Below are positions 1 to 30,021 of a stretch of 30,021 nucleotides of DNA, piece after piece. The translations under genes were made by a program, and so were the position numbers. The notes below the pieces were generated by a model. It was not told where the DNA came from, did no database searches, and saw only the letters and a list, made by a program, of their open reading frames with translations. Location: IMG/VR virus record IMGVR_UViG_3300045999_006266, positions 1 through 30,021 of that record. One strand, 5' to 3'. The stretch comes from a virus. Position 1 is the stretch's first letter. Each line of letters begins with the position of its first letter.

Positions 1-80
1 AGAGGATCGAGGAAGCCGTCGCCATCCGGCGCGGAGGGTCGCCCCTGCGCCTGGTCAAGACCGGGACCGACGACGCATGA
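1..80 (+). CDS. C-terminal end of an upstream gene, probably terminase small subunit (partial)
   Basis: An open frame runs in from the window edge (codons from position 3) and stops at TGA 78-80, overlapping the ATG of the large terminase in an ATGA junction. The visible 25 residues are basic and end in GTDDA. Function is inferred from position only, because the small terminase subunit usually lies directly upstream of the large one and is often translationally coupled to it. No domain is visible in this fragment. Confidence 0.6.
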   Translation, partial: RIEEAVAIRRGGSPLRLVKTGTDDA

Positions 81-1468
81 GTCTCTCTGCCCTCGCGCGT
101 GCAGCGGACACCTTGCAGCGCAGGGCAGTCGCTGACCCCCTCGCCTACTTCAACCCGACGCCGCCCCAGCTGGCCTTCCTGTCGAGCTCCGCGCCCATCA
201 AGCTGGCGCGATCCGGCAACCAGCTCGGGAAGACGACGATGGGCCTCGTCGACTGCATCTACCGATGCCTCGGGAGCCATCCCTACACGCTGGTCCGCGC
301 TGCACCGATTGAGGCGTGGGTGGTCGTCGTGTCATGGGAACAGAGCCTGTCGATTCAACAGAAGCTGTGGAACCTGCTCCCCAAGGACGCTATCGACCCA
401 GAGACTACGTACACCCCAGGGCGGGGCCTGAAAGGCAAGACACCCGTGGTCCGCTTCCTCAATGGGAGCGTTCTGAGAATCCGCACGGTGAACCAAGGTG
501 CCCTTGCGCTAGCGGGTTCGACTATCGACTACGTCATGATCGACGAACCGCCCCCGCAGGCCGTCTGGTCCGAGCTCGTACCGCGCGTCATGCGCAACCG
601 CGGGCGCATCGCCGTCACGTTGACGCCCATCGGCGCGCCGCTCGGATGGCTTCGCGAGCTGGTTGAGAAGAAGGTCGTGCAGGATCTGCACTTCCCGCTC
701 ACGGTTGAGAATACGACGCCCATCGGCGGGCGCCCTCTTCTGACGCAGGAAGACATCGACCGACTAGAGGCGCAGATCCTCCCGATGGAACGGCGCCAGC
801 GCATCCACGGCGATTGGGATGCCGGGTTCTCTGAGGGCCGCATCTTCTCCGGGTTCGACCCGGTAGCGCACGTCTCGGACATCCTCCCCGAAGGCGAGTG
901 CCAGGTCGGGATCGGAATCGACCACGGTTCCGAGGGCGGGAGCCAAGTCGCGACCCTGTGCGTCGTGTCTCGCGCCGGCGGCGTCGAGGGGAACCCGCGG
1001 TTCTGGATTCTGGACCAGACCGTCTCGAACGGGACGACGACGCCGGAACAGGACGCGCGAGACATCCTGAACATGCTCAGGCGCAACAACATGCGCGTGG
1101 AGTCCGTCGACAGGTGGACCGGCGACCGCAAGCACGGCGGTCGGCGCTGGGGCGGCAAGAAGAGCAACGCCCTGTTGATGCAAGGCTTCGAGCGCGAGCT
1201 GCGCCTCCCTATTGGCGCGCTGGGCTTCCGCATCCATACGGCGTGGAAGCCCGCCGGCTCGATCTACGAGGGCGTACGCATCCTAAACTCCGCCATGCTT
1301 CGACACGATCTCATCGTGCACTCGCGGTGCAAGCAGCTGATTGAGGACCTGAAGATGTGGGACGGGTCGGACGACGAGCATAAGCACGGCATTGACTCCC
1401 TGCGTTATGGTGCGATTGAGCTGGTCACGCGACGGCTATACGTCCCCCACGCAGTGAGGATCGGATGA
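77..1468 (+). CDS. terL: Terminase large subunit (DNA packaging ATPase/nuclease)
   Basis: This is the packaging motor that cuts concatemeric phage DNA and pumps it through the portal into the prohead. The 463-residue length is typical. The N-terminal ATPase domain has a Walker A motif GNQLGKTT at residues 47-54 and a Walker B motif YVMIDE ending at D156-E157, which supplies the catalytic acid. The C-terminal RNase H-like nuclease domain starts near GIGIDHG (D282) and closes with HGIDSLRYG (D440), the usual last metal-binding Asp followed by Arg-Tyr. The start ATG at 77 overlaps the preceding stop, and the gene's own TGA overlaps the portal ATG (1465-1468). The match to the terminase family is clear; the packaging type (cos, pac or headful) cannot be told from it. 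Confidence 0.95.
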   Translation: MSLSALARAADTLQRRAVADPLAYFNPTPPQLAFLSSSAPIKLARSGNQLGKTTMGLVDCIYRCLGSHPYTLVRAAPIEAWVVVVSWEQSLSIQQKLWNLLPKDAIDPETTYTPGRGLKGKTPVVRFLNGSVLRIRTVNQGALALAGSTIDYVMIDEPPPQAVWSELVPRVMRNRGRIAVTLTPIGAPLGWLRELVEKKVVQDLHFPLTVENTTPIGGRPLLTQEDIDRLEAQILPMERRQRIHGDWDAGFSEGRIFSGFDPVAHVSDILPEGECQVGIGIDHGSEGGSQVATLCVVSRAGGVEGNPRFWILDQTVSNGTTTPEQDARDILNMLRRNNMRVESVDRWTGDRKHGGRRWGGKKSNALLMQGFERELRLPIGALGFRIHTAWKPAGSIYEGVRILNSAMLRHDLIVHSRCKQLIEDLKMWDGSDDEHKHGIDSLRYGAIELVTRRLYVPHAVRIG

Positions 1469-3240
1469 ACGTTCCCGTCATCTCATCGGACGCCTACGAG
1501 GTCCGTCGCATCGAGCACACCCGCCTGCGCCGCCGTCTCCTCGAGGGCACGTGGGAGGAGGACCTCCACAACCGCCTCCAGATCCATCTGGGCACGGTTC
1601 GCAAGGCGGCATGGGGCTACCCCGACATGTCGTCCAACATCTTCCGGCAGATCGCGCGTTCGCTAAGCGCCCTGTACGTCATGCCTCCGGACGTGACGCA
1701 TCCGACGATCAACAACGCCGTCTTCCTGTCGGAAACGATCTCTCGGTCGGGTCTGTGGGCGACGATGAACCGCTTTCAGCAGCTGGTCGTCGGCTGCCGT
1801 GAGTATTGGCAGCGGGTGCACGTCAGCGCCGACGGTCGCCTGACGTTCCGTCCTGTGGCGCCCGACATGACCATCGCGCGGTCGTTCGCCGACCGTCCCG
1901 ACTACCCGGTGTCGGTGCATGAGCTGCGCGAGCGCCTGGACGAGAAGGGCGAGCCCCGGTGGACGTGGGACGTCCTCGACGTCTCAAACCCTGAGAACCC
2001 GATCTATGAGGTGCGCGCGTACATCGACGGAGGCAAGGTCGGGGAGGACCTCTCGCAGGTCTACCTCGGCGGCAACTATTCGGGCGCGGCGTATCCGTAC
2101 CGCCGGAACGACGGACGCCCCATCCTGCCGTACGTGCTCTACCATGCGGAGCGCATCGGCGATCGCCTGTGGGACGCGTGGGAAGGCGTCGAGGTCGTCG
2201 AGGGGTCGCTGAACATCGCCGTGACCTACTCCATGCTCTTCCACGCGATCAAGGACTCCAGCTGGCCTCAACGGTACATCGTCGGCGCGGAACCGCAGGG
2301 CGGGACCATCCAGGGCGATGTCGCCGCGGCACGTCGGGAGGTCGTCTCCGACCCCGCTACCGTGCTCATGCTGCGCGCGGTCGATGAGCAGCAACCCGTC
2401 ATCGGGCAGTGGCAAGCGGGCGCGGACGTGACCGCCCTGGAGCAGACCATCGCGGCGTGCGCCAACCGCCTCGCGCAGGACGCGGGCGTGTCTCCCGCCG
2501 ACATTCAGCGAATGGGCGGGACCGCGCGTAGCGGGTACGCCATCGCCCTATCGAATGAGTCGAAGCGGGACGCGCAGAGGTCCTACGCGCAGTCGTTCCG
2601 GGCCTCGGACGAGCAGCTGGTGATGACCGCGGCGATCTTGCTCAACCGGGTCACAAACACGAAGTACCCGGAAGGCGGGTATTCGGTGCAGTACCGCTCC
2701 ATTCCGTTGTCCGGCTCAGAGCTCGACGCACGCAGAAAGCACGCGCTGGAGCTCTTGGACGCTGGGTTGATGACCCGCGTCGAAGCTCTGCGCCTGTTTG
2801 ACGACTCGCTCACGGAACAGGACGCCGCGGCAATGCTCGCCGAGATCGACGCGATGAATAAGGCGCGCGAGCTCGAGCACGAAGCTGCCGAAGAGGCCGA
2901 CGTGGAGGAGGAGGGCGACGCCCCCACCTCTGAGGAGGAGATGGCCCCGACCGCTGAGGAGCAGATGACCCCCGATACCGCAGCGCCTGCCGACAGTGTC
3001 GCCGCCGCCGCGACGGCAGCGGGTCAGCCCGCGAGCGCCGTGGCGCTGAATGGCGCACAGGTACAGGCCGCGCAGGGCATCATCACCTCGGTTGCGAAGG
3101 GTGAGCTCCCGCGCGCGACGGGCGTGGAGATGCTGGTGCAGTTCTTCAACATGGACCCCGCCTCGGCTGACACCTTGATGGGCACGGTCGGAGGAAGCTT
3201 CGTCATCGCGACCCCGGAGACTCCGGTTGCCGGTAGTTAG
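1465..3240 (+). CDS. Portal protein
   Basis: The portal forms the dodecameric ring at the capsid vertex through which terminase packages DNA and to which the tail connector binds. The 591-residue length, the position directly after terL (ATGA overlap) and before scaffold and capsid, and the body rich in aromatic and charged residues all fit an SPP1/HK97-type portal. A very acidic, Ala/Pro-rich linker lies around residues 470-520. It is followed by a helical segment beginning LNGAQVQAAQ and containing KGELPRATG; I recall similar segments at the C-termini of other phage portals. The last 14 bases overlap the next gene. Assignment rests on synteny plus overall character. Confidence 0.88.
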   Translation: MNVPVISSDAYEVRRIEHTRLRRRLLEGTWEEDLHNRLQIHLGTVRKAAWGYPDMSSNIFRQIARSLSALYVMPPDVTHPTINNAVFLSETISRSGLWATMNRFQQLVVGCREYWQRVHVSADGRLTFRPVAPDMTIARSFADRPDYPVSVHELRERLDEKGEPRWTWDVLDVSNPENPIYEVRAYIDGGKVGEDLSQVYLGGNYSGAAYPYRRNDGRPILPYVLYHAERIGDRLWDAWEGVEVVEGSLNIAVTYSMLFHAIKDSSWPQRYIVGAEPQGGTIQGDVAAARREVVSDPATVLMLRAVDEQQPVIGQWQAGADVTALEQTIAACANRLAQDAGVSPADIQRMGGTARSGYAIALSNESKRDAQRSYAQSFRASDEQLVMTAAILLNRVTNTKYPEGGYSVQYRSIPLSGSELDARRKHALELLDAGLMTRVEALRLFDDSLTEQDAAAMLAEIDAMNKARELEHEAAEEADVEEEGDAPTSEEEMAPTAEEQMTPDTAAPADSVAAAATAAGQPASAVALNGAQVQAAQGIITSVAKGELPRATGVEMLVQFFNMDPASADTLMGTVGGSFVIATPETPVAGS

Positions 3241-3640
3241 CGAACGTCAGCGCCGCTACCTAGCGGCGACGCACCCCGATGTGTTGCGCCGCTTCCTCGA
3301 GGAGGGGGCGCGTGCAGGCTTCCGCGCGCCTCCGGCAGTCGCCCGCGAGGCGAAGCGGGGCCTAGAACTGCGCGAGAAGTTCAACCGTGGCGGCACGCCC
3401 ATCGGGGCACGTCGCGCGACGCAGCTGGCCAACCGCTCCGTGGTCTCCGTCGAGACCATCCGGCGCATGGTGGCGTTTTTCGATCGACATGAGATTGACC
3501 TACAGGCTCCCGCCGCACGGCGTGGGGCTCCCGGCTACCCCTCCGCGGGTCGCATCGCCTGGCTTTTGTGGGGCGGCGACTCGGGACGCGCATGGGCAAG
3601 GCGCATCCTGCGGGCCTACCAAGCAACCCGCAAGGAGTGA
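3227..3640 (+). CDS. Conserved phage head-region protein of unknown function
   Basis: A basic 137-residue protein lies between portal and scaffold. Residues about 45-130 carry a pattern I recognise as recurrent in phage genomes but cannot name: GLELREKFNRGGT, then a helical stretch, then FFDRHEID and PSAGRIAWLLWGGD. The start is an unusual TTG at 3227, inside the end of the portal gene. GGAG at 3216-3219 lies seven bases upstream of it and no ATG in this frame precedes the conserved part. A prohead protease is often found at this position, but no serine-protease motif (GxSxG, or a convincing Ser-His pair) is evident. It may be a head morphogenesis or DNA-associated protein. Confidence 0.75.
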   Translation: MPVVSERQRRYLAATHPDVLRRFLEEGARAGFRAPPAVAREAKRGLELREKFNRGGTPIGARRATQLANRSVVSVETIRRMVAFFDRHEIDLQAPAARRGAPGYPSAGRIAWLLWGGDSGRAWARRILRAYQATRKE

Positions 3641-3642
3641 CC

Positions 3643-4197
3643 ATGCCCGACGAGACCGTGACCACCGACGATGTCGGCACTTCGCGTGCCGAAGAGCGCA
3701 TCCGCGCCCTGTCCGCTGAGCGCAAGCAGTTGCGCGAAAGCTACGCTGAACTTCAGAGCCGGTTCGACCAACAGGCAGAGCTCGTGAAGCAGGCGGACAC
3801 CTACAAGGCAACCGCCGCCGAGTGGGAAGCCAAGTTCTCGCAGGCGCGCACGCAGTGGGAGACGGAGCGCGAGCTCTTCTCCCGCGGCATCACCGACCAG
3901 GAGGGCATGGACTTCGTCCGCCTGGCGTACGACCGCCTCCCCGCGGAGGGCCGTCCTCCTCTCGGTGAATGGCTCGCGGGCGACAAGCTCCCGAAGGCAG
4001 TGCGCGCGTACATGCCCGAGGGGGGCGCGCCTCCCGCGCCTTCCGCCCCGCCGGCGCCGCCTCCTCCCGCCGCTAACGCGGGCGCGACGAATGCCCCGAA
4101 GGGCGCCCCGTCGCAGTACTCCCCCGAGGCCATCTCTCGCATGAGCCCCGCCGAGTACAAGGCCGCTCGCGCGGCGATCCTTGGGCTGGACCGCTAG
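3643..4197 (+). CDS. Probable capsid scaffolding protein
   Basis: This 184-residue hydrophilic protein probably guides assembly of the major capsid protein and then leaves the prohead. Residues about 15-90 are strongly helical with coiled-coil character and many Glu, Gln, Lys and Arg. A Pro/Ala-rich linker follows at about 125-155, then a short C-terminal helix with MSPAEYKAARAAI, the kind of terminal helix scaffolds use to contact the capsid protein. The start ATG 3643 has AAGGAG upstream at 3632-3637 and lies two bases after the previous stop. The open frame extends upstream to 3568, but that extension lies inside the preceding gene and is unlikely to be used. It sits immediately before the major capsid gene, as scaffolds do. 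Confidence 0.8.
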   Translation: MPDETVTTDDVGTSRAEERIRALSAERKQLRESYAELQSRFDQQAELVKQADTYKATAAEWEAKFSQARTQWETERELFSRGITDQEGMDFVRLAYDRLPAEGRPPLGEWLAGDKLPKAVRAYMPEGGAPPAPSAPPAPPPPAANAGATNAPKGAPSQYSPEAISRMSPAEYKAARAAILGLDR

Positions 4198-4212
4198 ACG
4201 CTCTCCGCGTGC

Positions 4213-4241
4213 GCGTAGCCTGCGAATGCGGTAGGCTACGC
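4213..4241 (+). promoter_or_regulatory. Stem-loop in the leader of the major capsid gene
   Basis: A perfect 9-bp inverted repeat, GCGTAGCCT (4213-4221) and AGGCTACGC (4233-4241), encloses an 11-base loop in the 118-base gap between the scaffold and capsid genes. No run of T follows, so it is not a classical intrinsic terminator. It may stabilise or process the capsid mRNA. The strand given is that of the flanking genes. Confidence 0.55.
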
Positions 4242-4315
4242 ATACCCGTCGGGTCGAGCCCCGTAACAGCGACGCCGGGGATGACGAGAAACCATCATCT
4301 CAGAGGTACGCCACA

Positions 4316-5239
4316 ATGGCTCTCACCGAATACTCGACTCTCTCCGGCAACGCCCGCGTTGCCGCCGTCCTCGCTCAGGAGATCGTGCTCAAGCTGGCCG
4401 ACCGCGCCAGCCTGCACAATCACCCCTCGCTCATCAACTTCGGCAACATGGCGGGCCGTGGCTCCGCGGCGCTCCAGGTGCCCATCGTCGGTCTCGACGG
4501 GTCGGACCTCCTGAGCTCCGCCGCCGACGGCGCGGTCGTGGCGAACACCACGCTCACCTCCACCGCGGCCACGCTGACCATCGGTCGCTTCGCGCTCCGC
4601 TACGACCTCACGGATCTCGGCGGCGCGATCACCGACTCGATCGGCCTCAACGCTCAGCGTCTCGCCGAGAGCATGGTCGGCAGCACGGTCATGGCTTTCC
4701 AGAACGCGCTCTGCGACGTGACGGACGCCTTTACAACCACGGCTGGCGTTAGCGGCACCGATATGAGCGTAGACGATTTCTATAGTGCTCAGTTCGCCCT
4801 CACGCTCGCCAGCGTGCCGGGTCCCTACATCGCCATCCTCCACCCCCGCCAGCTCGCCGACTTCCAGTCGAGCCTCCGCGCGGAGTACGGCGCCACGCAG
4901 TTCGTCATGGCCACTCAGGACATGTTGAACATCAAGGGCCAGGGCTTCGCTGGCATGTTCAACGGCGTGGACATCTTCGTCAGCTCGAAGGTCCCCACGG
5001 CGAACGCGGGCGCGGACCGTGCGGGCGCGATGTTCGGTCGCGGCGCCGTCGGCTACGTCGAGGGCTCCCCGTTCCCCATCGTCGGCGCTGGCGGCGTCGT
5101 GACCCCTGCCGGCTCCCCGGTCGTCGTCGAGTTCGACCGCATCGTCGGCGGTGGGACCACCTCGATCCTCGCGAGCTACTACCTCGGCATCGGCAAGCTC
5201 CAGGACTCGATGGGCGTCTCGATCATCACCGACGCGTGA
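4316..5239 (+). CDS. Major capsid protein (HK97-type fold likely)
   Basis: This 307-residue protein probably forms the icosahedral shell. Early residues (about 20-70) give an N-terminal arm containing FGNMAGRGSAALQVPI. There is a mixed alpha/beta body with LRYDLTDLGGAITDS near residue 95, and ILHPRQLADFQ near 180, a phrase very common in HK97-fold capsid proteins. A C-terminal beta-rich segment ends in GVSIITDA. The ATG at 4316 is preceded by GAGG at 4303-4306. A long leader with a stem-loop precedes it, consistent with a highly expressed structural gene. No prohead protease gene is visible nearby, and the N-terminus shows no long delta domain, fitting a separate-scaffold assembly route. Confidence 0.9.
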   Translation: MALTEYSTLSGNARVAAVLAQEIVLKLADRASLHNHPSLINFGNMAGRGSAALQVPIVGLDGSDLLSSAADGAVVANTTLTSTAATLTIGRFALRYDLTDLGGAITDSIGLNAQRLAESMVGSTVMAFQNALCDVTDAFTTTAGVSGTDMSVDDFYSAQFALTLASVPGPYIAILHPRQLADFQSSLRAEYGATQFVMATQDMLNIKGQGFAGMFNGVDIFVSSKVPTANAGADRAGAMFGRGAVGYVEGSPFPIVGAGGVVTPAGSPVVVEFDRIVGGGTTSILASYYLGIGKLQDSMGVSIITDA

Positions 5240-5265
5240 GCGTCAACAACTAGCTGGGAGAACAC

Positions 5266-5898
5266 GTGGCAGTCACCTTCACCGACACAACCAACGCCGC
5301 CGGACCGACCTTCGCGGGTCGTCCCGCTACGCAGACGGCGGGAGGAGCTCCCAAGCTCAACCTCCCGACGAACGCGCAGTGGTGGTACATATGGCATCCG
5401 GCGCGCTGGCAATGTATCGATGGAGAGTGGCTCCCCGTGCTCGCCCAGATGCGGGCCACCCCTGGCGTGAACGCCGTCGACAAGGACGGCGACACGTCGG
5501 GGGCGGAGACCAAGCTCCGTCGAGAGCACTGGACCGTGATTCCGTGGGACGTCATCGAGGGCGGATACGTCGTCGAGTACGATGGGGTGCGGGGTCCGGT
5601 GCGCCTGTCGCGGTGGGAGACCCCGCGCATGGTGGCGGGGCAAGTGGTCATCACGCCCGACGAGACAGGCTACCGGGAGTTCCTCCGGGGTCTTGTCTCG
5701 TCGGGCGTGGTTCGCGCCCCCGATCCCTACACCACCGACGCGATCAAGGAACGGCAGCGTTTCCGCGTCGCTGAGAACTCGAAGCGTGCCGCCAACGACC
5801 CGGAAGCCGCTCGTCGCCTCGAGGCCGACAAGGCCCTCCTGGCGCAGATGGACTCCGCTAAGGTGCCGACCGCGCCGTCCCGCAAGGGGCGCGCATGA
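5266..5898 (+). CDS. Conserved phage head protein of unknown function
   Basis: This 210-residue protein follows the capsid gene. It has an N-terminal beta-rich, Trp-rich region (residues about 35-60, including WWYIWHPARWQ), a central region with WTVIPWDVIEGGYVVEYDG, and a charged, helical Ala/Arg/Lys-rich C-terminus. The GTG start at 5266 has GGGAG at 5256-5260 upstream. The stop overlaps the start of the next small gene (ATGA). Its location points to a capsid-associated or head-completion role, but I do not recognise a family. It has no signal peptide or membrane segment. Confidence 0.8.
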   Translation: MAVTFTDTTNAAGPTFAGRPATQTAGGAPKLNLPTNAQWWYIWHPARWQCIDGEWLPVLAQMRATPGVNAVDKDGDTSGAETKLRREHWTVIPWDVIEGGYVVEYDGVRGPVRLSRWETPRMVAGQVVITPDETGYREFLRGLVSSGVVRAPDPYTTDAIKERQRFRVAENSKRAANDPEAARRLEADKALLAQMDSAKVPTAPSRKGRA

Positions 5899-6032
5899 GC
5901 GAGCGAAAGGATATGCGAGACGCGAAGGAGCGGTTCGCCGCTACTCTCGTCAAGAACGGTATGCGCCCCGAGCTCGCCGAGAAGAAGGCGAAGGAAGTGG
6001 CGCAGAAGCACGACAACAAGCAGAGCCGCTAG
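5895..6032 (+). CDS. Small lysine-rich hypothetical protein
   Basis: A 45-residue, highly charged helical peptide, rich in Lys, Glu and Arg, starts in an ATGA overlap with the preceding gene and ends in TAG at 6030-6032. The coupling and the tight fit between neighbours argue that it is a real gene. It resembles no named family I know. A histone-like or capsid-lumen accessory role is possible but not shown. Confidence 0.6.
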   Translation: MSERKDMRDAKERFAATLVKNGMRPELAEKKAKEVAQKHDNKQSR

Positions 6033-6056
6033 CGCCAGCTAGCATCGGAGTCCCCG

Positions 6057-6293
6057 ATGGCCGTCAAGACCTCTCAGAACATGCGTAGCGGCGTCGCAGC
6101 CGTCGGCTACATCGTCAAGGCCCTCCCTGCCGACCTCCCGTCCGCGGCCCCGACCGTGACCTCGGGCACAGGCGTCCCGGCGACGACTGAGCCCAACGGC
6201 TCGATCTTCCTCCGCACGGACGGCACGACCGCCGACACGGCGATCTACGCGCGCATCTCGGGCGCCTGGGTGGCGATGAAGGGCGCGACCTAA
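6057..6293 (+). CDS. Small virion-type protein
   Basis: A 78-residue protein has a Ser/Ala/Thr-rich N-terminal half. Its C-terminal half carries the pattern EPNGSIFLRTDGTT followed by IYARISGAWVAMKG, a short beta motif seen repeatedly in phage surface and tail-fibre proteins. Its stop (TAA) overlaps the next ATG in TAATG at 6291-6295. It could be a head decoration protein, given its position between capsid and connector genes; that is inference from location and composition. Confidence 0.7.
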   Translation: MAVKTSQNMRSGVAAVGYIVKALPADLPSAAPTVTSGTGVPATTEPNGSIFLRTDGTTADTAIYARISGAWVAMKGAT

Positions 6294-7063
6294 TGTCGTC
6301 CTCCGACACGGAATACGCGCCGCGGTTCTCCATTCCGGAGTTCATCGAGCGCGGACGCGACAACAAGATCACCGCTCCGGTCTACCGGAACGGTGCGCTT
6401 GTCGCCCCCGTGTCGGGCACGGTGTCGGTCTACAAGGCCGACCAGACCGCGGTGGTTAACGCCGCCGTGGTTACCATCACGGCCAGCGTCGCGACCTTCA
6501 CCGTCACGGCGGTGTCCATCGGGTCGCTCGTCCTCGAGGACGGGTGGCTTGTGGAGTGGACGCTGACGATGCCCGATGGCGTCGCGCACGTTTTCCGGCG
6601 GGATGGCGCGCTCGTCCGTCGTCGCCTGTACCCTGTCATCTCGGATATCGACCTGCTCCGGCGCCACCGCGACCTCGGGCAGCTTCGCGAGGCGGGGGTC
6701 ACCTCGTACCAGGACTATCTGGATGAGGCGTTCTGCATGATTGAGAACCGCCTGATCGGCGGCGGCAAGCGACCCTACATGGTCATGTCCCCCGCGGCGT
6801 TCCGCGAGGCGCATGTGTGCCTCTCGCTGCACCTCATCTGGAACGACTACGCCACCTCGGCTGGCGACACCTCGCGGTATCAGCAGCTCGCCGACTCTTA
6901 CGGGCAGGCCTACGAGAACGCGTGGGGCCAGCTGACGTTTCACTACGACGAGACCGACGAGAACGTGGTTAACGTCGACCGCCGGAACTCGGGGAGCCCG
7001 ACGCTCTGGCTCAACTCCACGGGCGGTCAGTACCCGCTCGGGTACCGAGGCATCCGGTCGTGA
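6293..7063 (+). CDS. Putative head-tail connector/adaptor protein
   Basis: This 256-residue protein has two parts. Residues about 1-110 form a beta-rich Ig-like region with many Val and Thr. Residues about 115-225 are helical and start with ISDIDLLRRHRDLGQL, with AFREAHVCLSLHLIWNDY in the middle. The helical part resembles adaptor proteins (HK97 gp6/SPP1 gp15 class) that sit under the portal, which would suit its place before the tail terminator-like gene. The beta-rich N-terminal part is unusual for a small adaptor. The start overlaps the previous stop (TAATG) and the end overlaps the next start (GTGA). The family call is tentative. Confidence 0.65.
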   Translation: MSSSDTEYAPRFSIPEFIERGRDNKITAPVYRNGALVAPVSGTVSVYKADQTAVVNAAVVTITASVATFTVTAVSIGSLVLEDGWLVEWTLTMPDGVAHVFRRDGALVRRRLYPVISDIDLLRRHRDLGQLREAGVTSYQDYLDEAFCMIENRLIGGGKRPYMVMSPAAFREAHVCLSLHLIWNDYATSAGDTSRYQQLADSYGQAYENAWGQLTFHYDETDENVVNVDRRNSGSPTLWLNSTGGQYPLGYRGIRS

Positions 7064-7518
7064 AGACGCGCGCAGAGGTTCGCGCTGCCTTCGACGCTCA
7101 GGTCGGGGCGCTCTCGGGCTGGACGCGTTCCCGCTTCGCCGCGGACGTCTTCGGACGTGACGTGCAGGGGCTTATGGGCACGGGCAAGCTCTACGCCGTG
7201 GGCCTCGGCGATACAAACAACCGGATGGGCGGCACCGGGAACGGCTACCGCGGTCGCCCTGGGCAGGGCCTGCTAGTCGAGACGTCGGTCATCGTCCGAT
7301 ACGCCTACTCAATCCGGATGAAGGACCAGACGCTCTCTCGCGACGAGGGCGAGGCCGCGGGACAAGAGGTCATCGCGGCCTGCGAAGCCTACACCGCGAC
7401 GTGGCCGGGCGAGCTCAAGGTTCAGCTTCAGACGGTTACATCGGAAGTGACCGATAGCGGGGAGTGGTTCCTCGGTACGGCGACCTTCCTCGTCCTTCAC
7501 GCTCTCCCCATCTCCTAG
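7060..7518 (+). CDS. Putative tail terminator/tail completion protein
   Basis: A 152-residue alpha/beta protein lies directly before the tail tube gene, the usual position for the tail terminator that caps the growing tube and joins it to the head. The GTG start at 7060 overlaps the preceding stop. Alternating hydrophobic strands are visible at residues about 75-85 (LLVETSVIVRYAYS) and at the C-terminus (ATFLVLHALPIS), with a helix between. This layout resembles lambda gpU-like terminators. The sequence signature is weak, so synteny carries most of the weight. Confidence 0.6.
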   Translation: MKTRAEVRAAFDAQVGALSGWTRSRFAADVFGRDVQGLMGTGKLYAVGLGDTNNRMGGTGNGYRGRPGQGLLVETSVIVRYAYSIRMKDQTLSRDEGEAAGQEVIAACEAYTATWPGELKVQLQTVTSEVTDSGEWFLGTATFLVLHALPIS

Positions 7519-7527
7519 GAGGCTCCC

Positions 7528-8025
7528 GTGGCTCTCTCCTCTGTCGTCAAGAACTTCCGGGATGGCCAGCTGGTCATCTCGGACGCGACCACGCCCACCC
7601 CGATCTCCCTGACGGTGCAATACGAGGCGGGCGACTTCAGCCTGTCCGGCTCCAACGAAGGGAACACCGAGGTCACGACGTACCTGGACCGCGGAGAGCT
7701 CGGCACGCTCCGCAAGACCAACCGCCTCTTCCCGAGCGGGTCGTTCACCGCGCACTTCACCGACATCCGTTCGGCAGAGAAGACCCTGTGGGCGCTCGCC
7801 ACGTGGTCGGGTCCGTTCGCGGTCGGCGTGCAGTCCATCGCCGGAAGCGACGTGAAGACCTACAAGACCCTCGTTTGGACCGTGGAAGGCACCCAGTTCG
7901 GGGACGCCGCCGACCACGTCCTCACGCTGGGCGATGTCCGCATCGACTCCGTGGACGTGGCGGAGGGAGACCCGAACTCCTACACGATCAACTTCACGGT
8001 CTACGGTACGGTGGTCGCGACCTAA
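7528..8025 (+). CDS. Major tail tube protein
   Basis: A 165-residue, almost wholly beta-strand protein of the size of siphovirus tail tube subunits, which stack as rings around the tape measure. Features include SLTVQYEAGDFSLSG near residue 28, a central PSGSFTAHFTDI segment and a C-terminal SYTINFTVYGTVVAT strand. The GTG start at 7528 is preceded by a near-perfect ribosome binding site, AGGAGG at 7517-7522. The neighbours (terminator-like gene before, tail chaperone after) and the hairpin just downstream, as often found after abundant structural genes, support the call. Confidence 0.8.
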   Translation: MALSSVVKNFRDGQLVISDATTPTPISLTVQYEAGDFSLSGSNEGNTEVTTYLDRGELGTLRKTNRLFPSGSFTAHFTDIRSAEKTLWALATWSGPFAVGVQSIAGSDVKTYKTLVWTVEGTQFGDAADHVLTLGDVRIDSVDVAEGDPNSYTINFTVYGTVVAT

Positions 8026-8049
8026 CGGGTTGCGCGACGTGCAAGTAGT

Positions 8050-8080
8050 GCGCCCCTCGGCTATGGCTGGGGGGCGTTCT
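8050..8080 (+). terminator. Terminator-like hairpin after the tail tube gene
   Basis: An 11-bp stem (8051-8061 with 8066-8076, including two G-T wobbles) closed by a TATG tetraloop is followed by the short T-rich stretch TTCT. It lies between the tail tube gene and the chaperone gene, so it probably acts as a partial terminator that lowers transcription of the lower-abundance tail genes. Confidence 0.7.
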
Positions 8081-8096
8081 AGTATCCGGAGGTTCC

Positions 8097-8447
8097 ATGT
8101 CCGTCGTCGTCCAGCTCGGTGCCCACTCTGTCTCGCTTCGTGCGCCGCCGTCCACGATGGTGCGGCGCGAGGTCGCCGTCGCGATGTCGACCTCCCCGCT
8201 GCGCGGTCTGTGTGCCGCCCTGGGCGTGTGCTGGGCGGGTAAGGCCCTCAAGGCCAAGTACACCTACCAGCCCCTCCCCTACGGTGGCGAGGTGTTTGAC
8301 GAGCTCATGGCCCTCGGCATCCCCGAAGGCGACATCTATGAGGCGGGGCAGAAGGCCCTCGCGCTCTGTGTCGAGGTCCCCACCGAGGAAGCCGTCGCGC
8401 GTGCCGAGGGTTTTACCGCTCCGCAGACGGAGCCCTCGACGGTGTAG
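8097..8447 (+). CDS. Tail assembly chaperone, short form (lambda gpG-like role)
   Basis: This 116-residue protein occupies the chaperone position between tail tube and tape measure. It probably binds the tape measure and helps tube subunits polymerise. The segment from about residue 38, LRGLCAALGVCW followed by YGGEVFDELMALGIPEGDIYEAG, is characteristic of tail assembly chaperones in siphoviruses of high-GC hosts. The start ATG 8097 has GGAGG at 8088-8092 upstream. A -1 slippery heptamer at 8408-8414 lies near its 3' end, and some ribosomes should shift into the next frame to make a long form. Confidence 0.85.
   Translation: MSVVVQLGAHSVSLRAPPSTMVRREVAVAMSTSPLRGLCAALGVCWAGKALKAKYTYQPLPYGGEVFDELMALGIPEGDIYEAGQKALALCVEVPTEEAVARAEGFTAPQTEPSTV
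8408..8433 (+). promoter_or_regulatory. Programmed -1 frameshift signal in tail chaperone gene
   Basis: The heptamer GGGTTTT at 8408-8414 is read in frame as G GGT TTT, the canonical X XXY YYZ slippery site. A 6-bp stem with tetraloop CAGA (8418-8423 with 8428-8433) starts three bases later and could stimulate slippage. After the shift, reading continues at TAC 8414-8416 with no stop until TAG 8633-8635. Confidence 0.8.
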
Positions 8448-8635
8448 CGATGGAGATCGGGCTCACCTGGTGCGGCGACCCCGACGCGTTCTGGCGCTGG
8501 CCCCTCGAGACGCAAGAGCGCGTCCTCGGGTGGTACCGTGCGCGTCAGCCTGCCCCGAAGAAGCGCAAGCGGGTATTCCAGCCCCGCGAGAATGATACGG
8601 TAGACCCAGCGGCGAGAGCCTTCTGGGGGTTGTAG
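8408..8635 (+). CDS. Frameshifted C-terminal half of tail assembly chaperone (gpGT-like role)
   Basis: After a -1 slip on GGGTTTT, ribosomes read this frame without a stop to TAG 8633-8635. This gives a fused product of about 179 residues: 106 from the first frame plus 73 from this one. The frame also contains an ATG at 8450 that could start a 61-residue peptide, but it has no good ribosome binding site. The extension is rich in Trp and Arg (for example FWRWPLETQERVLGWYRAR) and ends with AARAFWGL. In lambda and many siphoviruses the fused form carries the part that contacts the tube protein. The stop overlaps the GTG of the next gene by one base. Confidence 0.78.
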   Translation, partial: GFYRSADGALDGVAMEIGLTWCGDPDAFWRWPLETQERVLGWYRARQPAPKKRKRVFQPRENDTVDPAARAFWGL

Positions 8636-9216
8636 TGGGCTTCAAGGTACAGGTTGGGCGCGTCCGGGCAGAGATCGACCCGAAGCTAGAAGCGACCATC
8701 CGGCAGATGTTCGACCTGTCCTACCGAAAGATCGTCACCTCGCTCGAGGAGATCGGCGAGGAGGTGTCGATGGACGCACGCCTCAACTGGTACAAGGGCG
8801 TGCTCCGTCGCACGGGGCAGACCGGACAAGTCGCCTACGACATGGTGCTCCTTCCGGACAAGCTGCAAGTCGTGGTGCATCCGGGAGAGACCGACCGCAG
8901 CTACTATGTGCGCCGCCCTGGGCCGAACTCGACGGTGACTATCGGGACGGATGAGTTCACCTATGCGCGCATGATGTCCATCTACCGGAAGACGGGTCAA
9001 CTCCCGTCGGAGTTCCGCAACATCGCGCGGTTCACGCCGAATGGTCGCCCGACCGGACTCTACAAGCGGGAGCCAAACCCGAAGGCGAGTGACGGCGGGA
9101 GTCAGTGGAAGACGTGGGTCCTTGATCCCGGCAAGCAACTAGCCAAGCGGCTAAGGGACAGGGGAAGCGAGGAGCTCAACACCTATGTTGAGCGCAAGCT
9201 GCGGAGGGTCGGCTAA
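8635..9216 (+). CDS. Conserved tail protein, possibly HK97 gp10-like
   Basis: A basic 193-residue protein lies between the chaperone pair and the tape measure. It has an N-terminal helical region (residues about 18-50, EATIRQMFDLSYRKIVTSLEE), a central region with LLPDKLQVVVHPG and YYVRRPGPN, and a basic C-terminus. This order resembles HK97 gp10-type tail components, which have an N-terminal helix, a 'tail-completion' beta core and a Tyr/Gly-rich loop. Such genes usually lie before the tube gene, so the position here is unusual. The GTG start at 8635 overlaps the preceding TAG by one base. Confidence 0.6.
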   Translation: MGFKVQVGRVRAEIDPKLEATIRQMFDLSYRKIVTSLEEIGEEVSMDARLNWYKGVLRRTGQTGQVAYDMVLLPDKLQVVVHPGETDRSYYVRRPGPNSTVTIGTDEFTYARMMSIYRKTGQLPSEFRNIARFTPNGRPTGLYKREPNPKASDGGSQWKTWVLDPGKQLAKRLRDRGSEELNTYVERKLRRVG

Positions 9217-11171
9217 TGGCGGGTGAAATCGATCTCAAAGTATCGGCCGACATCGGCGACCTCCGGCGCCAGCTCGAGAGCATCCCAGGCATCACGGCAG
9301 AGCAAGCGCGCCTCATGGTGGCCGAGCTGGACCGCGGCTACAAGCGCGCCGAGAAGGCAGCTGCGTCGGCTGCGAAGGCTACCCGCGCCTCGATGAAGCA
9401 AGCCGAGGAGGCCACGCGCAAGGCTAGCGAGGCTAGCAAGGAGCTCGGCGACCGTTTCGGGAGCGTCGGCAGCGGGGCGGGCAAGCTCGCCGGCGCCCTC
9501 GACATGCTCGCCCCCGGCCTCGGGTCGGTCGGGCAGGGCATCGCGGATCTCGCGGACGTGGGCGAGGTCGCTGCTGGTAGCATCGGTTCGCTTGCAGGGC
9601 CCGCGCTGGCTGGGCTTGCCGCCGCTGCCCTCGTAGCGACCCCGGTCATCATGCACCTAAACGCGGAGATGGCCGCAGAGGCGCAGTACGCTCAAACGAT
9701 GGGCACCGCCCACGCCTACGTGCGTAAGGAGCTCGAGCTCCAGCGCGTGGCCACGCTCGATCTCGCAGTAGCTACGGGGCAGATGACGGTCGCGGCTCGC
9801 GATGAATCCGACATCCGCCGGCAGTCCGCGTTGCGTCTCGGGGATTACCTCGACACGCTGACGAAGACCTCAGCGGAGACGCTGGCGTTTGAGAATCAGG
9901 TCACGGCGGTGGCCAACACGCTCGGCACGCTTGCCGCCGCTGCGACTGGCCCTATCGGCGCGGTCCTGCTCCTGGGCGAGGCGCTCGGCGCAGACATCCC
10001 GACAGTCTCCGAACTCACCAAGAAGCTCACCGACTACATCGGCCTGACGGGGAACTACGTCAAGGCGCAAGAGACGGCAGCCAAAGCCACGAAGGTGACG
10101 ACCGAGGAGACGAAGCGCACCAGAGACGCAGACATCGCGGCGATGCATGCGAAGACTAGCCACGCAGGCGCGGCTACCACGCTCACCAAGGCGCTCAAGG
10201 AAGAGAAGGTCCAGATGGACGCCCTCCAGGCGGCGCAGCGGACCATCGAACAGGCGCGCACGTCGGAACTCACGGAATCGCAGAAGCTCCGCGAAGAGTT
10301 GGCGAATCTACTTGCAGAGCGTACCGCGCTCGCGGATGCTGGCAAGCTCACACCGGAGGCCGCAGCTGCTAGCGCCGCTGCCGAGGTGAAGCTTAGAACG
10401 ATGGTTGCCGATGCGACCATCGAGGAGGATCTGCGCGCCATCGAGACGACGGAGGCCTACGAGAAGGCGCAAAACGATGCGCGAAATGCTCGGCGCGAAG
10501 AGCAGCTTGCAAAGGAAAAGGCCGCTAACGAAGCAAAGATTCAGGCGATGGCGCAGGTGGCGGACGTGATCGCGCAGTACACGCAGTACTCGCTTGATCA
10601 GGAGGTCACGGCCTACGAGCGTGCACAGGAGGACCGCGCTGCCCTCGGCAAGAAGGCGACGGAAGCAGAAAAGGAAATGGCCGACAAGCGAGTCGAGCTC
10701 ACGCGAAACGCCGCCCGCAAGGCATTCCTTGTCGACAAGCTCGCGAAGATGGCGTCAGCTGCTGCCGCTACTGCACTCGCAGTTGTGCAGGCGCTGAGCT
10801 CGGCACCACCTCCGTTCAACTACATCGCTGCTAGTGCAGTTGGCGCCGCCGGACTTGTCCAGCAAGGCGTCATCATGGCGCAACAGCCGACATTTCACTC
10901 AGGTGGTTTTATCGGCACGACGGCGCCGGACGAGCAGCAGGCAACCGTTCGTCGGGGTGAGGCGGTGCTCAATCCAGCGGGACGCCGGGCGATGGGCGAC
11001 GACACGATCCGCGCCGCGAACGCGGGTATGGGAAGCGGGCAGACCATCATGGTTCAGCAGGTCTATCGACACCGCGTCTTCGATAGCTTCGTGTCGGACA
11101 ACCTCCGGACGCGCGGGCCCCTGTCGCGGGCGTTAGGTGCGGGTGGACGCGCAGGCCAGCGGAGGAGCTAG
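9216..11171 (+). CDS. Tail tape measure protein
   Basis: This 651-residue protein sets tail length and is ejected with the DNA. Long helical, Ala-rich coiled-coil stretches dominate residues about 20-80 and 280-530. A hydrophobic segment lies at about 125-145 (including LAGLAAAALVATPVIM). A hydrophobic C-terminal region at about 510-560 is followed by FHSGGFIG and VRRGEAVLNPAGRRAMG, a C-terminal signature shared by many tape measure proteins. It is modest in length, implying a medium-length tail (roughly 0.1 micrometre by the usual 1.5 angstrom per residue rule). The ATG overlaps the preceding stop (TAATG). Confidence 0.92.
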   Translation: MAGEIDLKVSADIGDLRRQLESIPGITAEQARLMVAELDRGYKRAEKAAASAAKATRASMKQAEEATRKASEASKELGDRFGSVGSGAGKLAGALDMLAPGLGSVGQGIADLADVGEVAAGSIGSLAGPALAGLAAAALVATPVIMHLNAEMAAEAQYAQTMGTAHAYVRKELELQRVATLDLAVATGQMTVAARDESDIRRQSALRLGDYLDTLTKTSAETLAFENQVTAVANTLGTLAAAATGPIGAVLLLGEALGADIPTVSELTKKLTDYIGLTGNYVKAQETAAKATKVTTEETKRTRDADIAAMHAKTSHAGAATTLTKALKEEKVQMDALQAAQRTIEQARTSELTESQKLREELANLLAERTALADAGKLTPEAAAASAAAEVKLRTMVADATIEEDLRAIETTEAYEKAQNDARNARREEQLAKEKAANEAKIQAMAQVADVIAQYTQYSLDQEVTAYERAQEDRAALGKKATEAEKEMADKRVELTRNAARKAFLVDKLAKMASAAAATALAVVQALSSAPPPFNYIAASAVGAAGLVQQGVIMAQQPTFHSGGFIGTTAPDEQQATVRRGEAVLNPAGRRAMGDDTIRAANAGMGSGQTIMVQQVYRHRVFDSFVSDNLRTRGPLSRALGAGGRAGQRRS

Positions 11172-11174
11172 CAG

Positions 11175-14100
11175 ATGGGAACCGCATACACTCCGGACGC
11201 CCTCCGAGGGATCTTCATCCGCGACCCGCGACTCAGCCCCGGCACGACGGGGGCTGGTTCGAGCTACACGCAGGCAAACCCGGAACCCGGTGTGCCGGCT
11301 CCCTCCTCGAGCACCATGCTGACGCTCTCGACGAGCGGCACGCAGGTCAACGGAACGACGGTGGAGGTGCAGACGACGCGTGCGGGCGGGGCCGTAACGA
11401 CGGACGCCATCCGCGCGGGTGGCTTCGTCTGGCGCGAGTCGGGCGGTGCGTGGCAGGGATGGGACGGCCCCCTCGGGTACGCCGGGTTCGCGACCGTGCA
11501 CACGTGGGCCTCCGGCGCCGGCGCGGACCTGTACACCTCGCCGCACGTGCTCTTCACGGGCACGGGTACGCGTCTCGTCAGCGCGCAGAAGACCGTGGCT
11601 GCGGGCTCTGTGCAGACACTCCGCGTGCACCGACGCACGCAGGCGGGAGCGACGTCCACTATCGACATCGTGTCGAGCTCGGTGACGGGCCAGCCCCTGC
11701 TCTCCTCTCTCGTCGCCTTGCCCGAGGGGCGTATTCTGCTCCTCGCGTACTACGACGACCTCCCCAGCGCCGGCGCGCAGGTTCGCGCGTATTTGAGCGA
11801 GGACGATGGGGCGACGTGGGCTCTCCAGGCGTCCGCCTGCCTGCCCGCCTACGTCGACACGACAACGACGACGGGAAGGCGTCTGCGGGCGGCCTATTAC
11901 GGTGGACAGGTGCTTATGGTTCTCGCCGTCCGCGTCTCGGCGGCAACCGTGCCCGACACGCTCTGGCAATATGCGAGCGTAGATGATGGCGTGTCGTTCG
12001 CGCTCGTCGAGGCCGTGTCCGGTGCGGACGCTGACTCGGTGCACACAGGCGGCGCGCACGACGTGGTCGCGCTGCCGGATATCGGCTTTGGCGTGGTCTA
12101 CTGCGGCTCCTCGCGCAGCCAGTGGGGCGCGACCTCAGAGACCCTCAGCAAGCGCCTTGGGAGCGCCTTCAGTCGCTGGACAGACATTGACCCTGTCGAG
12201 GTAGGTCTCCTCGCTCCCGCATCGACCCTGAGCGCAGGGAACCAGCTTAGCGACGACACCGAACTCTGCGCGGGCGTGGACGACGACGGACAGGTCTACG
12301 CCCTCGCGCCGAACTCCGGGAACGCCTCCCGCGTCCGTCCGGCGCGTAGCTCGGACGGGCAGACGTGGTCCGTACTCGGTCAGGCCCTCAACCTCGTCCA
12401 TAGCCTCGACTTCGGCGGCGAGCGTCCGGCGTCCATGACGTGCGCCTGGTACGCCGGCGCTCTCCACGTCATCCACTCCGTTGACTCCACGACGACCTAC
12501 GACGCGCAGCTGGGGGACTCCGTCCTGAGCGGGTACACCGCGGCAACCCTCCCGATGCTCCCCGCAGTGCAGGCTGGCGGGGACTACTCCGCAGGGTCGT
12601 ACATGACGTGGGCGCCGTTCTGGGACCCCAGCACGCTCGGGTGGACGACGACAACGATCGGCGCTCCGACGACGACGCTTACGGGCGGCGCGATGCAGAT
12701 CTCCGCGGGGCTCGCCGAGGTCCGCACGTACACGCACACACGCTCGACGGCGCTTACCGCGGCGCACACGGTGCAGGGCTTGTGGGAGGTCGACACTGAC
12801 TCGGGCACGGCTACCGAGACGACCCTAACGGCGCACTCCTCGACGTCCTCGTACCGCCTCCGGGTGCGCGTCACCACGACGACGGTTGTCGCCTTCGATG
12901 ACGTTAGCGGCGCGCTTCTTATGACCTACAACCGGACGGCGGCAGAGTACGTCCACATTCGCGCGTGGGCCTCCAACCTCGGGTCGACGGGTCGATGCAC
13001 CGTATGGGTGGACGAGGTCGACGGGCCGTACGGCATCGCCCGCGGCTACGTCCGCATGGTCGATACAACGCTCACCGACGGCGGCGTCGTCGCCGCGGCG
13101 CAGTCGATCAAGATCGGGCAGACGGGACAGGGCGTGTCGAACTGGCGCTATGCGGCGTGGCAGGCATCCGCGCAGATGTCCTCTCCGCATCTCCTCAGCA
13201 TCCCGAGCGAGGTCAACGGTCGCGACTTCTCGACGCGGGCGCTGACGCTTTCGCAAGGGCTGAAGGTTCGCGCGGTCGGGGGGCCGGCGGTCCTCGGCGA
13301 CGCCTGGACGATCGCCGCACGCTACGGTCACGGCATCGACGCCCTTGACTCGCCTTCCCCGTCGGTCACGTGGCGCAGTACCGATACGCTCTCGGCGCAG
13401 GTGATGGTCTGGGAGACGGACACGACCGCGGCGAACGTCTCGCAGGCGATGGGAAGTATGGGCGCCCTCTACATCGGAGGCGCAAACTTCCGCACCGCTA
13501 CCCTTGAGGGGCGCGACGCCTTCGGTGTCTACGTTGCTATCGGCACGTGGGACGCCTCGTCAGGGCAAGCTGCCCTCGCATGGAACCGGCGCGGAAACCT
13601 CGTCTACCCTTCGTCCACGAACCCGTCCTCGGGCGTCTACTGGTACCCTCACGGAATGATGGACGGGGCGCGGTTCACCTTCGACACGGCGGCAGGCCCC
13701 GTGCGGACCATCCAGTATCAGACCGAGGGAGCGTGGACGCAGGCCACGGGTAAGCACGCGCGTGTCGCCGTCTTCGGAGATGTGTCGGCAGTGGGCGTCT
13801 CCGGTACGGCAGGCGCGTTGCTCTCCCCTGGTGGCCTCCTCGTCTGGAACAACGACCCGCAGTATTCTGCGTACCGCTTGACCATCCCGACGCAGCCTGT
13901 CGCAGAGGCGTACTTCGAGATGGGCGTCTGCCTTATCGGGCACGTAGCCGTCTTCGGGCGTCGGTATTCGTGGGGTCGAAGCCTCACGACGGAGCCGAAC
14001 GTGGATCTCCGCACGGGTTCCTCGGGCCGACGCACTGCCCAGGTGATGGGCCCCTCCCGGCGGGCGGTGGAGTTTGGCTGGTCCGACGCCGTCGACCAGA

Positions 14101-14441
14101 GCGAGCTCGGTGTGGACATGACCGTGTCGCAGCCGGACTACGTCCTCGGGAGCTCGACAGGAACGCCCGAACCCGTCGCCGCGGCGAAGGATGGGCCGGG
14201 CCTTATCCGCGGGATTGTCGATCACCTGAACGGTAGCGCGGAGCCTGTGGTCTACCTCGCCTACCTGCCGAGGGTTGCCCTCAACTCGACGCAGATGGTC
14301 GTACACTCCGACCTTCACCTGTACGGGCGCATCGTCTCAGACGTCAGCATCGAGACGGTGCAGGGTAAGGAGTGGGGCGGCACTGGCGCTACAGGCGAGA
14401 TGGTCCGCACGTCTAGCATCCGGCTCGAGGAGGAACTGTGA
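11175..14441 (+). CDS. Large tail protein with sialidase-type Asp-box propeller and lectin-like domain
   Basis: This 1088-residue protein directly follows the tape measure. Residues about 70-470 look like a beta-propeller. They contain one perfect Asp box, SEDDGATW (208-215), a variant SVDDGVSF (268-275) and a shortened SSDGQTW (392-398), the turns typical of sialidase and BNR-repeat folds. Residues about 490-680 resemble a concanavalin/LamG-like jelly roll (YVHIRAWASN, CTVWVDEVDG, SIKIGQTGQG). A further beta-rich region precedes a charged C-terminus. It probably binds or cleaves a host surface glycan as a tip or side protein. No complete sialidase arginine triad could be placed, so carbohydrate binding is as likely as hydrolysis. 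The stop overlaps the next GTG. Confidence 0.7.
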   Translation: MGTAYTPDALRGIFIRDPRLSPGTTGAGSSYTQANPEPGVPAPSSSTMLTLSTSGTQVNGTTVEVQTTRAGGAVTTDAIRAGGFVWRESGGAWQGWDGPLGYAGFATVHTWASGAGADLYTSPHVLFTGTGTRLVSAQKTVAAGSVQTLRVHRRTQAGATSTIDIVSSSVTGQPLLSSLVALPEGRILLLAYYDDLPSAGAQVRAYLSEDDGATWALQASACLPAYVDTTTTTGRRLRAAYYGGQVLMVLAVRVSAATVPDTLWQYASVDDGVSFALVEAVSGADADSVHTGGAHDVVALPDIGFGVVYCGSSRSQWGATSETLSKRLGSAFSRWTDIDPVEVGLLAPASTLSAGNQLSDDTELCAGVDDDGQVYALAPNSGNASRVRPARSSDGQTWSVLGQALNLVHSLDFGGERPASMTCAWYAGALHVIHSVDSTTTYDAQLGDSVLSGYTAATLPMLPAVQAGGDYSAGSYMTWAPFWDPSTLGWTTTTIGAPTTTLTGGAMQISAGLAEVRTYTHTRSTALTAAHTVQGLWEVDTDSGTATETTLTAHSSTSSYRLRVRVTTTTVVAFDDVSGALLMTYNRTAAEYVHIRAWASNLGSTGRCTVWVDEVDGPYGIARGYVRMVDTTLTDGGVVAAAQSIKIGQTGQGVSNWRYAAWQASAQMSSPHLLSIPSEVNGRDFSTRALTLSQGLKVRAVGGPAVLGDAWTIAARYGHGIDALDSPSPSVTWRSTDTLSAQVMVWETDTTAANVSQAMGSMGALYIGGANFRTATLEGRDAFGVYVAIGTWDASSGQAALAWNRRGNLVYPSSTNPSSGVYWYPHGMMDGARFTFDTAAGPVRTIQYQTEGAWTQATGKHARVAVFGDVSAVGVSGTAGALLSPGGLLVWNNDPQYSAYRLTIPTQPVAEAYFEMGVCLIGHVAVFGRRYSWGRSLTTEPNVDLRTGSSGRRTAQVMGPSRRAVEFGWSDAVDQSELGVDMTVSQPDYVLGSSTGTPEPVAAAKDGPGLIRGIVDHLNGSAEPVVYLAYLPRVALNSTQMVVHSDLHLYGRIVSDVSIETVQGKEWGGTGATGEMVRTSSIRLEEEL

Positions 14442-16063
14442 CCGACCGCTGGACGCCCGCGCAACTATCCGGAACTATCCGCTGGGTCATAAGCCTCGAG
14501 TACGCTGGAGGGACCTGGTACCTCGGGCAGGAGTCGGTCACGATTGACGACGGCAACGGCGGGACCATCGTCATCACGGACGGGCTCCTCGACCTCGCTG
14601 ACATGACGGAGACGCTGGACCTGTGGAGCACCGACTCGCCCAGGCGCAGCGTCCCGGTGGAGTTCGACCTCGGCGTGGATGTCGCAACGCTAGTCGAGGA
14701 GGGACACGACCTCGCCGGCTGCGTCGCTGAGCTGGCCCAGCTCGCCGAGGGGGACGCGTGGACGGCACGTCGTCCGTTCGTGGTAGGACGCCTACAGGAG
14801 CCGCAGTACGGCGCGGAGCATGAGGGCGTGCGCGCCTCGATTGAGCAAGACGTGCTCTCGTCCGACGAGACGATCGACGTGTCGACCATCAAGGCAGATG
14901 ACCTATCGGCGGCGCTCATCGCTACGGGGCTATACGGTGCGGCGGTCTACCCGACGGAAGACGTAGTCGCGCCACTGGTCTTCGGTACGCCAGGAGGCGG
15001 GCTCCTCCCCGGTAGCAAGGCGGCGTATTCCTGCACGCTGCTGGTCGTTGCGACGGGCATCCCGGCAAGGTTCTACGTGTTGGCTGGACATGCGGTCGCG
15101 GCAACCACGGTGACGCTGACGAGCCCGCAGGACGCGACGTCGGTATCGGCGAGCGTGTTTCGCGTGACCGTCTATGGTGAGTCGGTATCGGTAGCCGTCG
15201 AGGATACCGCCACAACGACGATGACTCCCGCGCCTGTGCCCGTCGTGACGTGGCCCGATGGTGGCCTCATCGACGAAACCGGAAGCGTGCTGGACACGGC
15301 TGGCGACTTCATCGCGTGGCTACTGCGTGTGACCGAGCAACAGGTCGACCACGGGCGCGTCAACGCCGCACGTGAGGCCCTCCGCGCCTTCCGGGTAGGG
15401 ACGTACCTTGACGAGTCTGTGACCGTGGCCGACTACATCCGAGACGCCATTCTCGACATCGTCCCCGTGTCGCTCGCCGTCGGGCCGCGTGGCGTCTATC
15501 CGTACGTCTGGCGCTGGGATGCCACGGCAGAGGACGCCGTCGCCCATCTCGACGTGACCGAGGCGCCCGACATCGAGCGCGAGGGCGTGGTGACCTACGA
15601 AGATGGCGACCGCCTGGTCAACACGTTGCAGCTCCTGTACGCGTGGAACCCGCAGACGGAGGGCTATGGCGCTGAGATCTGGGCCGTCGGTGACCCTGCA
15701 TCGCGCCCGAGGGGCTTGCGCTTTGGAGGCTTCGCGAGCCTCACGCGGTCCTATTGGTCGGACCCTGTCCTCGCGCGGTCGGCAGCTCGCTACGGGGTCA
15801 AGCGTGAGACGCTAGAGACTGCCGTCGTCGCCGACACGCTGACGGCAGAGCACGTGCTCGCGTGGCGCTCCCGGCGCTGGGCTCTCCCCTCTCGCGTGGT
15901 CGAGTACGGGTGCGCCCAACGCTGGGGATGGATCGAGCCAGGGGACCTCGTGACGGTCACCGACCCGGAGCTCGCGTGGTCCGAGCGTCTCTGCCTAGTA
16001 CAGTCGCGCACGTGGGCCGATGATGGCAGCGTGCGATATGCTCTCCGGGTCATGGAGGCGTAA
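14438..16063 (+). CDS. Putative tail hub/baseplate protein
   Basis: This 541-residue protein starts at GTG 14438 in a GTGA overlap. Residues about 1-130 are beta-rich and include TIVITDGLLDLADMTETLDLWS, which reads like a hub ring domain. Residues about 330-380 contain SVTVADYIRDAILDIVPVSL, typical of tail-associated hub proteins, where a helix precedes a prediction-rich beta domain. The C-terminus has WGWIEPGDLVTVTDP and ends RYALRVMEA, as in hub (gp27-like) proteins that close with a strand over the axis. It probably seals the tail tip below the tape measure. The hub assignment comes from these motifs and its location. Confidence 0.68.
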   Translation: MTDRWTPAQLSGTIRWVISLEYAGGTWYLGQESVTIDDGNGGTIVITDGLLDLADMTETLDLWSTDSPRRSVPVEFDLGVDVATLVEEGHDLAGCVAELAQLAEGDAWTARRPFVVGRLQEPQYGAEHEGVRASIEQDVLSSDETIDVSTIKADDLSAALIATGLYGAAVYPTEDVVAPLVFGTPGGGLLPGSKAAYSCTLLVVATGIPARFYVLAGHAVAATTVTLTSPQDATSVSASVFRVTVYGESVSVAVEDTATTTMTPAPVPVVTWPDGGLIDETGSVLDTAGDFIAWLLRVTEQQVDHGRVNAAREALRAFRVGTYLDESVTVADYIRDAILDIVPVSLAVGPRGVYPYVWRWDATAEDAVAHLDVTEAPDIEREGVVTYEDGDRLVNTLQLLYAWNPQTEGYGAEIWAVGDPASRPRGLRFGGFASLTRSYWSDPVLARSAARYGVKRETLETAVVADTLTAEHVLAWRSRRWALPSRVVEYGCAQRWGWIEPGDLVTVTDPELAWSERLCLVQSRTWADDGSVRYALRVMEA

Positions 16064-16449
16064 TGGCAACGGCGACGCATACTCAGCTCGGGGCACGTAC
16101 CCGTCTCACGGTCACGGGTAGCGTGACGAGCTACGCCGCGGGGACGCGGCTCGCCATCGACACGACGGGCACCACGTCGCTGGTACAGGTCCTACGCGTG
16201 AAGCTCAAGCGCACCGCAGGGACCGCCGCAAGCTTCACGCCGCGCATCTTCTCGACCTCGGCTGGGTCCAGCGGGACGGTGGCTCAACAGTTCGTGGGCA
16301 GCTCGACGGTCATCGCCGACCTCTTCGACGTGGTGGCGAGCGGCGTGCTCTTCGACACCGACTCCACGGGTAAGCTCTACCTAGAGATCGGCCCCAACGC
16401 CGGCTCGGACAACGCCTTCGACTACGAAGTCGTCGTTGAGGTGCTCTGA
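16063..16449 (+). CDS. Small beta-rich tail/fibre-associated protein
   Basis: A 128-residue protein rich in Thr, Ser, Val and Gly, with alternating patterns of short beta strands (SLVQVLRVKLKRTAG, KLYLEIGPNAG) and no helices of note. The ATG overlaps the preceding TAA (TAATG) and the TGA overlaps the next ATG (TGATG). It lies between the hub and the glycine-rich adhesin, so a virion tip or fibre-attachment role is likely. I do not recognise a family. Confidence 0.7.
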   Translation: MATATHTQLGARTRLTVTGSVTSYAAGTRLAIDTTGTTSLVQVLRVKLKRTAGTAASFTPRIFSTSAGSSGTVAQQFVGSSTVIADLFDVVASGVLFDTDSTGKLYLEIGPNAGSDNAFDYEVVVEVL

Positions 16450-17342
16450 TGGCCGGGACACAGGTCTTCCCGACTGTCCCCTCTACGGGCGGCGGCACGG
16501 GTAGTGCGGCCACGTTTAGCGGCCTGTTTGGCGACGGCACTGACGGCGACTTCACTGTCGTCGCCGGGACTCCGCTGCTCCTCTCTCGCGAACGCCACTA
16601 CAACAACCTGACCGTCCAGGCGACGGCAATCGTGAAGCCGCAAGGGTTCAAGCTCCTGGTTGCCAACACGCTGACGAACGCCGGGACGGTCAACGACAAC
16701 GGCAACGACGCCACGGGAACGGGCGGCGGCGGCGGGCTCGCAGCGCGACAGTTCCTGAACGCCCAATCGGGCGGCGGCGTTAACGGTCGGTCCTCGACGG
16801 GCGTTGGGAACAACGGGATCGCCGCGACATCGAACTCGTACAACAACGTCGGCACGCTCCCAACGGGTGGAAACGGCGGCGCGGCGAACGCCCAGGCGGG
16901 CGGCACGGGCGGCGGGTGCACCGTCGCGAACTCCAAGTGGGCGTCCAGTCTGTTTGTGGGTCGCGCGGCGACCGCTGGCTTCGGCGGCGGCGGCGGCGGA
17001 GCCTCGGGGGGATGCGACGTCTCCGCGGGCGGCGCAGACTCGGGCGGCGGCGGCGGCGGCGGCGGCATCCTCTGGCTCGCGGCGAAGAGCATCGTCAACG
17101 CTGGCGGGTTCATCGGTGCGGCAGGCGGGAAGGGCGGCGATGCTTCGTCCTTTGGCGGCGGCAAGGCAGGCGGCGGCGGCGGCGGCGGCGGCGGCCTCGT
17201 CGGCATCCTCACGACGACTCCGGTCGCCTCGATTGGCGGGACTGTGTCGGCGGCAGGCGGTATCGGCGGCGCGGGTATCAACGGCGGGGGCACGGGTCTC
17301 GCTGGGACCGACGGCAGCGTCAACATCATCGTCTTCGCGTAG
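16449..17342 (+). CDS. Glycine-rich tail adhesin
   Basis: This 297-residue protein has two parts. Residues about 28-85 (GDGTDGDFTVVAG, then YNNLTVQATAIVKPQGFKL and LVANTLTNAGTVNDNG) match a repeated beta motif common in phage tail-fibre and adhesin proteins. Residues about 90-290 are extremely Gly-rich, with runs of six to ten glycines separated by short loops. This composition is known from polyglycine type II helix bundles such as the phage S16 gp38 adhesin, where the loops between glycine strands contact the host receptor. Receptor binding is therefore the likely role. Two Cys lie in separate loops (near residues 157 and 189). GGC runs in the DNA could allow length variation. Confidence 0.75.
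   Translation: MAGTQVFPTVPSTGGGTGSAATFSGLFGDGTDGDFTVVAGTPLLLSRERHYNNLTVQATAIVKPQGFKLLVANTLTNAGTVNDNGNDATGTGGGGGLAARQFLNAQSGGGVNGRSSTGVGNNGIAATSNSYNNVGTLPTGGNGGAANAQAGGTGGGCTVANSKWASSLFVGRAATAGFGGGGGGASGGCDVSAGGADSGGGGGGGGILWLAAKSIVNAGGFIGAAGGKGGDASSFGGGKAGGGGGGGGGLVGILTTTPVASIGGTVSAAGGIGGAGINGGGTGLAGTDGSVNIIVFA
17043..17195 (+). repeat. GGC trinucleotide runs in the adhesin gene
   Basis: Two uninterrupted runs are present: (GGC)8 at 17043-17066 and (GGC)9 at 17169-17195, with a shorter (GGC)4 at 16983-16994 just upstream. All are in frame and encode polyglycine. Such tracts can gain or lose whole codons by slippage without breaking the frame. Confidence 0.85.
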
Positions 17343-17350
17343 GAGCCTAC

Positions 17351-17548
17351 ATGCCCTTCCTCGTCGTGCCTGCGGGCTTCCCCTCTGAGACCGCAACCGA
17401 GCTCGCCGTCGCCAACGGCTGCGCGGGCTTCTACACGGGCGTCCCACCGAAGTGGGTAGCGCTCTCCGAGGCGCAGGGCTGGACCCTGCCCTGCATCGTG
17501 ACCGAGGACGAGGACGGCAACGCCGTCAGCTGGGCTCCGGTCGCCTGA
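17351..17548 (+). CDS. Small hypothetical protein in tail-fibre cluster
   Basis: A 65-residue protein with a hydrophobic start (MPFLVVPAGFP) and an acidic C-terminal part containing EDEDGNAVSW. The ATG at 17351 is preceded by AGGAG at 17341-17345. The open frame continues upstream to 16916 inside the adhesin gene, but that extension is an arginine-rich shadow of the GGC repeats and should not be used. The stop is one base from the next ATG. Function unknown; a small virion protein or fibre chaperone is possible. Confidence 0.6.
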   Translation: MPFLVVPAGFPSETATELAVANGCAGFYTGVPPKWVALSEAQGWTLPCIVTEDEDGNAVSWAPVA

Positions 17549-17549
17549 C

Positions 17550-18071
17550 ATGGCCCTCGTCCCGCTTTACCGTGAGGCTTCGTCTGGCGCCGTCGTCGGC
17601 AAACTGAAGGCCGGAACGAACGTCACGATCACTGAGACGACCGTCGCAGGCGCGCTCGAGGTGACCGTCGCGGCCTCGGGTGGCGGAGGAGGAGGCGGAA
17701 CGCCCGCGACGACAGTCGTGTCGGAAACCTCGCCGGGACAGTCGCCCGCCGTGGGGAGCTCGACGGACTACGCGCGTGGGGACCACTCCCACGGCACGCC
17801 GACCGTGCCCGCGCACACGGCGCTCAGCTCGCTCGCGTGGACGTCGGCGGGGCATACCGGGAGCTCGACTGCCGTCGCCGCGTGGAACGGTGGCGGAACC
17901 GCTACGGTCGTGCAGGCGACGGCGAATGAGACGATGCTGGTACGTCGTGCGGGCGCCCTCCAGTGGGTTCCCATCGTCGCCGGGATCGGCCTCTTCGCTG
18001 GTGAGCTCGCCGACGACGGAAAGGTCCTCTTCCCGAACGGTTCTGCCGTCTTCCCTGGGAGTATCGCATGA
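17550..18071 (+). CDS. Tail-fibre-type protein with HxH motif
   Basis: This 173-residue protein starts one base after the preceding stop. Residues 44-50 are a Gly run. Residues about 60-84 contain PGQSPAVGSSTDYARGDHSHGTP, recast here as a linker followed by DHSHGTP with H79 and H81. The 'YAR-DH-HGTP' phrase recurs in tail-fibre proteins of many phages, where His-x-His sites bind metal in the fibre axis of some trimers. The C-terminal third is hydrophobic and beta-rich. It probably forms part of a fibre or its base together with the next gene, whose ATG overlaps its stop. Confidence 0.7.
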   Translation: MALVPLYREASSGAVVGKLKAGTNVTITETTVAGALEVTVAASGGGGGGGTPATTVVSETSPGQSPAVGSSTDYARGDHSHGTPTVPAHTALSSLAWTSAGHTGSSTAVAAWNGGGTATVVQATANETMLVRRAGALQWVPIVAGIGLFAGELADDGKVLFPNGSAVFPGSIA

Positions 18072-19051
18072 GCCTCGAGGCTTTGAAGCATCGCCGTCTG
18101 GCGACCGTCAACGCCGCGTCGATGACCATCCCCGCGGTCCTCGATGCGTTCTGGGCCGCGGTTGACCCCACGGTCACGACCTACTCGGACGGAAGCACGC
18201 GCTCCTTCTCGGGCGTCGGCGCGACCGGGTGGACGTGGACGCGCGTGCAGGTAGGCGGCACGACAGAGGCTCTCTACGCCACGCCCCCGAATGGCTCGCT
18301 GGCGCAGCGCGTGGTCATCGCCGGGCGGTCCGCTGCCCCGACGCCTTCTCCCACGATGATCGCGCCCGACACGTTCCTCGCGAGCGGTCTGCTCATTGGC
18401 CAGCAGCTCTCGGCTGGCACGTTCACGACGTGGAACGCCGCAACGCCGTTCACAAACGCCCGATGGTCTGGCTACACTCGCCTCGGGAACGCCGTCACGA
18501 CCTACTCGTCCATCTCCGTCTGTGTGTACGAGTCTCAGGAGACGGTCTGGGTGGAGCTGCTCACGAACGGTACCGCCGTCCTCGTCGCTCCCGTCGGTGC
18601 GATGTACGACCCGGAGACTGTGACGGCGGCGGCGTGCGAGACGGACGGTCGGCGCTACGGGTTCGCCACAGTCGGCACCACGGCCCTCACCAATAACTTC
18701 CTCGGCTCTGCGACTACCGGGACACTCTGGCAGCCGGGAGCCTCCGCGGGGAACTCGCATGCGTACATGTGGCGCCCAGGGAGCACGACGATCGACACGT
18801 CGGCGAGGGCGTGGGGTTCGAACGGTACGTCGACCGCAGTAATGCAGACCAACCTCGCTGGAGAGTTTGCGGGCACGCCGCTATTCATGTCCGCGACGAG
18901 CGGCTGGGTCGGACGCGTACGCGAATGCTACTGGGGACGCCCTGTCCTGTACCACCAGCGTATCGACACGACGCCTGGCGTTATCGCCGCCTACGGCATG
19001 GCGTGGTCTACCACGTCGGCAACTGGCGACGGTCTCCTCCTGAAGTACTGA
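18068..19051 (+). CDS. Putative tail-fibre or receptor-binding structural protein
   Basis: This 327-residue protein starts in an ATGA overlap with the HxH fibre gene. The N-terminal 35 residues are helical (ALKHRRLATVNAASMTI); the remainder is rich in Thr, Ser, Gly and aromatic residues with alternating beta patterns. Examples are WVELLTNGTAVLVAPVG and the C-terminal YHQRIDTTPGVIAAYGMAW, which looks like a lectin-like jelly-roll edge. It contains no recognised enzymatic motif. Position and composition suggest a distal fibre or receptor-binding element. Confidence 0.65.
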   Translation: MSLEALKHRRLATVNAASMTIPAVLDAFWAAVDPTVTTYSDGSTRSFSGVGATGWTWTRVQVGGTTEALYATPPNGSLAQRVVIAGRSAAPTPSPTMIAPDTFLASGLLIGQQLSAGTFTTWNAATPFTNARWSGYTRLGNAVTTYSSISVCVYESQETVWVELLTNGTAVLVAPVGAMYDPETVTAAACETDGRRYGFATVGTTALTNNFLGSATTGTLWQPGASAGNSHAYMWRPGSTTIDTSARAWGSNGTSTAVMQTNLAGEFAGTPLFMSATSGWVGRVRECYWGRPVLYHQRIDTTPGVIAAYGMAWSTTSATGDGLLLKY

Positions 19052-19057
19052 GGCAAC

Positions 19058-19252
19058 ATGACCTACACTGAGCAGATCGAGGGCTATGTCGCCGCCTACC
19101 CGGAGACGGCGCAGGCGCGGCTCCCCGAGACGTGTGGCGTGACCACTCTGCCCGCGTTTCCGCACGTCGTGGTGCACGTTTGGGCAGATGACTTCTGCGA
19201 GCTTGAGGACGCAAACGGCGCGGACATCGCGAGGTTCCGTCTCGTCGGTTAG
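19058..19252 (+). CDS. Small hypothetical protein
   Basis: A 64-residue acidic protein with two Cys (residues 26 and 47) and a beta-rich middle (PHVVVHVWADDFCELED). TGAGG upstream at 19049-19053 can act as ribosome binding site for ATG 19058. It closes the fibre gene series, just before the lysis genes. Function unknown. Confidence 0.6.
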   Translation: MTYTEQIEGYVAAYPETAQARLPETCGVTTLPAFPHVVVHVWADDFCELEDANGADIARFRLVG

Positions 19253-19273
19253 GCGACCTCACTAGGAGGTCTG

Positions 19274-19582
19274 ATGCCCGAAGCGCAGACTGCGAGGTGG
19301 AGTGACCGCCTCGTTCCAGTTCCGGTGTGGTCTCTCATGCTCCTTGGCGCGGCGATGGTCGGCGGCGGCGGTCTCGCGGGTGGATATTTCAGCGAAGCGC
19401 AGGCCAAGCCTGCCATCGCCGCCGAGGATGTCTCGGACATGCGGACCATCCTCGCGCGTATCGACGGGCGCCTAGAGAGCATGGAACGCGAGGGCGCGGC
19501 CCTCCGCTCCGAGCTGGTGAGTTTGCGGCGGGATGTGAACGCGCTCCGAGCCGATGTCGACACCCTCCAGCGCGGACGCTGA
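19274..19582 (+). CDS. Membrane-anchored coiled-coil protein, holin-like
   Basis: A 102-residue protein has a short N-terminal hydrophilic part, one membrane segment at about residues 16-40 (VPVWSLMLLGAAMVGGGGLAGG) and a long C-terminal coiled coil with heptad leucines (residues 55-100). It is preceded by AGGAGG at 19264-19269. One membrane span followed by a coiled coil and the location before the endolysin fit a small holin, antiholin or inner-membrane spanin. None can be chosen from sequence alone. Confidence 0.62.
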   Translation: MPEAQTARWSDRLVPVPVWSLMLLGAAMVGGGGLAGGYFSEAQAKPAIAAEDVSDMRTILARIDGRLESMEREGAALRSELVSLRRDVNALRADVDTLQRGR

Positions 19583-19745
19583 CTGCCGTCTAGAAGCTGG
19601 CGAGCTAGCAGTCCGCACCCCGCACGGGTGGCTACTGCCGGACGGACGTACGGTCCCCTCCCTAGCTGACTGCTACATCGCCGTCGGCGCTGGCTGGCGT
19701 ATTGAATCCCCACCCCCGCCACCTCGGCGTACCAGGAGGAACCGC

Positions 19746-20264
19746 ATGGACCCCATCCCCGTACCATCAACCTCGGAAGAGGTTATCGCGCAGGTCTCCG
19801 ACGACGCAGCGCTCCTCACTGTCGCGGCTCCTGTGGTGGCGCATGAGGTCCAAGCCGCGGCCACGCCCACGGCGAGCGAGCTGGGCAAGCTTGCCGAGAG
19901 CGCAGGCGACAACCCGCTCCTCGCGCTGGGGCTCGCTGCTATCGCCGTGCTGGGTGGCGGATCGGCGTGGAAGCTCTGGACGAAGCGCAGCGAGCAGGCG
20001 CACGAGCTCGCGATGAAGCGCCTCGAACTGGACGCGGCGACGGCGAACGGGACCGCGCAGCCCCCGCCCTGTCAGGCGAAGCAGGCCGAGGTGGACGCCA
20101 AGCTCGCAGCCTTCGAGGCGCGGCTGGGAAAGGTCGAGAAGACCTCGCTCGCCTTGCCCGACGGCTTCGACGCCGACGAGCTGACTGGTCGTCTCAGCAA
20201 GGTGGAGGGCGCGATCAAGCGCTTGGGCGTCAAGCCGCCCGCAACGAAGGGAGGTACCAAGTGA
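19746..20264 (+). CDS. Second small membrane protein of the lysis cassette
   Basis: A 172-residue protein has a single membrane segment at about residues 56-77 (NPLLALGLAAIAVLGGGSAWKLW). A charged coiled coil follows (about 80-155), then a Lys-rich tail. The ATG at 19746 has a perfect ribosome binding site, AGGAGGA at 19734-19740, five bases away. The same frame is open back to another ATG at 19554, inside the end of the preceding gene, giving a 236-residue form with a Pro-rich linker; that start lacks a good binding site. Together with the preceding membrane protein it probably forms a holin/antiholin pair or helper for the M15 endolysin. Its stop overlaps the endolysin GTG. Confidence 0.65.
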   Translation: MDPIPVPSTSEEVIAQVSDDAALLTVAAPVVAHEVQAAATPTASELGKLAESAGDNPLLALGLAAIAVLGGGSAWKLWTKRSEQAHELAMKRLELDAATANGTAQPPPCQAKQAEVDAKLAAFEARLGKVEKTSLALPDGFDADELTGRLSKVEGAIKRLGVKPPATKGGTK

Positions 20265-20710
20265 CTCTGACTGCACATTTCAGCTTCGAGGAGCTCACGC
20301 GCACGGGGCAGGCCTCCCTTCAGGAGGCCAACCGACAGGAGGCCCTGCCCTACGTGGACCGTCTCAAGGCCGTCGCCGAGATGCTAGAGGTCATCCGCTC
20401 GCGGTTCGGGCCTGTCCGCGTGTCGAGCGGGTTCAGGGGGCCTGCCGTCAACGCCGCCGTGGGAGGCAGTTCCTCGTCGCAACATTCTAAGGGCGAGGCC
20501 GCAGACATCACGTGCGCCAGCTGCGACGTTGAAACGTTGCACAAGTGGATCGTGACCGAGAGCGGGCTTCGCTTCGGGCAGTGCATCTTGGAGAAGCCGC
20601 CGGGCAAGGCGTGGGTGCACATCTCCCTGGGCGCTCCGTGGCGTCCCGCTGCGAAGTGCGGCGAGTCGCTCTTCTTCGACGGCAAGACCTACAAACCGAT
20701 GAAATACTGA
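20261..20710 (+). CDS. M15-family peptidase endolysin
   Basis: A 149-residue enzyme of the peptidase M15 (D-Ala-D-Ala carboxypeptidase/VanY/L-Ala-D-Glu peptidase-like) family, which cuts peptide crosslinks of peptidoglycan. Zinc ligands are visible in order: H75 and D82 in QHSKGEAAD (the family's H-x6-D), and H120 in WVHISL. SSGFRGPAVNAAVGG at residues 55-69 supplies the usual Ser/Arg substrate region. There is no signal peptide, so release needs a holin, supplied by the two membrane proteins upstream. The GTG start at 20261 forms a GTGA overlap with the preceding stop and has GGGAGG at 20249-20254. The open frame extends further upstream but only as a shadow. Confidence 0.9.
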   Translation: MTLTAHFSFEELTRTGQASLQEANRQEALPYVDRLKAVAEMLEVIRSRFGPVRVSSGFRGPAVNAAVGGSSSSQHSKGEAADITCASCDVETLHKWIVTESGLRFGQCILEKPPGKAWVHISLGAPWRPAAKCGESLFFDGKTYKPMKY

Positions 20711-20721
20711 CGTTTGACGTG

Positions 20722-20762
20722 GGTATACTTAGGTATACCTACGTCATACTCAGGTATACTCA
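20722..20762 (+). repeat. Array of GTATAC-type decamer repeats
   Basis: Four near-identical 10-base units follow the endolysin stop: GGTATACTTA (20722-20731), GGTATACCTA (20732-20741), GTCATACTCA (20743-20752) and GGTATACTCA (20753-20762). One extra base separates units two and three. The centre contains the perfect palindrome AGGTATACCT (20731-20740). The spacing is close to one DNA turn, as for cooperative protein binding, and the TATACT hexamers also resemble -10 boxes. Confidence 0.7.
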
Positions 20763-20854
20763 TGTCGGGGGAACCCTACCCCAGAAAGGCGGCGCGCTTC
20801 CTCGGCATGGTGTCGAGGCGGCGCGTCGTCTCGCTATGGGGTACGTGTCCCTAA
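20762..20854 (+). CDS. Possible 30-residue leader peptide
   Basis: An ATG directly at the end of the GTATAC array opens a 30-residue basic frame (MSGEPYPRKAARFLG..., ending at TAA 20852-20854). It has no clear ribosome binding site, and a stem with an internal loop lies inside it (20793-20797 with 20821-20825; 20800-20804 with 20814-20818). It may be a leader or chance. The next gene's AAGGAGG site begins immediately after it. Confidence 0.25.
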   Translation: MSGEPYPRKAARFLGMVSRRRVVSLWGTCP

Positions 20855-20863
20855 GGAGGTTCC

Positions 20864-21049
20864 ATGCCCTACGATCCCGCTGAGCTAGTCGAGCTGCCCG
20901 CGGAAGTCCTCGCCGTCATCGCCGAGATCCGCTCTGCTACCCGTGCAGGTGGCGACGGAGGCACCAAGGTCACGCGCGCAGAACGGAAGCGCATCGTCCG
21001 CGCCGCTCTCCACCTCGCGTACGTCCTCGGGCGGGATGGGCTCGACTAA
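20864..21049 (+). CDS. Small hypothetical protein
   Basis: A 61-residue protein with a mostly helical, acidic N-terminal half (DPAELVELPAEVLAVIAEIRS) and a basic C-terminal half (TRAERKRIVRAALHLAYVLG). A strong AAGGAGG at 20853-20859 precedes ATG 20864, and the stop overlaps the next ATG (TAATG). No family is recognised. It follows the lysis cassette and may belong to the same late transcript or to one starting at the repeat array. Confidence 0.65.
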   Translation: MPYDPAELVELPAEVLAVIAEIRSATRAGGDGGTKVTRAERKRIVRAALHLAYVLGRDGLD

Positions 21050-21399
21050 TGGCCGTCACCCTTGCGCCGACTCACCTTCCGCACGTGCAGGTCGTAACGA
21101 CGGGCACGTCCAACATCGTCACGCAGGTCAACCTGCCGACCACGCGGCATTTGCAGTTGAACCTGCACAACCGCGACAACGCCTCGAAACACGCGATGGT
21201 CTCCTTCGACCAGACCTTGACTGACGGTGGCGCAGCCCCGGCGACCGGGGGCTGGACCATCGATCAGTATCTGGCGTACAACACGAACGGCAACGGCGCG
21301 AACGGAATGCCGAGCGTCACGAAGTTCTTCCTGTTTAGCACTTCGCACAACTCCGTGGTCATCGAGGTCTTGCTATCGACCGCGAAGCCCGCTAACTAG
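21049..21399 (+). CDS. Small beta-rich protein, possibly structural
   Basis: A 116-residue protein rich in Thr, Asn and Val with beta patterns (VQVVTTGTSNIVTQVNL; SVVIEVLLSTAKPAN), resembling small virion proteins. It is coupled to the preceding gene by TAATG. Its stop TAG (21397-21399) lies inside a CTAG that is also the stop of the converging gene on the other strand (21396-21398), so the two transcripts collide with no space between them. Function unknown. Confidence 0.65.
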   Translation: MAVTLAPTHLPHVQVVTTGTSNIVTQVNLPTTRHLQLNLHNRDNASKHAMVSFDQTLTDGGAAPATGGWTIDQYLAYNTNGNGANGMPSVTKFFLFSTSHNSVVIEVLLSTAKPAN

Positions 21400-21593
21400 G
21401 GCTTCCTGTCGATGGTCGCGAGCTGGGAGCGGTCGTGCAGTAGCGCGGCCTCTTGCTCTTCGGCGTACGCTTCGACCTCGTCCAACTGGACCATCGCCGC
21501 GACGATAGCCTGCACGTGCGCGATGCGGCGCTCCTGCGCGTACTTGTGACGAAGCGCCTCAAGGCGCTGGCGCAGTGCGCCCGATGGGATCAT
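21396..21593 (-). CDS. Small helical protein at the end of the early minus-strand operon
   Basis: A 65-residue, almost entirely helical, charged protein (RQRLEALRHKYAQERRIAHVQ; VEAYAEEQEAALL) of possible coiled-coil nature. ATG 21593 overlaps the stop of the Gp157-family gene in an ATGA junction. An in-frame GTG two codons upstream (21599) is an alternative without a better binding site. It is the last gene of the minus-strand operon. Function unknown. Confidence 0.65.
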   Translation of the reverse strand: MIPSGALRQRLEALRHKYAQERRIAHVQAIVAAMVQLDEVEAYAEEQEAALLHDRSQLATIDRKP

Positions 21594-22093
21594 CGCCACC
21601 GGACACCGCGCTTGCTCTCCAGGGCGAAGCCCTCGGGGAGCTCCTGCCCCGCCTTCGCAGCCTTCAGGGCCGCGGCGCGGTCGGGCTCTACCTTGACCCT
21701 ACGCCACGTCTCGGGCCATGCGGACACGTCCTCGGGCCCGACGATGGATTGAGTCTCGGCGAGCCATGCACTGTAGGTGGGGCCCTTCACCTTCGGCTCT
21801 TCGCCCATCGTCTCGCGCGCAACGAGGAGCCCTGTCGCGAGGGCCTTCACGTGGTCGGCGACGTTCTCGCACGTCTTCCGCTTCTGACGGAGGCGCTTCT
21901 CTTCCGCCTCAAGGAGCTCCGCTTCCGCTTCCATGCGCCGGACGAGGTGCATGCAGGCGAGGACCTTATCCTCGCTCTGCTCGATCCACGTCGTGAGGAA
22001 CGCCACGGTCTCTTCTGAGATGAGCCCATCGTTCTGCTCGATCTCCATCTGCACGCGCGCGGCGCCGCGCATGAGGTCGTATGTCGTCGTCAT
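21590..22093 (-). CDS. Siphovirus Gp157-family protein
   Basis: A 167-residue protein of the Gp157 family. Residues about 30-100 form a long coiled coil with EAEAELLEAEEKRLRQKRKTCE. A beta segment follows near residue 110 (KVKGPTYSAWL). The family-typical C-terminus is VKVEPDRAAALKAAKAG then ELPEGFALES and a closing arginine-tipped strand. Gp157 was named from a Streptococcus thermophilus phage protein linked to phage resistance when expressed from the host; its biochemical role is unsettled, and it commonly sits next to recombination genes as here. ATG 22093 overlaps the stop of the Tad2 gene; a TTG at 22108 is less likely. Confidence 0.82.
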   Translation of the reverse strand: MTTTYDLMRGAARVQMEIEQNDGLISEETVAFLTTWIEQSEDKVLACMHLVRRMEAEAELLEAEEKRLRQKRKTCENVADHVKALATGLLVARETMGEEPKVKGPTYSAWLAETQSIVGPEDVSAWPETWRRVKVEPDRAAALKAAKAGQELPEGFALESKRGVRWR

Positions 22094-22344
22094 TCGATCA
22101 CCGTCCAATCTTCCGCGAGAACGTCAGTCTGCGAGGCCAACCACGGCACGAAGTCCAGCGTTGCCGTCTTCATGCCGATCCACGGGGCGGGGAGCAACCC
22201 GTGGAGTACCGTCTCGTGCTCGATGTCGACCGTCCATCCCTTGACGAGCAAGAGCCACATGCCCTTACCATTCCATCCGGCGCGAGCCACGCGCTCACCC
22301 TTCTTCAGCGCCATAAGCGCCTCACCGAAAGTCATTTTGTCCAT
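22090..22344 (-). CDS. tad2: DUF2829/Tad2-family anti-Thoeris protein
   Basis: An 84-residue protein with the full signature of DUF2829: MTFGEALMALKKGERVAR, GWNGKGMWLLLV, then PWIGMKTA and VPWLASQTDVLAEDW at the end. Members of this family (Tad2) bind and sequester the cyclic ADP-ribose signal that activates ThsA in host Thoeris defence, so it is a likely anti-immune protein acting early in the cytoplasm. ATG 22344 is preceded by AAGGAG with a five-base gap, better than the GTG two codons upstream (22350). It lies in an early operon with Erf and Gp157. Signal-binding residues were not checked individually. Confidence 0.88.
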   Translation of the reverse strand: MDKMTFGEALMALKKGERVARAGWNGKGMWLLLVKGWTVDIEHETVLHGLLPAPWIGMKTATLDFVPWLASQTDVLAEDWTVIE

Positions 22345-22353
22345 GGTCACTCC

Positions 22354-23082
22354 TTAGAACGGGAAGCCGGGGCCGTCTTCATCGGTGGGCGGGGGAGGGG
22401 CATCGAGGAGGGGGCCGCGCGTCTGCGGGACAGGCCCGCGAGGCTTGTCGCCGTGCCTCCAAATGACGCCCTGGCAGTTCTTGTCCTTGCACTTGAAGTC
22501 GGGCGCCTTGGGGTTCGTCTTCTTCTCCCGATTGTCCCACATCGAGCCCGAGCACGTGGGGCACGACGGGTCGATGCCCGAAGCCACCGGCGCGATGCGC
22601 TCCACGCTCTCGACACGCCCACCGAAAGCCTCGGCGACACGCTGAGCCTGCACCGGGGCGCGCTGGGGCGGGGCCTGCGGGGCGGCATGGTGCGCCGCCT
22701 GCCCATCGTCGTCCTCGGGAGCCACGCCGACGGCGGCAGCCAGGGCGTAGCGGCGCAGGTACGTCACGACAGAGCCCACGGCGGCGGGGCTCTGGTCGCG
22801 GGGGAGGGCCGCGCAGACCGATGCGATGTGCTGACCGCTCTTGTGTAGCAGGATCGTCGTCACGGTCGCGCTACCGTCCTCGAGGCGACCCGGATGCTGA
22901 GAGACGCTCAGGCCGTTGCTCGACAGGGCGGCGCGGCAGGCATCCCACACGCTCGCGAGGTCGGCGTAAGAGCTTTTAAACGCCGGGTTCGTGCGGTCCT
23001 TGACCGCCCCTTGGATGGAACCCTGCGCGTGCGCGAGGGCGGTAGCGAGCTGATCGAGCTCGGGAGACTGAGAGAGGATCAT
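22354..23082 (-). CDS. erf: Erf-family single-strand annealing protein with zinc ribbon
   Basis: A 242-residue protein of the ERF superfamily, which anneals complementary single strands during phage recombination and circularisation. The core at about residues 10-125 includes NPAFKSSYADLASVWDACR, GLSVSQHPG and SPAAVGSVVTYLRRYAL, then the acidic VAPEDDDG that closes the domain. A Pro/Gln/Ala linker follows. A zinc-ribbon with CPTC and CKDKNC occupies residues about 175-210, and an acidic, Pro-rich tail ending in GFPF resembles tips that bind partner SSB or exonucleases. ATG 23082 overlaps the upstream gene's stop (ATGA); the open frame extends upstream to 23172 only as a shadow. Confidence 0.9.
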   Translation of the reverse strand: MILSQSPELDQLATALAHAQGSIQGAVKDRTNPAFKSSYADLASVWDACRAALSSNGLSVSQHPGRLEDGSATVTTILLHKSGQHIASVCAALPRDQSPAAVGSVVTYLRRYALAAAVGVAPEDDDGQAAHHAAPQAPPQRAPVQAQRVAEAFGGRVESVERIAPVASGIDPSCPTCSGSMWDNREKKTNPKAPDFKCKDKNCQGVIWRHGDKPRGPVPQTRGPLLDAPPPPTDEDGPGFPF

Positions 23083-23315
23083 CGTGCGAACTCCGGAGCG
23101 ATGACGGTTATGCCCGAGGGCGTCGTGTGAGTGATGGTCCCGCGGAGGGAGGGAGACGGGTTCCATTCCCACCCCAGCATCGTCGCCCCCTTGGGCGCGC
23201 GGTTGAGGGTCACGCTCGCGCGGCCCTCATTGTAGGCGACATAGGCGATGTCTTCGGCGTGGTGCTGGAGGAGGAACGTGAGGAGGTTGGCGAGGGGGAG
23301 TGCGTGGTGTGTCAT
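23079..23315 (-). CDS. Hypothetical protein, first gene of the minus-strand operon
   Basis: A 78-residue protein with an N-terminal helix (LANLLTFLLQHHAEDIAYVAY) and a beta-rich remainder (ASVTLNRA, GITVIAPEFAR). It starts at ATG 23315 next to the divergent control region and is coupled to erf by an ATGA overlap. As the first gene of the operon it could be a small regulator or inhibitor, but no known motif is present. Confidence 0.65.
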   Translation of the reverse strand: MTHHALPLANLLTFLLQHHAEDIAYVAYNEGRASVTLNRAPKGATMLGWEWNPSPSLRGTITHTTPSGITVIAPEFAR

Positions 23316-23334
23316 GCCCCATAACTAGCAAGCC

Positions 23335-23369
23335 TTGCGATAAGCGCAACTGCACTATAGTGCAGGCTC
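23335..23369 (+). promoter_or_regulatory. Divergent control region with palindromic operator and repressor promoter
   Basis: The 16-bp perfect palindrome CTGCACTATAGTGCAG lies at 23350-23365 between the divergent repressor and minus-strand operon. TATAGT (23356-23361) inside it can serve as a -10 box toward the repressor, with TTGCGA (23335-23340) as a possible -35 box at 15 bases, slightly short of ideal. Transcription would start about position 23368-23370, at the repressor ATG itself. The palindrome covers the -10 in both directions, so the repressor probably regulates both transcripts. Confidence 0.6.
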
Positions 23370-23591
23370 ATGCAGTACCACACCCTAGGCACCTTGATCC
23401 GCCTCCACCGGGAGAACCTTGAGATGTCGCGCGCGGAGCTGGCCCGACAGATCGGCGTGCACCCTTCGCAGCTCACGCGCTGGGAAGCCGGCGACCACAA
23501 GCCGTCCCTGTCGGCGATGCTTGCCCTGGGGAAGGCCCTCGACGTCGACCCGGTTGAGCTTATGAGCGCCGCCGCCGTGGACGCGCGATGA
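23370..23591 (+). CDS. Xre/Cro-CI-type helix-turn-helix repressor
   Basis: A 73-residue protein made up almost only of an HTH_3 domain (residues about 6-62): LIRLHRENLEMSRAELARQIG is followed by the recognition helix HPSQLTRWEAG and a closing PSLSAMLALGKALDVDP. It lacks a C-terminal dimerisation/peptidase domain, so it resembles a Cro or small C-type regulator rather than a full CI. There is no Shine-Dalgarno site; the predicted transcript start falls at the ATG, so translation may be leaderless, as for CI from lambda PRM. The palindrome directly upstream is the probable operator. The stop overlaps the RusA start (ATGA). Confidence 0.85.
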   Translation: MQYHTLGTLIRLHRENLEMSRAELARQIGVHPSQLTRWEAGDHKPSLSAMLALGKALDVDPVELMSAAAVDAR

Positions 23592-24016
23592 CCGCTGACT
23601 ACACCATCGGCCTCGTCCCCCGCGGGGCCTCACGTCCACGAGCTGCTCGAGGAGGTGGGCGCGTCTACATGCCACCCGAGCATCGCGCGTGGATGGACGC
23701 TGCCGTGACCATGCTGCGAGAGCAGCGCCAGGGGGAGGCCATGCCAGGCCCCGTGGCCGTTGAGATCGTGGCCATCTGGCCGCTTCCGAAGGCGCGTCCC
23801 GCATGGTGCGACCGTGAGCGGTGGAAGCGCCGCGAGGAGACGCTCGGCATTCCCTACGCCACGAAGCCCGACGCCGACAACGTCGGGAAGATCGTGCTCG
23901 ACGCCCTGGTCGAAGCGGGCATCCTCGAGGACGATCGCTTCGTGGTGGAGCTCAACATGAGCAAGCGGGCGGTGCCCGACGCAGGCCGGATCGACATCTG
24001 GGTGACCCCCGTCTAG
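23588..24016 (+). CDS. rusA: RusA-family Holliday junction resolvase
   Basis: A 142-residue member of the RusA family, a metal-dependent endonuclease that resolves four-way DNA junctions in phage recombination or replication. The signature is KPDADNVGKIVLDALVEAG with D95 and D97, then ILEDDRFV (D115, D116), the acidic residues matching the catalytic aspartates of the family. ELNMSKRAV follows. Overlap with the repressor gene (ATGA at 23588) makes them co-translated. A short N-terminal extension with Arg/Gly precedes the domain. A gap of 80 bases follows, with a small 5-bp stem (24070-24074 with 24081-24085) just before the next ribosome binding site. Confidence 0.9.
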   Translation: MTADYTIGLVPRGASRPRAARGGGRVYMPPEHRAWMDAAVTMLREQRQGEAMPGPVAVEIVAIWPLPKARPAWCDRERWKRREETLGIPYATKPDADNVGKIVLDALVEAGILEDDRFVVELNMSKRAVPDAGRIDIWVTPV

Positions 24017-24096
24017 AAAGTTCACGCGTCCCCCTTGCGCGCTTCACACGATATGGGTACTTCTAGTTCGTCGTCACCCGACGACAGGAGGACCCA

Positions 24097-24222
24097 ATGA
24101 GCTTCTACGACACCCTTCGCTGCCTCTACTACGACCCGCGCTACGTGTGGGACCTTCACGGCGACAGCATCGCCGGCGGGGTCGCCGTCTTCTTCCTCAT
24201 GTTCGTCATGTGGGGATGGTGA
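24097..24222 (+). CDS. Small single-span membrane peptide
   Basis: A 41-residue protein with a charged, Tyr-rich N-terminal half (MSFYDTLRCLYYDPRYVWD) and one C-terminal membrane segment (AGGVAVFFLMFVMWGW). The start ATG 24097 has AGGAGG upstream at 24086-24091. It is too short for many gene callers but has a strong site and tight coupling (TGATG) to the next gene. Function unknown; phages encode many such small membrane peptides, some inhibitory to the host. Confidence 0.6.
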   Translation: MSFYDTLRCLYYDPRYVWDLHGDSIAGGVAVFFLMFVMWGW

Positions 24223-24443
24223 TGACCATCCGGTGGCTTGAGACTGGCCTCGGCTGGCGCGCGGACATGGAGGCGGGCGTTGTCCTCCTGGTGAACCGCG
24301 CCCATCGCGGCGGCGGGTACTCGTGGGAGCTCAGCGCGTTCCACGCCGACGACGACGCGCGTGGCATCCAGCCGACGGACGCGAGCGCGAAGCATCTCGC
24401 GGAGAAGGCCTACCGCGCGTGGCGCGCAAGGCAGGTCGTATGA
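24222..24443 (+). CDS. Small hypothetical protein
   Basis: A 73-residue protein containing EAGVVLLVNRAHRGGGYSWEL and a C-terminal helix (ASAKHLAEKAYRAWRARQ). ATG 24222 overlaps the stop of the membrane peptide, and a GTG one codon earlier is also in frame. The stop overlaps the next micro-frame (ATGA). Function unknown. Confidence 0.65.
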   Translation: MTIRWLETGLGWRADMEAGVVLLVNRAHRGGGYSWELSAFHADDDARGIQPTDASAKHLAEKAYRAWRARQVV

Positions 24444-24496
24444 AGGTCGGAGACATCATCGCGGCGCTGGTGCGTCGCTTCGGGAGGTGGCCGTGA
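24440..24496 (+). CDS. Possible 18-residue micro-gene
   Basis: An ATGA overlap with the preceding gene opens an 18-residue basic frame (MKVGDIIAALVRRFGRWP) that ends in a GTGA overlap with the next gene. It fits the chain of coupled starts exactly, and the fit suggests a real coupling peptide. Its small size makes it unproven. Confidence 0.35.
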   Translation: MKVGDIIAALVRRFGRWP

Positions 24497-24627
24497 TCGA
24501 GATCATCAAGTGGCGTCGTGCCGGGAAGGCCTTGACCGCGGCCCAGATCGACATCCTCCCCGGCGGGATCATCCATCCCATCGGCGAAGGCAGCAACGTC
24601 CTCACCATGCCCACCCGGAGCCGCTAA
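24493..24627 (+). CDS. Small hypothetical protein
   Basis: A 44-residue protein (MIEIIKWRRAGKALTAAQ..., with IDILPGGIIHPIGEGSN). GTG 24493 is preceded by GGGAGG at 24482-24487, and the stop is one base before the next ATG. The frame is open upstream but only as a shadow. Function unknown. Confidence 0.5.
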   Translation: MIEIIKWRRAGKALTAAQIDILPGGIIHPIGEGSNVLTMPTRSR

Positions 24628-24628
24628 C

Positions 24629-25405
24629 ATGTCGACCATCCAAGACCGCATCAAGCTGAAGCGCGACGCCGTGTGGGCCCTGAGCGACGCCATCCGGGCC
24701 GCCGAAGCGCTCGACCAGTGGTTCACCCACGACCGCGCGCGTGAGTCGGAGGTGAGCCGCGGGCTCATCGAGCAGGGCCTCCTCGAGATCTTCCGGGGCC
24801 GAGCCGCCCTCGCCGCCCAGCAGATCGACCTGACGGAGGTCGACCACGTGACGGTAGCCGTGTCGAAGCATCCGGCGGGCGGGTGGCAGTGGTGCACGAA
24901 CCGCGACAACGGCCCCAGCGGTTACGACCCCGGCCTCGCTGACGCGAAGGAACACGCGGTACAGTACACGCGCCTGTGGCTCGCGGATCTGCGCGATGTC
25001 GACAACGAATACGACGAGACGGCAGAGATCGTCGCCGATGCCGTGGCCCAGGAGCGCGCCGCCGTGGTGGCGTTCCTGCGCGCGCGAGCTGACGCGGAGC
25101 TCAACGCAGGCCGTGAGACGGACTACTACGTGCTCTGCTCCGCGGCGTGGGCCGTCGAGGCGCGTGGAACGGCGCGCACCTTCGAGGCCAAGGTACGGCA
25201 GGTGACGGGGATGACGATCGCCGACATTCCCCTCGGTGACCCTGTCGACGTTCTCGCGGGGCAGATCGCTGCGTACGACGCGAGCACGAACACGTACCTG
25301 GTGTACGGTGGCTACCCCCACGTCGGCGAAGACGGCGCTGAGACGTGGCCTGCGTCGTCGGCTCGCATCGTGACACTCCCCATGCACGAAGAGGAGGGGG
25401 CATGA
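24629..25405 (+). CDS. Hypothetical phage protein
   Basis: A 258-residue acidic protein of unknown family. Residues about 1-60 are helical (IKLKRDAVWALSDAIRAAEALDQWF). Residues about 70-115 contain VDHVTVAVSKHPAGGWQWC, a beta stretch. Residues about 130-160 are a helix with AVAQERAAVVAFLRARAD. The tail is acidic and ends in HEEEGA. The helix phrase ERAAVVAFL recurs as ERAAVVAWL in the next gene, suggesting a shared small domain. It starts one base after the previous stop and overlaps the next start (ATGA). Confidence 0.7.
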   Translation: MSTIQDRIKLKRDAVWALSDAIRAAEALDQWFTHDRARESEVSRGLIEQGLLEIFRGRAALAAQQIDLTEVDHVTVAVSKHPAGGWQWCTNRDNGPSGYDPGLADAKEHAVQYTRLWLADLRDVDNEYDETAEIVADAVAQERAAVVAFLRARADAELNAGRETDYYVLCSAAWAVEARGTARTFEAKVRQVTGMTIADIPLGDPVDVLAGQIAAYDASTNTYLVYGGYPHVGEDGAETWPASSARIVTLPMHEEEGA

Positions 25406-25713
25406 GCATCGCCCTCGATGAGATTCGCGAGCGAGCCGTATCTGTGTCGCAGGGCGCGTACCGTGTCGTGCGCGCAGAGGACTTCGAGGCGCTGGTCACG
25501 GAGGTGGAGCGCCTTCTGGCGCAGCGCATCCTGAGCAACGAAGACTTCGCACGGTCGTTCGACATGGGCCTCGCAGCGGGGGAGAGGCGCGAGCGCGCCG
25601 CCGTGGTGGCGTGGCTGGGTGACGCAGACATGGCATGTGGCGAGCGCACTGTGCTTGCGCGGGTCACGCGTCTCATCGAGCGCGGGTTGCACCGCAGCGA
25701 GGAGGGGGCATGA
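25402..25713 (+). CDS. Small hypothetical protein
   Basis: A 103-residue mostly helical acidic protein with DFEALVTEVERLLAQRI and the shared phrase RRERAAVVAWLGD. ATG 25402 overlaps the stop of the preceding gene; the frame is open back to 25345 only as a shadow. Relation to its upstream neighbour through the ERAAVVA helix suggests duplication of a small domain. Function unknown. Confidence 0.65.
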   Translation: MSIALDEIRERAVSVSQGAYRVVRAEDFEALVTEVERLLAQRILSNEDFARSFDMGLAAGERRERAAVVAWLGDADMACGERTVLARVTRLIERGLHRSEEGA

Positions 25714-26126
25714 CCGAAGAACAGATCGAGCTCGGGCGCCGCGCCGTCGCGTGCAAGGGCTGGCGATGGATGCCGGGGATGCTCGCTCGCGACGCGAGGT
25801 GGATCCTTCACCGCATACAAGATGACGGTTCTGCGCTAGACCTCAGCGATGACATCCTAGAGCGCGGATGGGGGTACTCTACTAAGACGCTCCGACCGAT
25901 CTTCGATGACCCCGCCACCCTGGGATGTTTGCTCGCGCTGGTGCGGGAGGCATGGAATGACAAGGCCATGACCTGTGCGCGAGTTGATGTGCTCGACACC
26001 TACATCGCACCGCTTCCCGGTGGCTACCCATATGGTGTCGTCGGAATGGACCGCAGGCGTATCTTCAAACGGTACTTCGGTTCCGAAGCTGAGGCCCTCG
26101 TCGCAGCGCTGGAGGCTGCGCCATGA
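25710..26126 (+). CDS. Conserved hypothetical phage protein
   Basis: A 138-residue protein starting in an ATGA overlap. It contains LGRRAVACKGWRWMPGML, ILERGWGYSTKTLRPIFDDP and LGCLLALVREAW. Proteins of this kind, opening with a 'Gly-Arg-Arg-Ala-Val-Ala-Cys' helix and WRWMPGM, occur in other phages as small hypotheticals near the replication module. Stop and next start overlap (ATGA). Function unknown. Confidence 0.7.
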   Translation: MTEEQIELGRRAVACKGWRWMPGMLARDARWILHRIQDDGSALDLSDDILERGWGYSTKTLRPIFDDPATLGCLLALVREAWNDKAMTCARVDVLDTYIAPLPGGYPYGVVGMDRRRIFKRYFGSEAEALVAALEAAP

Positions 26127-26659
26127 CCCGCACAAACACCCCGTGGCGTTCGTCAGAGTTTGAGCGTGCCCGCCAGCTACGCGAGGAGGGCCTCTCCTGG
26201 CGAGAGGTGGGGGAGCGCCTCGGGCGGTCCGAGTCGGCGATGCATTCGATGGTCGCCGTCCTCAAGGACGCCGATTGGTCCGCGCGTGACCTAGTTGAGG
26301 TCGCGCCCCCGCCGGCAGTTCCGCCCAAGTACACCTACCGGCACTGGCGTCCGAGCGAGCTGGCGAAGGCGCGAGACATGCGCGCGAACGGCGCGACATG
26401 GCCCGAGATCGGGGCAGCCCTCGGGCGGCAACCCGACGCCGTCGCACAATACGTCGGCACGGCGAACAAGGAGGCCGCTATGGTCGAGGTGACCGGGCGG
26501 AAGAACGCTCGCTACGCCGCCCTCTCCGAGCATGAGCGGAAGCTCGTGGATGCGAAGCTGAACGAGGGCCTCGGTGTCCGCGCGGTGGGCGAGCACGTGG
26601 GCAGGCATTGGTACGTCATCAGCGTCTACAAGCGGACGAGGGGCATGCATGCCAGGTAG
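26123..26659 (+). CDS. DNA-binding protein with three Myb/HTH-like repeats
   Basis: A 178-residue protein with three related helical units: residues about 8-45 (FERARQLREEGLSWREVGERLGR), about 72-112 (ELAKARDMRANGATWPEIGAALGR) and about 130-170 (ERKLVDAKLNEGLGVRAVGEHVGR). Each has the pattern helix, Gly, Trp/Val-x-Glu-Ile/Val-Gly-x-x-Leu-Gly-Arg, helix, typical of helix-turn-helix or Myb/SANT-like DNA-binding units. A Pro-rich linker joins the first two. It probably binds phage DNA, as a transcription or replication regulator. It overlaps the next gene by 11 bases and forms a tandem pair with it. Confidence 0.72.
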   Translation: MTRTNTPWRSSEFERARQLREEGLSWREVGERLGRSESAMHSMVAVLKDADWSARDLVEVAPPPAVPPKYTYRHWRPSELAKARDMRANGATWPEIGAALGRQPDAVAQYVGTANKEAAMVEVTGRKNARYAALSEHERKLVDAKLNEGLGVRAVGEHVGRHWYVISVYKRTRGMHAR

Positions 26660-27116
26660 ACCGTGGACACGCTCGCAGTTGCTCGAGCTCCGTCGCCTGC
26701 ACGACGAAGGGAAGACGGCACGGCAGATCGCCGTGGCCCTCGACAGGTCGCCCGAGGCCATCCGCACCCTCCGCGGCACCCTCGGCTTGCGGTTCTACGT
26801 GAAGGTATCGCCCGAGGAGCGCGCGCAGATCGAAGAGCTCCACGCCGCGGGCGTCCGAGACATCGACATTGCGAGCCAGCTGGACCGCGCAGTGACTACG
26901 GTGAGGAAGATCCTCGGCATCCACCTGGCGGTGAAGAAGCCCTGGACAGGCGCGGAGACGAAGAAGCTCTACAGGCTGCGAGGCGAAGGGAAGACGTACC
27001 CGGAGATCGGCAAGCTGATGGACAGGTCGCCCCACGCTTGCGTCATGCGGTACGTGAACTGGGAGAAGGTGCGGAAGAAGCGCGAAGCCGACAGGAAGCG
27101 GCAACGCCGCGCGTGA
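26649..27116 (+). CDS. Second DNA-binding protein with three Myb/HTH-like repeats
   Basis: A 155-residue basic protein organised like its upstream neighbour: units at about residues 5-45 (LLELRRLHDEGKTARQIAVALDR), 55-95 (AQIEELHAAGVRDIDIASQLDR) and 100-140 (TKKLYRLRGEGKTYPEIGKLMDR). The repeated pattern with LDRS/MDRS and a following helix marks helix-turn-helix-like units. ATG 26649 lies inside the end of the preceding gene; the frame is open further upstream only as a shadow. It ends directly before the structured region at 27123-27299, a possible target for it. Paralogy with the neighbour is likely from the shared architecture. Confidence 0.72.
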   Translation: MPGRPWTRSQLLELRRLHDEGKTARQIAVALDRSPEAIRTLRGTLGLRFYVKVSPEERAQIEELHAAGVRDIDIASQLDRAVTTVRKILGIHLAVKKPWTGAETKKLYRLRGEGKTYPEIGKLMDRSPHACVMRYVNWEKVRKKREADRKRQRRA

Positions 27117-27122
27117 GGTTTG

Positions 27123-27214
27123 CCGTGAGACGTGGCCCTCGTCTAGGGTCTTCTTCAGGGGTCACGTCTCACGGTCTCGCGCTTGCACGGTTGCCAAGGT
27201 CCGGCTACGAGACG
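27123..27214 (+). repeat. Inverted repeats and GAGACG hexamers in origin-like region
   Basis: The perfect 12-bp inverted repeat CCGTGAGACGTG (27123-27134) and CACGTCTCACGG (27163-27174) extends by wobble and normal pairs to about 17 bp around an 18-base loop. A second pair, GTCTCG (27174-27179) and CGAGAC (27208-27213), follows. GAGACG or its complement occurs at 27127-27132, 27165-27170, 27209-27214 and again at 27276-27281, alternating in strand. The location between DNA-binding proteins and the primase suggests an origin or regulator site. Confidence 0.6.
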
Positions 27215-27220
27215 TTTGTC

Positions 27221-27299
27221 CTCGCCGGACGCGGGCTGATCCCCCGTAGGGGGGAGGGGCTGAAGCCCTTCCCCCCGTCTCCCCGGCAAGGTCGGCGAG
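27221..27299 (+). promoter_or_regulatory. Structured leader before the primase gene
   Basis: A 13-nt to 13-nt stem (27249-27261 with 27264-27276, one wobble) is nested inside the 7-bp outer stem CTCGCCG (27221-27227) with CGGCGAG (27293-27299). The outer stem ends three bases before the primase ATG at 27303 and pairs with the only purine-rich sequence near it, so it may hide the start. CCCCC (27241-27245) could instead pair with GGGGG (27249-27253), giving an alternative fold. Confidence 0.6.
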
Positions 27300-27302
27300 T
27301 AC

Positions 27303-28178
27303 ATGAACAGAGACTATGCCCTGCGCTATGCAGCGGCGGGGATGCGTGTGCACCCCCTGTACGAAGTAGACCCGGTCACACAGACCTGCGCTTGCCAAGC
27401 GGGCGCGTCATGCAGCGAGAAGCAGCGGGGCAAGCACCCGCGCCTCGGTGGCTGGCAAGAGAAGGCAACGACGGACGCCGACACCGTGCGGGCGTGGTGG
27501 ACACGCTGGCCCTCGGCAGGCGTGGGCCTCGCCACGGGTAGCGCCTCGCGCGTGTGGGTCCTTGACCTCGATGGGCCCGAGGCGGGCGCGTGGTACGAGG
27601 CGCAGGTCGCGCGGCACGGGCTCACGCGCACGCTGGGTGTCCACACCTCGCGGGGGTTTCACCTCTATTGGCGCTGGCCCGCGGACGCGGTCGTGAAGAA
27701 CGCCCAGGGGCTGAAGGCCGTGGGCGCACCGAACGTCGACGTGCGCGGCGAGGGTGGGTACGTCTGCGCCCCACCGACGGTGCACCGCAGCGGGCACGTG
27801 TACACGTGGGAGACGCAGCTCGCAGCGTTTCAGCGGGAGATGGTCGAGGCTCCGACGTGGCTGCTCGACATCGTGAAGGAGAAGCCGAAGCCGCCACCGA
27901 AGCGCCCGATCCGTGTCGAGCCTCGGGTCGCGTGGACGCGGGACGCGGCAGACCGCGAGCTCGCGCGTATGCTGCGCCTCGACCCATCGGCGCGGGTATC
28001 GCTCGGTGCCAGCCTGCAAGGGGACATCATGGACGCCGCGGGGCACGTGCGGCACGTTCGGTGCCCCAAGTGCGGCGATAGGTCCGTGTGGTGGACCATC
28101 GCAGGCCCCGGGCACGCCAAGTGCTCGCACGTCAACTCATGCGGCTACATCGCTCCCCTCATCGACCTGTGCACCTAG
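27303..28178 (+). CDS. PrimPol-type bifunctional DNA primase/polymerase
   Basis: A 291-residue protein with an N-terminal PrimPol (AEP superfamily) domain. C29, C31 and C37 precede GKHPRLGGW (residues 43-51). Catalytic aspartates D88 and D90 lie in WVLDLDGPE, TSRGFH (115-120) supplies the conserved His, and D146 follows in NVDVRGEGG. Together these form the metal-binding site for primer synthesis. A C-terminal zinc-binding module has C254, C257, C274 and C280. It likely primes phage DNA replication with the VapE-like ATPase encoded ten bases downstream. The start ATG 27303 has a poor ribosome binding site, covered by the structured leader. The family call is firm; the domain limits are approximate. 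Confidence 0.9.
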   Translation: MNRDYALRYAAAGMRVHPLYEVDPVTQTCACQAGASCSEKQRGKHPRLGGWQEKATTDADTVRAWWTRWPSAGVGLATGSASRVWVLDLDGPEAGAWYEAQVARHGLTRTLGVHTSRGFHLYWRWPADAVVKNAQGLKAVGAPNVDVRGEGGYVCAPPTVHRSGHVYTWETQLAAFQREMVEAPTWLLDIVKEKPKPPPKRPIRVEPRVAWTRDAADRELARMLRLDPSARVSLGASLQGDIMDAAGHVRHVRCPKCGDRSVWWTIAGPGHAKCSHVNSCGYIAPLIDLCT

Positions 28179-28187
28179 GAGTTCCTC

Positions 28188-29486
28188 ATGCCAACCCGTG
28201 AAGAGATGCGCGCATCGCTCAACATCGCCGCCCCAGCTGCCGACGAGGACTTCGACCTCGGGCTGGAAATGTTCCCGCCGAAGGTCGTGGGCGGCGTCAT
28301 CATCCCGTCGCGCCCCATGAAGACGGTGCGGAACCTAGATCGCATCCTCCGTGGAGATCCGATGTTCGCAGGCGCGATCCGCTGGAACGAACTGGCGCAG
28401 GCCGTGGAATGGTCGGGCCAGCTCATTCAGGACTACTTGGTATCCGAGCTCCGTATCGCCATCGCTGAGCGTCACGACGTGGAGTTTCCAGTGCGAGAAC
28501 TGAACGACATCATCGAGCTCATCGCCCGCGGGAACTCCTACCACCCCGTGCGGGAGTACCTCGAGACGCTCGAATGGGACGGGGTCCCCCGCCTGTCCTC
28601 CTGGCTCTCGGAGTGGCTCGGCGTCGAGGATACCGAGCTGGCCAAGGAGTACGCCCGCAAGTTCTTCGTGGGGGCCGTCGCCCGCGCGTATAGCCCCGGC
28701 TGCAAGATGCAGACGGCCCTCGTCCTGCACGGGCTTCAGGGCGCGTACAAGTCCACATTCGTCGAGACGATCGCCCGCCAGCCGAGCTGGTCCTCGACCA
28801 CGCAGATCGATTGGGACTCGAAGGACCGCTATCAGCAGATTCAGGGCAAGTGGTTCTACGAGCTGGGCGAGCTGAGCGGCATGGGGAAGGCCGACATGAA
28901 CACCATCAAGAACTTCCTCAGCAGCGACAAGGATTCGTTCCGCCCGAGCTACGGGCGCCACAACGTTGAGCGCCTTCGTCAGTGCGTCTTCATCGGTACG
29001 ACGAACGACGTGGACTGCCTCGCGGACCCGACAGGCGACCGCCGGTTCTGGGTCGTGACCGCGAACCGGATCGACATCGATCGCGTGCGCGTGGAGATCG
29101 ACGCCGTGTGGGCTGAAGCCGTGGTCGCCTACAAGGCAGGTGAACCTTGGCACCTCAGCCGAGAGCACGACCAGATGCGCGCTCGCGCGAACGAGGCCTA
29201 CAGGCGCGAGGATCCGCTTATGAACGCGCTGGCCAGCTACTCGCACGGGCGGTCGTGGTTCACCGCGCAGGACTTCTGGACGCACCTCGACTACCCGTTG
29301 CCCCAGCTCACGCAGTCGGTGCTCACCCGCATCGGGCAGGTCATGGCCATCATCGACACGCACGACCGCAAGCAGATCCGGGTCGGTGCCGCCCAGGTGC
29401 GCGGCTTCCGTCTCAGGCCCGCGTCGGATGCTTCACCCGTCACACCCTACGAGGACGAGGGTGTGACAAGGGGTGTGACATGGTAA
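28188..29486 (+). CDS. VapE-like P-loop ATPase (replicative helicase)
   Basis: A 432-residue protein of the virulence-associated E family, related to superfamily 3 helicases and normally paired with PrimPol. N-terminal helices precede the phage-typical SYHPVREYLETLEWDG near residues 117-132. The P-loop is GLQGAYKST at 182-190, with Tyr in place of the Gly before Lys; small or hydrophobic residues are seen there in other VapE proteins. Acidic E225 and E228 lie in WFYELGELSG. GTTNDVDCLADPTGDRRFW near 271-291 supplies sensor and Arg-finger positions. AGGAG at 28177-28181 precedes ATG 28188. The last codons carry GGTGTGAC repeats. Confidence 0.88.
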   Translation: MPTREEMRASLNIAAPAADEDFDLGLEMFPPKVVGGVIIPSRPMKTVRNLDRILRGDPMFAGAIRWNELAQAVEWSGQLIQDYLVSELRIAIAERHDVEFPVRELNDIIELIARGNSYHPVREYLETLEWDGVPRLSSWLSEWLGVEDTELAKEYARKFFVGAVARAYSPGCKMQTALVLHGLQGAYKSTFVETIARQPSWSSTTQIDWDSKDRYQQIQGKWFYELGELSGMGKADMNTIKNFLSSDKDSFRPSYGRHNVERLRQCVFIGTTNDVDCLADPTGDRRFWVVTANRIDIDRVRVEIDAVWAEAVVAYKAGEPWHLSREHDQMRARANEAYRREDPLMNALASYSHGRSWFTAQDFWTHLDYPLPQLTQSVLTRIGQVMAIIDTHDRKQIRVGAAQVRGFRLRPASDASPVTPYEDEGVTRGVTW

Positions 29487-29612
29487 ACCCGCCTAGAACC
29501 TACAATAATAGACCTTGTCACAGCCTCTTCAACCTTTAGTCAGTAAAACTTCTTAAGGGCTTTCGGATTCGTAGTTCATCAGATCACCCTGAAGAGGGTG
29601 TGACGGTGTGAC
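29439..29612 (+). repeat. GGTGTGAC octamer repeats around the VapE gene end
   Basis: Direct copies lie at 29460-29467, 29472-29479, 29597-29604 and 29605-29612, the last two touching. An inverted copy at 29439-29446 (GTCACACC) forms a 9-bp stem with the first (29439-29447 with 29459-29467). The stretch between the two groups (about 29490-29580) is the most AT-rich part of the window and has a CACCCT/AGGGTG stem at 29585-29600. Origin iterons or operator sites are likely. Confidence 0.7.
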
Positions 29613-29632
29613 GGGTGAAGCATGGAGGATCG

Positions 29633-29860
29633 ATGGAACGTCAACGGCACTACATCCACGGCGACCCCTGCGAGGCGCTCGACGGGACGCACTACTGCGC
29701 GTTCCGGGATCTCTTCGTGCGCTTGGAGGAGCTGGACCTCGGGCCGAAGGGTCACGCGAGGTACAAGCGCATGCGGGAAGCGGCGGCGAGGAAGAGCACT
29801 GCGCGCTTCCGGGTGATGCTCAACGCACTGGGGAATCCCTTCGGCCTCGGGGCATGGTGA
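29633..29860 (+). CDS. Small hypothetical protein
   Basis: A 75-residue basic protein with a Cys/His-rich N-terminal part (YIHGDPCEALDGTHYCAFRDLF) and a helical, Lys/Arg-rich middle (KGHARYKRMREAAARKSTARF). ATG 29633 has GGAGG upstream at 29624-29628; a GTG at 29615 gives six more residues but has no better site. C and H spacing hints at a small zinc-binding protein. It follows the VapE gene after the AT-rich gap. Function unknown. Confidence 0.65.
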   Translation: MERQRHYIHGDPCEALDGTHYCAFRDLFVRLEELDLGPKGHARYKRMREAAARKSTARFRVMLNALGNPFGLGAW

Positions 29861-29861
29861 C

Positions 29862-30021
29862 GTGCCGCGCGCTAGACTCCACCTAGAGCGTGCGGTCCTC
29901 GGCGTGGTGCCTGGGACCGCGTCCTCCGATGCGCTCGGACGAAAGCGCAGGCCTGTCCAAGCCAGCCTTGCCTCTTGGGGCAGGGTCGTGTGTCTGGGGG
30001 TTCACCTACCCCGACTCTTCT
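29862..30021 (+). CDS. Possible N-terminal part of a gene cut by the window edge (partial)
   Basis: From GTG 29862, one base after the preceding stop, a frame of 53 codons stays open to the window end (starts MPRARLHLERAVLGVVPG). It has no clear ribosome binding site and its third codon positions look less GC-rich than in firm genes. Several short inverted repeats also lie here (29892-29898 with 29914-29920; 29930-29934 with 29945-29949), so a non-coding structured stretch is an equal alternative. Confidence 0.35.
   Translation, partial: MPRARLHLERAVLGVVPGTASSDALGRKRRPVQASLASWGRVVCLGVHLPRLF

Follow-up and report, generated by a model that had tools for sequence, protein, structure and literature searches.

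In the leader of the MS2 maturation gene, the start region is buried at equilibrium and an alternative hairpin of the nascent RNA admits ribosomes (PMC6071253). Phage HK022 carries the cis-acting put RNA, of which putL lies just downstream of an early promoter and comprises about 70 nt with two stem-loops (PMC9378689). In the 5′ leader of HIV-1, an upstream strand pairs either with the start-codon region or with another site, and a palindromic loop, the DIS, mediates dimers (PMC7357161). Our literature search found no described phage replication-gene leader of such a kind. Here, we analyse positions 27218–27302 of a phage sequence, which in our judgement rather probably form a cis-acting bistable translational switch in the 5′ leader of the replication-operon mRNA.

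The window, that is, the whole stretch of DNA analysed, is a virus record of 30,021 bases with about 66% GC. Its terminase is followed by tail genes and then by an early region with ERF, a Cro/C1-type HTH protein, RusA, two HTH_38-repeat proteins, PrimPol and a VapE/D5-type helicase. The gap examined separates the second HTH_38 protein (26649–27116) from PrimPol (Table 1). Among known phages, we found neither a close relative of the window's primase or terminase nor a DNA match to the leader; a genome scan retrieved one short contig in a Chloroflexi bin, L078, which is too weak for a host call. The repeats that a preliminary description had gathered in the gap belong to two separate things, the leader and an inverted repeat upstream of its promoter.

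Table 1. Positions of the features in and around the leader within the 30,021-base window.
Feature	Position	Strand	Basis
Inverted repeat (16-nt arms) upstream of promoter, separate lineage-specific element	27123–27174	.	arms compared in relatives
Candidate −35 TTGCAC, 17-nt spacer	27183–27188	+	read from sequence; weak in window phage
Candidate −10 TACGAG, 6 nt before the leader's GTCC	27206–27211	+	upstream-sequence comparison
5′ switch strand GUCCUCGCCGGAC, predicted RNA 5′ end	27218–27230	+	core covaries with both 3′ partners
Hairpin P3 (27231–27235/27243–27247, loop CUGAUCC)	27231–27247	+	covariation
Hairpin P4 (27249–27260/27265–27276, loop UGAA)	27249–27276	+	covariation
Inner partner (decoy), core CCGGC 27283–27287	27277–27291	+	covaries with 5′ strand, 7 types
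Outer partner, core CGGCGAG 27293–27299, over ribosome-binding region	27292–27302	+	covariation
PrimPol primase gene, downstream of leader	27303–28178	+	PF09250, E = 8.5e-40
VapE/D5-like helicase gene, next in operon	28188–29486	+	PF05272, E = 8.7e-78

Searching with the primase yielded more than 20 phage loci that encode a close relative of it. Aligned at the start codon, most of these loci share an element of 85–105 bases that reaches to this codon, and many of them have unrelated sequence beyond its upstream end. Further members were obtained with DNA patterns and by searching with a small downstream protein, giving a total of about 30 phage contigs in which the leader stands directly before the first replication-operon gene; additional primase scans returned mostly contigs already known. 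Pattern matches in L040, L043, L050 and L051, as well as most matches from a later pattern search, lacked the fold and were discarded as chance. In the full-length records searched, a covariance model found the leader once per record. In Rfam, the window gave no gathering-level match, and no permissive match touched the gap (27117–27302). Within the leader, GTCC, GGAC and a C two bases after GGAC are kept in every member found. The element is probably the untranslated 5′ leader of the replication operon, comprising the first 85 bases of the primase mRNA.

The genes on either side of the leader differ between phages. Upstream we found HTH_38 proteins and, named by eye and not by profile search, a ribbon-helix-helix-like protein, a methyltransferase and a structural-type protein. 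Downstream lies either PrimPol or a small ORF that looks zinc-ribbon-like by eye (L044, L046, L049, L088, L109, L112, L120 and L129); in the two loci inspected further, L044 and L049, this ORF is followed by a methyltransferase and/or an O-like initiator, again named by eye. PrimPol was not found in the records of L044, L046 and L049, which may be incomplete. The leader is not primase-specific, and the suggestion that PrimPol regulates its own synthesis here is unsupported as it was put, because the same leader precedes an unrelated 53-aa ORF in phages without detectable PrimPol. Conversely, the leader is absent from L006, L022 and L025, in which the primase directly adjoins the gene before it; the promoter, too, is missing from L022 and L025, although L023 has both and its primase and that of L022 are 90% identical. 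The leader moves together with its promoter as a mosaic module between PrimPol-type and O-like initiation modules, which argues that its function is tied to replication timing and not to one protein. In L013 (3932–4060), a local duplication has left two consecutive copies of the primase's N-terminal sequence downstream of the leader (MSLEYELRYAAAGLRVHPRS, followed by TPMDYALRYAAAGLRVHP).

Inverted repeats and hairpins beside a PrimPol gene had suggested a replication origin or primase-loading hairpin at 27117–27302, a reading that we now regard as highly improbable. The gap has 65–72% GC and no iterons; the leader itself, at 72% GC, is among the most GC-rich parts nearby and not prone to melting, and it is dispensable in the three relatives that lack it. 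A better candidate lies just 3′ of the helicase at 29428–29623, which is likely to be the replication origin: it carries a perfect 19-bp inverted repeat and five GGTGTGAC iterons and contains a GC valley of 42%, thus combining iterons with an AT-rich element. This place is kept in the PrimPol relatives examined, which, beyond the 3′ end of the helicase gene, have iterons and a GC minimum at a similar distance; wherever enough sequence is available, the minimum falls 2.2–2.5 kb after the leader, and most relatives have an iteron type of their own (GGTGGCAC, GGTGGACA, GTCGGACA, GGTGGGAC, GTGTGGCA and others). G003, a relative without detectable PrimPol, carries a lambda-like palindromic iteron array of the GGGGGCTNGTTTNGCCCCC type (GGGGGC...GCCCCC) inside an O-like initiator gene (L055, 12318–12441).

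Of 25 distinct upstream sequences, 24 have a sigma70-like promoter right before the leader. Counting from the G of GTCC, with uncorrected offsets, T occupies −12 in 24 and A occupies −11 in 22 of the 25 (L007 and L008 are shifted in this count, and L018 is genuinely shorter by one base). As a rule, 6 bases separate the −10 hexamer from GTCC, and most relatives have TTGACG or TTGACC at the −35 place, 16–18 nt before the −10. Given this near-fixed spacing, transcription should start at the G of GTCC, the first base of the leader. As in a 5′ UTR, the leader lies downstream of a promoter, at the predicted transcription start, and adjoins the start codon. A GTCCGGC...GCCGGAC dyad (27199–27230) spans the −10 and the predicted start and might be an operator; it also occurs in L002 and L078, and partly in L005 and L091.

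The inverted repeat upstream of the promoter is a different matter. The 12-bp perfect repeat reported for the gap, with its extension, is real: the arms (27123–27138 and 27159–27174) span 16 nt and are 94% complementary around a perfect 12-bp core. At gaps of 100 or less, a perfect 12-bp inverted repeat appeared in 2 of 2,000 shuffles of the region, and the 30-kb window holds only one other. The arms are identical in L002, L012 and L078, with part of the loop differing in L002 and L012, and the repeat was seen in close relatives only and not before more distant leaders. It is possibly an operator or an atypical terminator; no U-run follows either this repeat or P4, as an intrinsic terminator would require. 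Four hexamers do alternate in strand order as described (GAGACG at 27127, CGTCTC at 27165, GAGACG at 27209, CGTCTC at 27276), but they do not form a conserved set of binding sites, because two of them are the arms of the repeat, L002, a close relative, has lost the copy at 27209, and the window contains 34 and 27 copies of the two hexamers. Elsewhere, inside a coding gene at 5652–5709, the window has a perfect 16-bp inverted repeat (CACGCCCGACGAGACA) with 26 bases between its arms.

Comparison of the relatives, which fixes the positions of the leader and its promoter, also defines its helices. P3 is paired in 100% of cells in 25 sequences, with changes on both sides in three of its five pairs (G-C/A-U/G-U, G-C/C-G and G-C/A-U), and P4 is paired in 100% of cells over nine aligned pairs, six of them doubly changed. 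Together, the hairpins have nine pairs with changes on both sides and 19 G-U cells versus no A-C cells; since the odd pairs are all G-U, the + strand is the folded strand. Over the whole structure of the inner state (described below), 53 cells show changes on both sides versus 15.5 in shuffles. Such compensatory base changes support the helices and mark a structured cis-regulatory leader RNA. The leader alone folds better than shuffles (z −3.7); the 186-base region as a whole does so too (z −4.0), but folding it as one transcript misleads because 27117–27217 lie upstream of the predicted start. The loops and the length of P4 are free to vary, except that the P3 loop is restricted: its core (within 27236–27242) is a palindromic tetramer, GAUC, AGCU or CAUG, in all members but one, L129 (UUCGCUA), and these tetramers are swapped between otherwise similar leaders (e.g. 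L017, L019, L088, L093 and L112).

The 13-base 5′ strand, in turn, has two 3′ partners, an inner segment after P4 and an outer segment that ends 1–8 bases before the start codon. As both pairings use overlapping bases of the 5′ strand, they are mutually exclusive. We compared seven divergent types of the 5′ strand (e.g. UCCUCGCCGGA, UCCUCGCAGGGA, UCCUUGUGGGA, UCCCCGUGGGA, UCCUAGCCGGA, UCCUCGUCGGA and UCCUGCACCGGGA) in a permutation test, in which the true assignment of partners was the best of 5,040 for the inner and for the outer pairing. When single segments were shuffled, 14 of 14 inner and 11 of 14 outer partners reached p below 0.05, the outer pairings of L005, L013 and L020 not being significant alone. 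The outer pairing has 97.6% of cells paired and changes on both sides in three of five pairs, and jointly with P3 it reaches 98.8% versus 89.9% in shuffled sequences. The column count of the inner pairing is only 88.7%, because the alignment slips in this segment; we drew the boundaries of both segments manually. No member of the set has a weaker inner pairing than the window itself (−14.1 kcal/mol, shuffle p 0.043), where local hairpins can take its place.

Since the two partners resemble each other, repeats that change in concert could account for some of the apparent covariation. L010 and L044, however, share a 5′ strand and carry its two complementary 3′ solutions in opposite order (GGCGAG then GGCAGGAC versus GGCAGGAC then GGCGAG), which is unexpected under simple repeat copying. 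The covariation of both alternatives in related phages bears out the notion of a leader that hides its start codon, and the nested pair noted just before the ATG, CTCGCCG (27221–27227) with CGGCGAG (27293–27299), is real and conserved. A two-state switch had also been foreseen, and it holds up in altered form, through two 3′ partners that compete for the 5′ strand; the CCCCC/GGGGG pairing proposed for it is not conserved, other members having CUCCGC or CCCGG at this place.

Two other readings bear directly on these pairings. The leader might be DNA, GTCC-N5-GGAC at +1 and its partial downstream copies serving as repressor sites. The invariant GTCC and GGAC do overlap the transcription start and each 3′ partner partly repeats the other, but we consider this quite improbable, as G-U pairs are confined to the sense that a folded + strand predicts, the covariation of P3 and P4 is that of helices, and the 3′ solutions found in L010 and L044 are no copies of a single site. 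Of the rivals that differ in kind, the chief one is a leader RNA with a static fold, which would act on RNA polymerase as put does or guard the mRNA 5′ end against decay, the second 3′ partner being incidental. An element of about 85 nt with strong hairpins, placed exactly at +1 of an early-type promoter, comparable in place and build to putL and indifferent to the identity of the following gene, would suit such a role; yet the outer partner always ends close to the start codon, and a static fold needs no second complement, whereas here both alternatives covary. We therefore think a static leader unlikely.

Constrained folding placed the two states within 3.5 kcal/mol of each other in 16 of 16 members tested, although in L020 both constraints gave an identical local fold and the "inner" optimum of the window was built from local hairpins. 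In models of the nascent, truncated RNA, the inner pairing formed with a probability of about 1.00 in 22 of 22 cases tested, and the outer partner, once present, competed with it partly or fully. By contrast, only some of the full-length models are dominated by the closed pairing. Most members have a weak Shine-Dalgarno sequence. Comparison and modelling thus point to two mutually exclusive folds, one of which would hide the ribosome-binding site, as in a translational riboswitch. A riboswitch or protein-sensing leader would keep this architecture and add a defined trigger: a metabolite, or a protein of the phage or the host, would bind one state, perhaps at the three-way junction or the P3 loop, and thereby set translation. 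We hold this to be possible but doubtful: the invariant GTCC, GGAC and following C, the restricted P3 loop and the nearly isoenergetic states speak for it, whereas the highly conserved single-stranded core typical of metabolite aptamers is missing, loops and P4 length vary freely, and no Rfam family matches.

The bistable switch that we favour would work as follows, its folding order and energy balance being modelled. Transcription would start at the first base of the leader, and P3 and P4 would fold first. The 5′-terminal strand would then pair with the inner partner upon its emergence, so that the bases preceding the start codon stay free (ON). Once made, the outer partner could take the place of the inner one through strand exchange and so bury the ribosome-binding region (OFF). 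With state energies nearly equal, a modest signal or mere elapsed time could decide between the two. We infer the effect on translation and its trigger, for which our first guess is time-limited translation of the nascent RNA and the alternative a bound ligand or protein; a second RNA might also serve as trigger. Very improbable, in our view, is a self-sensing dose switch, in which the P3 loops of two leader RNAs would kiss, so that a rising copy number of the mRNA, and hence of the template, would shift the fold and stop translation of the replication genes; this idea was suggestive until the loop of L129 broke the palindrome rule.

Read in this way, the leader adds to DNA phages a structured RNA class that is absent from Rfam, and places control at the RNA level on the entry gene of phage replication. 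One 5′-terminal strand with two separately maintained partners makes the comparative case for a bistable switch unusually clear, and the timing of replication-protein synthesis in phages becomes testable with a simple reporter.

Among the described systems, the MS2 (Leviviridae) leader is alike in its open nascent state and in a closing pairing that is made later, which in our case is modelled and dominates the full-length RNA of some members only. In contrast to MS2, the leader described here is found in DNA phages as a mosaic module ahead of replication genes, and its 5′-terminal strand has two dedicated, covarying partners. Like HK022 put, it is built of hairpins right downstream of a (predicted) promoter; put, however, has two stem-loops and binds the zinc-binding domain of RNA polymerase, whereas our leader has a long-range pairing to the start-codon region and a competing decoy. 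With translational riboswitches, it shares mutually exclusive pairings of which one hides the ribosome-binding site, but it differs from them in having no known ligand, no conserved unpaired aptamer core and no match in Rfam. With the HIV-1 5′ leader, finally, it shares one upstream strand that chooses between the start-codon region and another site; sequence and genome type are unrelated, and dimerisation, in the phage leader, is a guess from mostly palindromic P3 loops.
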